64,000 bases of DNA from a bacterium (GCA_019637795.1 JAHBUY010000002.1:806001-870000), one strand, 5' to 3'. Positions 1 through 64,000 are shown, counted from the stretch's first letter. Program-made: numbers and translations. The notes: generated by a model from the letters alone, not told the origin.

Positions 1-386
1 AGTTGCGGCGCCGCCGCGTGGAAGCGCGTCAGCCATCCCGCCGCCGGCGCTCCATCGGTCGTGCCGCGCACGTGCTCGACGAAGTCCACGCCATCGACGA
101 ACTCCATGGTGAAGAAGCAGGTGTCATCGGTGACGAACAGGTCGTGCAACTGCACCAGATTGGCGTGGACGATCCCGGCGAGGGCGCGGAACTCGCCCTT
201 GAGGCGAAAGATCTGCTCCGCCTCCAGATCGCGCAACGTCTTGAGCGCGACGACGGCGCCCGATTCGCTGTCGTGCGCCCGGTAGACCGTGCCCATGCTG
301 CCCTCGCCGACCAGCTCGAGCGGCTGGAAGCGCCCCTTCGGGCCGAAGGCCCGAGGCAGCGACGCGCGATCCGGAGCACGCGTCAT
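1..386 (-). CDS. Serine/threonine protein kinase, N-terminal part (runs off the left edge)
   Basis: Reading leftward from the ATG at 386, about 128 residues of a Hanks-type Ser/Thr kinase are visible before the window ends. After a short basic leader come the ATP-binding glycine loop GEGSMGTVYRA (residues 27 to 37), the ATP-anchoring lysine of VALK (K49), a likely alpha-C glutamate (E65) and the hinge segment FFTMEFVDG (91 to 99). The catalytic loop and DFG motif lie outside. Such kinases phosphorylate proteins on Ser/Thr from the cytoplasmic side. It is divergently arranged with an AAA+ transcription activator across a 179-bp gap, so the two may form one signalling unit; that is inference. 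The stop, total length and C-terminal domains cannot be seen. Confidence 0.85.
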   Translation of the reverse strand, partial: MTRAPDRASLPRAFGPKGRFQPLELVGEGSMGTVYRAHDSESGAVVALKTLRDLEAEQIFRLKGEFRALAGIVHANLVQLHDLFVTDDTCFFTMEFVDGVDFVEHVRGTTDGAPAAGWLTRFHAAAPQ

Positions 387-486
387 GGCGTCGTCCGCGG
401 TCGGACGCGCCGAGGACGCGGCACCCCGATTGCGACCGGACGCCGCTCGCGTGTTCTGCCCGCCGCCGGAGACATCGACGCTACGG

Positions 487-554
487 CTAGAGCATCCGCC
501 ACCCCGATGGCAACGGAAGCGATCTGCGTTCACATCCTCGGCCCGATGCTCTAG
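487..554. promoter_or_regulatory. Dyad in the divergent kinase/activator promoter region
   Basis: A perfect 10-bp inverted repeat, CTAGAGCATC at 487-496 and GATGCTCTAG at 545-554, has a 48-bp spacer. It sits between the divergent kinase and activator genes, its right arm ending 11 bp before the activator ATG. The position fits an operator for the helix-turn-helix activator or an mRNA hairpin. No convincing sigma-54 (-24/-12) or sigma-70 promoter was recognised in the gap. Confidence 0.4.
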
Positions 555-565
555 GACGGACCGCG

Positions 566-2101
566 ATGCATCGCGACGAGGAGGACCCGGCGGCGGCGCG
601 CCTGCTCGCGGAGCACGCGCTCTACCGGCGCCTGCTCGAGCTCGGACTGCGCGAGGACCTCGAATCGTTCCTCGCCGAGGCTCTGGCGCTGCTCGTCGAG
701 GCCGGCGCCGCCCAGCGCGGCTACGTGGAACTGTTCGATGACGACGAGGCGGACGAGCAGCCGCGCTGGTCCACCGCGCACGGCTTCTCTCGCGAGGAGA
801 TGGCCGACGTGCACGCCCTCATCTCCTCCGGGATCATCGCCGCCACCCTGGCGAGCGGAGAGACGGTGATCACGGCCTCCGCGCTCGGCGACCCCCGCTT
901 TCGCGACCGGCCGAGCGTGCAGCGGGGGCGGATCGAGGCCGTGCTGTGCGCGCCGATCGGCCGCGAGCTGCCGTGCGGCGCCATGTATCTGCAGGGGCGC
1001 CACCAGTCCGGTCCATTCACGGAACACGACCAGTCGCGGGTCGAGCTCTGCGCTCGGCACCTGGCGCCGGTCGCGCGTCGCCTGCTCCATCAACGGCGCG
1101 ACGGCTCGCGCGACGATCCGACGGCGACGCCCCGCAAGCGGCTGCGGGCCGATGGCGTGGTCGGGCGCAGTGCGGCCCTCGCCGCCGTGCTCGAGCAGGT
1201 CGCCCTCGTTGCCCCGCTCGACGTGTCGGTGTTGCTGACCGGGCCGTCGGGAACCGGCAAGACGCAACTGGCGCGCGTGCTGCACGACAGTGGACCACGT
1301 GCCGGCCGCCCATTCGTCGAGCTGAATTGCGCGGCGTTGCCGGACATGCTGCTGGAGAGCGAGCTGTTCGGCGCCGCCGCCGGCGCGCATTCGACCGCGA
1401 CGCGCCGCATCGAGGGCAAGGTGGCCGCCGCGGAGGGCGGGTCGTTGTTCCTCGACGAGGTGGGCGAGCTGTCGGCGTCGGCGCAGGCCAAGCTGCTCCA
1501 GTTGCTGCAGTCCAGGAGCTATTTCCCGCTCGGCGACGCGCAGCCGCGGCATGCCGACGTGCGGATCATCGCCGCGACCAACGGCGATCTGCGCCGCGCC
1601 GTCATCGAGCGGCGCTTTCGCGAGGACCTGTTGTACCGCCTGGAAGTGGTGCCGGTGCGGGTGCCGAGCCTGGCCGAGCGCCGCGAGGATCTCGGCGAGC
1701 TGGCCGAGGCGTTCTGCGAGCAGGCGTGCAGACGCCATCGCCTGCCACGGCTGACGATTTCGCATAACGCGCTGCGCGCGCTGCGCGCGGCGGAGTGGCC
1801 GGGAAACGTGCGGCAGTTGGCGCACGCCGTCGAGGCCGCCGCCATCCGCGCCGCCGGGGCGGCGGCCGAGCGCATCGAGCCGACGCACTGCTTCCCCAAC
1901 GGCGGGCATGCGCGCGACGGAGGAACCGACCTGACGTTCCAACAGGCGACGCAGCGCTTTCAGGCGGGTCTGCTCGCCGACATGCTCGCCGAGACGGGGT
2001 GGAACATCGCCGAGACCGCTCGCCGTCTCGACCTTGCCCGCTCGCACGTCTACAGCCTCATCCGCGCCTTCGGGATCGCGCGAGCGGTGAAACGCTCCTG
2101 A
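566..2101 (+). CDS. GAF - AAA+ - Fis-type HTH transcriptional activator with a degenerate GAFTGA loop
   Basis: This 511-residue protein has the layout of a bacterial enhancer-binding protein. A GAF-like sensory domain (about 15 to 180) is followed by an AAA+ ATPase with Walker A GPSGTGKT (226 to 233) and Walker B FLDE (D297, E298), and a C-terminal Fis-type helix-turn-helix (about 475 to 505). The family normally remodels sigma-54 RNA polymerase through a GAFTGA loop. Here the corresponding segment after ELFG reads GAHSTA (273 to 278), losing the Phe and the central Thr-Gly. It may therefore act without sigma-54 or by a modified contact. The GAF domain and the divergent Ser/Thr kinase suggest control by a small ligand or by the kinase. 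The ATG at 566 follows the dyad at 487-554 without a strong ribosome-binding site. Confidence 0.85.
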   Translation: MHRDEEDPAAARLLAEHALYRRLLELGLREDLESFLAEALALLVEAGAAQRGYVELFDDDEADEQPRWSTAHGFSREEMADVHALISSGIIAATLASGETVITASALGDPRFRDRPSVQRGRIEAVLCAPIGRELPCGAMYLQGRHQSGPFTEHDQSRVELCARHLAPVARRLLHQRRDGSRDDPTATPRKRLRADGVVGRSAALAAVLEQVALVAPLDVSVLLTGPSGTGKTQLARVLHDSGPRAGRPFVELNCAALPDMLLESELFGAAAGAHSTATRRIEGKVAAAEGGSLFLDEVGELSASAQAKLLQLLQSRSYFPLGDAQPRHADVRIIAATNGDLRRAVIERRFREDLLYRLEVVPVRVPSLAERREDLGELAEAFCEQACRRHRLPRLTISHNALRALRAAEWPGNVRQLAHAVEAAAIRAAGAAAERIEPTHCFPNGGHARDGGTDLTFQQATQRFQAGLLADMLAETGWNIAETARRLDLARSHVYSLIRAFGIARAVKRS

Positions 2102-2257
2102 TGCCACGCCGCTCCCCGCTCGCGGATGCGCGGGCGGCTCGCGCTGGGCGATGGTACCAACGAACGCGCGGCGGGTGGCGCCGACCACGCGCGGCGCTGC
2201 GCGCTGGCGTGCCCGGCGACAACGCCGCATGCGCCGTCGCCATCCGTTCCGAGGCCG

Positions 2258-3106
2258 TCACCCGGGACGCCGGCGAACCCACATGACGTAGGGGACGATG
2301 GCGAACACCGACACCGCGAGATAGGCGAGGATGGTGGCTTTCACCGCCGGCGCGGCGTTGTTCGCCGCCGCCACCAGCAGCGCGAGTCCGGCGTTGCGGG
2401 CGGCACTGCCGATCGCCACGGCGGTGCGCACCGCCGGATCCGGTCGGCCGAGCCAGTGGCCGACGGCCAGCGCGCCGAGGGTGACGAGCGCGATCGCGGT
2501 GACGACGCGGCCGCCGGCGCTGATCGCGATCCCCCACAGATCGATGATCGCCACCACCGCCAGCGCCAGCAGCAACGCGGCGGCGAGTCGGCTGACCGCC
2601 GGCTCGATCCGCGCCGTGCAGACCGGCCAGACGCGGCGCACCGCCATGCCGAGGCCGATCGGCAACAGTTGCGCGAAGAACACCTGGCGCGCGACATCCG
2701 CCGGCGCGATACTCGCATGGCCAGCGTAGAGCGGATTGAGCAGCGCGATGGACAGCGGCATGGAGATGACGGCCAGCAGCGCGACGCTGATCTGCAGCGT
2801 CGGCGCGAAGGCGCGGTGGCCGCCCGCCGCGAGCGATCGACGCAGCGCGATCGGCGCCCCGGGCGAGATCGCCATCACGACGATGCCGATCTCCGCCAGG
2901 CGGGGGAGGGCGAGGGCGCGCGCGACGAGCACGGCGAGCGCCGGCACGGCGACGAGGACCGAGATCAGGCCGCGGAGGAGCGGCCCGGGCTGCGACCAGA
3001 TGCGGCGCAGGTCATCGGCGGCGATGCGCAGGCCGATGCCCGCCATCACCGTGCAGACGGTCACGGCCGCGAGGATGGTGACGACGGATTCCGAAATCGG
3101 GCTCAC
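2258..3106 (-). CDS. Bile acid:sodium symporter (BASS)-like membrane transporter
   Basis: The 282-residue protein is almost entirely hydrophobic, with about nine to ten predicted membrane helices. An early amphipathic stretch (SISES, then IGLRIAADDLRRIWSQPG) and a conserved ISPGAP segment near residues 80 to 85 match the fold of BASS/arsenite-transporter proteins, which move organic anions with sodium. The sequence is divergent and the substrate cannot be named. Translation probably starts at GTG 3106; no ATG in this frame is near. It is divergent from the DUF2254 gene across only 33 bp and converges with the AAA+ activator gene, leaving 156 bp at its 3' side in which no distinct element was seen. 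Confidence 0.6.
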   Translation of the reverse strand: MSPISESVVTILAAVTVCTVMAGIGLRIAADDLRRIWSQPGPLLRGLISVLVAVPALAVLVARALALPRLAEIGIVVMAISPGAPIALRRSLAAGGHRAFAPTLQISVALLAVISMPLSIALLNPLYAGHASIAPADVARQVFFAQLLPIGLGMAVRRVWPVCTARIEPAVSRLAAALLLALAVVAIIDLWGIAISAGGRVVTAIALVTLGALAVGHWLGRPDPAVRTAVAIGSAARNAGLALLVAAANNAAPAVKATILAYLAVSVFAIVPYVMWVRRRPG

Positions 3107-3139
3107 GCATCACCGCCGGGGTGAGAGGGAGAGGGGGAC

Positions 3140-4408
3140 ATGATCGAGCGCCTGCGCCGCGGACAACTGCCCAACTGGATCATTCCGGCGGCGTACGCCC
3201 TGGCCGCTCTCGTCTCCGGCATCGCGCTCCCGCGCATCGAAACCAGATTCCTGCCGGCGATGGAATCCGGCCTGAGCGGCGCCGCCGTGCTGGCGATGCT
3301 CTCGGCCATCGCCTCGGGAATGATCGCGCTCACCGGCATCGTCTTCTCGCTGGCCTTCGTGATGGTGCAGTTCAGTGCCACGGCCTATTCGCCCCGTCTG
3401 GTGCTGTGGCTCGCCCGCGACCCGCTGATCTGGCACGCGGTGGGCATCTTCTCCGCCACGTTTCTCTACGCGCTCGCCGCCATCGGATGGGTGGAGCGGG
3501 CCGGGACCAGCGGGGCGCCGTTCCTCACCGCCTGGTTCGTCATCGTGCTCCTGCTGGCGAGCGTAGCGATGTTCATCGCCCTCATCGAGCGCATCTCGAT
3601 GCTGCAGATCCACCGCATGCTCGCCTTCACCGGCGACCACGGCCGGCGGGTGATCGAGGACACCTACCCCCCGCTGCACGCCGCGCCGGCGCTCGCGGGC
3701 GACGACGAGCGCCTGGCGCTGCCCGTCGGCCAGACCCTCTTCCACGTCGGTCGGCCACGCGCGCTGCAGATGGTGAACCTGCGGTCGCTGCTCGCCCAGG
3801 CCATCGCCGTCGAGGGGACGATCGTCCTCGTCGCGTCGGTCGGCGACACCCTGGTCGAGGGCACCGCGATACTGCACGTCCACGGCGCCCGGCGGCCGAT
3901 CGACGAGGCGGCGCTGCGTGCCGCCGTCGCGACCGGCGGCGAGCGGACCTTCGAGCAGGATCCGAAGTACGCCATCCGTCTGCTGGTCGACATCGCCATC
4001 AAGGCGTTGTCGCCCGCGGTCAACGACCCCACGACGGCGGTCCAGACGCTCGACCACATCGAGGACCTGCTGCGGCGGCTGGGGAGCCGCTGCCTGGAGA
4101 TCGGCGCCCACCGGGACGCCGCCGGCGTCCTCCGCCTGCTGGTGCCATGCCCGACCTGGGACGACTTCCTGATGCTGGCGTTCGACGAGATCCGCTATTG
4201 CGGCGCCACCAGCGTGCAGGTCATGCGCCGCATGCGCGCCCTGGCCGCCGACCTGATCGGCGCCCTGCCCGCCGAGCGACATGCCGCCCTGCGCCATCAC
4301 CTCGAACGGCTCGACGCCAGCATCGCCCGCTCCTTCGAGGACGCCGAAGAGAAGCTGGAAGCCTCGGTCGCCGACCGCCAGGGCCTGGGCATGCCGCACG
4401 CCCACTGA
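3140..4408 (+). CDS. DUF2254 family predicted membrane protein
   Basis: The protein has 422 residues. Four hydrophobic helices lie in the first 155 residues. A soluble C-terminal part carries the family-typical stretch YAIRLLVDIAIKALSPAVND (about 275 to 295) and further conserved segments such as FDEIRYCGA. These match DUF2254, a widespread family of integral membrane proteins of unknown function. The ATG at 3140 follows a GAGAGGGAG purine run that can act as a ribosome-binding site. It converges with the hybrid histidine kinase gene across 47 bp. No function is inferred beyond membrane location. Confidence 0.8.
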   Translation: MIERLRRGQLPNWIIPAAYALAALVSGIALPRIETRFLPAMESGLSGAAVLAMLSAIASGMIALTGIVFSLAFVMVQFSATAYSPRLVLWLARDPLIWHAVGIFSATFLYALAAIGWVERAGTSGAPFLTAWFVIVLLLASVAMFIALIERISMLQIHRMLAFTGDHGRRVIEDTYPPLHAAPALAGDDERLALPVGQTLFHVGRPRALQMVNLRSLLAQAIAVEGTIVLVASVGDTLVEGTAILHVHGARRPIDEAALRAAVATGGERTFEQDPKYAIRLLVDIAIKALSPAVNDPTTAVQTLDHIEDLLRRLGSRCLEIGAHRDAAGVLRLLVPCPTWDDFLMLAFDEIRYCGATSVQVMRRMRALAADLIGALPAERHAALRHHLERLDASIARSFEDAEEKLEASVADRQGLGMPHAH

Positions 4409-4455
4409 AGGTGGCCCGAACGGCCCGGCGCACCAGCGCCGTGGGTGAGGACGGG

Positions 4456-7182
4456 TCACCCGGCGGCGGACGATGGGGACGCGTCGTCGCCGGCGAACAG
4501 GTCGATGGTGGCGAAGAGCTGGCGCGGGTCGATCGGCTTGCTGACGTAGGCGTCCATGCCGGCGGCAAGACACCGCTCCTCGTCGCCGCGCATGGCGTGC
4601 GCGGTCATGGCGATGATCGGCACGTGCCGCTTGCTGAACCGCTCGCGGGCGCGAATGGCGCCGGTGGCCTCGAGGCCATCCATCTCGGGCATCTGCACGT
4701 CCATCAGGACGAGGTCGAACACGGCGCGCTCGTAGGCGGCGACGGTTTCGTGACCGGTGCTCGCGACGACGACGCGATGGCCGCGGCGTTCGAGCAGGCG
4801 GACGGCGAGCTTCTGGTTCACCGGGTTGTCCTCGGCGAGGAGTATGCGCAGCGAGCGCGTGGCCGGCGGGGACGGCGCGACGCCGCGCGCGGGCGAGCGA
4901 GCGGCCACTCGCGCCGCGGGCGCGCGCTCCCCTGGCGGCTCGAGGGCGGCGAGCAGGGCCCCCAGCAGATCGTCGCGCCGCACCGGTTTGCTCAGGTAGC
5001 GCCGTATGGGGTGCCGCGCCGCGTGCTCGGCCGGCGCGAGAGGGCCGGCCGAGGACAACATGATGATCGGCGGCACGGCGCAATCGGCCGCCGCGAGCAT
5101 CCGCTCGATGAGGGCGAAGCCGTCCATGTCCGGCATCTGGCAGTCGAGCAGCGCCAGCCGGAACGGGCTGCCGGCTACGGTTGCCCGCCGCAGCGCGAGC
5201 AGCGCGTTGGCCCCGCTGTCGACCACCGTCGGACGCATGCGCCATGCGCGCAGCGTCTCCTGCAGGATGTGCCGATTGGTGGCGTTGTCATCGACGACGA
5301 GCACGGGAAGATCGCGGAGGTCGACCGGATCGATCGGCAGGGCCACGGCCGCCCCTGGCCCATCGACGCCGAGCGCGACGGTGAAGTGGAAGGTCGAGCC
5401 GCGTCCCGGCTCGCTGTCGACCCAGATGCGCCCGCCCATCATGTCGACCAGTTTGGCGGAGATCGCCAGCCCCAGGCCCGTGCCGCCGTAGCGCCGGGCC
5501 GTCGACCCGTCGGCCTGCTGGAAGGCGTGGAAGATGCCGGCCGCCTTGTCGGCGGGAATGCCGATGCCGGTGTCGCGAACCGAGAAGTGCAGCACCGTGC
5601 CGGCGCGATCCGGCGCGTCGGCGGGCAGGTCGCGCCACCGGTCGACCGCGACCGCCACCTCGCCGCGCTCGGTGAACTTGATCGCGTTGCCACTCAGGTT
5701 GAGCAGAATCTGCCGCAGGCGGCCGGGGTCGCCGAGCACGGCCTCGGGAACGTCCGCCGCCTGCCAACAGGTCAGCTCGAGGTCCTTCTCGTGCGCGCGC
5801 ACCGCCAGCGTGCGCAGGGTGTCCTCCAGGCAGCGGCGAAGATTGAACGGCACGGTCTCGATGGTCATCTTGCCGGCCTCGATCTTGGAGAAATCGAGGA
5901 TGTCGTTGATGATGGTCAGCAGCGCATCGGCCGAGGCCTTCACGGTCTGGAGATATTCGCGTTGCTCGGAGCTGAGGTCGGTGTCGAGCGCCAGGTCGGT
6001 CATGCCGATGATGCCGTTCATCGGCGTGCGGATCTCGTGGCTCATGTTGGCGACGAACTCGCTCTTGGCCCGGCTGGCCGCCTCGGCGGCATCGCGGGCC
6101 CGCTCGAGCTCCCACTGCGCCTGTTTGCGCGCCGTGATGTCCTCGACCTGCGAGACGAAGTAGTGCGGCGTGCCGTCGGCATGGCGCACCAGCGACACCC
6201 CGAGATAGATCCAGACCGCGTGCCCCTGCTTGTGCAGGTAGCGCTTCTCCATCACGTAGTGGGGGATCTCGCCGCGGATCATGCGGCCGACGTTCGCCAG
6301 GTCCCGCTCGAGATCGTCGGGGTGGGTGATCGCCTGGAAGGTCGTGGCGAGCAGCTCGGCCTGGTCGTAGCCGACGATGTCGCACAGCGCGCGGTTCACC
6401 TCGAGCCATCGGCCGTCGAGCGCGACCATCGCCATGCCGACCACGGCGTGATCGAAGGCGCCGCGGAACCGCGCCTGACTCGCCCGCAGCTCTTCTTCGC
6501 GCGCGCGCAATGCCGCCGTGCGCTCGTGCACCGTGCGCTCGATGGTCTCGTTGAGCGTTTCCAGGGCGGCCCGCTGTCCGGTCATCTGGCGCATGTCGCG
6601 AACGGCGTGCACGGAGGCGTAGATGAGGATGACGTCCTCGAAGACCACCCAGGCGGCGTACTCGGCCCAGTGCAGCGGATTGACGACGAGCGGGAGGAAC
6701 GCGGACCGCGGCCAGGCGATGCCGCGGAGAAAGGAATCGGCGGCGACGACCGCGGTGGCGAGCACGAGCACCCGCCAGTCGCGGTAGAACGCGAGGAAGG
6801 CCAGCGAGCCGAAGACGTGAAAGTGGGTCTCGGTGCGTCCCCCGGTGAGATGGATCAGCAACGCCGACCACGCCATCTGGCAGACGGCGATGACGTAGCG
6901 GGTGGCGGGCCGGCCCGGTTCGGTGAGCGCCAGGATGATCGGCACCGCGCTGAATCCCGTGCCGAGCAGGATGGCCGCCCAGACGTGCGGGTGGGTGTAG
7001 TGCACGGTGCCGGCCCAGGTGTAGGGCGCCATCCACAGGATCACCGCCAGGCCGGCGATCCATTGGACCGCCATGAGGACCGCGAACATGCGGTCGGTGC
7101 GCGCGAATTGGATCTGCCGCTCCTCCGCGAACAATGCCGCGGCGCGGGCATGCTGGTCAGCCGCCACGGGGCGCCTCCTCAT
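4456..7182 (-). CDS. Hybrid sensor histidine kinase with PAS domain and two receiver domains
   Basis: The 908-residue protein opens with an integral-membrane sensor of about six helices (25 to 205). A coiled-coil linker, one PAS domain (about 245 to 365) and a HisKA domain follow, with the phosphoacceptor His in [12 protein letters not shown] (about residue 380). The HATPase domain has the G1 and G2 boxes DTGIGIP and [10 protein letters not shown] (about 490 to 610). Two receiver domains end the protein: LVVDDN with phospho-Asp in [11 protein letters not shown] (about 625 to 740) and LLAEDN with [11 protein letters not shown] (about 778 to 895). The build is that of a BarA/GacS-like phosphorelay kinase without an Hpt domain, so a separate Hpt or regulator is needed. 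Its ATG overlaps the stop of the upstream thioredoxin-fold gene (TCAT at 7179-7182 on the plus strand), implying coupled translation. Confidence 0.93.
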
Positions 7183-7868
7183 CCGCCCGTGTCGGGCGGC
7201 TCATCCGCGACGAGGGAACAGCCGAACACCGCCGCGGTCGATCCTTCGCTGCTCGGCCATGCTCGCAACCGCTCCGCGACGGCGCGCCGGCCGGGGTTGT
7301 CACCGGCACGGCAGCGCGCCGGCGTGATGCCGCCGCTGAACAGCAGCTCGCCGGTCGCGCCGTAGAGCATCGCCTGGCCGGAGGTGAAGGCGCCGAAGCG
7401 CGATCGCTCGCGTCCGTCGACGTCGCCGAGCACCCGGACGCCCGGGATGGCGGTCGCCGATCGCCAGAGGTCGCCATGCCACCAGTCCCGGGATTCCGTC
7501 CCCGGCGCCAGGAACAGCACCGCGACGGCGGGTCGCGGCGCTCCGGCGCGCGCCATGAGGCGTGACAACTCCTCGAGGCTGGCGCTCGAGCATGCACACT
7601 GCGGGTGCACGAACATGAGCAAGGTTGGCCGGCTGCCGGCCCGGGCAACGGCACTCCCCGCCGGCCAGTGAGCCGGCGGGCGCGCCATCCGGCCGGGGGT
7701 GGCGTCGTAGACCTGCAGACGCCACGCGACGACCCCCGCCGCCGCCAACCATAGGCAGCCGAACGCGGCCAGCGCGCGATTGCGGCGGCGCGGCGCGCGC
7801 TCGTCGGCGGGCGGCGACGCCTGCGGTGCGCTCGCGACCACGCGTTCGCGATCGTTCCCCACGGTCAT
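7179..7868 (-). CDS. Membrane-anchored thioredoxin-fold protein (RedB-like)
   Basis: This 229-residue protein has one N-terminal membrane helix (about 32 to 50) and an exported domain beginning LLMFVHPQCACSSASLEEL (about 83 to 101). The CAC-S motif sits where thioredoxin-fold proteins carry CxxC, so it resembles a thioredoxin-like redox or metal-binding module; proteins of this build have been called RedB. A second region, LYGATGELLFSGGITPAR (about 168 to 185), is typical of such proteins. The gene is first in a two-gene unit and overlaps the histidine kinase by 4 bp, which suggests a shared sensing task, perhaps redox or metal stress. That role is inference. The ATG at 7868 was chosen as the only start before the membrane helix. 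Confidence 0.7.
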   Translation of the reverse strand: MTVGNDRERVVASAPQASPPADERAPRRRNRALAAFGCLWLAAAGVVAWRLQVYDATPGRMARPPAHWPAGSAVARAGSRPTLLMFVHPQCACSSASLEELSRLMARAGAPRPAVAVLFLAPGTESRDWWHGDLWRSATAIPGVRVLGDVDGRERSRFGAFTSGQAMLYGATGELLFSGGITPARCRAGDNPGRRAVAERLRAWPSSEGSTAAVFGCSLVADEPPDTGG

Positions 7869-8253
7869 GCGCGATGGCGGATTGCACGTGCTATGCCTAT
7901 CTGGCGGCGCGCCAGGCGTTTTGCTGACGGGCAGACACCGGTGCCAACGCCGTGCCTGAGGCTCCGCAAACGGCGGCGCGGTGGCGCTCTCCAGGTGGCG
8001 GGGAGCCGAGCGCCGCGCAGGTGACCAGCCATGTGCCGCGGGCGTCGACCGCGGCGGATTCGCCGCGCCCGGTCCTTCCTATCCCACACGGGCTACCGGT
8101 GGACCCTCAGCGATGTGTATAGAGGCGCGACGGCGAGGACCGCCGTCATGTCGATGTGAAACGGATCAGCACGGCCGGGGCGGACGCGGCGGGCGGTCGG
8201 GGGGCAGCCTGCCGGCGCGCGCCTCCGGTGCGGCTGACGGGAGGGCCGCTGCC
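7869..8253. other. Divergent intergenic region, 385 bp
   Basis: This stretch separates the leftward thioredoxin-fold gene from the rightward carboxymuconolactone-decarboxylase-like gene and should hold both promoters. A GTGTATAGAG segment near 8114-8123 could be a rightward -10 box, but no matching -35 box was found. No RNA gene, repeat or conserved small ORF was recognised. Confidence 0.4.
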
Positions 8254-8898
8254 ATGCCTCGCCTGCGCCAGGTTCCACGCGATGCCGCGCCGCCACAGGT
8301 GCAGCAGATGTACGACTTCGTCTTCGGCGCCGGTCGCGATCCGGTGGCCGAGCCCGGCACCGAGACGGGCACGCCCGGCAACTGGTGGACGGTGTTCGCG
8401 CTGGTGCCGGACGCCCTGCTGCACGCCGTCGCCGGCTTCGCCTTCTACCGCTCGCCGGCGCGGGCGCTCGATCCGAAGTTGCGCGAGCTCGGGCAGATGC
8501 GCGCCGGGTGGGCGCGCGGCAGCCAGTTCGTGTTCTCCCAGCACTGCAAGGCCGGGCGCTCGGTCGGGCTCAGCGACGAGCAGGTCGAGGCGGTGCCGGG
8601 ATGGCAGACCGCCGAGGTCTTCTCGCCGCTCGAGCGCGCCGTCCTCGCCTATACCGACGCCCTCGTCCTGGACGGCGGCCGGGTGCCCGACGCCACGTTC
8701 GCCGCCCTGCGCGCCGGCGGCCTGAGCGACGAGCAGATCTTCGAGCTCACCTACATCGTCTGCACCTACGAGATGCACGCCACCATCTGCCGCGCCCTGC
8801 GCCTCGAGTACGACGACGTCGACGAGCGCGTGGTCGAGATCATCGGCGCTGACGGCGTCCGCACGCTCGACGCGATGCGACGGGTCGATCGATCCTGA
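8254..8898 (+). CDS. Carboxymuconolactone decarboxylase (AhpD-like) family protein
   Basis: The 214-residue protein shows the all-helical AhpD/CMD pattern: RELGQMRAGWARGSQFVFSQ followed by HCKAGRSVGLSDEQV, and later FELTYIVCTYEMHATICRAL. The usual catalytic CxxC pair is not present at the central helix (QHCKA has a single Cys), so a peroxidase role is doubtful. Related proteins act as gamma-carboxymuconolactone decarboxylases or as uncharacterised CMD enzymes near aromatic-compound genes. The frame is open upstream of the chosen ATG at 8254, but similarity begins at MPRLRQVPRDA, the usual family start. It stands alone between short gaps. Confidence 0.78.
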   Translation: MPRLRQVPRDAAPPQVQQMYDFVFGAGRDPVAEPGTETGTPGNWWTVFALVPDALLHAVAGFAFYRSPARALDPKLRELGQMRAGWARGSQFVFSQHCKAGRSVGLSDEQVEAVPGWQTAEVFSPLERAVLAYTDALVLDGGRVPDATFAALRAGGLSDEQIFELTYIVCTYEMHATICRALRLEYDDVDERVVEIIGADGVRTLDAMRRVDRS

Positions 8899-9052
8899 CC
8901 CCGAATCGGGCGCGCCGCCGTCCGTCGGCGCGGTCGTCACCGCGCGTCGCCGGAGCGGCGCCTGGCCGATGTCGATTCGCCCCGGCGACAGCCGACGCCA
9001 GGGTGGGAAGCCGTCGGGTGCCGCCGACGACAGCACACGAGCTGGAGGAACG

Positions 9053-9421
9053 ATGAAATTCCTGTGCCTGGCCTACGAAGAGGAACGGAAGCTGACCGCG
9101 CTGAGCCAGTCCGAGTGGGACCGCCTGCGCGGCGAGACGCTGGCCTATGTAGAGGTGCTGCGGAAGAGCGGTCATCTGCTCGCCACGCATGCCCTGCAGA
9201 GCGTGCGCACCGCCGCGACGGTGCGGGTGCGCGACGGCGGGGCGTCGGTGATGGACGGGCCGTTCGCGGAGACCAAGGAGACGCTCGGCGGGTTCTTCCT
9301 CGTCGAGGCCCGCGACCGCGACGAGGCGATCGCGCTGGCGGCGCAGTGGCCGTCGGCCCGCCTCGGCAGCATCGAGGTGCGACCGATCGAGGAGGAGCTG
9401 CGCCACGATCGCCGCTACTGA
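9053..9421 (+). CDS. YCII/DGPF-domain protein
   Basis: This small 122-residue protein carries the hallmark MDGPFAETKETLGGFFLVEA (about 64 to 83) after an opening MKFLCLAYEEE. These features define the YCII-related DGPF family, small ferredoxin-like-fold proteins often encoded next to ECF sigma factors. No sigma factor is seen next to it here. The start at 9053 is supported by a GGAGGA ribosome-binding site at 9045-9050; the frame is open upstream but lacks similarity. No catalytic role is known with confidence for the family. Confidence 0.85.
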   Translation: MKFLCLAYEEERKLTALSQSEWDRLRGETLAYVEVLRKSGHLLATHALQSVRTAATVRVRDGGASVMDGPFAETKETLGGFFLVEARDRDEAIALAAQWPSARLGSIEVRPIEEELRHDRRY

Positions 9422-9439
9422 GCGCGGCGCGCGCCGCGC
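9422..9439. terminator. GC palindrome after the DGPF gene
   Basis: A perfect 18-bp palindrome made only of G and C begins one base after the stop codon of the DGPF gene. It can form a short hairpin and may end or stabilise the transcript. There is no T-run behind it, so a classic rho-independent terminator is not shown. Confidence 0.35.
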
Positions 9440-9596
9440 CGGCGCCTGGATCTCGAACCGCCGAGTGACCCGCGACGTCCGCCGCGGGCGCGTAGCCGCG
9501 ACGACGGCCATCGCCTCGCGCGGCGCCGCAGGGCCGTCCAGCCGTTGCCGGTCCTGGGCGATGACCATCGCAGCCGGCTCGGCGGCCGCACCGCGC

Positions 9597-10709
9597 TCAC
9601 GCCAGCGCGGCGAGGTCGATGCCGTAGAGCTCGGCGACGTTGTCGCAGAGGATGGCGCGGCGCTGGTCCGGCGAGAGGGCGCCGGCGTGCTCGGCGAGCA
9701 GCTCCTGCGACCACGGCCAGGTCGAATCGCTGTGCGGGAAGTCGTTGGCCCACATCAGCCGGCGCCAGTTCATCAGGTCGGCGGTGCGGAAGGCGACCCA
9801 ATCGTCCTGGAAGGTGGTGTAGATGTGCTCGGCGAAGTACTCCGACGGCAGCTTCGACAGCGCCTGCCCCGGCGGCAGCCAGTTGCGGTGCCGCTTGAAG
9901 GCGTGGTCCATGCGGTACATGTAGTGCGGCACCCAGCCGGCATCGGCTTCGACGCAGACGATGCGCAGCCGCGGATGGCGCTCGAACACGCCGCCCAGCA
10001 CCAGCGTGCCCATGATGTCCTGGCAGCCGCGGATCACCGACAGGAAGGCGTTCATGCGCGGTCCGCGCAGCGGGGCGGTCTCGCGCGTGGTGAGGATGTG
10101 GAAGGAGAGCGGCAGGCCGGTCTCGATCGCCGCTTCCCAGAAATCGTCGTAGGCCGGCGAGTCGTAGTCCTCGACCCCGGGATGTCCCGGCATCATCACG
10201 CCGCGCAGGCCGAGCGCCTTGATCGACTGCAGATCGGCGATCCCCTCCGCCGGCGTGCGCATCGCCGTCTGGCCGCAGCCGAGCAGGCGCTCGGGATGCG
10301 CGGCGCAGTACCCGGCGATCCAGCGGTTGTAGGCCTCGCAACAGGCGCGCTTGTAGTCGAGGTCCTTGTGATTGCAGATCTGCATGCCGACCGTCGGGTA
10401 GATGATCTCGGCGGCGACGCCGTCGCGCGCCTGATCGGCGAGCCGCGCCTCGGGATCCCAGCCGCCGCGGTGCAGATCCGCGAAGCGCGTCCCCATGATG
10501 CGGATCTCCTCCGCCGGCTTGCCCGCGGCGGCGACGATGCCGAGCGGAATCGGCGTCTTCATGCCGTCGATCCAGAAGAGGTCGCCCATCTCGGTGCTCT
10601 CGATACGCGGCGCGCGCTCCCGGTACGCGGCGTCGATGTGGTCGGTGTAGGTGGTCGGGGTTTCGGTGATGTGCGAGTCGGCCGAGATGATCGGGTAGGT
10701 GGCGGTCAT
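9597..10709 (-). CDS. Amidohydrolase (amidohydrolase_2, ACMS-decarboxylase-like)
   Basis: The protein has 370 residues. It opens with SADSHITE (about 9 to 16), in place of the DxHxH metal motif, and carries FHI near residue 204, CVEADAGWVPHYMYRMDHA (about 271 to 289) and WANDFPHSDSTWPW (about 332 to 345). This is the pattern of TIM-barrel amidohydrolase_2 metalloenzymes, which hydrolyse or decarboxylate small cyclic or aromatic acids. The second His of the first motif is replaced (DSHIT), as is common in this subgroup. The substrate is unknown. The start at 10709 has an AAGGGAG ribosome-binding site. It lies 82 bp downstream of a D-aminoacylase-like gene on the same strand, so co-transcription is possible. 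Confidence 0.83.
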   Translation of the reverse strand: MTATYPIISADSHITETPTTYTDHIDAAYRERAPRIESTEMGDLFWIDGMKTPIPLGIVAAAGKPAEEIRIMGTRFADLHRGGWDPEARLADQARDGVAAEIIYPTVGMQICNHKDLDYKRACCEAYNRWIAGYCAAHPERLLGCGQTAMRTPAEGIADLQSIKALGLRGVMMPGHPGVEDYDSPAYDDFWEAAIETGLPLSFHILTTRETAPLRGPRMNAFLSVIRGCQDIMGTLVLGGVFERHPRLRIVCVEADAGWVPHYMYRMDHAFKRHRNWLPPGQALSKLPSEYFAEHIYTTFQDDWVAFRTADLMNWRRLMWANDFPHSDSTWPWSQELLAEHAGALSPDQRRAILCDNVAELYGIDLAALA

Positions 10710-10742
10710 GTCGTACTCCCTTGGGGCAGAGGCGGGGCAGGT

Positions 10743-10782
10743 TCAGGGGGCCGGAATTGACCGTAACCCCTCAACCCCCTGA
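10743..10782. terminator. Weak hairpin between two amidohydrolase genes
   Basis: TCAGGGGG at 10743-10750 and CCCCCTGA at 10775-10782 form an 8-bp perfect stem with a 24-base loop, just 3' of the D-aminoacylase-like gene. It could attenuate readthrough into the next amidohydrolase gene. The long loop and missing T-run keep confidence low. Confidence 0.3.
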
Positions 10783-10791
10783 CCCCCTCGG

Positions 10792-12483
10792 TCACGCTCG
10801 TCCTCCGCGCAGCAGTCTGCCCGGCAGCTTCGCATTCACATCCACGGCGTCGCGGTTCTCGGCGCGGATCACCGTGCCGTTCACGATCACGGCGCGGATG
10901 CCGTCGGCGTCGGCGACCAGGCGGTCGGCGCCGGCGGGGAAGTCGCGGACGCGGCGCAGGCGGCCGCAGGCGACGGTGCGCGGATCGAAGACCACGACAT
11001 CGGCGGCCTGGCCGACGGCCAGGCGGCCGCGATCGCGGATGCCGAACACGTCGGCGGCCTGCGAGGTGAGGCGGCGCACGGCTTCTTCCAGCGACAGCAC
11101 CCCCTTCTCGCGCACCCAGCGGCCGAGCAGGTCGGTGGGCGCGCCGGCATCGCAGAGCTGGCTGGCGTGGGCGCCGGCGTCGGACAGGCCGATCATGGTC
11201 GACGGATGGGTGAGCAGCTCGGCGGTGGTCCGCTCGTCGGTGTTGAGGATGGCGAGGCGGAAGCGCGCCTCGAGGTTGGTCTCCAGGGCCATGTCGAGGG
11301 CGAGGTCGACGACGTGCATGCCGCGCTCGGCGGCGACCTCGCCGGCCGGCCGCTCCTCCAGCGAGCGGTCGGGCGCGTACTCGGCGATCGCCATGGTGCG
11401 CACCGGGTCGGCGAGGCGGAAGGTGCCGGAGTCGTCGAGTCGCTCGCGCATCTGGCGGCGGAATTCCGGATCGGCGTAGAGGCGCATCTTGCCGGCGTGG
11501 TCGGCCTGCGACACCGGCTTGAACAGCGACATGCCCTCGAACGGGAACGGCGCCTTGAACTGGAACTCGAAATTGAGCGGCCGGCACGAGACCTGTGGCA
11601 CCACGGCGATGCCGTCCGCCTGCATCGCCGCCGAGCGCTCGAGGATGTACGTGTGTCCGTCCGGCCCCAGCATGCCGCCGAGCAGCGCCGTCCAGCTTAT
11701 CGGCTTCTTCGTGCGGCGGTTGATGTCGGCGAACTGGTCGAGGAACAGGCCGGGTCCGAGCGTCGCCTGCATGACGCCGTGCGGCACCTCGGCGAGCGTG
11801 TCGGCGAGGGCGTCGATCTCCTTCAGCTCGGCGACCCGGCTCGGCACCGGCCGGCCGGCGTAGCCGACGTGGGTGGGCGACCAGGACGTCGCGAAGCCGA
11901 GCGCGCCGGCGCGCAGTCCCTCGGCGACGATGGCGCGCATGCGCGCGATCTCCGCGTCGCTGGCGGCGCGCTCGGTGGCGTCCTCGCCCATGACGTACAG
12001 GCGCACCGCGGTGTGGCCGACCAGGGCGCCGACGTTGATCGCGGTGCCGCGCCGCTCGATGGCGTCGAGATACTCGGGAATGGTCTCGAACGGCCACTCG
12101 GCGCCGATGCCGGCGCGGATGGCGTCGATCGACATGCCCTCGACGTTCTCCAGGGTGCGCAGGATGAGCTCGCGATGCGCCGGCCGGGTGGGCGCGACGG
12201 CGAAGCCGCAGTTGCCCATCACCACCGTGGTCACGCCGTGCCAGGGCGAGATGGTGAGCATGCGGTCCCAGAACACCTGCACGTCGTAGTGCGTGTGGAT
12301 GTCGACGAAGCCGGGCGCCACGACGGCGCCGTCGGCGTCGACCACCCGGGCCGCCGCGCCAGGCACCTCGCCCACCGCCGCGATCCGGCCGTCGCGCACG
12401 CCGAGGTCGCCGCGCCGCGCCGGCGCGCCCGTGCCATCGACCAGCGTGCCGCCGCGGATGAGGAGATCGTAGTGCTCGGCCAT
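10792..12483 (-). CDS. N-acyl-D-amino-acid deacylase family amidohydrolase
   Basis: This 563-residue protein starts with the composite beta domain [20 protein letters not shown], followed by the metal motif [13 protein letters not shown] (about 57 to 69) and a [16 protein letters not shown] stretch (about 80 to 95), where the Cys is a metal ligand in D-aminoacylases. A late SDAGAH (about 437 to 442) supplies the catalytic Asp. The family removes acyl groups from N-acyl-D-amino acids or related amides. The ATG at 12483 has a GGGAGGA ribosome-binding site; an upstream in-frame start at 12543 would add about 20 non-homologous residues. A paralogue lies at 46549-48189. The 5' side faces an inverted-repeat element. 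Confidence 0.88.
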
Positions 12484-12538
12484 GGGGTCCTCCCGGAAGC
12501 CGTCAACACACCACAGATGGGCGAGAAGAAGAAGACTT

Positions 12539-12617
12539 TTCACCGCCGAGGCGCAGCGGCGCGGAGACGGCCGAATGCGAGCAGCGGCTCTCTGCGTCTC
12601 AGCGCCTCTGCGGTGAA
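12539..12617. repeat. Intergenic inverted-repeat element A
   Basis: Arms of about 29 bp (12539-12567 and 12589-12617) match at 24 of 29 positions in opposite orientation with a 21-bp loop. Each arm holds spaced GAG-containing units of the type GAGGCGC..GAGACGC. It fills the gap between the leftward deacylase gene and the rightward Cys-rich gene. Similar arm sequences recur at 32661 and 42793, so this is one member of a dispersed family. Confidence 0.7.
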
Positions 12618-12675
12618 TCCGGGGATTTGCAGCGGCGCCGGGCGGCCTCTAAGTACACTCGAAAGGAGATTCCCC

Positions 12676-12969
12676 ATGCTGAACCTGATTCGTGTGGCGG
12701 CCGTCGCCGCGTTCCTCGTGCTGCCCTTGGCGGTGCGCGCCGAGCAGCCGGCGGCGGCGCCGGCGGAGGCGGCGATGCCGTGTCCGCATGCCGATCAGGC
12801 GGGCGGCTGCTGCGGCGGTCAATGCGCCGGGATGCAGGGCAAGGCGGCCGCCGGCGCGCCCGCCGCCGCGCCGGCCCAGGGCGAGGAGGGCGGCTGCCCG
12901 TGTCAGCGCGCCGCCAGGGCCGCGGCAGCGGCCAAGGCGGCGGCCGAGCACCCGCCGGCGCAGCCGTGA
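12676..12969 (+). CDS. Small exported Cys-rich protein
   Basis: The 97-residue product has a clear signal peptide ([22 protein letters not shown]) with likely cleavage after residue 22. The mature part is Ala/Gly-rich and holds six cysteines: C36, C45-C46, C50, C74 and C76, within [14 protein letters not shown] and GCPCQ. This pattern suggests metal binding or disulfides in the periplasm; no known family was recognised. The ATG at 12676 follows an AAAGGAGA ribosome-binding site. Its TGA overlaps the GTG start of the dehalogenase gene (GTGA, 12966-12969), so the two are translated as a coupled pair. A functional tie to dehalogenation is inference. Confidence 0.75.
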
Positions 12970-13847
12970 GCAGCGACGCCGCCGAGCGCTACCCGAAGCA
13001 GTTCCGCGAGGTGCTCGGGGCGCGCCTGGCGTACGTCGAGGTCGGCCGCGGCGATCCGATCGTCTTCCTGCACGGCAACCCGACCTCGTCGTACCTCTGG
13101 CGCAACGTCATCCCGCACTGCGAGCGGCTCGGGCGCTGCATCGCGCCCGACCTGATCGGCATGGGCGACTCGGCGAAGCTGACCCCGAGCGGCCCGGACC
13201 GCTACCGCTTCGTCGAGCACCGGCGCTATCTCGAGGCGCTGCTCGACGCGCTCGGGGTGCGCGAGCGCGTCACCCTGGTCATCCACGATTGGGGCTCGGC
13301 GCTCGGCTTCGATTGGGCGAATCGCCATCGCGACGCGGTGCGCGGCATCGCCTACATGGAGGCGATCGTGATGCCGGTCGCCTGGGCCGACTGGCCGAAG
13401 GCCGCGACCGCCGTCTTCCAGGGGTTCCGTTCGCCGGCCGGCGAGGCGATGGTGCTCGAGCAGAACCTCTTCATCGAGCAGGTGCTGCCGGCCTCGATCC
13501 TGCGCCGCCTGAGCGATGCCGAGATGGACGCCTACCGCCGGCCGTTCCGCGAGCCGGGCGAGGGCCGGCGGCCGATGCTCACCTGGCCGCGCCAGATCCC
13601 GATCGAGGGCGAGCCGGCGGAGGTGGTCGACATCGTCCGCGCCTATGGCGACTGGCTGCGCGGCAGCCCGATCCCCAAGCTGTTCATCAACGCCGAACCC
13701 GGGGCCATCCTGCGCGGCGCGCCGCGCGACTTCTGCCGCACCTGGCCGAACCAGAGCGAGGTGACGGTGCCGGGGATCCACTTCATCCAGGAGGATTCCC
13801 CGGACGAGATCGGCACGGCGGTGGCGCGCTGGATCGAGCGGCTCTGA
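12966..13847 (+). CDS. Haloalkane dehalogenase (DhaA-like, subfamily II)
   Basis: The 293-residue alpha/beta-hydrolase carries the dehalogenase-specific catalytic set: HGNPTSS with halide-binding N38, HDWGS with nucleophile D108 and halide-binding W109, ME with acid E132, and [10 protein letters not shown] with base H272. In Rhodococcus DhaA the equivalents are N41, D106, W107, E130 and H272. It should hydrolyse carbon-halogen bonds of haloalkanes to an alcohol plus halide in the cytoplasm. The start is GTG 12966, overlapping the TGA of the Cys-rich gene; there is no ATG before the first beta strand. It converges with a DUF4336 gene 7 bp downstream. The substrate range cannot be read from sequence. 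Confidence 0.9.
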
Positions 13848-13854
13848 GGCCCAC

Positions 13855-14517
13855 TCACCCGTAGGCGCGCCGCATCGTCTCGATGAGCTGGCGCGAGGTG
13901 ACCGCCACCGGTTCGCCGTGACAGGGCGCGACCTGGGCGATGGGCAGGGCCAGCACCCGGTCGAGCGCGGCGCGCAGCGCCGTGCGGTCTCTGCGCAAGA
14001 AGCGCCAGGCGCGGCTCTGGCGCAGGCCGCCGGTGACGCCCATGAGGGCGAAGACGATGCGACTGCTCAGGTTGGCGGGCTGGCCCAGGTTGAACAGCAG
14101 GTCGGCGCACAGCAGCGTGCGCGACGGACGGTGGAAGAGCACGGTCTCGTCGACCGCGGGGGCGCCGGCGAGATGGATCGCGTCGAGCGCGTCGTCGGCA
14201 GCGAGCGGTCGCGCCGCGGGCAGGTCCGGTCGCTTGCCGGCCAGGCCGGGTGGGGCGTGGAACGTCGCCCGCGGCCAGCGCGCCAGCGCGTCGCCGGCGA
14301 AGCGATGGTGCAGGAGATTCGGCGCGACGATGCGCGAGACCGCGCCGGCCGCGTCGATCGCCGCGGCGGCGGCGGCGGCGAAGGCGATCGGCGCGTAGAT
14401 CAGCAGCGAGCCATCCGCGAGACGCAGCACCGTCGAGCCGAGCGGCATGCGCGCCCCCGCCGGCAGCGGGAAGTCGGCGCCGCGGACGTACCAGATGCCA
14501 TCGCCGATCGCGTCCAT
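13855..14517 (-). CDS. DUF4336 family protein (metallo-beta-lactamase-like fold)
   Basis: This 220-residue protein begins MDAIGDGIWYVRGADFPLP and contains SRIVAPNLLHHRFA (about 61 to 74), LLCADLLFNLG (about 135 to 145) and a C-terminal VAPCHGEPV (about 197 to 205). These segments match DUF4336, proteins with a metallo-beta-lactamase-like fold that have lost most of the canonical HxHxDH site. The function is unknown. ATG 14517 was chosen because a GGAG site lies 9 bases upstream; a TTG at 14532 is possible. The gene converges with the dehalogenase gene and lies 148 bp 3' of a Cys-rich secreted protein gene. Confidence 0.75.
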   Translation of the reverse strand: MDAIGDGIWYVRGADFPLPAGARMPLGSTVLRLADGSLLIYAPIAFAAAAAAAIDAAGAVSRIVAPNLLHHRFAGDALARWPRATFHAPPGLAGKRPDLPAARPLAADDALDAIHLAGAPAVDETVLFHRPSRTLLCADLLFNLGQPANLSSRIVFALMGVTGGLRQSRAWRFLRRDRTALRAALDRVLALPIAQVAPCHGEPVAVTSRQLIETMRRAYG

Positions 14518-14561
14518 GCGCCGCGTCTCCAACCACGGGGTCGACGTCGCCGCAATGGCAA

Positions 14562-14594
14562 GCGGGTGACGCGCTGCCAGAGCGCGTCACCCGC
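14562..14594. terminator. Strong 14-bp hairpin
   Basis: Perfect arms GCGGGTGACGCGCT (14562-14575) and AGCGCGTCACCCGC (14581-14594) enclose a 5-base loop, downstream of the leftward Cys-rich gene that ends at 14666. Together with the hairpin at 14613-14651 it probably ends that transcript. It has no T-run. Confidence 0.55.
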
Positions 14595-14612
14595 GGGGTC
14601 GGCGATTGCCGG

Positions 14613-14651
14613 CGCGGTGGAGCGGACGGGGGGACGCGCCGCTCCACCGCG
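14613..14651. terminator. Second 13-bp hairpin in the same gap
   Basis: Perfect arms CGCGGTGGAGCGG (14613-14625) and CCGCTCCACCGCG (14639-14651) enclose a 13-base loop. It starts 15 bp past the stop of the Cys-rich gene on the minus strand and is followed by the hairpin at 14562-14594, a tandem arrangement suited to transcription termination or mRNA protection. Confidence 0.5.
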
Positions 14652-14665
14652 TTGGTGAGGGGCGG

Positions 14666-15175
14666 CTATTCGTCTCCGCACACCGGGCTCTCGCCGATGC
14701 GTCCGGCCGAGCAGGTTCCCTGCGCCATCGCCTCGTCGTAGGCGGTGCCGCAGCGCGTGTCGCAGCGCGCCAGGCAGGCGGCGATGGCGAAGCGCTTGCC
14801 GCCGCCGTTGGCGCAGCGGGCCTCGCACACCAGCCGGTTGGCGTGGATGCGCAGCAGCCGGGCCTCGCAGGACGACGGATCCGGCGTCGCGTCGACGCTG
14901 ACGCACGGCGGCGTGCCGCTGATGCGCGCCATGGCGCTGGCCCGCCGCTGTTCGCAACGCGCCTCGCAGTCGTTGGTCGCCACCGCGGCGGCCGGGCGCG
15001 CCTGGGCGGCGGCGCGCGCGTCGCGGCGATCGCAGCGCGACAGGCACTGGAAGTACTCGCTGTCGCCGCGCAGCGTCCTCGCCTGGCAGTGCATCGCGGC
15101 GTCGTCCTGGGCCAGCGCCGCGCTGGCGCCCAGGGCGGTGAGCAGGGTGAGCAGGGTGATGGTCGGCTTCGTCAT
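14666..15175 (-). CDS. Secreted Cys-rich protein with repeated CxxxC units
   Basis: The 169-residue protein has a signal peptide (MTKPTITLLTLLTALGASAALA). The mature part holds 14 cysteines, many in CxxxC pairs: CLSRC, CEARC (twice) and CLARCDTRC. The even number of cysteines and export fit several disulfides or a metal-binding role in the periplasm or outside. The family was not recognised; internal repeats suggest duplication of a helical CxxxC hairpin unit. The ATG at 15175 has a GGAGGAG ribosome-binding site. Two strong hairpins follow its stop. It stands alone, with 212 bp upstream in which only an AT-poor leader was seen. Confidence 0.75.
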   Translation of the reverse strand: MTKPTITLLTLLTALGASAALAQDDAAMHCQARTLRGDSEYFQCLSRCDRRDARAAAQARPAAAVATNDCEARCEQRRASAMARISGTPPCVSVDATPDPSSCEARLLRIHANRLVCEARCANGGGKRFAIAACLARCDTRCGTAYDEAMAQGTCSAGRIGESPVCGDE

Positions 15176-15387
15176 GGTCGTCTCCTCCACGTGGCGCCGT
15201 GCGGCGCGGGTTGTGCGGAGGGACCATCTCAAGCGCCGTGCCAGCACGGCGGCCGCCCCGCCTCGCTGGCCGCGGCGTCGGCGTGCGGGGAAACCCGAGA
15301 ACCGACGGTTACGCTGCGAAGCGACGGAGTGTGAACAGAAGCTCACACCAGGCCGATGCTGCCGGGGAGCCCACTGGGGACGGGTCG

Positions 15388-16236
15388 TCAGGGCAGGCCG
15401 GCGCCGGGGACGTCGACGGTGGTGATCTCGATGGCGCCGGTGCGCGGGTTGCGGGAGCGTTCCGGGTGATCGCTGGCGGAGGTGGCGATGAACAGCGTCC
15501 GGCGATCCGGGCCGCCCAGCATGCACGCGTAGGCGTGGGTGGAGACGGCGACGCGGTCGAGCACGCGGCCGCCGGCGGCGATGCGGACGCACTCGTCGCT
15601 GACCGGCGAGGCGTACCAGATGGCGCCCTCGGCATCGAGGCAGCAGCCGTCGGGCGTGCCGTTCTCGCAGCGCGCCCACTCGCGCCGGTTGGTGAGGGAG
15701 CCGTCGGGCTGAATGTCGAAGGCGGTGAAGCGGGCGGCGAAGGACTCGCCGACGATCAGGGTGCGGCCGTCGGGCGTGATCACCGTGCCATTGGGGAAGG
15801 CCAGATCGTCGGCGACGACGCGGGCGCGGCCGTCGGGCTCGACCAGGATCAGCTCGGCGGGGCGGTACTCGAAGCTGTCGACGTGCAGGTCGAAGCCGAA
15901 GTTGCCGATGTAGGCCCGGCCGGCGGCGTCGACCACCATGTCGTTGCAGTGCCAGCTCGCCAGGCCGCTGAGATCGGCGACCACCACCAACTCGCGGCCA
16001 TCGAGGCGGAGCAGGCGGCGGTCGACCATCGAGACCACCAGCAGATGACCGTCGGGCGTCCAGCCGAGTCCCGACGGCCGCTGCGGCACCTCGACGATCA
16101 CCTCGGCGCGGCCGTCGAGGTCGAGGGCGATCACCTTGTGGTCGTGCATGTCCGAGAACCACAGCCGCCCCTCGTGCCAGCGCGGCCCTTCGCCGAAACA
16201 GAGGCCGCCGAGCAGAACCTTCGTCGCGTGCGCCAT
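15388..16236 (-). CDS. SMP-30/gluconolactonase family protein
   Basis: This 282-residue six-bladed propeller protein carries LGGLCFGEGPRWHEGRLWF (about 8 to 26), with the metal-ligand Glu in GEGPRW, plus ASWHCNDMVVDAAGRAYIGN and DDLAFPNGTVITPDG, which hold the Asn and Asp ligands. The family hydrolyses sugar or other lactones using one divalent metal. The ATG at 16236 gives the standard length; the open frame continues upstream into a pseudogene remnant and should not be counted. No lactone-pathway partner is adjacent, so the substrate is open. Confidence 0.88.
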   Translation of the reverse strand: MAHATKVLLGGLCFGEGPRWHEGRLWFSDMHDHKVIALDLDGRAEVIVEVPQRPSGLGWTPDGHLLVVSMVDRRLLRLDGRELVVVADLSGLASWHCNDMVVDAAGRAYIGNFGFDLHVDSFEYRPAELILVEPDGRARVVADDLAFPNGTVITPDGRTLIVGESFAARFTAFDIQPDGSLTNRREWARCENGTPDGCCLDAEGAIWYASPVSDECVRIAAGGRVLDRVAVSTHAYACMLGGPDRRTLFIATSASDHPERSRNPRTGAIEITTVDVPGAGLP

Positions 16237-16320
16237 GCCCGGTGTGTCCCATGGATCGCGCCCGGACGCCAAGGGGCGAGGACCGGAATCGCGCCGTGTG
16301 ACGAGCGCGGGGACTGCGAC

Positions 16321-16359
16321 GTCGGCTCGCCCAGTCGGCTCGCCCAGTCGGCTCGCCCA
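16321..16359. repeat. Three tandem 13-bp repeats
   Basis: Three perfect head-to-tail copies of GTCGGCTCGCCCA occupy 16321-16333, 16334-16346 and 16347-16359. They lie between the SMP-30 start and the flavoprotein pseudogene. The array is too short for CRISPR and has no spacers; polymerase slippage or iterated binding sites are the two simple readings. Confidence 0.8.
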
Positions 16360-16404
16360 GGAAGCGGCGGCGCATCGATTCGTCGAACGGAAGGCCTCGA
16401 GAAA

Positions 16405-16732
16405 GGAGCGCGACATGCCGGCGAAGAGGTGGTGGGTCGGGTCGCGGTGCAGGGCGAGGCCGGCCGCCTCGTCGGTCATCACCTGACACGGGCGCGGGTG
16501 GCCGATGCGCAGCGGGCCGGCGATGCCCGGCAGCAGGTGGTGGTCGCCGGCGGCGCGCACCGGGTCGTGGAGGGCGAGTGCCTGCAGCGCGACCACGCCC
16601 CAGGGCGCGATTCACTCGCCGCGCACGTGGTCGCGATAGGCGGTCGTCTTCTCGAGCACCAGCACCGCGTGTCCGGCGCCCGCCAGCGCCGTCGCCAGGG
16701 CGCCGCCGCCGCCGATGACGATGTCGAAGCGT
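16405..16732 (-). pseudogene. Decayed FAD-dependent oxidoreductase (monooxygenase-like)
   Basis: Reading leftward, one frame encodes a broken Rossmann start (FDIVIGGGGALATALAGAG), then AVLVLEKTTAYRDHVRGE. An in-frame TGA at 16612-16614 stands where relatives have Trp, and the frame continues IAPWGVVALQALALHD, LLPGIAGPLRIGHP and HRDPTHHLFAGM. These pieces are in the order of a much longer flavoprotein, but the segments between them are missing, so there is a nonsense mutation plus internal deletions. It lies between SMP-30 and Uma2 genes. The right boundary is set by the first recognisable beta strand and the left by the last recognisable motif; both are approximate. Confidence 0.65.
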
Positions 16733-16828
16733 TCGTCCCTGCGGCCCCAATCCGCCGCGGCGGACGTCGTCGTCAGCCCTGACAGGGCGGGCGGCCCGCC
16801 AGCAGCGCAGTTCGGCCCGTCGCGACCA

Positions 16829-17389
16829 TCACGGAAACAGATCGTCGACCGCGACCGCGGCGGGCACCCCGACCATACGCAGCGTGTCTCCTCGCCGCGC
16901 GATCGTCCCATCCGTGTACACGCGCTGCCCCACGTCCGGGTCCCGGAATACCTCGACGCACTCGTCGCGCAGGTTGAGGATCCAGTATTCGGGCACGCCG
17001 GCGCCGGCATAGACGCGCGACTTGGAGAGGCGGTCCTGCTTGAGCGAGGAGCTCGATACCTCGACGACCAGCAGCGCGGCTGTCGGATGCGCAGCGGCAT
17101 AGTCGCGCAGGGTGCCGGGAACGACCGCCACATCCGGTTCGGGCACCGAGAACGGGCTGGCGATGAACGGCTGCTGCATCCGTATCGCGCCGCGACCGCC
17201 AACCGCGCGGTCGATGGCGCGCGCCGCCAGTGAGATCCCGGTGGCGTGCGGGGGATCCATGGGCGGCTCGGCGACGATGACGCCGTCGAGCAATTCGACC
17301 CGATCATCCTCGTCGAGGATCCCGCGCCGCACCAGCTCGAAGTACTGCGCGACGGTATACCCGTCGCGGCCCTGCTGCGCGTCCACCAT
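16829..17389 (-). CDS. Uma2 family (DUF820) putative endonuclease
   Basis: The 186-residue protein shows YTVAQYFELVRRGILDEDDRVELLDG near the start, PEPDVAVVPG (about 84 to 93), LLVVEVSSSSLKQDRLSK (about 106 to 123) and GVPEYWILNL. This order of Asp, Glu-x-Ser and Lys matches the PD-(D/E)xK-like fold of Uma2/DUF820 proteins, which are abundant in cyanobacteria and soil bacteria. Nuclease activity is predicted for the family, not proven here. ATG 17389 is the start. No partner gene is close, and the role (mobile-element linked or toxin-like) remains unknown. Confidence 0.85.
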   Translation of the reverse strand: MVDAQQGRDGYTVAQYFELVRRGILDEDDRVELLDGVIVAEPPMDPPHATGISLAARAIDRAVGGRGAIRMQQPFIASPFSVPEPDVAVVPGTLRDYAAAHPTAALLVVEVSSSSLKQDRLSKSRVYAGAGVPEYWILNLRDECVEVFRDPDVGQRVYTDGTIARRGDTLRMVGVPAAVAVDDLFP

Positions 17390-17458
17390 GGGGGCGCAGT
17401 AGCACGCCGCCGTGGATCGGCCAATCTTCCGGGCGCTCTCCGGGCTCGCGGCGCGGTC

Positions 17459-19132
17459 TCACGTGCGCCGCAACAGTTTCAACAGCGCCGCCACCTGCAG
17501 CGGGCGGCCGCGGCCGAGCACGTGCCACCAGAGCAGCGCCGTCCAGCCGCCGGCGGCGAGCACGATGCAGAGGACGCCGAGCACGCCGCGCAGGTCGAAG
17601 CGGAGGGCGGGCGGCAGCAGCAGCGCGGCGCAGATCGACAGCGCGGCGGCGAAGCCGGTGAGCGAGAGGCGGCTGGCGAGCTGGTGGATGCGCAGCGGCA
17701 GCTCGTCGAGCGCCGGCGAGACGGCGCGGATCTGCAGGTGGCCGCTCTCGACGTCGTGCAGCAGTTGCTCGAGCGGCATGGGGAGCCCGCGCAGCAGGCT
17801 GCTGACGTCGGTGGCGCCGGTCATCGCCTCGCTGAGCAGGCGCGCCGGCGACCAGCGGCCGGTCACCAGCCGCTCGACCACCGGCTGGGCGATCGCCACC
17901 AGGTCGATGCGCGGATGCCAGGTGCGGATGATGCCCTCGAGCGTCGCCGTCGCCTTGGTGAGGATCGCGTACTCGGGCGCCAGCTTGATGCGGAAGCGGT
18001 TGGCGGCGGCGGCGAACGCCTCGGCGAAGCCGCGCGAATCCATCTCCTCGAGCGACGCGCCGCCGAGATAGGCGGCGCGCAGGCGCGCCACCTCGGCGCG
18101 CAGCTCGCCGAGGTTCACGCGTTGCGTCGAGGTGCCCATGCGCAGCAGGACGCGGGCGATGGTGGCGTCGTCGCCGAGGAGGACGGCGAGGATCAGCGTC
18201 ACCAGGTCCTCGCGCTGCGCCGGCTCGAGCCGACCGGCGAGGCCGAAGTCGATCAGGCAGACGCGGCCCCCGCCGTCGACCAGCACGTTGCCGGGGTGCG
18301 GGTCGCCGTGGAAGAAGCCGTCGACGAACACCTGCCTGACCGCCGCGTGGACCAGCTCCTCGACCACGTGGTGGGCCTCCGGCCCGTCGGGCTCGAGGGC
18401 GCGCAGCGAGCGCCCGGGAAACAGCTCCATCGTCAGCACGGTGCGGCAGCTCAGCTCGCGGAAGGGTTGCGGCACGACGATGGCGCGGGTCGGATCGAGC
18501 AGCGCCCGCGCCTGTTCGAGGTTCTCGAGCTCGGAGGTGAAGTCGAGCTCGCGCAGGAGTCCCTTCTCGAATTCGGCGATGACTTCGGAGACGGCGGCGA
18601 GCTGCATCTCGTCGATCGCCGTCTCGAGGGCGCGGGCCGCCAGGTAGAGCAGGTCGAGGTCGCCGCGCAGCACGCGCTCGATGCCGGGGCGCTGCACCTT
18701 CACCACCAGCGGTCGGCCGTCGCGCGCCGTGGCGCGGTGCGTCTGGGCGATCGACGCCGTGCCGAGCGGCCGTTCCTCGACGGCGAACAGCTCGGTCAGC
18801 GGGCGGCCGAGGCCGGCTTCGATCACTTCGCGGACGGCGGCGAACGGCACCTCCGGGGCGCTGTCCTGCAGCGACTCGAGGGCGGCGATGTAGTCGGCCG
18901 GCAGGAGGTCGCGGCGGATCGACAGCACCTGGCCGAGCTTGATGAACGTCGGCCCGAGGTCGGCGAGCAGTTGCGCGAAGCGGACGGCCGGGCTGCGCGG
19001 ATCCGCTCCGGCGTCGTGGCCGCGGCCGACCAGCGCGCCGAAGCCGTGACGCGCCAGGGTCGCCGTGACCTGGGTCAGCCGCTCGATGTCGCGCGCCGCG
19101 ATCCGCAGCAGCGAGTCGCCGCTCTCAGCCAT
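17459..19132 (-). CDS. ABC1/UbiB (AarF) family atypical protein kinase
   Basis: The 557-residue protein has the KxGQ signature (FIKLGQ, 63 to 68), the nucleotide-binding Ala-rich segment LGTASIAQTHRA in place of the usual glycine-rich loop, VVKVQRPGI with the conserved Lys, the HGDPHPGN loop (about 276 to 283) and the metal motif LIDFGLAGRL. Two C-terminal membrane helices follow (about 495 to 545). UbiB-type proteins are membrane-bound ATPases or kinases needed for ubiquinone synthesis, probably by helping extract lipid precursors. Other ubi genes are not seen here, so the quinone link is by family only. The start ATG 19132 is preceded by AGAGGGAG. Confidence 0.92.
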   Translation of the reverse strand: MAESGDSLLRIAARDIERLTQVTATLARHGFGALVGRGHDAGADPRSPAVRFAQLLADLGPTFIKLGQVLSIRRDLLPADYIAALESLQDSAPEVPFAAVREVIEAGLGRPLTELFAVEERPLGTASIAQTHRATARDGRPLVVKVQRPGIERVLRGDLDLLYLAARALETAIDEMQLAAVSEVIAEFEKGLLRELDFTSELENLEQARALLDPTRAIVVPQPFRELSCRTVLTMELFPGRSLRALEPDGPEAHHVVEELVHAAVRQVFVDGFFHGDPHPGNVLVDGGGRVCLIDFGLAGRLEPAQREDLVTLILAVLLGDDATIARVLLRMGTSTQRVNLGELRAEVARLRAAYLGGASLEEMDSRGFAEAFAAAANRFRIKLAPEYAILTKATATLEGIIRTWHPRIDLVAIAQPVVERLVTGRWSPARLLSEAMTGATDVSSLLRGLPMPLEQLLHDVESGHLQIRAVSPALDELPLRIHQLASRLSLTGFAAALSICAALLLPPALRFDLRGVLGVLCIVLAAGGWTALLWWHVLGRGRPLQVAALLKLLRRT

Positions 19133-19174
19133 GCCGGCTCCCTCTGACGCAGCCGGGGGCCGGGGGGCAAGCGC

Positions 19175-19588
19175 TCAGCGCGGGCGGAGGAGGACGACCG
19201 GGATGTCGCGTTTCGTCCCCGCCTGGTACTCGGCGTAGCCCGGCCACTCCTTGACCATCAGCGGCCACACCCGCTGCTTGTCGGCTGCCGAACCGGTGCG
19301 GGCGGTGACCGGGATCACCGTGTCCCGAACCTGGATGTCGACATCGGGGTTGGCGACCAGGTTCTTGTACCAGCCCGGGTGCTCCGGCGCGCCGCCCTTG
19401 GAGGCGACGATCACGTAGTCGGCGCCGTCGCGCCCGTAGATGAGCGGCACCTTGCGCACCGCGCCGGTCTTGCGGCCGCGGGCGTGCAGGATCAGCACGC
19501 TGGTGCCGTTCCAGTCGTGACCGACCTTGCCGCCGGTCGCTTCGTACTGCGCGACGTGCTCGTCACCGAACAGGCTGTAGTCAGGCAT
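19175..19588 (-). CDS. Deazaflavin (F420)-dependent nitroreductase family protein
   Basis: This compact 137-residue protein carries GTSVLILHARGRKTGAVRKV (about 28 to 47), DYVIVASKGGAPEHPGWYKN (about 57 to 76) and the C-terminal YQAGTKRDIPVVLLRP. These are the marks of the Ddn/AclJ split-barrel family, whose members bind F420H2 and reduce quinones or nitro compounds. With the luciferase-like oxidoreductase at 31750-32613 it suggests this organism makes F420. ATG 19588 is the family-typical start (MPDYSLFGD). It is in a leftward run with the UbiB-like and beta-lactamase-fold genes, at gaps of 42 and 71 bp. Confidence 0.87.
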   Translation of the reverse strand: MPDYSLFGDEHVAQYEATGGKVGHDWNGTSVLILHARGRKTGAVRKVPLIYGRDGADYVIVASKGGAPEHPGWYKNLVANPDVDIQVRDTVIPVTARTGSAADKQRVWPLMVKEWPGYAEYQAGTKRDIPVVLLRPR

Positions 19589-19659
19589 GGGCGGACTCTG
19601 CCACGTCCGCCGAGCACACGCCACCGCGCGGCCGCCCGCCGCTGGATGCCGCCGCTGCC

Positions 19660-20805
19660 CTACAGCGCGGCGTAGAAGGCCTGGACGATGGGAAAGGCGC
19701 GGTTGTCGCCGGCGGTGCCGGGGGTCATCTTGTTCATCACGTAGGCCCAGCTCGCGGCGGCGTCGAGATCGGCGAAGCCGAGCGAGCCGCCCCAACCGCC
19801 GTGCCCGAAGGTGCGCGGATTCGGCGAAACCGGCAGGGTCGGGCTGTTGAGCATGAAGCCGAGGCCCCAGCGGATCGGGAAGCCGAGCACCAGGTCCTGC
19901 TGGTAGATCTGCTCGCGGATGGCGCCCTCGATGGTGGAGCGCGACAGCAGGCGAACCCCGTCGAGCGCGCCGCCGCACGCCAGCACGGCCATGAGGCGGG
20001 CCACGGAGCGGGCGTTGCCGTGGCCGTTGGCGGCGGGGATCTCGGCCCGGCGCCAGGCGGGCAGGTTGGCGACCTCGGGGCGCATGGGCGGGTTGCCCAT
20101 CACCGCGGCCATCAGCGAATCGGGCGGCGGCGGCGCGGCGCCGTTGGCCGCGCGCTCCGCCTCGCTGGGGGGAATCATCTCGGCGACGCGGTGGTCCGCG
20201 CTCGCCGGCAGGCCGACGTGGAAATCGGCGCCGAGCGGCGCCGCGATCTCCTGGCGCAGAAAGGCGCCCAGCGTGCGCCCGCTGATGCGGCGCACCAGCT
20301 CGCCCACCAGATAGCCGTAGGTCAGGGCGTGATAGCCGCTGGCGCTCCCGGGCTCCCACCATGGCGTCTCGGCGGCGAGCGCCGCGGTCATGACCTCCCA
20401 GTCGAAGAACGACTCCGCCGTCAGGCGGGCGCGCAACGCCGCCAACCCGGCGCTGTGGCTCAGGAGCTGGCGCGGCGTGATGGCCGCCTTGCCGTTGGCC
20501 GCGAACTCGGGCCAGTAGCGCGCCACCGGGGCGTCGACATCGAGCTCGCCGCGGTCGACGAGCAGGTGCGCGCACAGCGCCGTCACCGCCTTGGTGGTGG
20601 AGAAGACGTTGACGATGGTGTCGCGCTGCCACGGTCGGGTGCGCGCCGCATCGGCGTCGCCGGCCCACAGATCGACCACCGACTCGCCGCCGAGCGTCGC
20701 GGCGAAGGACGCGCCGACCTCGCGCCCGGCGGCGAAGTTGGCGGCGAAAGCGTCGCGCACGCCGGCGAAGGCCGGCGCGCAGGTGCCGTGGATCTCGACC
20801 GTCAT
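19660..20805 (-). CDS. Serine hydrolase of the beta-lactamase (class C/EstB) family
   Basis: The protein has 381 residues. The catalytic SxxK is STTK (S69, K72), followed by LLSHSAGLAAL (about 114 to 124), a Tyr at about 158 in SGYHALTYG, and FGHGGWGGS in place of KTG near the C-terminus. The HGG box and the absence of a signal peptide favour an esterase or D-aminopeptidase-like enzyme over a true beta-lactamase, so it is likely cytoplasmic. ATG 20805 was chosen; the frame is open upstream into non-homologous sequence. It belongs to a loose leftward cluster with the nitroreductase and aldo/keto reductase genes. Confidence 0.85.
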   Translation of the reverse strand: MTVEIHGTCAPAFAGVRDAFAANFAAGREVGASFAATLGGESVVDLWAGDADAARTRPWQRDTIVNVFSTTKAVTALCAHLLVDRGELDVDAPVARYWPEFAANGKAAITPRQLLSHSAGLAALRARLTAESFFDWEVMTAALAAETPWWEPGSASGYHALTYGYLVGELVRRISGRTLGAFLRQEIAAPLGADFHVGLPASADHRVAEMIPPSEAERAANGAAPPPPDSLMAAVMGNPPMRPEVANLPAWRRAEIPAANGHGNARSVARLMAVLACGGALDGVRLLSRSTIEGAIREQIYQQDLVLGFPIRWGLGFMLNSPTLPVSPNPRTFGHGGWGGSLGFADLDAAASWAYVMNKMTPGTAGDNRAFPIVQAFYAAL

Positions 20806-20873
20806 CGCTGCATCGAGAGCACAGACGCGCGGCGATGGGAATCGCCGGCCGGCGCCGGCGAGGCCGCCGCGCC

Positions 20874-21863
<990 letters not shown>

Positions 21864-22003
21864 GCGCGTCACCATACCCTCCGCCGCCGCCGGCTGGTAG
21901 GCGAGCGGATCGCGGCGGGCGCCCGATGCGAATCCGTCCGGCCGCGGAGAGGCGCCCCGCTGTCGGAGCGCGGCAGGTACGGCGGCACCTCGACGCGAGG
22001 CGA

Positions 22004-22063
22004 TTGCAGTCGGCCGCCATTTTTTTCTATCAGGGCGTGGCGTCGACTGTTCCGGGCAGTCGA
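22004..22063 (+). promoter_or_regulatory. Candidate promoter and operator of the cytochrome cluster
   Basis: TTGCAG at 22004-22009 and TATCAG at 22028-22033, spaced by 18 bp across a T-rich stretch, resemble a sigma-70 promoter directed at the first cytochrome gene. Ten bases later a perfect dyad, TCGACTG (22043-22049) and CAGTCGA (22057-22063) with a 7-base centre, lies in the expected leader. It could be an operator or a leader hairpin. It is the most AT-rich spot in this gap. Confidence 0.4.
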
Positions 22064-22100
22064 ACGCTTGATGCCCACGTGATCGAGCGAGGAGGGTCCG

Positions 22101-22403
22101 ATGCGAGGATTGGTGTTGGTTGTCCTGCTGGTAGGAATGGCGGCGCCGGCGTTCGCGGCCGTCGACGCGCAGGAGCTGTACAACAAGAAGTGCAAGGTGT
22201 GTCACGAGCTCAACGGCGTGGCGGGCCCGAAGGCGAAGGTGGGCGGCAAGCTCGACGGCGTCGGCGCCAAGCACGACGAGGCGTGGTTCCGCGCCTACTT
22301 CGCCGACCCCAAGTCGAAGATCCCCGATTCCAAGATGAAGAAGATCAACCTCTCGCCGGAGGAGTGGGACGCGATGGTGCAGTTCATGTTGCAGCAGAAG
22401 TGA
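22101..22403 (+). CDS. Periplasmic monoheme cytochrome c
   Basis: This 100-residue precursor has a signal peptide ([19 protein letters not shown]), then a class I-like cytochrome fold with a single heme motif CKVCH (31 to 35) and a C-terminal helix [13 protein letters not shown]. Possible axial Met residues are present (for example PDSKMKK). It would carry electrons in the periplasm. The ATG follows an AGGAGGG ribosome-binding site. It is the first gene of the 22.1-30.1 kb electron-transfer cluster and lies 22 bp before the membrane multiheme gene, so it may shuttle electrons from that protein to the outer-membrane conduit. Confidence 0.88.
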
Positions 22404-22425
22404 GGCGACGACCGGGGGACAGCGC

Positions 22426-23946
22426 GTGAAGCTGCCACCGCTCGTCCACAATCGCCTCAGCTACGCCGGCGCCGCGATCGCGCTGCTGTCGCTGACGGCG
22501 ATCGTCTTTCTCTTCATCCTCAACACCCTGGCCGGCGGCGAGGCGCCGTACGCCGGCCTGGTGATCTTCATCTTCCTGCCGGCGGTCCTGCTGTTCGGGC
22601 TGGTTCTCATCCCGATCGGCATGTGGCGCGAGCGTCGCCACTGGCAGCGCACGGGAGCGTTTTCGATCCCGCGCTTCCCGGTGCTCGACCTCAACAACCC
22701 GCGCGAGCGCAACGCCGCGCTCATCTTCGTCGTCGGCTCGGTGGTGCTCCTGTTTCTGACCGTCTTCGGCAGCTTCAAGGCCTACGAGGCGACCGAGTCC
22801 GTCGCCTTCTGCGGCTCGACCTGTCACACGGTGATGGAACCGGAGAAGGTCGCGCACCAGCGTTCGCCGCACGCCCGCGTCCGCTGCGTCGAGTGTCACG
22901 TCGGTCCCGGGGCGGAGTGGTATCTCAAGTCGAAGGTCACCGGCGCGCACCAGCTCTGGGCGGTGGCGACCGACAGCTACCCGCGCCCGATCCCGGTGCC
23001 GATCGAGAGCCTGCGGCCGGCGCGCGAGACCTGCGAGCACTGCCACTGGCCGGGGCAGCACGCCGACGTGCAGCGGCTGAAGACGCGGGTGGCCTACCTA
23101 CCCGACGAGGCGAACACGCGCTGGGAGATCAGCCTGCTGGTCAACGTCGGCGGCGGGTCGCTGACCGAGCAGGGGGTGGGCATCCACTGGCACCTCAATC
23201 CCGAGAACCGGGTCGAGTACATCGCCGCCGACCCGGGTCGGCAGACGATCCCCTGGGTGCGGGTCACCGACCTGCGCACCGGAAAGGTCAGCGAGTACAA
23301 CAGCACCGACGAGCCGTTGTCGGCCGAGCAGATCGCCGCCGGGCCGGTGCGGGTGATGGACTGCCTCGACTGCCACAACCGGCCCAGCCACCGCTTCGAG
23401 CCGCCGGACATGGCGGTCGACCAGGCGATCCTCGCCGGCGGCATCGATCCGGCCCTGCCCGGGATCAAGGCGGTCGGAACCGAGCTGCTGGGCGCCGACT
23501 ACGCTTCGGTGGCCGAGGCCGAGGCGGCGATCGACAGCGGCCTGCGTGCGCACTACGCCGAGAACGATCCGGCGGCGCTCAGTGCGCACGGACCGGCGCT
23601 GCAGCAGGCGGCGGTGGCGCTGAAGGCGGCCTACCGCGCCAACTTCTTCCCGGCGATGAAGGCGAACTGGAGCGCCTACCCGGACAACGCCGGTCACTTC
23701 CGCTGGCCGGGCTGCGTCCGCTGCCACGACGGTTTGCATGAAACCGCAGACGGCGAGAGCATCGAGTCAGAATGCACCACGTGTCACGTGATCACCGCCC
23801 AGGGCAAAGCCGGGGCGCTGCAGCGGTCGAGCGGCGCCGAGGGGCTCGCTTTCGCGCACCCGCCGATCAAGGACCTGGAAGACGCGTGGCAGGACACCCC
23901 ATGCACCGACTGCCACGGGAGCTCGGGATCGGGCGAGGGCTCGTGA
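22426..23946 (+). CDS. Inner-membrane seven-heme cytochrome c (NapC/NirT-related, ImcH-like build)
   Basis: The 506-residue protein has three N-terminal membrane helices (about 12 to 36, 43 to 66, 104 to 121) and a large periplasmic part with seven heme motifs. The first is an unusual CX3CH (CGSTCH), followed by CVECH, CEHCH, CLDCH, CVRCH, CTTCH and CTDCH. The sequence after the first heme, [20 protein letters not shown], is typical of quinol-oxidising NapC/NirT relatives. Geobacter ImcH, required for reduction of high-potential extracellular acceptors, is a seven-heme membrane protein of the same superfamily. The likely job is to take electrons from menaquinol or ubiquinol to the periplasm. 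The start is GTG 22426. Equating it with ImcH is inference from layout. Confidence 0.85.
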
Positions 23947-24126
23947 CGTCGTTCGCATTCCGCGAGCGCCATCAGATGGCTTCCGAAGGGTGGGAAAATG
24001 CAGGCCGGCCCTAGCGACCGGCGCGGAGAATCTCTAGGAGCCGCGTGCCAGCACGACTTTTGCGTCAGCCAGCGCGGGGACCGGCGCCACCGGCGGCGGC
24101 CCGCTAGTAAACGGTGGAGGGGAACC
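23947..24126 (+). other. Structured 180-bp leader before the decaheme gene
   Basis: The gap between the membrane cytochrome and the decaheme gene has several short complementary segments (GCCGG..CCGGC near 24004-24022, GCGG..CCGC around 24023-24044) and an A/T-richer start. It could hold an internal promoter or a structured leader. I compared it by eye with the c-di-GMP-I and cobalamin riboswitch cores and found neither. The decaheme ribosome-binding site GGAGGGG sits at its end. Confidence 0.35.
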
Positions 24127-26373
24127 GTGACACAGACATCTTCGGCCCCAGGGCGAGCGCCAGCGGGAATCGCGGCGCGATCGATCTCGGCCGGCGCGCG
24201 AGTCTCGGCGCTGGCGGTGCTGGCCGTCGCGCTGACCGCCGGCTGCGGCGGCGGCGGCGGTGGTGGCAAGGCCCAGCCGACGGCCACCCCCACTGGGGTC
24301 CCGACCGCCGTGCCCACCCAACCGGCGCCGATCGCCGGTGCCGGTCTGCAGAGCGACATCACGGGGGTGCAGATCAGCGGCGGCCGCATCGTCGCGACCT
24401 TCACGCTCACGGACGATGCCGGCGTCCCGATCACGCCGCTGCTGACCAACGCCCCGAACAGCCAGGCGGCGCGGGTGCGGTTCACCTCCGCGCACATCGA
24501 GACCTACGAGGGCGGCGGCGAGCTCCGCACCGAGTTCTCGCGTTACGTGAACGACCTCGATCCGGTGCGGCCGAAGTACGACAGCAACGGCACGCTGGAG
24601 ACGGTCGACCGCGCGGCGGGCGTCTATCGCTACACCTTTGCCAAGGTCCTGCCCGCCGACGCGGACCTGAACACCACGTACAGCATCGGCCTCCAGGTCG
24701 ATCGGACCTACGCGGGCGTTTCGCTGTCGGCCAATCCCATCTTCGACCTCGTGCCCGCTGGCGGCACGCCGCAGATCCGCGAGGCGGTCGTCACGGCGCA
24801 GTGCAACCAGTGCCACAATCCGCTCATCGCCCACGGCAATCGCCGCGAGGTGCGGCTGTGCACGCTCTGCCACACCCAGGCGGCGACCGACGAGAAGGGC
24901 ACGAGCATCGACCTGTCGGTGATGGTCCACAAGATCCACGCCGGCAAGGATCTGCCCTCGGTCGCCGACGGTCCGCCGGGGAGCCGGTACGCGATCTACA
25001 GCAGCTTCGCGCGCGCCTACCAGGTGTTCGCCGAGAAGGACGAGGACGGCCGGGTGACCGGCGTCGGCTTCCCGCGGCCGCTCAACGACTGCGCCAACTG
25101 CCACACCGGCGGCGCCACGTCGCACTACGCGACCGACCGTCCGGCGGCGGCGCCGTGCACCTCGTGCCACGACGATGTCAACCCGTCGCAGGTCGCCACC
25201 GCCGCCGGTCCGCCGGGGACCAATCACATCCAGAACCGCGGCTTCCCCGACGGCGACTGCCAGTTCTGCCACCTGAAGGACCAGACGGCGGAGTTCGACA
25301 TCTCGGTGCCGGGAGCCCACCTCATCCCCGAGCAGTCGACGCAGCTTCAGGGCCTGAACATCGACATCGCCGGGCTCGCCAGCCACGGACCCGGCGAGAA
25401 GCCGGTCGTCAGCTTCAAGATCAGCAACAACGCCGGCGAGGCGCTGCGCGATCTCTCCGGTCTCAACCGCCTCGCCTTCACCCTGGCCGGACCGACCCGC
25501 GAATACACCTCGGTACTGGGCGCCACCGCGGTCGGCGGCGGCGCCGGCGGCATGCTCAGCGGGCCGGCCGCCGATGGGAGCTTCCAGTACACGCTGCCGG
25601 TGGCGGTGCCGGCCGACGCCAGCGGCACCTGGTCGCTCGGCGCCGAAGCGCGCCGCTCCGTCACCCTGGCGGCACCGGAGGGGGCGACGCGCAGCGTCAA
25701 CGAAGCCGCGGTGAACCCGGTGGTGACGTTCTCGGTCGGCGCGCAGGCGCCCGAGGTGCGGCGCGTGGTCGTCGAGGACGCGCAGTGCGAGAGCTGCCAC
25801 GGCGAATTCTCGAAGGGCTTCTCGATCCACGGCAACCTGCGCAACCAGATGCAGTACTGCGTGCTCTGCCACAACCCGAACGCCAGCGACGTCGCGCGCC
25901 GCCGCAACGATCCGGCGGCGGTGGCGGCCGGCGACGCGGTGGCGTCGATCGACTTCAAGTACATGATCCACAAGATCCACACCGGCGACGAGCTGGCGCA
26001 CACGCCCTACGTCATCTACGGCTTCGGCGCGCCGCCGGCGAACTACACCGCGATCGACTTCTCCGACGTGCGTTTCCCCGGCGATCGCCGCGACTGCCAG
26101 ACCTGTCACGCCGCCGGCACGAACCTGATCCCGCCGTTCCCGGGGCACGCCCTCGGCACCCAGCTCGGTCATCTCGACCCGGCGACCGGCCAGTTGATCG
26201 TCGACGGACGCCTCGGGCCGATCACCTCCGCGTGCACCTCGTGCCACGACAGCGATGCCGCGATGGCGCACGCCGAGACGCAGACCGGGAGCAGCGGCGA
26301 GGCGTGCGAGGTCTGCCACGCCGAGGGCCGCGACGTCGCCGTCTCCGCGGCGCACGTACGCAACGTGCAGTGA
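24127..26373 (+). CDS. OmcA/MtrC-family decaheme outer-surface lipoprotein cytochrome
   Basis: The 748-residue precursor ends its signal with a lipobox (LTAGC, Cys40), followed by a Gly run and a Pro/Thr-rich linker. Two pentaheme blocks are separated and preceded by beta-rich domains. The first block has CNQCH, CTLCH, CANCH, CTSCH, CQFCH (about 227 to 382); the second has CESCH, CVLCH, CQTCH, CTSCH, CEVCH (about 556 to 734). This ten-heme, two-block plan with split-barrel domains defines the OmcA/MtrC family, which hands electrons from the outer membrane to minerals, electrodes or other acceptors. GTG 24127 with the GGAGGGG site gives the lipoprotein signal its normal length; a longer reading would be arginine-rich. 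A strong hairpin separates it from the barrel gene. Confidence 0.93.
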   Translation: MTQTSSAPGRAPAGIAARSISAGARVSALAVLAVALTAGCGGGGGGGKAQPTATPTGVPTAVPTQPAPIAGAGLQSDITGVQISGGRIVATFTLTDDAGVPITPLLTNAPNSQAARVRFTSAHIETYEGGGELRTEFSRYVNDLDPVRPKYDSNGTLETVDRAAGVYRYTFAKVLPADADLNTTYSIGLQVDRTYAGVSLSANPIFDLVPAGGTPQIREAVVTAQCNQCHNPLIAHGNRREVRLCTLCHTQAATDEKGTSIDLSVMVHKIHAGKDLPSVADGPPGSRYAIYSSFARAYQVFAEKDEDGRVTGVGFPRPLNDCANCHTGGATSHYATDRPAAAPCTSCHDDVNPSQVATAAGPPGTNHIQNRGFPDGDCQFCHLKDQTAEFDISVPGAHLIPEQSTQLQGLNIDIAGLASHGPGEKPVVSFKISNNAGEALRDLSGLNRLAFTLAGPTREYTSVLGATAVGGGAGGMLSGPAADGSFQYTLPVAVPADASGTWSLGAEARRSVTLAAPEGATRSVNEAAVNPVVTFSVGAQAPEVRRVVVEDAQCESCHGEFSKGFSIHGNLRNQMQYCVLCHNPNASDVARRRNDPAAVAAGDAVASIDFKYMIHKIHTGDELAHTPYVIYGFGAPPANYTAIDFSDVRFPGDRRDCQTCHAAGTNLIPPFPGHALGTQLGHLDPATGQLIVDGRLGPITSACTSCHDSDAAMAHAETQTGSSGEACEVCHAEGRDVAVSAAHVRNVQ

Positions 26374-26407
26374 GCTACCGGTTCGGCAGAGGATGATGCT
26401 ATAGGGG

Positions 26408-26437
26408 CGCCGGCCGCGCTGGGGAGCGCGGCCGGCG
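26408..26437. terminator. 13-bp hairpin between the decaheme and barrel genes
   Basis: Perfect arms CGCCGGCCGCGCT (26408-26420) and AGCGCGGCCGGCG (26425-26437) close on a GGGG loop 34 bp past the decaheme stop. It is very stable but lacks a T-run. It could partly terminate transcription or protect the 3' end of the upstream mRNA, allowing unequal levels of surface cytochrome and conduit proteins. Confidence 0.6.
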
Positions 26438-26491
26438 TCGAGGTGGCCCGGGCGGGGGGATCCCGCCGCGCAAGCGTTCTGGGGAGGAAGC

Positions 26492-27853
26492 GTGCGCATT
26501 GGGTGGAGGATCGGGACTGCGTTGCTCTACGGCATCGGTGTCGCCGCGTTGCCGGCGCGCGCCGCCGATCTGTGGGGCAACCTCGACCTGCTCGGCCAGG
26601 TGCGCGAGAGCTATCAGGACCGCGATACCGAAGCGCCGACCAACGTCTACGCCAACCTCGGCATCAACCACATGTGGCACGCCAGCGAGACCGAGGCGTA
26701 CTTCCGCCTCGAGCAGGACCTCGCCGGCAACCAGAACACCAGCGACTTCTACGCCGGCTACGCGCGGGTGCCGAACGTCCTGCCCGGCGTGCAGGCGACC
26801 GTCGGCCGCCAGTTCCTGAGCGAGGGGCCGGGCAACGTCTTCGTCGCCGACGCCGGCAAGGTGAACGTCGACGTCGGCTGGCCGGTGATGTTCACCGTCT
26901 ACGGCGGTGCGCCGCAGTACTTCGAGCCCACCTACTCGACGCCGATCATCTCGCAGGACGAGATCCTGTGGGGCGGCAACATGCGCACCACGCGGTGGAA
27001 CGGCGGCCAACTGACCCTCGGCTACCAGCAGTGGGAGCGGAACAGCAAGGTCCTGCAGCAACTGGTCAGCGCCAGCGCCGTGCAGTCGATGCCGACCTGG
27101 CTCTTCGCGCCGCGCTTCTACGGCACGTTCGGCTACGACGCCGACCGCGCCAACGTCGACACCGCCACCGGCGGCGTCGATTTCACCGTCAGGGAGCCGC
27201 TGCTGCTGTTCAACGTCGCCACCACCTACTACCAGCCGCAGGACAACACCGGCACGCTGCCCGATCTCAACCGCCAGGAGGACACGATCTTCCAGTTGTT
27301 CTCGAACAGCAACCTGTGGCAGGCGCGCGGCGGCGTGCGCCACCCGTTCTCCCGCGAGCTGTCGGTGTACGGCGACTTCTCCTACCAGAACTACGACAAC
27401 GCCGTGAACCAGAACCAGAACGGCTATCTCGCCCACGCCGGCCTGATGTGGCTGCCGGAGGGCGACGGGCTGGAGCAGGTCGTGCTCGCCTACTACCTGG
27501 CCGACAGCGGCGGCGGCAACGTCAACGGCATCTCCCTCTATTACGAGAACAAGGTGTACGAGCGGATCACCTTCCGCTTCCGCACCGACCTCGCGTACTA
27601 CGAGAAGGAGAGCAACCAGAGCGACTGGCCGGTGGCGACCCGCACCGGGCTCGCCTATGAGTTCCTCCCCGGTCTCGACGGCCAGCTCATCTTCGAGGCC
27701 AATCGCAACGCGCTCTTCGACGCCGACTTCCGCTTCGGCTTCGCGCTGACCTACAACTTCAAACACTACGTCAAGGAACCGTGGAACCGCGCCGACACGC
27801 CGTCCGACACGGCGGCATATCCGGCCGCCGCGCCCGCGGAGTCGCACTCGTGA
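26492..27853 (+). CDS. Outer-membrane beta-barrel, likely porin of a porin-cytochrome conduit
   Basis: This 453-residue precursor has a signal peptide ending in PARAA (about residue 25), and then alternating polar/hydrophobic strands rich in Tyr, Trp, Asn and Asp throughout, with no heme motif. Aromatic girdle-type strands such as ATYYQPQDN, YGDFSYQNY and FGFALTYNF are typical of outer-membrane barrels. The last strand (ending about residue 425) is followed by a 25- to 30-residue Ala/Pro tail. In MtrCAB and Geobacter Pcc systems a barrel sheathes a multiheme cytochrome across the outer membrane. Its place between the decaheme and lipoprotein cytochrome genes supports the same role. Start GTG 26492 has a GGGGAGGA site; its TGA overlaps the next start (GTGA at 27850). 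Confidence 0.82.
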   Translation: MRIGWRIGTALLYGIGVAALPARAADLWGNLDLLGQVRESYQDRDTEAPTNVYANLGINHMWHASETEAYFRLEQDLAGNQNTSDFYAGYARVPNVLPGVQATVGRQFLSEGPGNVFVADAGKVNVDVGWPVMFTVYGGAPQYFEPTYSTPIISQDEILWGGNMRTTRWNGGQLTLGYQQWERNSKVLQQLVSASAVQSMPTWLFAPRFYGTFGYDADRANVDTATGGVDFTVREPLLLFNVATTYYQPQDNTGTLPDLNRQEDTIFQLFSNSNLWQARGGVRHPFSRELSVYGDFSYQNYDNAVNQNQNGYLAHAGLMWLPEGDGLEQVVLAYYLADSGGGNVNGISLYYENKVYERITFRFRTDLAYYEKESNQSDWPVATRTGLAYEFLPGLDGQLIFEANRNALFDADFRFGFALTYNFKHYVKEPWNRADTPSDTAAYPAAAPAESHS

Positions 27854-28506
27854 GACCGCTGCCCGCGCTGGGGTTCGCCGTGGTGGCGGTGGTGGGGGCG
27901 ACGGCGCTGCTGACCGCCTGCCGCAATGCGCTGCCGACCACCAGCTTCCTGCACAAACGGGCGGCGCCGGAGTCGAAGAGCACCAGCGATGCGCGACACC
28001 GCTTCGATCACGCGCTGCACGCCGAGGTGCTCGCCGCGCAGGGCCAGACCTGCGCCGACTGCCACCGCTTCGACGTCATCATCGAGACCGGCGAGCCGGC
28101 CCTGGCGAGCGACATCTCGGCGCGCGCGCTGCACCCGGGCGGGGCCGCCTGCCATTACTGCCACGGCCCCGGCGAGACCAAGATGGCGACCGCGCCGGGC
28201 ACCTGCACCACCTGCCACACCAACCTGCTGCCGCTGCGACCGACGGACCACGACGTGTCCTGGATCCGCGTCCACGCCTCGGTCGCCCAGGCGCAACCCG
28301 GGCAGTGCGAGAACTGCCACAAGCAGTCGGAGTGCATCTACTGCCACGAGACCCGCGACACCATCCAGACGATCGTCCACGACCGCAATTTCCTCTACTT
28401 CCATTCGATCGAGGCGCGGGCCAATCCGATGCAGTGCGGCAGTTGCCACCGCGAGGACTACTGCATCCGCTGCCACCAGCAGGGCAAACCGGAGGTGAGA
28501 CAATGA
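27850..28506 (+). CDS. Seven-heme lipoprotein cytochrome c
   Basis: The 218-residue precursor has a lipobox (LLTAC, Cys24) and seven heme motifs: CADCH, CHYCH, CTTCH, CENCH, CIYCH, CGSCH and CIRCH. The heme density (seven in about 195 mature residues) is that of a heme wire filling a barrel or spanning the periplasm, comparable in role, not in sequence, to MtrA or OmaB. It follows the barrel gene with a GTGA overlap and overlaps the next gene by ATGA. I infer it is the cytochrome inserted in, or docked on, the barrel. No named family was recognised beyond multiheme cytochromes. Confidence 0.85.
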   Translation: MRPLPALGFAVVAVVGATALLTACRNALPTTSFLHKRAAPESKSTSDARHRFDHALHAEVLAAQGQTCADCHRFDVIIETGEPALASDISARALHPGGAACHYCHGPGETKMATAPGTCTTCHTNLLPLRPTDHDVSWIRVHASVAQAQPGQCENCHKQSECIYCHETRDTIQTIVHDRNFLYFHSIEARANPMQCGSCHREDYCIRCHQQGKPEVRQ

Positions 28507-28901
28507 CCCGCGTGGCGCGCCGGACGCCTGGCTCCGCGACCCCGCGGCCGGCCAGGGGGCGCCGCTTCCTCGCGGCCGCGCTCGCCGCCGCGCTCATCGC
28601 CGCCTGCGGCGACAACGCCGCGCCGAGCAGCGAAAACTACGGCAATCTGCTCAACTCGCCCGGCGGGCTCATCGTGCTCGAGGAGGAGCACCCCACCGGA
28701 TGGCAGCGGCCCGACTGCTTCGCCTGCCACAACGTGCTCAACATGCACACCGTCAACCGCACCGGATTGCCGAGCTGCAACAAGCTGCCGCAGCCCCCTG
28801 CCACCGGCTGCATCAACCTGCTCGAGATCCAGCAGATCATCGACAACGAAGGCCAGGATAGCTGCCCGATGTGTCACGGCGACAACGGAGTGTCGCCATG
28901 A
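28503..28901 (+). CDS. Diheme lipoprotein cytochrome c
   Basis: A 132-residue precursor with a basic N-terminus, a hydrophobic stretch and a lipobox (LIAAC, Cys35). It has two heme motifs: CFACH, with a potential distal His in HTVN, and CPMCH at the C-terminus. Two further cysteines, in CNKLPQ and TGCIN, may form a disulfide. It overlaps the genes on both sides by four bases (ATGA at 28503 and 28898), so it is an obligate member of the operon. The family was not recognised. It may be an electron relay or assembly factor of the conduit; this is inferred from context. Confidence 0.78.
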   Translation: MTRVARRTPGSATPRPARGRRFLAAALAAALIAACGDNAAPSSENYGNLLNSPGGLIVLEEEHPTGWQRPDCFACHNVLNMHTVNRTGLPSCNKLPQPPATGCINLLEIQQIIDNEGQDSCPMCHGDNGVSP

Positions 28902-29488
28902 GCCTGCGCTGGCTGGCGCTGCTGGCCGTGCTGGCGCTCTGCGCCCCGGGGCTGCCCCTGCGCGCCGCCGAGGACGATACCAACCCGCACCGCATGAGCG
29001 GGCCGGACGATGACTCGGGTTGCGGCTTCTGTCACGAGGACGACATGAGCCTGTCGAGCTCGCTGCTCGACACCTGCCTGAGCTGCCACTCCCTCACCGA
29101 GCACTCCGGCTCGCAGGAACACCTGCACGCCACCGCGGCGGTGGTGGCGCGCCTGCGGCCGACGCCGATCAAGGCCGGCGCCGAGCCGATCCTGCCGCTC
29201 ACCTCCGAGGGCACGATGTGGTGCGGAACCTGCCACCTCTATCACGACCCGCAGGTGAACGAGGAAGCGCTGTTGCCCGAGCGCTGGCACCCGCCGATGC
29301 GCGGCATGGCCGCCGCCGTGGCCGATGCCCTGGCGTCGCGCTGGGGCGATCTCGCCGCCAAGTACGACCAGAAGCTGCCGGTCGCCAGATTCTCGGCCCA
29401 CGGCACCAACGCGTTGCGCCTGTCGGTGTCCGACGGTCGCCTCTGCGGCGAGTGCCACAGCTATCCGACGAAGGCGGCGAGGAGATGA
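28898..29488 (+). CDS. Periplasmic tetraheme cytochrome c
   Basis: The 196-residue precursor has a cleavable signal (MSLRWLALLAVLALCAPGLPLRA) and four heme motifs: CGFCH, CLSCH, CGTCH (in MWCGTCHLYHDP) and CGECH near the C-terminus. The FCHEDDM and CLSCHSLTEHS segments recall small cytochrome-c3-like modules. The long stretch between hemes 3 and 4 is helical with no heme. Without a lipobox it should be soluble in the periplasm, suited to carry electrons between the inner-membrane cytochrome and the outer-membrane lipoproteins. It is coupled to both neighbours by ATGA overlaps. The specific family was not recognised. Confidence 0.83.
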   Translation: MSLRWLALLAVLALCAPGLPLRAAEDDTNPHRMSGPDDDSGCGFCHEDDMSLSSSLLDTCLSCHSLTEHSGSQEHLHATAAVVARLRPTPIKAGAEPILPLTSEGTMWCGTCHLYHDPQVNEEALLPERWHPPMRGMAAAVADALASRWGDLAAKYDQKLPVARFSAHGTNALRLSVSDGRLCGECHSYPTKAARR

Positions 29489-30081
29489 GCCCGCGCCTGC
29501 TGCTCGGCCTCGCCCTGCTGTTCGTCGCCGCCTGTGGTCACGACGGCGCGCCGCAGTACGGCGGAAAACCGCCGCCGATCGACCAGGTCTACGGCCAGTG
29601 CACCTTCTGCCACGACCAGGTGGCAGTGCCGATGTACACCTTCGGCGGGCACGGCGGCTTCAAGGTCACCTGCACGACCTGCCACGATCAGGACCTCACC
29701 CCGGGCCGGGTCGGCCCGGACCACCGCAACGTGCCGGCGTGCGCCGACTGCCACAGCAAGCAGAAGACCCACATGGATCCCGCCGCCGGCACGCCGCAGC
29801 AGTGCCTGGTCTGCCACACCCCGCACGGCTCGCCGAACCTCTACCTGGTCGACACCGACATCACGGTGCCGAGCGGCGCCGTCGCGCCGATCGACTTCAC
29901 CAACCTGATCGGCAAAGCCGATGGCAGCTTCGCCAGCGCCACCGATCCCGGCACCGGGCTCTGCGAGGTCTGCCACGCGACGACGACCTACTACAACAGC
30001 GAAGGCACCGGCGCGCCGCACTTCACCAACAACTGCGTCGTCTGCCACACCCACGCCGCCGCCTTCGCGCCGCCGCCGTAG
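29485..30081 (+). CDS. Hexaheme lipoprotein cytochrome c
   Basis: The 198-residue precursor has a short lipoprotein signal (VAAC, Cys17) and six heme motifs: CTFCH, CTTCH, CADCH, CLVCH, CEVCH and CVVCH. Spacing of the first four (about 40-108) is close and regular; a loop of about 55 residues with no heme precedes the last two. The mix of HGG, HHRN and HTPHG segments supplies many possible distal His ligands. It is the last gene of the cluster, coupled to the tetraheme gene by ATGA at 29485, and ends 3 bp from a convergent thioesterase gene. It may be an outer-membrane or surface relay; the location relies on lipoprotein sorting, which cannot be read here. Confidence 0.85.
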   Translation: MSPRLLLGLALLFVAACGHDGAPQYGGKPPPIDQVYGQCTFCHDQVAVPMYTFGGHGGFKVTCTTCHDQDLTPGRVGPDHRNVPACADCHSKQKTHMDPAAGTPQQCLVCHTPHGSPNLYLVDTDITVPSGAVAPIDFTNLIGKADGSFASATDPGTGLCEVCHATTTYYNSEGTGAPHFTNNCVVCHTHAAAFAPPP

Positions 30082-30084
30082 CGC

Positions 30085-30879
30085 CTACGCGCGCTCGATC
30101 AGCAGGCTCTGGGCGGCGCGGCCGATCGGGCCCCGCTGGTCGAAGAGCCAGCTCTCCGCCAGGCCGATGCCGGTCGGTTGCGGGTAGGTCACGGCGTCGA
30201 GGCAGATCCACTCCGCCTCCGGATAGCGGTGCAGGTAGATCGTCAGGTCGGGGTTGATGAAGCTGTAGCCGTCGGCGCGGTGCAGGATCCAACTGATGCC
30301 GTTGCCGAAGTCGGCGGCGGCGGCGACGCGGCTGAGCGGCGAGGTCGGCTCGCCGTGCAGCACCGGCACCCGCAGGCGGATCCAGTCGACCGCCGGACCC
30401 GGTTCGTCGAAGCTGCCGCGGACGAAGCGGTGCTCGACGGCGGCGTTGTGGAAGCCGCGGTACGACAGCGAGTCGCTCCACGGCGGCAGGCTGTCGCGGC
30501 CGCCGTCGGGCGGCGATGGCGCGGCGATCCGCGGCAGGCCGGCGGGCAGCGCGACGTCGGCGCGCCGCAGGCGCAGCGCGGTGCAGCGCGCGACCTCGGT
30601 GTCCCCGCGCCACAGCGACGCCTCGACCAGTTGCACCTTGCGGCCCGGCCGCAGCACGCGCGTCCGCGCCGTCAGCGGCGCGATCGGCACGGGCCGCAGC
30701 AACTCGATGGTCAGCCGCGCCACCTGCATGCCGGCGCCACCGTCGGCCTCCTCCGCGAGCACGGCGAGCAGCGCCGCCGGCGCCCCGCCGTGCTGCGCCT
30801 CCGGCGTCCACGGACCGCGCGCCAACTCCGACGGGGTGAACTGGCTGCCGTCGCGAACGAAGAGCGCATCTGTCGCCAT
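30085..30879 (-). CDS. Acyl-CoA thioesterase-like (double hotdog) protein
   Basis: This 264-residue protein reads as two hotdog domains. The first carries GPWTPEAQHGGAPAALLAVL (about 22 to 41) and IELLRPVPIAPLTARTRVLR; the second carries DGYSFINPDLTIYLHRYP and GLAESWLFDQRGPIGRAAQS. These are typical of TesB-like and related thioesterase-superfamily proteins that hydrolyse acyl-CoAs. The catalytic residues cannot be set with certainty. It converges with the cytochrome operon at a 3-bp gap and is divergent from the TerB-like gene across 186 bp. Confidence 0.8.
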   Translation of the reverse strand: MATDALFVRDGSQFTPSELARGPWTPEAQHGGAPAALLAVLAEEADGGAGMQVARLTIELLRPVPIAPLTARTRVLRPGRKVQLVEASLWRGDTEVARCTALRLRRADVALPAGLPRIAAPSPPDGGRDSLPPWSDSLSYRGFHNAAVEHRFVRGSFDEPGPAVDWIRLRVPVLHGEPTSPLSRVAAAADFGNGISWILHRADGYSFINPDLTIYLHRYPEAEWICLDAVTYPQPTGIGLAESWLFDQRGPIGRAAQSLLIERA

Positions 30880-31065
30880 CTGCCAGCCGCTAGCACGGGC
30901 GCCGCGGCCGTTGCACGCGGCACCCCGTGCCCGGGCGGGATCACGGCTCGGGAGCGCGATCGTCCCCTTCCGGAATCTCGATCCGACCGGCGGCGAATTT
31001 TCTATTCGACCCGCTCGGCATCGCCGCCTACGGCTGGAGCATCCCCAGCGACGAAGGAGGACCAG

Positions 31066-31626
31066 ATGAACGACGAGCTGTTTGGCGATCGGCGCAAGGC
31101 GAACGAGGAATCCTATTTCGCCAAGCGCGAGGAGGAGCTGCGCGCCGGCCTGCGCGGCCGCGCCGAACGCGAGGCGCGCCGCCGCGCCCTGGCGGAGGCG
31201 ACCGGAGTCAGCGACGCGTGGATTCTCGACGCCCTGCTGGCGCAGGGCGTCAACGAGCGGTCGGTCGACGGGTTCATCCTGCTACCCCTGGCGGAGGTGG
31301 CGTGGGCCGACGGGCAGGTCGACCCCGCCGAACGCGATGCCGCGCTGGCGGCGGCGGCGCGGCACGGCCTGGCAGCGGACGGCCTGGCCCTGTTCGAGAC
31401 CTGGTTGGCGCACCGGCCGAGCGACGCGCTGGTGGAAACCTGGCGGGCCTTCGTCGCCGCGCGGGCCAGCACCGTCGACCCGCCGCGTCGCGACGGGTGG
31501 CGGCGCGAATTGCTCGACGAGGCGCGCGCCGTGGCCCGCGCCTCGGGCGGCATGCTCGGCTTCGGCAGCAAGATCTCCGGCGCCGAGGAGCAGGCGCTGC
31601 GCGGCATCCAGGCCGCGCTGTCGTAG
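31066..31626 (+). CDS. TerB-like domain protein
   Basis: The 186-residue, highly charged helical protein begins with a Glu/Arg-rich coiled-coil-like segment (about 8 to 45). A TerB-like core follows, including LAEVAWADGQVDPAERDAAL (about 75 to 94), where the ADG..D..E pattern recalls the metal-binding TerB motif. TerB-type proteins are linked to tellurite resistance and stress signalling, though most homologues are uncharacterised. The ATG follows a GAAGGAGG ribosome-binding site. No ter-gene neighbours are present, so only the domain is called. A 6-bp hairpin (ATGACG..CGTCAT near 31641) follows the stop. Confidence 0.6.
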   Translation: MNDELFGDRRKANEESYFAKREEELRAGLRGRAEREARRRALAEATGVSDAWILDALLAQGVNERSVDGFILLPLAEVAWADGQVDPAERDAALAAAARHGLAADGLALFETWLAHRPSDALVETWRAFVAARASTVDPPRRDGWRRELLDEARAVARASGGMLGFGSKISGAEEQALRGIQAALS

Positions 31627-31749
31627 CCGGCGCTCGGTGGCAATGACGTTCCCCCGTCATCGCCGGCGTGCCGCCCGTCGCCGGACGCGGGCGCCCCCGC
31701 CGGGCGTCCGCGGTCGACGCCCGCCGCCCGTCCGTACTAAGGGGGCGGC

Positions 31750-32613
31750 ATGAAATTCGGAGTGATGTACGCCAACGCCGGCCCGTTCGCCTATCCGCAG
31801 ATGCTCACGCACCTGGCGCAGACGGCGGAGCGGGTCGGGGTCGAGTCGATGTGGACGATCGAGCACGTGGTCATCCCCGTCGGCTACCAGTCCACCTACC
31901 CGTACGATCCCTCGGGCAGGATCCCGGCCCCGGATCAGATACCGATGCCCGATCCGCTGATCGCGCTCGCCTATGCCGCGGCGGTGACGACGACGCTGCG
32001 TCTCGCCACCGGCATCCTCATCCTGCCGCAGCGCCACCCGATCTACGTCGCCAAGGAGACGGCGACCCTCGACGTGCTGTGCAACGGCCGCCTGATGCTC
32101 GGCATCGGCATTGGCTGGCTGCAGGAGGAGTTCGACGCCCTCGGCATCCCGTTCGCCGAGCGCGCGGCGCGCACGGCCGAGTCGGTGCGCGCCATGCGCT
32201 CGCTGTGGAAGGACGCGCCGGAGCCGTTCCGCGGCAGGTTCTTCCGCTGGGAGGCGCTGGAGATGAACCCGAAGCCGGTGCAGAAGCCCGGCATCCCGAT
32301 CATCGTCGGCGGCCACACCGAGATGGCGGCGCGGCGCGCCGCCCGCTACGGCGACGGCTTCTTCCCCGGCGTCACCGACGAGGAGAAGCTCGTCTGGCTG
32401 CTCGGCATCATGCGCGAGGAGTGCGAGAAGGTCGGCCGCGATCCGGCGGCCATCGAGATCACCTCCGGTCGCGCCGTTCCGGACGTCGACGGCGGCAGGC
32501 GCCTGGCCGACCTCGGCGTCGCCCGCTTCATGGTCCCGCCGCCGGCCTTCGATCCCGACGGCGTCACGGCGGGCCTGGAGAAGCTCGGCGAGCTGATCGC
32601 CACGGTGTCCTGA
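31750..32613 (+). CDS. LLM-class F420-dependent oxidoreductase
   Basis: The protein has 287 residues and a bacterial-luciferase TIM-barrel layout. MKFGVMYAN opens the chain, WTIEHVVIP replaces the typical WxxEHxxxP, then TGILILPQRHPIYVAKETAT, GRLMLGIGIGWLQEEFDALG and IIVGGHTEMAARRAARYGDGF. These fit the luciferase-like monooxygenase class using F420 (or FMN). Members oxidise alcohols or hydroxylate organic substrates, and often expand in soil actinobacteria and Binatota. The ATG is 9 bases after an AAGGGGGCGG site. The gene is followed by an inverted-repeat element. Confidence 0.88.
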   Translation: MKFGVMYANAGPFAYPQMLTHLAQTAERVGVESMWTIEHVVIPVGYQSTYPYDPSGRIPAPDQIPMPDPLIALAYAAAVTTTLRLATGILILPQRHPIYVAKETATLDVLCNGRLMLGIGIGWLQEEFDALGIPFAERAARTAESVRAMRSLWKDAPEPFRGRFFRWEALEMNPKPVQKPGIPIIVGGHTEMAARRAARYGDGFFPGVTDEEKLVWLLGIMREECEKVGRDPAAIEITSGRAVPDVDGGRRLADLGVARFMVPPPAFDPDGVTAGLEKLGELIATVS

Positions 32614-32640
32614 AAGGCCGGTGCACCGCAGTCGGGTTGG

Positions 32641-32830
32641 CCTTGATGCGACAAAGGACTTTCACCACGGAGGCACGGAGACACGGAGAGTACTGATCTC
32701 GAAGCCCGCCCAGGGTCCTCCCAAAGTTCATTAGAAATGGAGTGAGAAGAGGCCCCGCTGCCTTCGCTGTGGCACCGAGCCCTCCGTGTCTCCGTGCCTC
32801 CGTGGTGAGGAGTTTTCTGTCTCATCAAGG
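32641..32830. mobile_element. Inverted-repeat element B, possible miniature transposable element
   Basis: A 190-bp element lies between the LLM oxidoreductase and proS genes. It has a perfect 27-bp inverted repeat (32662-32688 and 32782-32808) and imperfect extensions to CCTTGATG at 32641 and CATCAAGG ending at 32830. The 93-bp core contains no ORF. TTGG occurs immediately outside both ends (32637-32640 and 32831-32834), which could be a 4-bp target duplication. The arms are built of repeated CACGGAG-type units. No transposase is encoded, so mobility would have to be in trans. Confidence 0.6.
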
Positions 32831-32909
32831 TTGGACCCGCCTCCAGACGGAGGCGGGAGCGCGGACGACTACCATCGCTGGCGGCCGGTTGATAAGGTCC
32901 GCCGAATCC

Positions 32910-34631
32910 ATGCGCTACTCACGCTCGCTGATCCCGACGCTGAAGGAAAATCCCGCCGACGCCGAGGTGGCGAGCCACAAGCTGATGGTGCGCGCCGGCA
33001 TGCTGCGGCAGGTGGCGCGCGGCATCTACGACGTCCTGCCCCTCGGCCTGCGCGTCGTGCGCAAGGTCGAGCGCATCGTGCGCGAGGAGATGAATCGGGC
33101 CGGGGCGCAGGAGATCCTGATGCCGACCATCTGCCCGGCCGAGCTCTGGCAGGAGACCGGGCGCTGGGAGCACTACGGCAAGGAGCTGCTGCGCATCCGC
33201 GATCGCAACGATCGCGACTTCTGCTACGGGCCGACGCACGAGGAAGTGGTCACCGACATCGTCCGTCGCGAGGTGCGCTCGTACCGCGACCTGCCGCTGA
33301 ACCTGTACCAGATCCAGTCGAAGTTCCGGGACGAGATCCGGCCGCGCTTCGGTCTCATGCGCGGGCGCGAGTTCATCATGAAGGACGCCTACTCCTTCCA
33401 CGTCGACTACGCCGACTGCGAGCGCGAGTACCGCGTCATGTCGGAGGCCTATCACCGCATCTTCAGCCGCTGCGGCCTCACCTTCCGCCCCGTCGAGGCG
33501 GCGACCGGCGCCATCGGCGGCAGCATGTCGCACGAGTTCCACGTCCTCGCCGAATCGGGCGAGGACGCGCTGGTGAGCTGCGCGCGCTGCGGCTACGCCG
33601 CCAACGTCGAGCAGGCCGGCATTCCCGCGGTGCCGCCGCCGGCGCACGCGGCGCCGCTCAAGCCGATGGCCGCGGTGGCGACGCCGGGGCAGCGGACGGT
33701 GGAGGAGGTCAGCGCCTTCCTCGGCGTGCCGCCCGACCGCTTCGTCAAGACGCTGCTGGTCACCACCGACGCCGGCGAGACGGTGGCGGCGCTGGTGCGC
33801 GGCGACCACACGCTGAGCGAAGCGAAGCTCCTGCGCGCCCTGGGCGCGTCGACATTGACGATGGCGGACGCCGCGACGGTGGAGAAGACGACCGGCGCCG
33901 CCGTCGGTTTCGCCGGTCCGGTGGGACTGAAGGCGCGCATCATCGCCGATCAGGCGCTGCGCGGCATCGCCGGCGCGGTGGCGGGCGCGAACCAGACCGA
34001 CCGGCATCTGGTCGACGTCGCCCAGGAGCGCGATCTCCCCGACCTGGCATTCGCCGACCTGCGCTTCGCCCAGCCGGGCGATCCCTGTGCGCGCTGTCCC
34101 GACGGCGTCTACGAGGGGCACCGCGGCATCGAGGTCGGCCAGGTCTTCTACCTCGGCACCAAGTACTCGCGGGCGATGGGCGCGACCTATCTCGACGCCA
34201 ACGGCGCCGAGCAGGTGATGGAGATGGGCTGTTACGGCATCGGCATCACCCGCACGGTGGCGGCGGCGATCGAGCAGCACCACGACGAGCACGGCATCAT
34301 CTGGCCGCTGGCGATCGCGCCGGCGCACGTCCACCTCATCGCGGTGAACCCGAAGGAAGACGCGCAGCGGCAGGCGGCGGAGACGCTGTACCGCGATCTG
34401 CACGAGGCCGGCGTCGAGGTGCTGTACGACGATCGCGAGGAGCGTCCGGGCGTGAAGTTCAAGGACGCCGACCTGATCGGCATTCCCTACCGCGTGACCA
34501 TCGGCCCCAAGGCGCTGGCGCGCGGCGCGGTCGAATTCAAGCCGCGGCGCGCCGCCCAGGCGGAGGAGATGCCGCTGCACGATGCCGTCGGGCGGCTCGC
34601 CGCCCTGGCGCGCGGGGACCAGCACGGATGA
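32910..34631 (+). CDS. proS: Prolyl-tRNA synthetase (bacterial type, with editing domain)
   Basis: The 573-residue enzyme charges tRNA-Pro. Class II motif 1 and 2 regions are visible (ILMPTICPAELWQETGRW and FRDEIRPRFGLMRGREFIMK), then SMSHEFHVLAESGED and the inserted editing domain (about 225 to 400) that removes mischarged Ala. Motif 3 is GCYGIGITRTVAAAIEQ, followed by an anticodon-binding domain (about 470 to 570). This is the long bacterial form. ATG 32910 (MRYSRSLIPTLKE) is the family start; the open frame upstream is part of the repeat element. It overlaps pyrF by four bases (ATGA at 34628), an unusual operon pairing. Confidence 0.96.
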   Translation: MRYSRSLIPTLKENPADAEVASHKLMVRAGMLRQVARGIYDVLPLGLRVVRKVERIVREEMNRAGAQEILMPTICPAELWQETGRWEHYGKELLRIRDRNDRDFCYGPTHEEVVTDIVRREVRSYRDLPLNLYQIQSKFRDEIRPRFGLMRGREFIMKDAYSFHVDYADCEREYRVMSEAYHRIFSRCGLTFRPVEAATGAIGGSMSHEFHVLAESGEDALVSCARCGYAANVEQAGIPAVPPPAHAAPLKPMAAVATPGQRTVEEVSAFLGVPPDRFVKTLLVTTDAGETVAALVRGDHTLSEAKLLRALGASTLTMADAATVEKTTGAAVGFAGPVGLKARIIADQALRGIAGAVAGANQTDRHLVDVAQERDLPDLAFADLRFAQPGDPCARCPDGVYEGHRGIEVGQVFYLGTKYSRAMGATYLDANGAEQVMEMGCYGIGITRTVAAAIEQHHDEHGIIWPLAIAPAHVHLIAVNPKEDAQRQAAETLYRDLHEAGVEVLYDDREERPGVKFKDADLIGIPYRVTIGPKALARGAVEFKPRRAAQAEEMPLHDAVGRLAALARGDQHG

Positions 34632-35404
34632 GCGTCTTCTCGATCCTCGGCCCGCCGCCTGGCCAGATGCGGGCGCGCCTGATCTTCGCGCTCGACGTCG
34701 CCTCCACGCCCGAGGCGATCGCGCTGGTCGATCTGCTCAAGGACGAGGTCGGCCTGTTCAAGGTGGGCAAGCAGCTCTTCCTGCACGCCGGACCGGAGAT
34801 CATCCGCCAGATCAAGGAGCGCGGCGGCGAGGTGTTCCTCGATCTGAAGTTCCACGACATTCCGCGCACCGTCGCCAAGGCGGGCGCCGAGGCGACGCGC
34901 CTGGGCGTGCGCATGTTCGATCTGCACGCCTCCGGCAGCGTGGCGATGATGCGGCAGACCATCGCCGAGGTGAACAAGGTGTCGCGCACCGAGCACCTGG
35001 TGCGGCCGAAGCTGCTGGCGGTGACGGTGCTCACCAGTCTCAACCAGGACGACCTGAAGAAGGTCGGCTTCCGCAGCGGCGTCGAGAGCCAGGTGGTGCG
35101 CCTGGCCAGGCTGGCGCGCGAGGCCGGCATGGACGGCGTCGTCGCGTCGGCCCACGAGGTGGCGCGCATCCGCAAGGAGTGCGGCCGCCGCTTCCTCATC
35201 GTCACCCCCGGCATCCGCCCGCCGAAGGGGTCGATGGACGACCAGAAGCGGGTGCTGACGCCGGAGGAGGCGATCCGCGCCGGCGCCAATTACCTGGTCG
35301 TCGGCAGCCCGATCCGCGACGCGGCCGATCCCGCGGCCGCCGCGCGCAGCATCGTCGCCGCCATGGAGCGCGGCGCCGGCCTTCCCGGCAGCGTCCGCGC
35401 GTGA
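34628..35404 (+). CDS. pyrF: Orotidine 5'-phosphate decarboxylase
   Basis: The 258-residue enzyme makes UMP from OMP in the last step of pyrimidine synthesis. FALDVAS opens the barrel (about 18 to 24), the catalytic DLKFHDIPRTV (Lys and Asp in DLKFHD) lies at about 75 to 85, and the phosphate gripper region VTPGIRPP and VVGSPI closes it. The first 15 residues precede the usual family start and may be a small extension; GTG or a later ATG cannot be excluded, but ATG 34628 overlaps the proS stop, which favours it. It converges with a sulfotransferase gene across 34 bp. Confidence 0.96.
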   Translation: MSVFSILGPPPGQMRARLIFALDVASTPEAIALVDLLKDEVGLFKVGKQLFLHAGPEIIRQIKERGGEVFLDLKFHDIPRTVAKAGAEATRLGVRMFDLHASGSVAMMRQTIAEVNKVSRTEHLVRPKLLAVTVLTSLNQDDLKKVGFRSGVESQVVRLARLAREAGMDGVVASAHEVARIRKECGRRFLIVTPGIRPPKGSMDDQKRVLTPEEAIRAGANYLVVGSPIRDAADPAAAARSIVAAMERGAGLPGSVRA

Positions 35405-35438
35405 CGCGAGCGGGAGGACCCGGCGGGCGAGCGCGGGC

Positions 35439-36680
35439 TCACCGCTCGGGCGCGACCTGGAAGCGATCGAGGTAGGCCGCGTACAGACGCGCCACCGCGT
35501 CGGCGGTGAAGCCGAAGTCGGCGAGCGCGTAGCGATGGGCGCCGTGCTTTCCCCGCGGCTTGGCGGCGAGGTGCGCCGCCATGCGCTGGCGGGTGTCGGC
35601 GGCGAGCGCCAGGCCGAGCCGCGCGTACAGCGCCGCCAGGGTGTCGAGCGGTCGCGCCATGAGGTCGGCATAGGCGACGTCGACGAACTGCGCGTCGGGT
35701 AGGCGACCGTCGGCGCGCATGGCGATCATGCGCTCGAGCAGGCCGGCGACGCCGGCGGCCGTCGCGGCGGCGATGGCGGCGACGTCGACGCGGTCGCTGC
35801 GCATCGCCCGCAGCGTCGCCAGCAGGCTGATCGTCGACGGCAGCGTCTGGCGAGGGTCGCGATGGGTGAGGACGATCCGGGCGTCGGGATAGACCGCGAA
35901 CAGCGCCGCCAGCGTGCCGAGATGGCTCGGCGCCTTCAGCACCCAACGCGCCCGGCGATGGCGCGCCTGCAGGCACTGCAGGATGGCGCGGTGGATGCGG
36001 TAGGCGGGACCGATGTCGTGCGTCGCCATCCAGCGGCTGTAGGACGGCACGTCGAGCGCGCCGGAGAAGTGGTTCGACTGGAACGCGTGCGCCATCAGGA
36101 AGATGCACTCCTGCGGATGGACGGCCGCGTTCTCGTGCATGGCGACATAGGCGGGCGCCAGGTCGTGCCACCACGTCACCTCGGCGTCGGCGACGGCGAT
36201 GCGCGGGTCCGTGGCGGCGGTCGCCGCCGTCGGCGGCGGGGTGGAGAACATCACTTCCCAGGTTGCCGGCGTGCGGTGGTCGGGGTCGCAGGCGAGCAGC
36301 TCGTGCAGGATCGAGGTGCCCGAGCGGGCCGTTCCGACGATGACGATCGGCGCCGTCACCGGCGCCGCCGCGGCGGTCGGGTCGGTGCGCTGCCAGGCGA
36401 CCAGGCGCAGGCGGTTCTGCAGCAGGCGCAGCACCTCGGCGCGGGTGAGCAGCCGTCCCGCGACGGTCAGCGCGGCCTCGCGGTCGGCCGCCTCGAGCAG
36501 CACGCGCAACGGCGTGCGGAACTCATCGGGCCCGAAGTCGTCGAGGCCGGTGGCGGCGATCGCCTCGGCGATCAACTCGTCGGTGTCGAGTCGGATCAGG
36601 CGTTGCGCGCCGCCGACGCCGGCCGCCAGCGCGTTCATCCGTGCCAGCCATTGGGGCGGCGGGGGCGGCGACCAGCTCAT
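35439..36680 (-). CDS. Sulfotransferase family protein
   Basis: The 413-residue protein carries the PAPS phosphate-binding loop IVIVGTARSGTSILHELL (about 111 to 128), the Trp/His-rich segment FLMAHAFQSNHFSG, RWVLKAPSHLGTL (about 250 to 262) and the 3' phosphate motif VLTHRDPRQTLPS (about 272 to 284). These place it with the sulfotransferase_3-type enzymes that act on small molecules or lipids. The ATG at 36680 overlaps the stop of the upstream DUF1214 gene, so the two are translationally coupled. The acceptor is unknown. Confidence 0.87.
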   Translation of the reverse strand: MSWSPPPPPQWLARMNALAAGVGGAQRLIRLDTDELIAEAIAATGLDDFGPDEFRTPLRVLLEAADREAALTVAGRLLTRAEVLRLLQNRLRLVAWQRTDPTAAAAPVTAPIVIVGTARSGTSILHELLACDPDHRTPATWEVMFSTPPPTAATAATDPRIAVADAEVTWWHDLAPAYVAMHENAAVHPQECIFLMAHAFQSNHFSGALDVPSYSRWMATHDIGPAYRIHRAILQCLQARHRRARWVLKAPSHLGTLAALFAVYPDARIVLTHRDPRQTLPSTISLLATLRAMRSDRVDVAAIAAATAAGVAGLLERMIAMRADGRLPDAQFVDVAYADLMARPLDTLAALYARLGLALAADTRQRMAAHLAAKPRGKHGAHRYALADFGFTADAVARLYAAYLDRFQVAPER

Positions 36681-37837
36681 CGGCGGAAGCGGCGGGTGAG
36701 CGCCGCGCGGCGGCGGCGGATCTGCTCGACGCGGGCGCGGGCGTCGAGGCGTGGGTGCGCGGCGGGCAGGTGGGTGGCGACGGCGGCGAGGGGGAGGCGC
36801 GCGGCGACGGGGACGGGCGCCGTCTCGGTCCACACCCAGCGGTACGAGACGAGGCCGAAAGGCCGGCCCTCCGTGTCCAGCCAGTTCGGCGAGCCGGGGT
36901 CGTGCGCCGCGAGCACGAAGCGCACGTCCCCGTCCTCGTCGACGTGCGCGGTGTGGCCGGTGAAGCTGTTGCTGCGGTTGGCGATGTCGAGGGATTCGAA
37001 CCAGTGCGGGCTGTAGAGCTGGATCGACCAGTAGCGGGCGCGCGGCGGCGTGCAGCGGATGACCAGCGCCTCGTCGTCGGCCAGGTGCCACGCGCCGGCG
37101 CCATAGAGGATGTCGGCGGCGCCGCCCGGGACCCGCCGCGGCGCGCCCATGACATTGGGCTCGAGCTCGCGCAGCCGCGCCGCCAGGTAGGCGTTCCAGT
37201 GGACCACCGTCCGCTCGACCCAGGTGGCGGCGCGCTCCAGCGCCGCGGCGATGGCCTCGGGGGAGAGCGCCGGTGGCGCCTCGCCCTCGTGGCCGACCCG
37301 TTCGATGTGGAAGGGCACGGAGACGTCGGCCTCCCAGTCGCTGACGTACTGTCGGATCAGCACGTGCTCGACGCCGGGCACCAGCGGGATCCAGTTGCCC
37401 GGCCGCGGCGTGGGCGACAGGGCGATCTCGAGGTACCCGTCGGCGTCGACCGTTAGTGCCTCCAGGCTGCGTTCGGCGAACACCCGTGTCGCGCCCATCT
37501 GCAGGTCGCCCTCGGCGGTCGAGACGATGAGCGCGCGCACGCCGCGCACGTTCGCCCAGACGCGGTAGCTCTCGCCGGGATCGACGCGGGCGCGCAGGTA
37601 GGTGTTGTCGGCGTTCGGCCCGCCCCACTTCAGGACGTCGTCGTCGAAGCGCAGGAAGGCGGGATGATGCGGATCGCCGAAGTCGACGAACCACTGCAGC
37701 GCGAACGCCGTCAGACGGGCGAGGTGGCGGTGGCCCTCCGCCCGGCCGCGCGCATCGGCGGGAAAGTCGTCAGCGGCGATTCGCGCCGCCAGCGCGCCGA
37801 GTCGGCGGCTGAACCGCGCCCAGGGATCCTCGGTCAC
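36677..37837 (-). CDS. DUF1214 domain protein, coupled to a sulfotransferase
   Basis: The 386-residue protein matches DUF1214-type proteins in its second half: ALVIRCTPPRARYWSIQLYSPHW, SLDIANRSNSF, and DPGSPNWLDTEGRPFGLVSYRW. The first half has PDNTYLRARVDPGESYRVW-like content (ADNTYLRARVDPGESYRVWA). The function is unknown; DUF1214 is often found beside sulfotransferase or steroid/lipid genes. The start is GTG 37837, with no earlier ATG. It is directly upstream of the sulfotransferase (ATGA overlap 36677-36680), supporting work on the same substrate, which is inference. Confidence 0.8.
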   Translation of the reverse strand: MTEDPWARFSRRLGALAARIAADDFPADARGRAEGHRHLARLTAFALQWFVDFGDPHHPAFLRFDDDVLKWGGPNADNTYLRARVDPGESYRVWANVRGVRALIVSTAEGDLQMGATRVFAERSLEALTVDADGYLEIALSPTPRPGNWIPLVPGVEHVLIRQYVSDWEADVSVPFHIERVGHEGEAPPALSPEAIAAALERAATWVERTVVHWNAYLAARLRELEPNVMGAPRRVPGGAADILYGAGAWHLADDEALVIRCTPPRARYWSIQLYSPHWFESLDIANRSNSFTGHTAHVDEDGDVRFVLAAHDPGSPNWLDTEGRPFGLVSYRWVWTETAPVPVAARLPLAAVATHLPAAHPRLDARARVEQIRRRRAALTRRFRR

Positions 37838-37930
37838 CCGCGCTGCCTACGACGCTCCCGCGCCGGTTCGCAAACGGCGGCCGCGCGCCGCCCTGGTGCC
37901 GCCATGATCCTGCTGCGCCGGGCGCGCTGG

Positions 37931-38362
37931 TCACGGCGTCGCCGTTGGGCGGAGGAATCGTTGGACGTGGCGCAGGTACTGCGGGACGTCACGCACGGCG
38001 GCCCGCAGGCCTTCGTAGACCAGGGTCGGATCGATTTCATCGTACTCGTGCACGAGCCGATTGCGCAGTCCGGCGCTGGCGGCGATCTGCTTGGCGAATG
38101 GTGCGGGCAGCACGCCGATCTTCGCGAGCTGGGTGAACGAATCGAAATAGTCGCGCGGCGGCGGCAGGCCGGATTCGGTGACGAGGTGGTAGTTGATGTC
38201 GATCATCCGACCGACGATGCGTTCGAGGTAGCGTTCGGCCAGCACCTCATCGGTCGCGCTGGCGAGATAGTCGCTGATCGCCCGTGCCGCGAGCGCCGCC
38301 AGCGGCTCGAGATCAGCGGCAATCAGCACCATCTTTCGCGTCACCAGCTCGGCATCGGTCAT
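37931..38362 (-). CDS. hepT: HepT-type ribonuclease toxin
   Basis: This 143-residue all-helical HEPN protein has the catalytic R-x4-H-x-Y motif as RNRLVHEY (R100, H105, Y107), within the family segment GLRNRLVHEYDEIDP. HepT cleaves RNA and is silenced when its MntA partner adds AMP to the motif Tyr. The ATG at 38362 overlaps the stop of mntA (38359-38362), and the antitoxin is upstream, as in known pairs. It is followed after 93 bp by the DUF1214 gene on the same strand. Activity is inferred from family. Confidence 0.88.
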   Translation of the reverse strand: MTDAELVTRKMVLIAADLEPLAALAARAISDYLASATDEVLAERYLERIVGRMIDINYHLVTESGLPPPRDYFDSFTQLAKIGVLPAPFAKQIAASAGLRNRLVHEYDEIDPTLVYEGLRAAVRDVPQYLRHVQRFLRPTATP

Positions 38363-38757
38363 GGCGCGCCCGCCAACACCCGCTCCACGTAGCGGCGCTC
38401 CATTGCCAGGTAGCGGCGGTGATCCTGATACCGCTTGAAGGCGTAGATGCGCAGGCGTTGCAACGCCTGCGGGGAGCCATACAACAGGTGGCACGCCTCG
38501 GTGATCTGCTTGAGAAACAGTGGGTCGGCCCGGTTGATGAAGGCGAGATCGACGTCGCGATCCGGAAACAGCTCCTGCAGGTCCGCGAGGAGTGCCGCGT
38601 GCCCGTGCAGCGTGTCCGGTAGGCGCTCGACCAGCGCCGCCAGGTCGACGTCGCTGCGGGCGTGCACCCGCCCGGTGACAGACGAGCCGAAGCGGAGCAG
38701 AAGCACGATGCCGTGCTTGCGCGCTACCCGTGCGAGAGCTTCAGCGCTCGGGTCCAT
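38359..38757 (-). CDS. mntA: MntA-type minimal nucleotidyltransferase antitoxin
   Basis: The 132-residue protein has the nucleotidyltransferase signature FGSSVTGRVHARSDVDLA with catalytic G24-S25 and D36-x-D38. Such small enzymes adenylylate the HepT Tyr and neutralise it. The gene lies first in the two-gene unit and overlaps hepT by four bases. The ATG at 38757 is only about 10 bases from a candidate -10 box (38767-38772), so the mRNA may be nearly leaderless. Confidence 0.88.
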   Translation of the reverse strand: MDPSAEALARVARKHGIVLLLRFGSSVTGRVHARSDVDLAALVERLPDTLHGHAALLADLQELFPDRDVDLAFINRADPLFLKQITEACHLLYGSPQALQRLRIYAFKRYQDHRRYLAMERRYVERVLAGAP

Positions 38758-38766
38758 GGCCGCCGT

Positions 38767-38795
38767 ATCCTAGCCCGCATCGCCCGCCAGGTCAC
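38767..38795 (-). promoter_or_regulatory. Candidate promoter of mntA-hepT
   Basis: On the minus strand GTGACC (38790-38795) and TAGGAT (38767-38772) are spaced 17 bp, each matching four of six consensus bases. Initiation would fall within a few bases of the mntA ATG at 38757. Confidence 0.35.
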
Positions 38796-38860
38796 GCTGC
38801 CGCCCGAGACCCGGTGAGAAGCGCGGGGCGCGCCAGTGCCCGGTGTGGGCGCGGCGCGCG

Positions 38861-40315
38861 TCAGGCGCTCAGCGATCTGACCGCCTCGGTGGCGAGGCGG
38901 AGCAGCCAGCCGGGGAAGATGCCGAGGGCGATGGTCATGACGCTGGTCACCAGCAGGGTAGCGGTCAGGTAGGGGCGCTGGGCGACGCCCTGCACCTCGC
39001 GGCCGCCTTCGCCCATGTACATCTGCACCAGCACCGCCATGTAGTAGTAGATCGACACGACGCTGTTCAGCGCCGCGATCACCACCAGCCAGACGTAGCC
39101 CCGTTCGATGGCGGCGCTGAAGAGAAAGAACTTGCTGGTGAAGCCGGCGAAGAGCGGGATGCCGCCGAGCGACAGCATGAAGACGGTCATGCAGAAGCCG
39201 AGGAACGGGTAGCGGAAGCCGAGCCCGGCGTAGTCGCCGATCTCCTCGTTGGGTTCGCCGCGGCGCCCGACGGCGATGACGACGGCGAAGGCGCCGAGGG
39301 TCATCATCGCGTAGCCCATCAGCGCGAACAGCACGGCGCCGACCCCCTGGGTGTCGGCGGCGGTCAGGCCGACCAGCAGGTAGCCGGCGTGGGCGATGCT
39401 GGAGTAGGCGAGCATCCGCTTGACGTTGCGCTGGGCGATCGCCGCCAGGTTGCCGATGGTCATGCTCAGCACCGCCAGCAGCCAGACGACGGCGGCCCAG
39501 TCCACCGACAGCGGGCCGAGGGCGTGCAGGAAGACGCGGGCCAGGCCGGCGAAGGCGGCGGCCTTGACGCCGACGGCCATCAGGGCGGTGACCGAGGTCG
39601 GGGCGCCCTCGTAGACGTCGGGCGCCCAGGAGTGGAAGGGGACGGCCGCGACCTTGAACCCGAAGCCGATCAGCAGCAGCGCCACCGCGGCGAGGGCCAG
39701 CGGCCGCTGCTCCGCCGACAGATGCAGGAGCTGCGAGGCGATGGGATCGAGCAGCACGGTGCCGAAGGCGCCGTACGCCATGGCGATGCCGAAGAGCAGG
39801 AAGCCGGAGGCGAAGGCGCCGAGCAGGAAGTACTTGAGCGCCGCTTCCGACGAGCGCAGCTCGGGACGCCAGATGCCGGCCAGCACGTAGACCGAGATCG
39901 ACATGAGCTCGAGGCCGAGGAAGAGAATGATCAGGTCGTTGGCCTGCGCCATGACGACCATCCCGAGCACGGCGAGCAGGAACTGGACGTAGTACTCGCC
40001 GCTCTCGACGCGGATCGAGCCGAGGTAGTCCATCGACATCAGCAGGGTGAGGATGCCGATGACGCAGAGCACGACGGTGAAGAAGACCGCGAAGCGATCG
40101 AGCACGAAGCTGCCACCGAAGCCGGTGGCGTTCGACGACCAGAGCAGGGCGGCGGCGATGCCGGCGATGCCGAGGCCGATCATGCCGAGCCAGCCGAGGC
40201 CCTCGCGGTCGGGTCCCTCCATGAAGAGGTCGGCGACCAGCACCACCATCGCCGTCACGGCGATGACCAGTCCGGGGATGAGCGGCAGCCAGGAGACGTC
40301 CATCGTCGGCATCAT
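38861..40315 (-). CDS. nuoN: NADH-quinone oxidoreductase subunit N
   Basis: The 484-residue antiporter-like subunit spans the membrane about 14 times. It has the proton-translocation helices, including YFLLGAFASGFLLFG (about 158 to 172), a conserved FGFKVAAVPFHSWAPDVYEG (about 218 to 237) with the channel Lys, and YSSIAHAGYLLVG (about 298 to 310). NuoN pumps protons in complex I. Two adjacent ATGs (40315 and 40312) are possible starts. It follows nuoK by only five bases; nuoL and nuoM, which usually lie between them, are absent. Confidence 0.95.
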   Translation of the reverse strand: MMPTMDVSWLPLIPGLVIAVTAMVVLVADLFMEGPDREGLGWLGMIGLGIAGIAAALLWSSNATGFGGSFVLDRFAVFFTVVLCVIGILTLLMSMDYLGSIRVESGEYYVQFLLAVLGMVVMAQANDLIILFLGLELMSISVYVLAGIWRPELRSSEAALKYFLLGAFASGFLLFGIAMAYGAFGTVLLDPIASQLLHLSAEQRPLALAAVALLLIGFGFKVAAVPFHSWAPDVYEGAPTSVTALMAVGVKAAAFAGLARVFLHALGPLSVDWAAVVWLLAVLSMTIGNLAAIAQRNVKRMLAYSSIAHAGYLLVGLTAADTQGVGAVLFALMGYAMMTLGAFAVVIAVGRRGEPNEEIGDYAGLGFRYPFLGFCMTVFMLSLGGIPLFAGFTSKFFLFSAAIERGYVWLVVIAALNSVVSIYYYMAVLVQMYMGEGGREVQGVAQRPYLTATLLVTSVMTIALGIFPGWLLRLATEAVRSLSA

Positions 40316-40320
40316 CGGTC

Positions 40321-40632
40321 TCACCAGCGCAGCAGGCGCAGATCGTCGGCGTCGACCGTCTGGCGGTGTCGGAAGACGGCGATGATGATCGCCAGGCCGA
40401 CCGCCGCTTCCGCGGCGGCGACCGTCATGACGAAGAAGACGATCACCTGCCCGTCGACGGCGAGCTGCTGACGGGCGAAGGCGACGAACGCCAGATTGGC
40501 GGCGTTCAGCATCAGCTCGATGCACATGAAGATGACGATGGCATTGCGGCGCAGCAGGACGCCGATGGCGCCGATGCTGAACAGCACGACGCTGAGGGCG
40601 ATGTAGTAGCTGATCGGGGCGGCGGCGGTCAT
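40321..40632 (-). CDS. nuoK: NADH-quinone oxidoreductase subunit K
   Basis: The 103-residue subunit has three membrane helices and the conserved glutamates of the coupling channel, in [19 protein letters not shown] (about 33 to 51) and [19 protein letters not shown] (about 69 to 87). ATG 40632 overlaps the nuoJ stop (40629-40632) and the length is normal for the subunit. Confidence 0.96.
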
Positions 40633-41138
40633 GCGATCTTCTTGCGGGCCAGGACCACCGCGCCGATCACCGCGGCCAGCATCAGCAGGCCGGTGATCTC
40701 GAACGGCAGCACGTAGGTGGTGAAGAGGCTGACGCCGACCGAGTCGATCGAGCCGTAGCCGGGCGCCAGCGGTGCCGCCATGCCGGGCCCCGGCACCAGC
40801 GCCCCGCCCTTGCGCAGCACGTAGAGCAGACCGAGGGCGAACAGCGAGGCGGAGAGCACGGTGGCGGTCTGCCAGCCGAGGCGGCGGCGTTGCGGCTCGT
40901 CGTCGCTCAGGTTGAGCAGCATGATGACGAACAGGAACACCACCATGATCGCGCCGGCGTAGACGATCACCTGCAGCGCGGCGACGAACGACGCGTCGAG
41001 GAAGATGAAGAACACCGCCAGCAGGAACAACGTCGCCACCAGGCACATGGCGCTGCGCACCGGGTGGCGGTTCAGCACCACGCCGAGCCCGGCGACGCAG
41101 ACGAGGAAGGCGAGCGGGAAGAACAACCAGACGGGCAT
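40629..41138 (-). CDS. nuoJ: NADH-quinone oxidoreductase subunit J
   Basis: The 169-residue five-helix membrane subunit has the conserved [20 protein letters not shown] segment (about 51 to 70), which holds the pi-bulge Tyr/Gly region important for coupling. The ATG at 41138 shares one base with the nuoH stop (TGATG). nuoI, which normally separates H and J, is absent. Confidence 0.95.
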
Positions 41139-42253
41139 CAGTGCGATCCGGCGGCGAGCACGACCAGCGCGGTGACGATGGCGTTGAGGAAGCCGAGCGG
41201 CATGAGGCCGATCCAGCCCAGGCGCATGAGCTGGTCGTAGCGGAAGCGTGGCAGGGTCCAGCGCAGCATGATCTGGAACCAGCAGAGCAGCAGCGACTTG
41301 ACGGTGTACGAGAGAATGCCGAGCAGCGTGACGACGAGCGACGGCAGCGCGACGATGGTCTCACCGAAGTGGAAGCCGTCGCGCTCGAGGAACGGCACCT
41401 GCCAGCCGCCGAAGAACAGCACCGTGCCCAGCGAGGCGACGATCACCACCTCGATGAAGTCGGTCATGAAGAACATCAGGTGCTTCATGCCCGAGTATTC
41501 GGTGAAGTAGCCGCTGATCAGCTCCGACTCGCTCTCCGGCAGGTCGAACGGGACGCGCTTGCTCTCGGCGATGCCGGCGCAGAGGAAGATGAGGAAGGCG
41601 AGCGGTTGGTAGAAGATGCCCCAGTTGGGCAGCACGCCGAAGATGGTCCCGCCCTGGGCGCGGCACATGGCCTGCAGGTCGACGGTGCCGTAGGTCATGA
41701 TCATCGCCACCAGCGCCAGGCCCATGGCGAGCTCGTAGGAGATCATCTGGGCCGAGCCGCGGATGCCGCCGAGCAGCGACCAGCGGTTGTTCGAGGCCCA
41801 GCCGCCGAGCACGACGCCGTAGACGCCGAGCGACACCATGGCGAGGACGTAGAGGATGCCGATGTCGAGCGGCGCGACCTGCAGGTTGATCTCGCGCTCG
41901 CCGATGTACAGGACGTCGCCGAAGGGGATGACCGCGAAGGTGACCAGCGCCGGAAACACCGCCAGGCAGGGCGCCAGGGTGTGCAGCAGGCGGTCGGCGC
42001 CGCGCGGGATCACGTCCTCTTTGGTGAGGAACTTCAGCGGATCCGCCATCAGCGTGTTGATCAGGCCGGCGCCGGCGAAGCGAATGCCGAACGGCAGCGG
42101 AATGGCGGCGCGGTTGGCGCCGATGCGGTCGTGGATCAGGGCGCTGCCCTTGCGCTCCACCCAGCCGAGCAGGCCGGCGAGCTGCAGCGCGTTCAGGGTG
42201 ACGACGAGCGCCAGGATCCCCGAGATGCCGATGTTGATGAGCAGCGCGTCCAT
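41138..42253 (-). CDS. nuoH: NADH-quinone oxidoreductase subunit H
   Basis: The 371-residue subunit forms part of the quinone chamber. It has the conserved [18 protein letters not shown] (about 30 to 47), [18 protein letters not shown] (about 163 to 180) and [20 protein letters not shown] (about 232 to 251), whose acidic residues lie on the quinone/proton path. The ATG at 42253 is 36 bp from the nuoE stop. Its partner peripheral subunits B and I are missing from this locus. Confidence 0.96.
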
Positions 42254-42289
42254 GTGGTGCGAATCCCCCCTGCCAGCGTTCCGATGGCG

Positions 42290-42772
42290 CTAGTCGCGCG
42301 CCAGGCGGTCGACCAGCGCCAGCGTGCTCTCCGGGGTCAGGTTCTCCCAGTAGTCGTCGTCGACCTGCATCATCGGCGCCGTGCCGCAGGAGCCGAGGCA
42401 CTCGACCTCGCTCAGGGTGAACCGGCCGTCGGCGGTGGTTTCGCCCAACGCGATGCCCAGCCGCTCGCGCAGGCAGTCGACGATGACGTCGGCGCCGCGC
42501 AGCGCGCAGGACAGGTTGGTGCACACCTGGACGTGGTGCTTTCCGACCGGCCGCTTGTAGTACATCGTGTAGAACGACGCGACCGAGGCGACGAACGCCG
42601 GCGGCAGCTCGAGCAGGCGGGCGACGTAGGCGAGCGTCTCGGTGCTCAGCCAGCCGAACTCCTGCTGCGCCAGCCAGAGCGTCGGCATGATCGCCGCGCG
42701 CTTGACCGGATAGCGCGTCAGGTACTGCTCGAACTTCGCTTTCGCGGCGGGGGAGAACTCGACGGACGACAT
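42290..42772 (-). CDS. nuoE: NADH-quinone oxidoreductase subunit E ([2Fe-2S], thioredoxin-fold)
   Basis: The 160-residue subunit has an N-terminal helical bundle and a [2Fe-2S] site with C84 and C89 (CTNLSC) plus C125 and C129 (CLGSC). In complex I it works with NuoF at the NADH end, but nuoF is not next to it here. The start ATG 42772 is preceded within 120 bp by an inverted-repeat element separating it from nuoD. Confidence 0.95.
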   Translation of the reverse strand: MSSVEFSPAAKAKFEQYLTRYPVKRAAIMPTLWLAQQEFGWLSTETLAYVARLLELPPAFVASVASFYTMYYKRPVGKHHVQVCTNLSCALRGADVIVDCLRERLGIALGETTADGRFTLSEVECLGSCGTAPMMQVDDDYWENLTPESTLALVDRLARD

Positions 42773-42792
42773 GAGCGGGAACTGGGGCCTTT

Positions 42793-42876
42793 CAACACCG
42801 AGACGCGAAGCTGGGGAGGGGGAAAGTCCAGAGATCCGTTCTCTGCGAACCTCCGCGTCTCCGCGTCCTCGCGTTG
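42793..42876. repeat. Inverted-repeat element C inside the nuo operon
   Basis: Arms at 42793-42819 and 42850-42876 match in inverted orientation at about 19 of 27 positions. The better-preserved right arm (read on the minus strand) is made of GAGGACGCGGAGACGCGGAG-like units, close to elements A and B. It fills the 117-bp gap between nuoD and nuoE, the only long gap in the operon. Confidence 0.6.
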
Positions 42877-42889
42877 AGCCTGTGTCTGG

Positions 42890-44098
42890 TCAGCGGTCGC
42901 ACTCGCCGCCGATCATGTTGACCATGCCGAAGGTGGTGATGATGTCGGCGACCATGTGGCCCTTCAGCATCGCGCCCAGGGCGCCCATGCTGTAGAAGCA
43001 CGGCGGGCGGACGCGGCAGCGGTACGGACGACCGCTGCCGTCGCTGACGATGTAGAAGCCGAGCTCGCCGTTGCCGCCCTCGACCGCCTGGTAGACCTCG
43101 CCCGCCGGCACCTTGGCGCCCTCCATGATGAGCTTGAAGTGGTGCATCAGCCCCTCGATGGAGGTGTAGACCCGGTGCTTCTCCGGCAGCACGTAGCGCG
43201 GATCGTCGATGCGGATCGGCCCGTCCGGCAACTCGCGCAGACCCTGCTCGACGATGCGCATGCTCTGCTCGATCTCGTTCACGCGCACCAGGAAGCGGTC
43301 GTAGTTGTCGCCCGTCGCGCCGAGCGGGATCTCGAAGTCGAAGCGCTCGTAACCGGAGTAGGGCTGCGCCTTGCGCACGTCGTAGGCGACGCCGGCGGCG
43401 CGCAGCAGCGGACCGGTGACGCCGTAGCTGATCGCCTCCTCGGCCGAGATGATGCCGACGCCCGACATGCGATCGTAGAAGATGCGGTTGCGGGTCAGCA
43501 GCTTGTCGCAGTCGTCGAGCACGCCGCGCAGGTTCGTGAAGGCGGCGGCGACGCGCTCCCTGATGTCGAACGGCAGGTCGCGGGTCACGCCGCCGATGCG
43601 GGTGTAGGAGATCGTCAGCCGCGCCCCGGTCACCGCCTCGACGATGTCCCACAGGAACTCGCGCGATTCGTTGGTGAGGAAGCCGACGGTCTGCGCCCCC
43701 GCCTCCGCGGCGCCCATGCCGAGGCAGGTCAGGTGATCGCAGATGCGCGAGATCTCGCTCATGATGACGCGGATCACCTGGCAGCGCGGCGGCACCTCGA
43801 TGCCGCACAGGCGCTCGACGCCGAGGATGAAGCCGACGTTGTTGATCAGCGGCGAGACGTAGTTGAGCCGGTCGGTGTAGGGGATCGCCTGCGTCCAGGT
43901 CCCCTGCTCGATCATCTTCTCGAAGCCGCGGTGCAGGTAGCCGACCTCGGTGTCGCAGGCGAGGATCACCTCGCCGTCGAGCTTGAGATTGAACTTGATC
44001 GTGCCATGGGTCGCCGGATGGGCCGGGCCCATCTGGATGTCCATGATCTCTTCCGACGGGTCGACCTCGATCGAGAAGCGCTGCTCGACGGCGGCCAT
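42890..44098 (-). CDS. nuoD: NADH-quinone oxidoreductase subunit D
   Basis: The 402-residue 49-kDa-type subunit lines the quinone pocket. It has QMGPAHPATHGTIKF (about 36 to 50) with the quinone-binding His, EVGYLHRGFEKMIE (about 65 to 78), ISRICDHLTCLG (about 127 to 138) and the C-terminal TFGMVNMIGGECDR. ATG 44098 shares one base with the nuoC stop. Its direct partner NuoB is not encoded at the locus. Confidence 0.96.
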   Translation of the reverse strand: MAAVEQRFSIEVDPSEEIMDIQMGPAHPATHGTIKFNLKLDGEVILACDTEVGYLHRGFEKMIEQGTWTQAIPYTDRLNYVSPLINNVGFILGVERLCGIEVPPRCQVIRVIMSEISRICDHLTCLGMGAAEAGAQTVGFLTNESREFLWDIVEAVTGARLTISYTRIGGVTRDLPFDIRERVAAAFTNLRGVLDDCDKLLTRNRIFYDRMSGVGIISAEEAISYGVTGPLLRAAGVAYDVRKAQPYSGYERFDFEIPLGATGDNYDRFLVRVNEIEQSMRIVEQGLRELPDGPIRIDDPRYVLPEKHRVYTSIEGLMHHFKLIMEGAKVPAGEVYQAVEGGNGELGFYIVSDGSGRPYRCRVRPPCFYSMGALGAMLKGHMVADIITTFGMVNMIGGECDR

Positions 44099-44604
44099 CA
44101 GAACTTCCACCCCGTTTCGATGGGATCGCGTTCGGGCACCAGCGGCTGGCGTTTGTTCACCGGGTAGTCGCGGCGCAGGGGATGGCCGACGAACTCCTCG
44201 TACATCAGGATGCGGCGCGGATCCGGGTGGCCGACGAAGCGGATGCCCATCATGTCCCAGCACTCGCGCTCGGCCCAGTTGGCCAGCTTCCACAACGGCG
44301 TCAGCGAGTGCACCCAGGCGTCGGTCTCGACGACCCGGATCTTCACCCGCAGGCGGTGGTTCTGCGGCAGCGAGTAGAGGTGGTAGACGACCGCGAAGCG
44401 CGGCGACTGGCCGAGGTAGTCGACCGCGGTGACGTCCATCAGGAAGTTGAACGCGAATTCCGGCCGGTCGCGCAGGGCGCCGAATATCTCCAGGGCGTCG
44501 TCGCGGTGGATCTCGAGCGTCGCCTCGCCGTGCGCCGCGTCGGCGGCGCGGACGCGCTCGCCGAACGTCTGGCGCAGGCTGGCCACCATCTCGTCGGCGT
44601 TCAT
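44098..44604 (-). CDS. nuoC: NADH-quinone oxidoreductase subunit C
   Basis: The 168-residue 30-kDa-type subunit has VTAVDYLG (about 55 to 62), VVYHLYSLPQNHRLRVK (about 69 to 85) and the signature ERECWDMMGIRFVGHPDPRR (about 112 to 131). ATG 44604 overlaps the nuoA stop by four bases; the alternative longer frame is nuoA-derived noise. Confidence 0.96.
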   Translation of the reverse strand: MNADEMVASLRQTFGERVRAADAAHGEATLEIHRDDALEIFGALRDRPEFAFNFLMDVTAVDYLGQSPRFAVVYHLYSLPQNHRLRVKIRVVETDAWVHSLTPLWKLANWAERECWDMMGIRFVGHPDPRRILMYEEFVGHPLRRDYPVNKRQPLVPERDPIETGWKF

Positions 44605-44957
44605 TCCCACTGCAGCGCCCCCTTGCGCCACTCGTAGAGCAGGCCGATGACCGCCACGAAGAGGAAGATGGCCATCGCCGCGAAACCGCCCCAGCCGAGC
44701 TGCCGGAAGACGACCGCGTATGGGTACATGAACACCACTTCGACGTCGAAGACGATGAACAGGATGGCGGTCAGGTAGAACTTGACCGAGAACCGACCCC
44801 AGGCCGAGCCGCTGGGCTCGTTGCCGCACTCGAACGCCTCGAGCTTGGTGGCGGTCTTGTTGCGCGGGCTGAGAAAGCGATTCACGTTCACCATGACGGT
44901 GACGACGATCAGCGCCAGCGCGAAGGTGATGAGCACCGGGATGTACTGAGCGAGCAT
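44601..44957 (-). CDS. nuoA: NADH-quinone oxidoreductase subunit A
   Basis: The 118-residue subunit has three membrane helices and the conserved KLEAFECGNEPSGSAWGRFS (about 38 to 57), with the TM1-TM2 loop that reaches the quinone site, then FYLTAILFIVFDVEVVFMYP. It is the first gene of the unit. The next gene is nuoC, not nuoB, with a four-base overlap. Confidence 0.96.
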   Translation of the reverse strand: MLAQYIPVLITFALALIVVTVMVNVNRFLSPRNKTATKLEAFECGNEPSGSAWGRFSVKFYLTAILFIVFDVEVVFMYPYAVVFRQLGWGGFAAMAIFLFVAVIGLLYEWRKGALQWE

Positions 44958-44999
44958 GGGGCGACGAGTCGGTTAGGGCAGAAAAGCGACCATCGTGCA

Positions 45000-45026
45000 G
45001 TTATGAAATGCCCTGGAAGGAGTCAA
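45000..45026 (-). promoter_or_regulatory. Candidate promoter of the nuo operon
   Basis: On the minus strand TTGACT (45021-45026) and CATAAC (45000-45005) are spaced 15 bp, about 40 bp upstream of nuoA. The -35 match is good (five of six) and the short spacer is suboptimal. Confidence 0.3.
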
Positions 45027-45082
45027 CCTATGCCGACGGGCGGCACCCCGGCGGCGCCAGGGCGTGGACGCGCCAATGGTGG

Positions 45083-46060
45083 CTACGCTTCGACCTCGAA
45101 GCCCATCTCGCTGACCATCGACTGGGCGTCGCGGTAGGCCTGGCCCGGGGTGGTCAGGTAGCCGTCGACGAAGATCGAGTTGGCGACGTGCAGGGCGAGG
45201 GGCCGGAACCAGCCGAGGTTGCCCTCGCCGCCGCCGGCCAGGCGGATCTCGGCCGCCGGGTTGGTGAGGCGAAAGAGGCAGAGCGCGCGCAGGCAGTCGA
45301 GCGGGCTCAGCTCGTGGCGGTCCGCGAACGGCGTGCCCTCGATCGGGATCAGGAAATTGACCGGCAGGGAGTCGACCTGCAGATCGCGCAGGGCGAAGGC
45401 GAGGTCGATGACGTCTTCCGCGGTCTCGCCCATGCCGAGAATGCCGCCGCAGCAGGTCGCGAGGCCGGCGCGGCGCACCGCCTCGACGGTGCGGACGCGG
45501 TCCTCGTAGGTGTGGGTGGTGCAGATCTGGCCGTGGTGGCGGGCGCTGGTGTTGAGGTTGTGATTGACGAAGTCGATGCCGGCGGCCTTGAGGCTGCGCG
45601 CCTGCTGCTCGTCCATCAGGCCGGCCGAGACGCAGAGCTCGATCTCCGGCTGCTCGGCCTTGATGGCGCGGGCCGCGGCGCAGAAGCGGTCGATGTCGTT
45701 GGCGCTCGGGCCGCGGCCGCTCGTCACCATGCAGAAGCGCCGCGCCCCGGCAGCGGTTGCACGGCGTGATCCGGCCAGCAGCTCGTCCACGGACTCGAGG
45801 CGGTAGCGGGGGATGTCGGCCTCGGACACCGCCGATTGCGAGCAGTAGTGGCAGTCCTCGGGGCACAGCCCGCTGCGCGCGTTGCGCAACTGGCACAGCT
45901 TCACCCGCTTGCCGCAATGGCGCTCGCGCACCCGCGCCGTCGCCCGCAGCAGCGCCGGCACCTCGTCGTCGCCGGCCGCGAGCACGCGTCGCGCCGCCTC
46001 TCGGTCGAGCGCGCCGCCGCCGAGCACCAGGTCCGCGAGCTCGTCAGCCCAATGGGTCAT
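45083..46060 (-). CDS. bioB: Biotin synthase
   Basis: The 325-residue radical-SAM enzyme inserts sulfur into dethiobiotin to make biotin. The [4Fe-4S] motif is CPEDCHYC (C66, C70, C73), followed by FCMVTSGRGPS, SAGLMDEQQA, NHNLNTS and CCGGILGMGET, and the PVNFLIPIEGTPF region near the auxiliary cluster site. ATG 46060 gives the normal length. It is followed by the nuo operon after 125 bp. No other biotin gene is adjacent. Its 5' gap, shared with the divergent Smr gene, is filled by inverted-repeat element D. Confidence 0.96.
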   Translation of the reverse strand: MTHWADELADLVLGGGALDREAARRVLAAGDDEVPALLRATARVRERHCGKRVKLCQLRNARSGLCPEDCHYCSQSAVSEADIPRYRLESVDELLAGSRRATAAGARRFCMVTSGRGPSANDIDRFCAAARAIKAEQPEIELCVSAGLMDEQQARSLKAAGIDFVNHNLNTSARHHGQICTTHTYEDRVRTVEAVRRAGLATCCGGILGMGETAEDVIDLAFALRDLQVDSLPVNFLIPIEGTPFADRHELSPLDCLRALCLFRLTNPAAEIRLAGGGEGNLGWFRPLALHVANSIFVDGYLTTPGQAYRDAQSMVSEMGFEVEA

Positions 46061-46081
46061 TGTCGGGCGCCTACCAGAAAT

Positions 46082-46177
46082 CCGCCGATGAGCACAGATG
46101 ACCAGTCGCGAACGGTCGATCGGACGCGATCGCGCATCATCGGTGTTCATCGGCGGCCATCTGTGTTCATCTGTGTC
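46082..46177. repeat. Inverted-repeat element D between bioB and the Smr gene
   Basis: Arms CCGCCGATGAGCACAGAT (46082-46099) and, inverted, ATCGGTGTTCATCGGCGG (46139-46156) match at 16 of 18 positions. Extra CATCTGTG-type direct units (46159-46177) follow the right arm. The element spans nearly the whole 122-bp divergent gap and its right end lies about 6 bases before the Smr start codon. Confidence 0.6.
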
Positions 46178-46182
46178 CCGCG

Positions 46183-46524
46183 ATGCCGCTCGACGAGATC
46201 CGCCGCCTCATTCGCGAGGCCCTCGGCGTCATGCCGACGCTCGATCTGCACGGGCTCGGCGTGAAAGCGGCGTTGCACGCCACCGAGGACTTCTTGCGCG
46301 ACGCGCAGGAGGACGGGCTCGGGTCGGTGCGGATCATCTACGGCAAGGGCCGCCGCAGCCCGGGTGGCCGCGGCGTCCTGCGCGAGGTGATCCCGCGCTG
46401 GCTCGACGGCGATGGGCGCGTGTACGTCCGCCGCTGGGAGCGCTGTCCCGACCCCAGCGGGGCCGACGGCGGCATGATCGTCTGGGTGCGGGAGCTGCCG
46501 GACGATGAGGACGGAGAGGGCTGA
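46183..46524 (+). CDS. Smr (MutS2-type small MutS-related) domain protein
   Basis: The 113-residue protein is essentially one Smr domain: TLDLHGLGVKAALHATEDFL (about 19 to 38), IIYGKGRRSPGGRGVLREV (about 51 to 69) and the C-terminal GGMIVWVREL. Smr domains bind and nick branched or RNA substrates; stand-alone copies have varied roles in RNA quality control. The LDLHG and GKG motifs are intact. No ribosome-binding site is seen before ATG 46183, which abuts repeat element D. Confidence 0.88.
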   Translation: MPLDEIRRLIREALGVMPTLDLHGLGVKAALHATEDFLRDAQEDGLGSVRIIYGKGRRSPGGRGVLREVIPRWLDGDGRVYVRRWERCPDPSGADGGMIVWVRELPDDEDGEG

Positions 46525-46548
46525 GCGCGGACGGGCCAGGCTCGCCGG

Positions 46549-48189
46549 TCACCCGCGCAGGACCTGGCCGGCGGCGGCGCCGGTCAGCTCGCCCCGTTCG
46601 ACCGCGACGGCGCCGTTGACGATCACCGCTTCGATGCCGTCGGCCTTGGTGAGCAGGCGCGGGCCCCCGCCGGGGAGGTCGTAGACGAGCTTGGTCTCGC
46701 GGTCGATGACGCGCGTTGGATCGACCAGCACCACGTCGGCGAACCACCCTTCGACCAGGCGGCCGCGCTCCTTGATGCCGAAGAGCTCGGCGGGCGCGGC
46801 GGTGAGCTTGCGCACCGCGCGCTCGAGCGGCATCAGGCCGCGCTCGCGGATCCAGCGGCCGAGGAAGTAGGTCGCATAGGCGTGGTCGGCGAGCAGCGTC
46901 AGGTGGGCGCCGGCGTCGGAGAGGCCGATGAGGAAGTCGTCGTCGAGCAGCGCCGGTTTCCGCTGCATGTCGCCCGCCAGGCAGTAGCTGAATTCCATCT
47001 GCAGGTCGTCCTCGAGGGCGATGTCGAAGAAGACGTCGAACGGATCGCCGCCGCGCGCCGCCGCCACCGCGGCGACCGACTGGCCGATCAGCGGCTGCAG
47101 CGCCGGCTTCTCGGCGAGCTGCACCTTGACCCCGTCCCAGTCGCCCTTGAACAGGCGGTAGCCCTGGATCTCGCCGGTGACGTCGCGGCGGAAGGCGGCG
47201 CGGAACGCGGGATCGGCGAAGATGCGCGGCAGATCGGCCCTGGCGGCCTGCATCACCCGCTCCCAGCTCGGCAACTGCTCGAAGATGCCCATCGCCGAGA
47301 GCTTGAAGTCGGTCATGGTCGGCCGGCAGCTCGTCTGTGGCCGCAGTTGCAGTCCCTCCTGGCGCGCCGCCGCCAGCTTCTCCGCCGCCTCGGGGCGCAG
47401 GGCGCTCAGGAAAGTGACCGGACGGCCGCTGCGCCGCGCCGCCTCGATGCTGACGTCGACGTCGGTGAGGTGTTTGGCGGTGATCTGCACCGCGCCGCGC
47501 CCGAACTCGCGCAGCACGGCGGCGAGCCCGATCACCTCGTCGTCCTCGGCGCAGCGGCTGGGCACCGGGCGGCCGTCGCCGCCGAAGTGCGTCGGCGCCT
47601 GCGAGGTCGAGAAGCCGAGGGCGCCGGCGCGCATGCCCTGGCGCAACAGGTCCTGCATGCGCGCCAGCTCGTCGGGCGTCGCGCCGCGCTCGGCGGCGGC
47701 GTCGTCGAGCACGTAGAAGCGCAGCGCCGAGTGGCCGAACAGCGAGCCGACGTTGAGCACCGGCTTCATGGCGGCGACCGCGTCGAGATACTCGGGGAAG
47801 GTTTCCCAGTCCCAGGTGATGCCCTGGCGCAGCGCCGGCAGGCTCATGCCCTCGACCCGCTCGAGCATGCGCATGATGCGGTCGCGCCCGCTCGGCGCGC
47901 AGGGCGCCAGGGTGAAGCCGCAGTTGCCCATGACGACGCTGGTGACGCCGTTCCAGCACGACGGCGTCAGGGCGTGATCCCAACAGATCTGCGCGTCGTA
48001 ATGGGTGTGCGGGTCGATGAAGCCGGGGCAGACGGCGAGGCCGGCGGCGTCGATCTCGCGCTGCCCGACGCCCGCCTTGCCGCCGATCTGGGTCAGGCGT
48101 TCGCCGTCGATCGCGACGTCGCCGGTGCGCCCCGGCTCGCCGCTGCCGTCGATGATCGTGCCGCCGCGGATGACCAGATCGTGTGGCAT
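46549..48189 (-). CDS. N-acyl-D-amino-acid deacylase family amidohydrolase (paralogue)
   Basis: The 546-residue protein has the same plan as the deacylase at 10792-12483: HDLVIRGGTIIDGSGEPGRT, the metal motif PGFIDPHTHYDAQICWD (about 55 to 71), [16 protein letters not shown] with the Cys ligand (about 81 to 96), THFGGDGRPVPSR and SDAGAHLTLL with the catalytic Asp (about 424 to 433). It should act on N-acyl-D-amino acids or related amides. The ATG at 48189 is followed by a textbook start (MPHDLVIRGG) with a GGAGGAG site. It converges with the Smr gene across 24 bp. Confidence 0.88.
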   Translation of the reverse strand: MPHDLVIRGGTIIDGSGEPGRTGDVAIDGERLTQIGGKAGVGQREIDAAGLAVCPGFIDPHTHYDAQICWDHALTPSCWNGVTSVVMGNCGFTLAPCAPSGRDRIMRMLERVEGMSLPALRQGITWDWETFPEYLDAVAAMKPVLNVGSLFGHSALRFYVLDDAAAERGATPDELARMQDLLRQGMRAGALGFSTSQAPTHFGGDGRPVPSRCAEDDEVIGLAAVLREFGRGAVQITAKHLTDVDVSIEAARRSGRPVTFLSALRPEAAEKLAAARQEGLQLRPQTSCRPTMTDFKLSAMGIFEQLPSWERVMQAARADLPRIFADPAFRAAFRRDVTGEIQGYRLFKGDWDGVKVQLAEKPALQPLIGQSVAAVAAARGGDPFDVFFDIALEDDLQMEFSYCLAGDMQRKPALLDDDFLIGLSDAGAHLTLLADHAYATYFLGRWIRERGLMPLERAVRKLTAAPAELFGIKERGRLVEGWFADVVLVDPTRVIDRETKLVYDLPGGGPRLLTKADGIEAVIVNGAVAVERGELTGAAAGQVLRG

Positions 48190-48279
48190 GGGACTGACTC
48201 CTCCGCTGTCATGGGTGCCGTGGAGCGCCCCCGCTTGTCAAACACTCGTTTGGGTGCGGCGGCCGTCGGCCCGCGGCGG

Positions 48280-48927
48280 TCAGCCATCGGCAAGCAGCGG
48301 CGGCAGCTCGCGGGGGTGCTCGATGAGGACGTCGACGCCGGCGATGCGCAGCTCGTCGCGGCTGCGCAGCCCCCAGGCGCAGCCGACGGTGCGCGCGCCG
48401 AAGCGCCTGCCCGTCTCGACGTCCACCGCGCTGTCGCCCACCATCCACACCGCCGGCGCGCCGCCGACGCTGGCGACGACGTGGGCGATGGTCGCCGGAT
48501 CGGGTTTGCTGACGGGCAGGGCGTCGCCACCGACCACCGCCGCGAACAGGCCGCGGATCGCCAGCCCCTCGGCGATGCGGTCGAGAAACGTCTGCGGCTT
48601 GTTGCTGAGGATCGCCAGCACGTGCCCTGGCGCCAGCGCCTCCAGCGCCGGCCGGATGCCGTCGTAGAGCGTCGTCGTGTCGAGGCAGCAGTCGGTGTAG
48701 TGGGCGCGGAAGCGCAGGTAGAGCGGCTCGATGCGGCCGGGATCGTCGCTGTCGATGGCGCGCGCGATCAGGCGGCGCACGCCGTGGCCGACCCAGGACT
48801 TCACGTCGGCCGGCGCCGCCGCCGGCAGACCCGCCTCGGCCAGGCTGCGGTTCAGCCCGGTGGCGATGTCGCGCCAGGTGTCGGCCAGCGTGCCGTCGAA
48901 GTCGAAGATGACGAGGGGGCGGGACAT
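48280..48927 (-). CDS. HAD-family hydrolase, phosphoglycolate phosphatase-like
   Basis: The 215-residue protein has HAD motif I FDFDGTLADT (about 8 to 17), motif II LSNKPQ (Ser about 106), motif III with the SKPDP Lys (about 139 to 143) and motif IV WMVGDSAVDVETG (about 159 to 171). A helical cap lies between motifs I and II. It resembles Gph-type phosphatases that clear 2-phosphoglycolate, though other sugar phosphates are possible. ATG 48927 is the likely start. It is divergent from the CocE-type gene across 274 bp. Confidence 0.9.
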   Translation of the reverse strand: MSRPLVIFDFDGTLADTWRDIATGLNRSLAEAGLPAAAPADVKSWVGHGVRRLIARAIDSDDPGRIEPLYLRFRAHYTDCCLDTTTLYDGIRPALEALAPGHVLAILSNKPQTFLDRIAEGLAIRGLFAAVVGGDALPVSKPDPATIAHVVASVGGAPAVWMVGDSAVDVETGRRFGARTVGCAWGLRSRDELRIAGVDVLIEHPRELPPLLADG

Positions 48928-49085
48928 GGCTGGCGCGAACGGAACGGGGCTGGCCCTGGCCCACCGGGCGACACGCCGTCGCCAGCCGGAGGAGCCGGGC
49001 TGGGTCGTACCTACCCGGCGATGCCTCGCATCGCCAGCGGGCCGGGGCGCCCGCGCGGCACCGCCTTCCATGACCAAAGCGTGGT

Positions 49086-49135
49086 TTGACATAGATCCGC
49101 CGCGTCCATACCGTCGGCCGATCCGTACTGATCGG
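49086..49135 (+). promoter_or_regulatory. Candidate promoter and operator of the CocE-type gene
   Basis: A perfect -35 TTGACA (49086-49091) precedes a weak -10 TACCGT (49109-49114) at 17 bp. Overlapping the start region, CCGATC (49118-49123) and GATCGG (49130-49135) form a 6-bp dyad. The unit lies in the gap shared with the divergent HAD gene and points to the CocE-type gene. Confidence 0.45.
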
Positions 49136-49201
49136 TATCGACTGTGGACGGGCGGGCGGTTCGGGAACGAATTCGCGCGCGCGCTTCACCTGGGGGGACG
49201 T

Positions 49202-51874
49202 ATGCTCGTATCGGGGCGCCACGCGCGCCAGTTTGCCATCATTGCCGCGCTCGCGGCGCTGCCACTGCTCGCCGCCTGCGGCGACAGCAACAATTCCAAA
49301 CCGCGCCCGACGCCGACCGCGACTCAGCCCGCGCCGGCAACGGCCACGTCGGTGCCGGCAACGGCAACCGCAACCTCGGTGCCGCCGACACCCAGCGCGA
49401 CGGCGATCCCGCCGACCGCCACGGCGATTCCGCCGACGGCCACCGCGACCGAGGTGCCGGCGACGGCCACCGAAGTGCCGGCCACCGCGACCGAAGTGCC
49501 GGCGACGGCGACCGAGGCGCCGGCTACCGCGACCGAGGCGCCCCCGACGGCAACTGAAGCGCCTCCGACCGCCACCGAGGCGCCTCCCACGGCGACCGAG
49601 GTGCCGGCGACGGCAACCGAGATCCCTGCGACCGCAACCGAGGTCCCGCCGACCGCCACCGCGACCGAGGCGGCGGCAACCCCGACGCGCACGCCCGATG
49701 CCGACGCGACGGCAACGCCGGACGATCCGAATTTCCGCGACCTCGGCGACGCCGCCGAGGCGTCGTTCGCCGCCCACGGCAGCGTCAACCAGGTCTATGT
49801 CACCGGCGCGACCGAGGGCGAGGTGCTCGAACTGGTCGGCGCCGATTGGCTGGTGCAGCAGCACGGCACGGTCGACTCGGCGGGGGCGCTGATCTTCCGC
49901 AACGTCGACGCCGGCGCCGGCTACCGCGTCGTCGCCGGCTCCCCCGGCAACCTCTCCGCGTCGCCCGCCCTGACCGTGACCAACGTGGACGAGCCGCCGC
50001 CGCAGTCGTTCTACGACTCGCAGGTGATCGGCAAGGGCTACGGCTATCTGCAGACCCGGGACGGCACCACCCTGTCGATCAACGTCGTCCTCCCCGGTCC
50101 GATCGAGAATGGCCCGTACCCGACGGTGATCGAGTACTCGGGCTACAGTCCGTCCAACCCCGACTCGCCGCAGCCCAGCACGCTGCTCACCAGTCTGCTC
50201 GGCTATGCCGCGGTCGGCATCAACATCCGCGGCACCGGCTGTTCCGGCGGCGCCTTCCAGTTCTTCGAGCCGCTGCAGTGGACCGACGGCTACGACGCGA
50301 TCGAGGTCATCGCCGCGCAGCCGTGGGTGAAGGACCACAAGGTCGGCATGGTCGGCCTCTCCTACCCCGGCATCTCGCAGCTCTTCGTCTCGCGTCTGCA
50401 GCCGCCCTCGCTCGAAGCCGTGGCGCCGCTCTCCACCATCGCCGACGTCGGGCGGGGCACGCTCTATCCGGGCGGCATCCTCAACAACGGCTTCGCCACC
50501 GACTGGGCCGCGGACCGCAAGCACGACGCGCAGCCGTACGGCCAGAGCTGGACCCTCAAGCGGCGCGACGCCGGCGATCAGACCTGCATCGACAATCAGC
50601 AACTCCGCCTGCAGTCGCCGGACATCCTCGATATGATCGCCGAGAACCAATTCTACGTCCCCGAGGTCGCCGACCCGGTGACCCCGGAGCTGTTCGTGAA
50701 GGACATCACCGTGCCGGTGTTCCTCGCCCACGCCTGGCAGGACGAGCAGGTCGGTGGCTACGCGCCGAACATGCTCGATCACTTCACCGGCACCGACAAG
50801 AAGCACTTCACCCTGGTCAACGGCGGCCACAGCGAGCCGCTGATCCCGGCGATCTTCCACCGCTGGATCGAGTTCCTCTCGTTCTACGTGCGCAAGGAGA
50901 CGCCGGTGACGCCGGCGCTCGCGACCGTGATCGTCGGCTACCTCGGCAGCGACATCTTCGGCGCCATGAACCTGGTCCTGCCGCCCGACCGCTTCGCCGG
51001 CATGTCGTACGAGGAGGCGCTGGCGGCGTTCGAGAGCGAGAAGCCGGTCCGCGTCCTGTTCGAGTCCGGCGCCGGCTTCCCCGGCCAGCCCGGCGCCCCG
51101 GTGCCGAGCTTCGAGGCCTCGTTCGATAGCTGGCCGATCCCCGGCACGGTGGCGACGCCGTGGTACTTCGCCGACGGCGGGCAGCTCAGCCCCGATCCGG
51201 TCAGCACCGACGCCGTGGACACCTTCCACTACGACGACCGCGACGCGCAGCAGGGCAACCTGGCCAGCAACAACGGCAACGACGTCTGGCTCGCCAATGC
51301 GCCGTGGGATTGGAAGCCACTGCAGGACGGCCGCGCCGTCGCCTATGCGACCGAGCCGCTCGATGCCGACACGGTGATGGTCGGCACCGGCAGCGTCGAC
51401 CTCATGGTGCGCGCCGACACCCCCGACGTCGATCTGCAGGTAACGCTCACCGAGATCCGCCCCGACGGCGACGAGACCTACATCCAGAACGGCTGGCTGC
51501 GCGCCAGTCGCCGTGCCCTCGACCCGGTCAACAGCACGGAGCTGCGCCCCGTCGCCACGCACCTTCAGGCCGATGCGGCGCCGCTGCCCGAGGGAGAATT
51601 CACCCTGGTGCGCGTCGAGCTCTTCCCCTTCGCGCACGTCTTCCGCGCCGGCTCGCGCATCCGCATCTCGGTCGAGGCGCCGGGGAACGATCGCGCCATC
51701 TGGAAGTTCGACGCCCTTCCCGACCCGGCCACCGTCGAGATCGCCCTCGAGGGCTCGCGCGTCGTCCTGCCGGTCATTCCCGGCATCCAGGTCCCGACCG
51801 GGCTGCCGCCCTGCAAGGCCCTGCGCTCGCAGCCCTGCCGGCCCTACGAGGAGATCGACAACAGCGTCGACTGA
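49202..51874 (+). CDS. CocE/NonD-type X-Pro hydrolase lipoprotein with a repeat stalk
   Basis: The 890-residue precursor has a lipobox (LLAAC, Cys26), and then a long Thr/Ala/Pro stalk (about 35 to 165) with ten near-identical 7-residue units T-E-[VAI]-P-[AP]-T-A. An Ig-like stretch (about 175 to 255) leads to the alpha/beta-hydrolase core. The nucleophile lies in GLSYPGIS (S387), the acid in WQDEQVGGY (about 515) and the His in NGGHSEP (about 542). A C-terminal jelly-roll domain of the PepX_C type follows. CocE-like enzymes hydrolyse acyl esters or peptide bonds. The stalk suggests display on a membrane surface, possibly the cell exterior. The substrate is unknown. ATG 49202 is near GGGGGG. 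Confidence 0.88.
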   Translation: MLVSGRHARQFAIIAALAALPLLAACGDSNNSKPRPTPTATQPAPATATSVPATATATSVPPTPSATAIPPTATAIPPTATATEVPATATEVPATATEVPATATEAPATATEAPPTATEAPPTATEAPPTATEVPATATEIPATATEVPPTATATEAAATPTRTPDADATATPDDPNFRDLGDAAEASFAAHGSVNQVYVTGATEGEVLELVGADWLVQQHGTVDSAGALIFRNVDAGAGYRVVAGSPGNLSASPALTVTNVDEPPPQSFYDSQVIGKGYGYLQTRDGTTLSINVVLPGPIENGPYPTVIEYSGYSPSNPDSPQPSTLLTSLLGYAAVGINIRGTGCSGGAFQFFEPLQWTDGYDAIEVIAAQPWVKDHKVGMVGLSYPGISQLFVSRLQPPSLEAVAPLSTIADVGRGTLYPGGILNNGFATDWAADRKHDAQPYGQSWTLKRRDAGDQTCIDNQQLRLQSPDILDMIAENQFYVPEVADPVTPELFVKDITVPVFLAHAWQDEQVGGYAPNMLDHFTGTDKKHFTLVNGGHSEPLIPAIFHRWIEFLSFYVRKETPVTPALATVIVGYLGSDIFGAMNLVLPPDRFAGMSYEEALAAFESEKPVRVLFESGAGFPGQPGAPVPSFEASFDSWPIPGTVATPWYFADGGQLSPDPVSTDAVDTFHYDDRDAQQGNLASNNGNDVWLANAPWDWKPLQDGRAVAYATEPLDADTVMVGTGSVDLMVRADTPDVDLQVTLTEIRPDGDETYIQNGWLRASRRALDPVNSTELRPVATHLQADAAPLPEGEFTLVRVELFPFAHVFRAGSRIRISVEAPGNDRAIWKFDALPDPATVEIALEGSRVVLPVIPGIQVPTGLPPCKALRSQPCRPYEEIDNSVD
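49448..49657 (+). repeat. Ten tandem 21-bp units encoding the stalk
   Basis: Ten in-frame 21-bp repeats, each coding T-E-[VAI]-P-[AP]-T-A, run without interruption inside the CocE-type gene. They vary mostly at third codon positions and at the V/A/I and A/P residues. The sequence is flanked by looser TATSVP and TAIPP units. The copy number may be variable. Confidence 0.9.
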
Positions 51875-51892
51875 CCCGGGGCGCGCATTGAC

Positions 51893-51938
51893 GCGTGCGC
51901 GCGTTCGCGGCGGACTCAACGCCCGAACGCGCGCACGC
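51893..51938. terminator. 15-bp hairpin after the CocE-type gene
   Basis: Perfect arms GCGTGCGCGCGTTCG (51893-51907) and CGAACGCGCGCACGC (51924-51938) enclose a 16-base loop 19 bp past the CocE-type stop. It probably ends or protects that transcript before the next gene at 52007; no T-run is present. Confidence 0.55.
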
Positions 51939-52006
51939 ACTCGCCCGCGCCCGACCCGCGTCAGCCCTCCACTTCCGCCCCGCGCCTCGCTACCATCCCG
52001 CCCGCG

Positions 52007-53053
52007 ATGGCGGCGGGGTCGGCGGCGCGTCTGGCGAAGGCGCGATTGCAGGGAAGGGGCAAGCGGCGCGTCCGCCCGACGCCGGCGCCCCCCGGATGGC
52101 GCCACTGGCTGCTCGGCGGTGCCGAGGCGCTGCTGCTCGGCGCCGCCGCCCTGGTGCTCGTCATCGCCGCCCTTGGCCAGTTCGCCGACTGGTTCGTCGG
52201 CGCCGAGATATGGCGTCATCTGCTGCCCTTCGCCGCCGCCGTGCTCGGCCTCGCGGTGGTCGTCGGCGGCCTGCTCTGGGGCTGGCTCCAGGCACGCCGT
52301 CCGCTCGCCGGCGCCTTCGCCTGGGCGCCCCTGCTGGTCGCCGTCGCCGCCGCCGGCGGCGCGGCGCGCTTCGCCTTCCATCCCGCCTTCGCCCGCGACC
52401 TCCACCAACTGCAGGCCCTGATCGGCGGCCAGGCCGCCGCCGAGCGCGCCGCCATCGCCCACCAGGTGTTCGCCGCCTATCGCCGCGCCGACCGCGGCGC
52501 GCTGCAGCGCCTGTTCGAGCGCGGCCAGCCCTTCGCGCCCGCCGTCGCCGAGGCGGCGGCGACGTTCGACGTCGATCCCGATCTCCTCATGGGACTCGCC
52601 GCCGTCGAGTCGTCGTTCCGGCCGCGGACGAGCGGCGACGGCGGCCTCGGCCTGTTCCAGATCACCGCCCCGCCCGCCGCCGCCATGGCCGACGCCAGTC
52701 GCGCCCTCGGCGCGCCGCGGATCGCGCTCACCGATCCGCGGCAGAACGCCGCCGTCGGCGCCGCCACGCTGCGCCGCTACCTGGATCAGATGCGCGGCGA
52801 CCTGTTCCTCGGCCTGCTCGCCTACAACATCGGACCCGCCAACGGCGGCCTGCGCGCCATCATGGACCGCTACGGAGCGCGCGACTTCGTCACCATCCAG
52901 CCGTATCTGCAGGAGTTGCCGCGCGACTATCCGATCCGCGTCCTCTCCACGGCCCTCGCCTACCGCCTGTGGCGCCGCGGCACCGGCCTGCCCCGCTACG
53001 AGGACGGCGACAACGCCCGCGACGTCCAGGCCGCCGGCATCCCCGGCTGGTGA
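52007..53053 (+). CDS. Membrane-anchored lytic transglycosylase (SLT-like)
   Basis: The 348-residue protein has three hydrophobic segments (about 32 to 60, 68 to 94, 100 to 122) and a C-terminal SLT domain. The catalytic Glu is E201 in GLAAVESSFRP, followed by GDGGLGLFQIT (about 211 to 221), and the AYNIGPANGGL (about 273 to 283) active-site segment. Such enzymes cut peptidoglycan to 1,6-anhydro products. The order of motifs is canonical. The ATG at 52007 is preceded by no strong ribosome-binding site. It is followed by a small membrane protein gene 46 bp downstream. Confidence 0.85.
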   Translation: MAAGSAARLAKARLQGRGKRRVRPTPAPPGWRHWLLGGAEALLLGAAALVLVIAALGQFADWFVGAEIWRHLLPFAAAVLGLAVVVGGLLWGWLQARRPLAGAFAWAPLLVAVAAAGGAARFAFHPAFARDLHQLQALIGGQAAAERAAIAHQVFAAYRRADRGALQRLFERGQPFAPAVAEAAATFDVDPDLLMGLAAVESSFRPRTSGDGGLGLFQITAPPAAAMADASRALGAPRIALTDPRQNAAVGAATLRRYLDQMRGDLFLGLLAYNIGPANGGLRAIMDRYGARDFVTIQPYLQELPRDYPIRVLSTALAYRLWRRGTGLPRYEDGDNARDVQAAGIPGW

Positions 53054-53099
53054 GGCGCGCGGTTGCTCTGCTCAGTCGTGCCGGGTATGGGCAGCGGCC

Positions 53100-53498
53100 A
53101 TGGCGGAACCGCGCCGCGGGATCTGGCTCACCTTCTGCGCCATCTGCTTCGCGCTGCTCGCGATCTCGAACGTTCTCAAGCCCCTGCATGTGGGGGGACA
53201 GAGCTTCGTCTTCTTCGGCACCCCGCTCGAGGGGATTCAGAACGCCATCATCGGGCCGCTCTTCGGCGCCTTCCTCGCGCTCTATGCCTACGGCATCTGG
53301 ACGATGCGCCGCTTCGCGCTGGCCATGGGCCACGCCTACGCCACCTACGTCATCATCAACATGACGCTCTGGCGCCTGGGCGACCCCGATACCACCCTGC
53401 CGCACGTGCTCGCCGGCCTGGCCTCCGCCGCGGTCGCGATCGGCGTCTCGCTCTCCGCTGCCGTCATCCTGACGCGGCGCAAGGCCGAGCTCCGCTGA
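53100..53498 (+). CDS. Small four-helix membrane protein of unknown function
   Basis: The 132-residue protein has about four membrane helices (8 to 27, 46 to 66, 80 to 95, 103 to 124), separated by short loops such as HVGGQSFVFFGTPLEG. The start MAEPRRGIWLTF fits inside-in topology. No family was recognised. It lies between the lytic transglycosylase and M1-peptidase genes on the same strand with small gaps, so it may be part of that transcript. Confidence 0.55.
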   Translation: MAEPRRGIWLTFCAICFALLAISNVLKPLHVGGQSFVFFGTPLEGIQNAIIGPLFGAFLALYAYGIWTMRRFALAMGHAYATYVIINMTLWRLGDPDTTLPHVLAGLASAAVAIGVSLSAAVILTRRKAELR

Positions 53499-53559
53499 CG
53501 TCCGTGCCGCCGCGACCCGGTGGCGCTTCGCCGGCATCTGTGTTTTCGCTCTAGCGGCC

Positions 53560-56238
53560 GTGACGACTCCGAGTGAACCGACGCCGCCCGCAGGCGATGC
53601 TCCATCCGCAGCGCCGCCGCTCTCCCCACCGCCGCCCGAACCCGCCACGACGCCAGCGCCGGCGCGTTCCCGCCTCGGCTGGTGGCGGCCGTTGCGGGCG
53701 CTGATCGCCTTCCTCTTCGTCGCGCTCTCGGCCAGCGTGCTGCTGCTGACCTTCGGCCTGTACCTCGCCGCCCACGGCCGCAACCTGCCGCTGCTGCGCA
53801 GCGTCGTCGGGCTGGTCGGCCGCGCCGTCGCCGGCCAGCGCACCACGGCGCTGGTGACGCACGTCGACCTGCGGCCGGCGGCGGGCACCCTCAGCGGCGA
53901 CGCGACCCTCACCGTCACCGCCGATGCCGATGGCCGGCAGCGGCTCTACTTCCTGCTCAACGACGGCCTGCGGCTGCGCGATGCCTGGCAGGACGGCGAC
54001 GGCGGCGTGCGCGCGCCGGTGACGACGCTGCGCCTCGGGCCGCTCGTCATCGTCCAGCTTGCGCGGCCGCTCGCCGCCCAGGAGAGCGCTCGCGTGGTCC
54101 TGGCATACGGCGGCGCGATCATCGCGCCGGGCGGGCTCACCGGAAGCGGCACGGTGTTCGAGGCCGACGACGTCGTGCTGGCGCCGCCCGACCTCTGGTA
54201 CCCGACCGACCTGCAGGGCGCCTTCGACGCCGACGTCGAGGTGCGGCTCCCCGCCGATCTCACCCTCGCCCACAACGGCCGCGAGCAGCACCGCATCGTC
54301 GACGGCAGCGCGGCGCGGGTGCGCTTCACCAGTGAGCGTCCGGTCGCCGGCCTGGCCCTGATCGCCGGCCGCTACACCGCGCGGCAACGCGAGGACGAGG
54401 GGCGCCGCTTCCGCGTCCTGCTGCCAGCCGGCAGCGAGCTCGACGCGGAGACGCTGCTCGAGTCGATGGTCGTCGCCGAACGCGGCCTCGCCCGGCACTA
54501 CGGCGCGTCGGGCTTCGCCGGCGCGACCCTGGCGGTGCCGCGCCGGCTGCGCCGCGCCTTCAACGACGGCAGCGGCCTGCTCGCCATCCCGCCGCGCTAC
54601 TTCTCCGACGGGCGCTATGGCTACCAGACCGTCGCCCACGAGCTCGCCCACAACTGGTGGGGGGCCACGGTGGCGGAGCGCTGGCTCACCCCCGGCAGCG
54701 GCGGCGAGTGGATCGTCGAGGGCTTCGCCCAGTTCTCCGCCTGGCGGGCGGTCGGCGAGCGCTTCGGCGAGGCCGCCCTGGTGCGCTGCCTGGTCGACAA
54801 CTTCTTCGATCCCGACACCACCGGCGCGCTCGCCCAGGCGTCGGTGCTCGACAACGGCCTCGATCCCGGCGCGCGCGCGACCATCTACCAGAAGGGCGGC
54901 TACGTAACCTATCTGTTGGCGCAGCAGTTGGGCGACGGCTTCGACCTCGCGGCGCGCGCCCTGCTCGACCGCTATCGCTACCGCGCCGCGGACGATGCCG
55001 CGCTGCAGGCGGTGTTCGCCGAGACGACACAGCAGGACCTGGCGCCGTTCTTCGCCGCCTGGGTGCGCTCGAACGCGTCGATCGACCTGGCCCTCGAGCC
55101 GCAGGAAGGCAGCGCCCTGGTCCGCAACCTGCGCGCCGGACCGCCCCCGGAGCAGATCGCCCTGTGGCGCGGCGGCGGCAGCGGCGAGGTCGAGCGCGCC
55201 GGCACCGCGGTGGGCGAGAGCATCGCCGACGTCGGGGCGCAGCGGCTACTGCTCGATCCGCTCTGCGCCGCTCCCGACATGTTCCGCAGCAACAACGTCC
55301 TGCCGCGCGCCGACACGCCGCGCCACGTCGCCGCCGCCGCGCACGGCCAGTTGCTGGTGGTCGACGGCGAGCCGCAGCCCTGGGAGCCGGCGACGGTGCG
55401 CGTCATCGACGACGCTGGCAAGATCCTGCACACCTGGGCGATCGACGGCGGCCTCGAGGGCGAGCCGACCTGGAGCGCCGACGGCTCGCGCATCATCGCC
55501 GTCGAGAGCGGTCGCGCCGGCGAGCCCACCCTGGTCGCGCTGCGGCTCGGCGACGGCGGCCGGCAGACCCTCGGACACGACCGCCTGGCGGCGGCCGACG
55601 GCGACGGCACGGTGGTCGCGCGCGGCGGCCGCCTGCTCCGCCTCGGCGCCGGCCGCGGCCGCGGCGCCCTGCTGATCGATCACCCCGACGCGCGCATCGG
55701 CGCGCTCCTTCCGGCGCCCAACGGCGGCGGCCTCGCCTACACCGTCATCCGCGGCACCGACATGGAACTGCGCCTGCTGCCGACGGGCGCCGCCGAGAGC
55801 CGCATCCTGTTCAGTTGGCCGGCGGCCACGCCGGTCTGGACATGGGCGCCGGACGGCTCGCGCCTCTTCGTCGCGCTGCCGGGCGACTGGGACTGGCAAC
55901 TGTGGGAGCTGCCGGTCGACGGCCGCGAGCCGCGGCGCCTGGTGCACGAGGCGGCGCGGCTCACCGCCATCGCCGCGTCGCCCGACGGCGCGCGCGTCGC
56001 CGTCGTCGCCCAGGCGGAGGTGAACGAGCCCGACGCCCGTAGCGAGCTGTTCGTCTTCGACCTCGGCTCGAACGACCTGCGCCGGTTCGATGAAGCCGCG
56101 ACGACCTTCATCGACGCTGCGTGGCTGAGCGACTCGTCGCTCGCCGTCGTCACCGCCCCGGCCAGCGACCCGTCGATCCCGCGGGCCCGCCGGCTGGAGA
56201 AATTGTCTCTCGCCGACGGCGCGCGCGTCACCTGGTGA
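53560..56238 (+). CDS. M1-like metallopeptidase fused to a beta-propeller
   Basis: The 892-residue protein has a Pro-rich N-terminus, one membrane helix (about 47 to 72), and an M1-peptidase-like region. The zinc site is VAHELAHNWWG (about H360, H364), with a further Glu in GEWIVEGFAQ; the spacing between the two is a few residues longer than in standard aminopeptidases. A helical C-terminal region (about 420 to 510) and a run of TolB/PD40-type blades (about 600 to 890, for example EPTWSADGSRIIAVE and TWAPDGSRLFVAL) follow. The fusion suggests a membrane-tethered peptidase with a protein-binding propeller. Start GTG 53560 is used since no ATG comes before the membrane helix. Confidence 0.8.
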   Translation: MTTPSEPTPPAGDAPSAAPPLSPPPPEPATTPAPARSRLGWWRPLRALIAFLFVALSASVLLLTFGLYLAAHGRNLPLLRSVVGLVGRAVAGQRTTALVTHVDLRPAAGTLSGDATLTVTADADGRQRLYFLLNDGLRLRDAWQDGDGGVRAPVTTLRLGPLVIVQLARPLAAQESARVVLAYGGAIIAPGGLTGSGTVFEADDVVLAPPDLWYPTDLQGAFDADVEVRLPADLTLAHNGREQHRIVDGSAARVRFTSERPVAGLALIAGRYTARQREDEGRRFRVLLPAGSELDAETLLESMVVAERGLARHYGASGFAGATLAVPRRLRRAFNDGSGLLAIPPRYFSDGRYGYQTVAHELAHNWWGATVAERWLTPGSGGEWIVEGFAQFSAWRAVGERFGEAALVRCLVDNFFDPDTTGALAQASVLDNGLDPGARATIYQKGGYVTYLLAQQLGDGFDLAARALLDRYRYRAADDAALQAVFAETTQQDLAPFFAAWVRSNASIDLALEPQEGSALVRNLRAGPPPEQIALWRGGGSGEVERAGTAVGESIADVGAQRLLLDPLCAAPDMFRSNNVLPRADTPRHVAAAAHGQLLVVDGEPQPWEPATVRVIDDAGKILHTWAIDGGLEGEPTWSADGSRIIAVESGRAGEPTLVALRLGDGGRQTLGHDRLAAADGDGTVVARGGRLLRLGAGRGRGALLIDHPDARIGALLPAPNGGGLAYTVIRGTDMELRLLPTGAAESRILFSWPAATPVWTWAPDGSRLFVALPGDWDWQLWELPVDGREPRRLVHEAARLTAIAASPDGARVAVVAQAEVNEPDARSELFVFDLGSNDLRRFDEAATTFIDAAWLSDSSLAVVTAPASDPSIPRARRLEKLSLADGARVTW

Positions 56239-56258
56239 GGCGCGGAGTCTGGCGGCGT

Positions 56259-56277
56259 CCCAGGGCGTAGCCCTGGG
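56259..56277. terminator. 8-bp hairpin between convergent genes
   Basis: CCCAGGGC (56259-56266) and GCCCTGGG (56270-56277) form a perfect stem on a GTA loop in the 49-bp gap between the M1-peptidase and CBS genes, which converge. It could serve both transcripts. Confidence 0.55.
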
Positions 56278-56287
56278 CTCATCGCGT

Positions 56288-56824
56288 CTACGCGCCCTCG
56301 CGTTCGCGCGCGATGCCGAGCGTCGGATTGGGCGGCAGGTTGCGCACCTCGCTCGGGAACAGGTCGACCATGTAGTCGACCACGTTGCGCATGGCGACGA
56401 TGCCGGTCGGGCGGCCGTCGGCGTCCACCAGCGGGATGTGGCGGAAGCCGCCGTCGCTCATGAGATTGAGCGCGTAGGCGATGCCGTCCTCGAGGGTCAG
56501 GCACTCGGGATCGCGGGTCATCACCTCGCCGACCGGCGTGGTGTCGATGTCGCGGCCCTTGGTGATCACCTTGGTCAGCACGTCGCGCTCGGTGAAGATG
56601 CCGACCAGGCGGCCGTCCTCCACCGCCAGCACGCAGCCGAGACCGCGTTCGTTCATCAACTCGACGGCGCGGCGAATCGACGCCGACGGCGCCACCCGGA
56701 TCGGCGGTTTGAGCGTCGGCAGCGCGCGCACCGGGCGCTTGGTGATCGCCGCGCCCAGCCGGGCCGCTTCGACCGCCCGCTCCTCGGCGATGTTCTCTTC
56801 CTCTTCGATGATGAATTGATCCAT
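56288..56824 (-). CDS. Tandem CBS-domain protein
   Basis: The 178-residue protein has an acidic N-terminal helix (EEEENIAEERAVEA) and two CBS domains: LKPPIRVAPSASIRRAVELM..VEDGRLVGIFTERDVLTKVI (about 38 to 88) and TRDPECLTLEDGIAYAL..DADGRPTGIVAMRNVVDYM (about 102 to 153). CBS pairs bind adenine nucleotides and act as energy sensors, often on a partner in trans. The partner is unknown. ATG 56824 has an AGGAGG ribosome-binding site. It converges with the M1-peptidase gene and is divergent from the zinc-ribbon gene across 167 bp. Confidence 0.9.
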   Translation of the reverse strand: MDQFIIEEEENIAEERAVEAARLGAAITKRPVRALPTLKPPIRVAPSASIRRAVELMNERGLGCVLAVEDGRLVGIFTERDVLTKVITKGRDIDTTPVGEVMTRDPECLTLEDGIAYALNLMSDGGFRHIPLVDADGRPTGIVAMRNVVDYMVDLFPSEVRNLPPNPTLGIAREREGA

Positions 56825-56991
56825 CGCCCACCTCCTGGCGACCGGCCTGTGCGAGAGGCTGTGGTTGTCGCACGCCTCGTCGCGCTCGGGCAAGAATTTT
56901 CTTTCTGGCTGGATAAGCAAGGCTGATGCCGTGCATGGCGCGCCCGCGGCAGTCTTGTCCGCGCCCCTGGCGCCCCGATAAACACCCGGCC

Positions 56992-57252
56992 ATGAGCGAC
57001 GCCACCGCGCCGAAAAAGAAGGCGGGCGACATCGACGTGTTGCGCTGTCTCGACCCGGCGTGCCGCTGGATGCTCGCCTACGAAGTGTCGGCCGGCAACG
57101 TGCTGAATCCCGACCTCCACTGGACGGCGCGGCGCGATGGGGACACGCGCTACTTCCCCTGCCCGGCGTGCGGCGGACGCAACATCGTCGAGGAAGTGCG
57201 CGACGCCAAGGGCGCGCTGCGCCATGCGGTCACCCGCTATGAGCGTGAGTGA
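56992..57252 (+). CDS. Small zinc-ribbon-like protein
   Basis: The 86-residue protein has two Cys pairs, CLDPAC (about 20 to 25) and CPAC (about 57 to 60), separated by 31 residues, and a basic N-terminus with AKKKA-like Lys residues. It matches a zinc-ribbon layout; no family was recognised. It begins a tight rightward run with the next gene 30 bp downstream. The ATG at 56992 was chosen since the upstream frame is Arg/Pro-rich noise. Confidence 0.6.
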   Translation: MSDATAPKKKAGDIDVLRCLDPACRWMLAYEVSAGNVLNPDLHWTARRDGDTRYFPCPACGGRNIVEEVRDAKGALRHAVTRYERE

Positions 57253-57282
57253 GCACCGGACGCAGCGAGGCGCGCGGGCGAC

Positions 57283-57507
57283 ATGGACGATCTGGAACTG
57301 ATGCCGCGCCGGGTGCGCGACAAGCTCGATCGGGTGGGCATCAAGCTGCACCTGCGGGAGTGGGCCCTGCTGACGCTCGACGAGCGGCGCCAGCTCGTCG
57401 ATGCGCCGTGCGGCACCGCCGATGAAGCGGCGCGCTACGCCGCCGAGCTCGACGCCCTGGTGCGGCGCCATACCGGTCGGGCCGCGGAACGGTTGGGGGG
57501 GCGATGA
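57283..57507 (+). CDS. Nitrate-reductase-associated-protein-like small protein
   Basis: The 74-residue protein reads MDDLELMPRRVRDKLDRVGI, then KLHLREWALLTLDERRQLVD and PCGTADEAARYAAELDALV. This is the pattern of the NRAP family (LPMAVRxKLDxxGxKLxLxxW), found in cyanobacteria and other bacteria, whose role in nitrate reduction is not biochemically clear. No nitrate reductase gene is nearby. Its stop overlaps the next ATG (57504-57507), coupling it to the AtuA-like gene. Confidence 0.6.
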   Translation: MDDLELMPRRVRDKLDRVGIKLHLREWALLTLDERRQLVDAPCGTADEAARYAAELDALVRRHTGRAAERLGGR

Positions 57508-59294
57508 AATCCGTGGTGCGCATCGGCAACGCCAGCGGCTACTGGGGCGACGATCCCGAAGCGCTGCTGCGCCAGGTGACGGGCGGGCCGCTCGATTACG
57601 TCACCATGGACTTCCTGGCCGAGATCACCATGGTGATCCTGCAGCGCCAGCGGGCGCGCGATCCGAAGGCGGGCTTCGCCTACGACTTCATCGAGCACCT
57701 CGCGCTGGCGCTGCCGGCGATCGCCGAGCGCGGCGTGACGGTGATCGTCAATGCCGGCGGCATCAACCCCGCGGGCTGCGCCGACGCCGTGCAGGCGGTG
57801 TGCCGCCAGGCGGGCGTGTCGCTGCCGATCGGCGTCGTCGCCGGCGACGACCTGCTGCCGCGGCTCGACGCGCTCACCGCCGCCGGCGCCTCGCTCGATC
57901 ACATGGACGGCGCGCGCCGCTACGACGAGATCCGCGGCCGCGTCGTCGCCGCCAACGCCTACATCAGCGCCCGGCCGGTGGTGGAGGCGCTGCGCCGCGG
58001 CGCGCGCATCATCGTCACCGGCCGCACCACCGACGCGGCGCTGATCCTCGCCCCGCTGGTGCACGAGCTCGGCTGGGCGTGGGACGACTGGGATCGGCTC
58101 GCCGCCGGCATCGCGGCCGGCCACATCCTCGAGTGCGGCGCGCAGGTGAGCGGCGGCAACTTCACCGACTGGCAGCGCATTCCGTCGATGCTCGACATCG
58201 GCTACCCGATCGCCGAGGTGCGGGCGGACGGCGAATTCGTGGTCACCAAGCATCCCAACACCGGCGGGATGGTCAGCGAGCGCACGGTGACCGAACAACT
58301 GCTGTACGAGATCGGCGATCCGCGCGCCTACCAGACCCCGGACGTGACGGTGGACTTCACCAGCCTGAAGCTGTCGCAGGAAGGACCCGATCGCGTCCGC
58401 GTCAGCGCCGCGCGCGGGGTGCCGCCGCCGCCGACGCTGAAGGTGTCGATGGTGTACCGCAACGGCTTCCGCGCCGTCGGCACCGTCCTGCTCTCCGGCC
58501 CGAACGTGATCGCCAAGGGCGAGCGCCTGGCCGAGATGGTCTGGCACCGGGTCGGCACCGACTTCGCCGATCGGCGCACCGACTTCATCGGCTTCAACGC
58601 CTGCTGGGGACGCGCCGCGGCCGCCGACCGCGAGCCCAACGAGGTGGTGTTCCGCATCGGCGTCGTCGACCAGGACCGCGCCAAGCTCAAGCGCTTCGCC
58701 AACCACCTCCTCGGCTTCGCGCTCCAGGGGCCGCCGGGACTCGGCATCTTCGGCGGCCGCCCCGAGGTGCAGGAGGCGTTCGGCTTCTGGCCGGCGCTGG
58801 TGCCGCGCGAGCTGGTGAACGCGACGGTGGCGGTCGACGGCGAGCCGCCGGTCGAGGTGCCGATGACGCTGCCGCCCGGCCGGCCGGCGCGCGATCCCGA
58901 TCCGCCCCCCGAGCTCGCCGTCGGTCCGGCGAACCGCGGCCGCGCCCGCACCAGCCCGGTGCGCCTCGGCACCATCGCCTATGCGCGCTCCGGCGACAAA
59001 GGCGACCACGCCAACGTCGGCGTCGCCGCGCGCTCCCCCGAAGCCTACGCCTTTCTGCGCGAGACGCTGAGCGCCAAGCGCGTCCACGCCTTCTTCCGCG
59101 ACATCGTCGAAGGCCCGGTCGAGCGCTACGAGCTGCCCAACCTGCTCGCCTTCAACTTCTTCCTCCGCCACGCCCTCGGCGGCGGCGGCACCCTGTCCCT
59201 GCGCGTCGACCACCAGGGCAAGACACTGGCCCAGGGTCTGCTGACGATGGAGCTGGACGTGCCGGAGGACGTGCTGTCGTCGGTCGGCGCCTAG
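57504..59294 (+). CDS. Acyclic terpene utilisation AtuA-like protein (DUF1446)
   Basis: The 596-residue protein opens with KSVVRIGNASGYWGDDPEAL (2 to 21) and has LDYVTMDFLAEITM (about 30 to 43), VNAGGINPAGCADAV (about 82 to 96), TGRTTDAALILAPL (about 173 to 186) and GGNFTDW (about 214 to 220). This covers the DUF1446 domain. The C-terminal part (about 485 to 596), with RLGTIAYARSGDKGDHANVGV, matches the AtuA-like C-terminal module. AtuA is linked to geranylate/citronellate catabolism, but DUF1446 proteins occur in other branched-acyl degradation loci. The gene shares a 4-bp overlap with the NRAP-like gene. A crotonase gene lies on the other strand about 440 bp downstream. Confidence 0.87.
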   Translation: MKSVVRIGNASGYWGDDPEALLRQVTGGPLDYVTMDFLAEITMVILQRQRARDPKAGFAYDFIEHLALALPAIAERGVTVIVNAGGINPAGCADAVQAVCRQAGVSLPIGVVAGDDLLPRLDALTAAGASLDHMDGARRYDEIRGRVVAANAYISARPVVEALRRGARIIVTGRTTDAALILAPLVHELGWAWDDWDRLAAGIAAGHILECGAQVSGGNFTDWQRIPSMLDIGYPIAEVRADGEFVVTKHPNTGGMVSERTVTEQLLYEIGDPRAYQTPDVTVDFTSLKLSQEGPDRVRVSAARGVPPPPTLKVSMVYRNGFRAVGTVLLSGPNVIAKGERLAEMVWHRVGTDFADRRTDFIGFNACWGRAAAADREPNEVVFRIGVVDQDRAKLKRFANHLLGFALQGPPGLGIFGGRPEVQEAFGFWPALVPRELVNATVAVDGEPPVEVPMTLPPGRPARDPDPPPELAVGPANRGRARTSPVRLGTIAYARSGDKGDHANVGVAARSPEAYAFLRETLSAKRVHAFFRDIVEGPVERYELPNLLAFNFFLRHALGGGGTLSLRVDHQGKTLAQGLLTMELDVPEDVLSSVGA

Positions 59295-59317
59295 TGTTCC
59301 GAGTCGGAAGCGGCGCC

Positions 59318-59644
59318 CTACCAGCAGACCAGCGGCATCGCGCCGTCGCGGACCCCGCAGCGCAGGCCGAAGTGCAGGCCGCCGCCGTCCGGTGGGTCGC
59401 GGAACTTGTCGTAGCGGGTGAGATCCGGCCCCTGGGCGAGCGGCATCCAGGCGGGGTTGTTGCGCACGATCAGGGTCATGATGAGCGCGAACAGCGCCAG
59501 GCCGCCGATCACGCCGCCGAGAACGATCAGAATGGTCTCGGTGCTGCTGCTGGCCTGCACCGGCTCCGGGTGCACGACGGCGACCGTGACCGTGAAGGTC
59601 ACGATGACGATCAGAGTGGTCAGAACGCGGAGCGCGCGACTCAT
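59318..59644 (-). CDS. Uncharacterised small exported or membrane protein
   Basis: The 108-residue protein has a hydrophobic N-terminus (about 7 to 26; signal peptide or anchor) and a second helix (about 37 to 61). A C-terminal tail of about 45 residues is rich in Pro/Gly (DPPDGGGLHFGLRCGV) with two cysteines. No family was recognised. It converges with the AtuA-like gene across 23 bp. Its ATG at 59644 is preceded by a run of G's usable as a ribosome-binding site. Confidence 0.55.
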   Translation of the reverse strand: MSRALRVLTTLIVIVTFTVTVAVVHPEPVQASSSTETILIVLGGVIGGLALFALIMTLIVRNNPAWMPLAQGPDLTRYDKFRDPPDGGGLHFGLRCGVRDGAMPLVCW

Positions 59645-59734
59645 CGAGGGAACCCCCTTGCGATACGAAGGCGGAAGCTACCGTGGCGGTCGGGCGTTGT
59701 CCATCGCGAAGCGATCGCCGGCCGCGCCGCTCCG

Positions 59735-60439
59735 TCAGCCCGGGACCGGCGCGGTCAGCTTGGCGATGTCGGCGACCAGGCCGCCGCGGATGGCGGCGAT
59801 CGCGGCCCCGCGCTCGCGCTCCTTGGTGAGGCGGAAGGCGGGATCCGGCAGGGTCGCGAGCTGCGCCGCCCGCTGCAGCGCCGTCTCGAGCAGCGCTTCG
59901 CCGGCGACCACCTCGTCGAGGTAGCCGGCCTCGCGGGCGCCGGCGGGATCGAAGATGTGCGCCTGGGTCACCGCGCGCGTGAACCACTGGGGCGTCAGAC
60001 GCGCCCGCGCCAGCTCCATCGCGAAGACCGGCAGCGGGAGCTGGATCGCCACCTCGTTCAATCCGATCTTGAACGGTCCGGCGGCGCCGATGCGCAGGTC
60101 GGCGCTGCACAGGAACACGGCGCCGGCGGCGAGCGCGTGGCCGGTGCAGGCGATCACCAGCGGGCGCGGGAAGCCGTACATGCGCAGCGCCAGCTCGGCG
60201 CCGGACTGCACCAGCGCCCGCATGCCGTCCATCCCGCCGGTCATCACCGACAGGTCGAAGCCGGCCGAGAAGCGGCCGGCGCGACCGCTGAGCACCACCG
60301 CCTGGGCATCGCGCTCGGCGCGGTCGAGCGCCGCATCGAGCGCCCGCACCAGCGCCGGCGACACCGCGTTGGCCTTGCCGTCGTCGAGGGTGAGCAGCGC
60401 GACCGCGTCGCGCTGCTCGTAGCGAATCACGTCCGACAT
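59735..60439 (-). CDS. Enoyl-CoA hydratase/isomerase (crotonase) family protein
   Basis: The 234-residue protein has the crotonase fold: LSGRAGRFSAGFDLSVM (about 49 to 65) forming part of the CoA oxyanion hole, IACTGHALAAGAVFLCSADL (about 95 to 114) and FKIGLNEVAIQLPLP (about 122 to 136) with the catalytic-type Glu. Members hydrate or isomerise acyl-CoAs; the precise reaction is not set. ATG 60439 is preceded by GAGGAGAC. A 13-bp palindrome lies about 35 to 80 bp upstream. Confidence 0.88.
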   Translation of the reverse strand: MSDVIRYEQRDAVALLTLDDGKANAVSPALVRALDAALDRAERDAQAVVLSGRAGRFSAGFDLSVMTGGMDGMRALVQSGAELALRMYGFPRPLVIACTGHALAAGAVFLCSADLRIGAAGPFKIGLNEVAIQLPLPVFAMELARARLTPQWFTRAVTQAHIFDPAGAREAGYLDEVVAGEALLETALQRAAQLATLPDPAFRLTKERERGAAIAAIRGGLVADIAKLTAPVPG

Positions 60440-60472
60440 CGTCTCCTCGTGCCGCCCGGTACCCTAAAGCCC

Positions 60473-60519
60473 GGATCATTCATGAGCGCGCGTCGCACGA
60501 GCGAAGTCATGAATGATCC
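60473..60519. repeat. 13-bp perfect inverted repeat upstream of the crotonase gene
   Basis: GGATCATTCATGA (60473-60485) and TCATGAATGATCC (60507-60519) flank a 21-base GC-rich centre. It lies in the 194-bp gap between the NTF2-like gene and the crotonase gene (both leftward). It is either an operator for the crotonase gene or a member of another palindromic repeat family. Confidence 0.65.
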
Positions 60520-60633
60520 CGGCGAGAGGAGCGCGTCCCCATGCAACACCGATGGACACGGCTCCACCCCCGGCCACCGCGATGCCCACGGACGGCGGCG
60601 GGGCGGGCGACGGGGCGGCGTTCATCCGTTGCC

Positions 60634-61158
60634 TCAGCGCGGCCGCCAGGGCAGCGGAATGGGAATCATCGAGCGACTGGCGGCGACGTGCCAGGCGCCG
60701 TCCTCGCGGATCACCACCGAGCTGACCAGTCCCTTGCGCGGCGGCAGCGGCTGGCCATTCGGATCGCGGGCGTTGAGCACCACGTAGGTGCCGTCGACCA
60801 GGGCGACGTCGGCGGTGACGAACCAGACGGCGTCGATGGTCAGTTTGAGCGTGCTCTCCTTCATCGCTGTCGCCTGCTCGTCGGCGAAGTGCTTCTCCAC
60901 CTCGGCGCGGCCCTTGGCGACCATGCCGTCGGGCTCGGTGGTGTCGCCGTCGAGCGCCCAGAAGCTGGCCATCCTCTTCGCGTCGTGATCGTTCCATGCC
61001 TTGGTGAACTCGGCGTAGAGGGCGCGGATCGCCGCATCGTTGGCGACGTCGGAGCGCGGGCCGCCGGCGCCGGGATGCGGCTTCGGCGTGTTCGATTGTC
61101 CCTGCGCTCCAACCGCCATCAGCGTCATCGCCACGAACAGCACGAGCATCGATCGCAT
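60634..61158 (-). CDS. Exported SgcJ/EcaC-type (NTF2-like) protein
   Basis: The 174-residue precursor has a signal peptide (MRSMLVLFVAMTLMAVGAQG). The mature domain is NTF2-like, with IRALYAEFTKAWNDHDAKRM (about 44 to 63), FWALDGDTTEPDGMVAKGRA (about 66 to 85) and VSSVVIREDGAWHVAAS near the C-terminus. The family includes polyketide-pathway and detoxification accessory proteins; the substrate is unknown. Translation from ATG 61158 has a purine-rich AGGGGGAAG upstream. Confidence 0.82.
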   Translation of the reverse strand: MRSMLVLFVAMTLMAVGAQGQSNTPKPHPGAGGPRSDVANDAAIRALYAEFTKAWNDHDAKRMASFWALDGDTTEPDGMVAKGRAEVEKHFADEQATAMKESTLKLTIDAVWFVTADVALVDGTYVVLNARDPNGQPLPPRKGLVSSVVIREDGAWHVAASRSMIPIPLPWRPR

Positions 61159-61267
61159 GGCTTCCCCCTGGTTCGCTGAAGTCGCCGCGCGGGCCAGCGC
61201 TGCGGTCTCAGTACTGCCAGCCGGTCGGAGGGGTCAACGGGTGCGGCGACCTCCGGACCGGAGCGGG

Positions 61268-62839
61268 TCACTCCGGCGGCAGGTAGCCCTGGGCGAGGGC
61301 GGTGTACTCGCGGACCTGGGCCTCGGCCCAGGCGGGCGGGCGGCCGAGCTCCGCGGCCGCCAGCGCGGCGGCGCGCGGCGCCGCCGCGATCGAGGCGCGG
61401 GCGTCGAGCAGCAGGCAGCGGGTGCGGCGCGCCAGCACGTCCTCGAGCGTCCGCGCCATCTCGTGGCGCACGGCCCATTGCACCTGGCCGCAGAGGTACG
61501 GCAGGCGCGGGTGCAGGCGCTCGCGTCGCGCCGGATCCTCGTCGAGGAAGTGCTGCACCTCGCCGATGTCGGCGCCGTACATGCGCAGGTGACCCGGCTC
61601 GGGCAGCGCGGGATCGCTGCGCTCCATGCAGCCGTGCAGGCGCAACTGCTCGGTGACGCACGGGCGCTCCGGCAGGCCGGCGACGGCGACGGCGTCGTTC
61701 ACCGTGTCCTCGGCCATCTTGCGATAGGTCGTCCACTTGCCGCCGACGATCGTCACCAGCCCGGAGGGCGAGATCACGACCACGTGCTCGCGCGACATCG
61801 CCTTGGTCGCGACCGCGCCGTTGGTCGGCTGCACCAGCGGGCGCAGGCCGGCGAAGACGCTCAGCACGTCCTTGCGCGCCGGGCGATGGCGCAGGTAGCG
61901 GGCGGCGTTGCGGAGGATGAACGCGATCTCCTCCGCGAGCGGCCGCGGCTCGAGCTCGGCGCGCGGCACCGGCGTGTCGGTGGTGCCGATCAGGCAGCGC
62001 CCGTGCCACGGGATGACGAAGAGGACGCGCCCATCGTCGGTCTGCGGCACCATGATCGCGGTGTCGCTGGGCTGGAAGCTGCGGTCGAGCACCAGGTGCA
62101 CGCCCTGGCTCAGCGCCAGCATCGGCTCGACCTCGTCCCCGTCGAAGCGGCGGACGGCGTCGGTGAACACGCCGGTGGCGTTGATCACCACCCGGCCGTG
62201 CAGCTCGTGGGTGGTGCCGCTCTCCGCGTCGCGCGCGCGCACGCCCGACACCGCGCCGCCGGACTTCAGCAGGCCGATCACCGGCATGTAATTGATCAGC
62301 ACCGCGCCGTGGTCGGCGGCGGTCTGCGCCAGGGTGAAGGCGAGCCGCGCATCGTCGAACTGCGCGTCGTGGTACATGGCGCCGCCGATCAGGTTGCGCG
62401 TCTCGACGTTGGGGATGCGCTCGATCGTCTGCTTGCGGTTCAGTCGGCGCGACTTGGCGATGCGCAGCTTGCCGGCGAGCACGTCGTACAGCTTCAGGCC
62501 GACGCCGTAGAAGGGCCCCTCCCACCACTTGTAGCGCGGCACCACGAAGGCGAGGTCGTGCACCAGGTGCGGGGCGTTGCGACAGAGGAGGCCGCGCTCG
62601 CGCAGGGCCTCCAGGACCAGCGACACGTTGCCCTGCTTGAGGTAGCGGACGCCGCCGTGCACCAGCTTGGTGCTGCGGCTCGAGGTGCCCTTGGCGAAGT
62701 CGTGCTGCTCGAGCAGCAGGGTGCGGTAGCCGCGGGTCTGCGCGTCCACCGCGATCCCGAGCCCGGTGGCGCCGCCGCCGATGACGATCACGTCCCAGGG
62801 GGCGCCGCCGAGCAGCCCGACCATGCGCTCGCGCTTCAT
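61268..62839 (-). CDS. glpD: Glycerol-3-phosphate dehydrogenase (FAD, GlpD-type)
   Basis: The 523-residue flavoenzyme oxidises glycerol-3-phosphate to DHAP and passes electrons to quinone. It has the FAD-binding motif VIVIGGGATGLGIAVDA (about 17 to 33), GTSSRSTKLVHGGVRYLKQG (about 51 to 70), RVVINATGVFTDAVRRF and IGTTDTP. The C-terminal DAO_C region runs about 385 to 515. ATG 62839 overlaps the marC-type stop (62836-62839). Its coupling with a MarC protein is unusual but the reading frames leave no doubt. Confidence 0.95.
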   Translation of the reverse strand: MKRERMVGLLGGAPWDVIVIGGGATGLGIAVDAQTRGYRTLLLEQHDFAKGTSSRSTKLVHGGVRYLKQGNVSLVLEALRERGLLCRNAPHLVHDLAFVVPRYKWWEGPFYGVGLKLYDVLAGKLRIAKSRRLNRKQTIERIPNVETRNLIGGAMYHDAQFDDARLAFTLAQTAADHGAVLINYMPVIGLLKSGGAVSGVRARDAESGTTHELHGRVVINATGVFTDAVRRFDGDEVEPMLALSQGVHLVLDRSFQPSDTAIMVPQTDDGRVLFVIPWHGRCLIGTTDTPVPRAELEPRPLAEEIAFILRNAARYLRHRPARKDVLSVFAGLRPLVQPTNGAVATKAMSREHVVVISPSGLVTIVGGKWTTYRKMAEDTVNDAVAVAGLPERPCVTEQLRLHGCMERSDPALPEPGHLRMYGADIGEVQHFLDEDPARRERLHPRLPYLCGQVQWAVRHEMARTLEDVLARRTRCLLLDARASIAAAPRAAALAAAELGRPPAWAEAQVREYTALAQGYLPPE

Positions 62840-63477
62840 GGCGCCGCCGGGAACAGGCCGTGGATGCCGTCGGAGATGAACTGGATCGACATCGCCACCA
62901 GCAGCATGCCCATCAGCCGGCCGATGACGTTCACGCCGGTCTGCCCGAGCGCCCGGATCAGCGCCGCCGAGTAGCGGAGGAACAGCCAGCAGAGGACGAC
63001 GTTGAGCACGATGCCGAGCGCCAGCATCGACCACTGCGCCCAGTTGCTGGCGTCGTGCTCGAAGACGATGACGGTGCTCATCGAGCCGGCGCCGGCGAGG
63101 ATCGGCATGCCCAGCGGCACCACCGCGATCTCGCGCCACTGCGCCACCTCCTGCGTCTCGGCCGGCGTCGACTTCGCCGGGCTCGTCTGCCCCTGCAGCA
63201 TCGACAGCGCCATGAGCATGATCAGCAGCCCGCCGCCGACCTGGAACGCCGGCACCGTGATGCCGAAGAAGTGGAGCAGGTCGTCGCCCACCGCCAGGGT
63301 GGTGAAGAGGGCGATGAGCACGGTCAGCGCCGCCGTCCGCGCCACGCGGCGGGTGGTGTCCGGCGTCGGCGACGGCACCATCGCCAGGTACAGCGGCACC
63401 GCGTGCGGCGGGTTGAGGACGGAGAACAGGGTGACGAAGAAGCTCAGCCCGAACCCGAGCTCCGGCACGGTCAACAT
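62836..63477 (-). CDS. MarC-family integral membrane protein
   Basis: The 213-residue protein has about six membrane helices and the MarC pattern SVLNPPHAVPLYLAMVPSPT (about 19 to 38) and AVVPLGMPILAGAGSMSTVI (about 118 to 137). Despite its old name the family has not been shown to give drug resistance; transport is suspected. ATG 63477 starts the unit MarC-GlpD, linked by a 4-bp overlap. Confidence 0.92.
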   Translation of the reverse strand: MLTVPELGFGLSFFVTLFSVLNPPHAVPLYLAMVPSPTPDTTRRVARTAALTVLIALFTTLAVGDDLLHFFGITVPAFQVGGGLLIMLMALSMLQGQTSPAKSTPAETQEVAQWREIAVVPLGMPILAGAGSMSTVIVFEHDASNWAQWSMLALGIVLNVVLCWLFLRYSAALIRALGQTGVNVIGRLMGMLLVAMSIQFISDGIHGLFPAAP

Positions 63478-63510
63478 CGCGACGTGCCGCCTCGCGGCGG
63501 CCTGCAGCGC

Positions 63511-64000
63511 TTACGGCTGCAGCACCGCGGGGTCGTAATAGAACCGCTCGCGCACGATCTTGCCGTTCTCGACCTCGTGCACCGCGACTTCATTCAGCTC
63601 CGCCACCCGGCCGCTGGCCGCCAGGGTCACCCGCCCTTCCCATTCGATGACGATCGTCTTGCCGTCGGCGGTCACCGAGCGCGGAACGAAGGCGGCGTCG
63701 CTGACCATGCCGCGCCAGGCCTTGAGCTTCTCGCGGATCGCATCGATGCCGATCATCGGCGGATTCGACGCCTCGCGCGATTCGACGTTCTCGGCATAGA
63801 GCGCCAAAGAGGCCTCGTCCTGGTTGGCGACCGTCAGGTCGACGATGCGTCGCGCCAGGGCGCGCAGCGCGGCGTTCCGGTCCACCGTCACGGTCCGGGT
63901 GACCACCTTCGCCTTCGCCGCCGCCTTGGGCGTGGCCCTGGCGACCTTCTTCGCCGCCACCTTCCTGGCCGCCGCCTTCTTGGTCGCCGGCTTCGCGAGT
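63511..64000 (-). CDS. NTF2/SnoaL-like protein with a histone-H1-like basic tail (5' end off the window)
   Basis: Reading leftward from the window edge, the frame is open from the last bases and encodes a Lys/Ala-rich tail (LAKPATKKAAARK, VAAKKVARATPKAAAKAK) with histone-H1-like AKP and TPKAAAK units. An NTF2-like domain then runs from RNAALRALARRIV to RERFYYDPAVLQP, including GIDAIREKLKAWRGMV. NTF2/SnoaL folds bind small ligands; the basic tail would favour nucleic-acid contact. A GTG at 63960 could start a 149-residue product, but the tail continues upstream, so the true start is probably outside. Confidence 0.75.
   Translation of the reverse strand, partial: LAKPATKKAAARKVAAKKVARATPKAAAKAKVVTRTVTVDRNAALRALARRIVDLTVANQDEASLALYAENVESREASNPPMIGIDAIREKLKAWRGMVSDAAFVPRSVTADGKTIVIEWEGRVTLAASGRVAELNEVAVHEVENGKIVRERFYYDPAVLQP

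Follow-up and report, generated by a model that had tools for sequence, protein, structure and literature searches.

How electrons would cross the outer membrane at this locus, and whether that step needs one heme protein or several, is the question raised by a run of genes in which a predicted outer-membrane barrel is followed by four small multiheme cytochromes. The locus lies in a window of 64,000 nt (GCA_019637795.1 JAHBUY010000002.1:806001-870000), by which we mean the whole stretch of DNA analysed; the source genome comprises 6.16 Mb in 12 contigs, and its relatives within the class include MAGs named Candidatus Binatia. We refer to the cytochromes with 7, 2, 4 and 6 CXXCH motifs as c7, c2, c4 and c6. 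Between 22101 and 30081 the + strand encodes, in this order, a monoheme cytochrome c, an ImcH-type protein, an OmcA/MtrC-family decaheme cytochrome, the barrel, c7, c2, c4 and c6:

22101–22403, + strand: probable periplasmic carrier, a monoheme cytochrome c of 100 aa (PF00034, E=1.4e-7)
22426–23946, + strand: ImcH-type inner-membrane quinol oxidase, 506 aa, with NapC/NirT region (PF03264; NrfH 5.4e-5)
24127–26373, + strand: OmcA/MtrC-family surface decaheme lipoprotein, 748 aa, 10 hemes (TIGR03507; PF22113 1e-50)
26409–26436, + strand: GC stem between the MtrC-type and barrel genes, perfect over 12 bp and closed by a GGGG loop (unique in the window, 0 expected)
26492–27853, + strand: outer-membrane beta barrel, 22 predicted strands (AlphaFold2; homologues in the class)
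27850–28506, + strand: c7, heptaheme lipoprotein cytochrome, proposed barrel wire (CXXCH count, invariant His, covariation with the barrel)
28503–28901, + strand: c2, diheme lipoprotein, proposed adaptor, with conserved GNL...EHPxGW motifs (CXXCH, invariant His)
28898–29488, + strand: c4, soluble periplasmic tetraheme cytochrome, proposed electron feeder (four CXXCH, no lipobox)
29485–30081, + strand: c6, hexaheme lipoprotein with MtrA-like segment, accessory and variable (6r2q_A and TIGR03508 matches)

Open reading frames and a motif scan agree with the first-pass annotation that 27850–30081 encodes four multiheme proteins with 7, 2, 4 and 6 hemes, and no atypical CX3-4CH motifs were found in any of the four. 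Its division into three lipoproteins and one soluble protein also stands: lipobox cysteines were found in c7 (C24), c2 (C35) and c6 (C17), and the window copy of c4 has no lipobox. For the OmcA/MtrC-family gene a GTG start is proposed from a GGAGG site, and homologues of the monoheme cytochrome adjoin the cluster in L021, L022, L025, L041 and others. We rejected the stem at 26409–26436 as a terminator, as it lacks a T run and its sequence is not conserved in relatives; it may separate expression of the two operon parts. Elsewhere in the window (48731–51874), an ORF was noted by eye that combines a CocE-like hydrolase region with a segment resembling a lipoprotein and with long proline/threonine repeats (TATEVPATATE).

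The two large cytochromes upstream of the barrel could be assigned to known families. The surface protein scored 362 bits against TIGR03507 (cut-off 209) and carries ten CXXCH motifs, which places it in the OmcA/MtrC family. In L021 the surface cytochrome appears to have been replaced: its slot (6600–9554) is occupied by a protein of 985 aa with 9 hemes and collagen-like repeats (PF01391 3e-17). Given that the window's genome has no match to the MtrB/PioB-family barrel profile (PF11854) and no decaheme MtrA-family protein over the TIGR03508 cut-off, we concluded that the conduit is not Mtr. The ImcH-type protein, at 506 aa, has six CX2CH motifs and one CX3CH (CGSTCH) beside its membrane part, together with N-terminal hydrophobic stretches (three helices by hydropathy only, the first two merged in one stretch), and so shares with ImcH a length of ~500 aa (495–519 in that family), the CX3CH next to the membrane part and the six CX2CH motifs (PMC6295460). 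Since the only role to which ImcH has been linked is the oxidation of quinol in Fe(III) reducers (PMC6295460), outward electron flow is the better guess, its direction being judged from the ImcH-type protein only.

We then asked what kind of barrel the electrons would have to pass. The AlphaFold2 model, built with 11 homologues, has 22 strands and a mean pLDDT of 74.8. Its closest fold matches are outer-membrane barrels, among them OprD-type porins, ushers and, with the best score, TonB receptors (Z 19.5 over 342 residues, 3.9 Å); MtrB was absent among the matches listed, in a search that establishes no more than the size class and does not tell conduits from other barrels of the outer membrane. 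TonB receptor barrels likewise have 22 strands. From standard barrel geometry we calculated a backbone radius of ~20 Å for 22 strands vs 24 Å for 26, the strand number of MtrB (PMC12076491). The barrel had no family match in Pfam or TIGRFAM-type profiles, and PDB searches with barrel, c7, c2 and c4 profiles yielded no convincing relative (ubiquitin hydrolase matches of the barrel profile were dismissed as chance). An ordinary porin or transporter, with the cytochromes acting as periplasmic carriers or as part of another redox system, would fit both the missing family match and a fold search that cannot tell conduits from other barrels.

The genomic company of the barrel bears on this question. 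Barrel homologues were found in 16 of 148 genomes of the class. Thirteen of the 16, including the window, have the order barrel-c7-c2-c4-c6 (as MtrC-barrel-c7-c2-c4-c6 or close variants), two (L031 and L032) have MtrC-c2-barrel-c7-c4, and in L028 the barrel gene is cut off by the end of the contig. Within the class, strong c7 matches are confined to barrel genomes (15; the contig of the 16th barrel ends within that gene). Beyond the class, two Nitrospirae-labelled MAGs, reached through the c7 alignment, carry c6-barrel-c7-c2-c4 with no MtrC-type gene nearby, indicating that the surface partner can differ. A profile search also found c7 in 11 of 58 genomes of another phylum, namely a Desulfobacterota-labelled genome (L041) and 10 relatives, most of which have MtrC-c2-barrel-c7-c4, usually followed by monoheme and 3-heme NapC-type genes (at a few of these loci the ORF picker lost c7 or c2 to overlapping frames, and the profile search still found c7). 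The core gene set is thus conserved in about 28 genomes from three lineages, and across the loci compared c2 and c4 occur as universally as c7. Barrel and c7 occur together in every testable genome, mostly beside an OmcA/MtrC-type surface cytochrome, which is the hallmark layout of porin-cytochrome (Pcc) systems (PMC4245776) and makes an ordinary porin improbable. We consider these data to support a conserved porin-cytochrome module in which several small cytochromes accompany a barrel and both MtrB and a full-length MtrA-family protein are missing.

If the barrel is a conduit, the next question is how many of the cytochromes occupy it. One line of evidence is the spacing of the genes. All four junctions from the barrel gene onward are 4-bp overlaps, as first annotated (GTGA at 27850; ATGA at 28503, 28898 and 29485), and the same was true of 50 of the 52 barrel-to-c6 boundaries in 13 Binatia-class clusters (barrel to c7 and c7 to c2, 13/13 each; c2 to c4 and c4 to c6, 12/13 each), the other two being 1-bp overlaps. 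The junction between the MtrC-type and barrel genes had no such overlap in any of 8 Binatia-class clusters. In distant clusters (L031/L032, L038/L039, L041, L077-L086) the genes are adjacent, with most boundaries being short gaps or other overlaps, and a 4-bp overlap joins barrel and c7 in 8 of the 15 tested. The overlaps therefore appear to be a lineage trait, mostly lost outside the Binatia class although the genes stay together. They were also taken to enforce equal synthesis, which was not borne out: each of c7, c2 and c4 is preceded by its own GGAG-like site, and in c6 a GGAG lies directly against the start. In 1,695 species no other distance between unidirectional gene pairs is nearly as common as the −4 overlap (PMC10666635), so a single one is ordinary; it is, at the same time, enriched among subunits of heteromeric complexes, and the overlaps and the adjacency therefore suggest one complex (PMC10666635). 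This would suit a composite wire, in which c7 and c2 (perhaps with c6) lie end to end in or at the mouth of the barrel and no single cytochrome spans the membrane. Fusions offer a second view of the same question: in the loci compared, no member of the five-gene block (barrel, c7, c2, c4, c6) was found joined to another, and c6 alone is fused to something else or enlarged in some genomes.

Of the four, c6 is the one with a detectable likeness to MtrA. Its residues 37-130 match residues 134-228 of the MtrA chain 6r2q_A (E=3.5e-8; MtrCAB of S. baltica, entry 6R2Q, PMC12076491), and it matches TIGR03508 (MtrA/DmsE) with 38 bits (E=1.1e-9); in the genome-wide search it is the best match to that profile, with 31.7 bits. 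Both scores lie far below the cut-off of 192.2. The first-pass statement that none of the four resembles MtrA thus fails for c6 and holds for c7, c2 and c4, whose profiles gave no match to the MtrA chain of 6R2Q. (In the structure collection, chain A of 6r2q is wrongly labelled cystathionine beta-synthase, and name-based searches would therefore miss MtrA.) These local matches, together with a wire-like density of 30 residues per heme, raise the prospect that c6 and not c7 occupies the barrel as a shortened MtrA-like wire. Three observations speak against this. First, c6 is missing from L041-type clusters and from L031/L032, in which barrel, c7, c2 and c4 persist; judged by gene content, c6 appears dispensable. 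Second, it covaries least with the barrel (see below). Third, it changes greatly in size while the barrel does not: it has 14 hemes in L020, 20 in L027 and L030 and 22 in L029, and in L021 (12696-14804) a c6 homologue is fused to an ethylbenzene-dehydrogenase-type (EB_dh) domain with a cytochrome c motif (PF09459 1.8e-24). We regard c6 as barrel occupant as very improbable. The c6 gene overlaps an ImcH-type gene by 4 bp in four genomes, among them the 20-22-heme forms (L027, 6855-8864; L029, 5814-8135; L030, 12456-14696), which suggests that these enlarged cytochromes are periplasm-spanning extensions. A separate ethylbenzene-dehydrogenase-type protein is encoded upstream of MtrC in L082 (11874-13442).

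We next compared c7 with c2 and c4. Besides its seven CXXCH motifs, c7 has seven further invariant histidines in the alignment (H54, H57, H102, H134, H142, H177 and H185), the number that seven bis-His hemes would need; in c2 the only two histidines outside its two CXXCH motifs (H63 and H82) are likewise invariant. Residues per heme amount to 27.9 in c7, 30.3 in c6, 43.5 in c4 and 49 in c2; low values have been put forward as characteristic of molecular wires (see the discussion in PMC5566968). Among 13 Binatia genomes, evolutionary distances of c7 correlated with those of the barrel at 0.84, followed by c4 (0.73), c2 (0.58) and c6 (0.40), with 0.69 for MtrC in 10 genomes; these values are length-matched (90 resampled columns each), are all inflated by shared descent, and the intervals of c7 and c4 overlap. 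Moreover, c7 accompanies every intact barrel locus. Its predicted structure had a pLDDT of 43 and was left out of fold searches.

One property of c7 counts against its being the wire. MtrA is not a lipoprotein, and c7 of Binatia is. The c7 lipobox is present in Binatia and absent in L038/L039. The Nitrospirae-labelled copies of c7 and c2 have no lipobox, which implies that lipidation is not essential.

The same data weigh on the composite wire. In its favour, c2 and c4 are as widespread as c7, the c2 gene stands between the MtrC and barrel genes in L041-type clusters, and the seven hemes of c7 fall short of MtrA's ten. Against it, a barrel of ~20 Å radius, which offers about the room that a TonB receptor gives to one plug domain, could hold one wire-like cytochrome and not the ~650 mature residues of all four proteins; c2 and c4 lack wire-like heme density; and known Pcc wires carry 5-14 hemes in one protein (PMC4245776). 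The suggestion that the wire needs several small subunits is accordingly not supported, a single 7-heme c7 of ~195 mature residues lying within the known Pcc range. Since the complex must have a use for c2 and c4, which occur as universally as c7, we retain the composite wire as a possible but unlikely reading. If true, it would mean that co-translated small cytochromes are inserted together in one barrel and share a heme path.

Taken together, the invariant histidines, heme density, covariation with the barrel and room inside it lead us to favour, as an inference, c7 as the single barrel wire. In our preferred reading, which we hold to be probable, the operon encodes a porin-cytochrome conduit for outward extracellular electron transfer, in which c7 is the only wire, c2 and c4 act as conserved adaptors and c6 is optional. 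Quinol electrons would leave via the ImcH-type protein and be passed to c7 by soluble periplasmic c4 and the monoheme cytochrome, joined by c6 where present. Seated in the 22-strand barrel as a heptaheme wire, c7 would deliver them to the MtrC-type surface decaheme through or beside the diheme lipoprotein c2. An MtrA-like c6 may extend the path on the periplasmic side, and the 4-bp overlaps may provide translational coupling that aids co-assembly in the Binatia lineage. The invariant barrel-c7-c2-c4 set is a small, defined system for studying the number of subunits required for a trans-membrane heme wire and the role of non-wire cytochromes in such complexes.

How does this module relate to known systems? 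With MtrCAB it shares an OmcA/MtrC-family decaheme surface cytochrome and the segment common to c6 and MtrA, but it has no MtrB match, 22 instead of 26 strands and no decaheme MtrA-family protein over the cut-off; the surface cytochrome is hence paired with a barrel and a wire that in our tests showed no relation to MtrAB. A survey of ImcH found no mtrAB beside imcH (PMC6295460); here an MtrC-type gene adjoins, still without mtrAB. The arrangement had been called an unusual solution, yet barrels with several neighbouring cytochromes are already known. PCC4 (PMC5566968; He et al. 2017) combines one porin with 4-, 5- and 10-heme periplasmic cytochromes and a b-type inner-membrane protein and lacks a surface cytochrome; compared by description only, the present locus shares the single porin with several multiheme cytochromes and differs in its 7-2-4-6 hemes and MtrC-type gene. 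ExtABCD and Oet, also compared by description only, likewise have two or more cytochromes to a barrel, small lipoproteins among them (PMC6148476, PMC10553843), and the Ext components are reportedly without homology to one another or to OmcB-type ones. A large survey holds many unnamed clusters with a porin and several cytochromes. We found no prior description of the barrel-c7-c2-c4 set in the literature on Binatota/Dadabacteria, in a search that mostly left subscription papers outside; with it, uncultured lineages (Binatia and others) gain a conserved porin-cytochrome type that apparently has no name yet. In broad outline it agrees with Pcc systems, whose porins have 18-22 predicted strands and co-evolve with single periplasmic cytochromes of 5-14 hemes (PMC4245776): the barrel gene adjoins an exported multiheme cytochrome gene, the model has 22 strands and c7 has seven hemes. 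Compared by description only, the Geobacter Pcc (OmbB-OmaB-OmcB) shares the porin size, a 5-14-heme periplasmic cytochrome and a surface cytochrome lipoprotein, whereas here the surface protein is an OmcA/MtrC-family member and the block includes three additional small cytochromes (2, 4 and 6 hemes).
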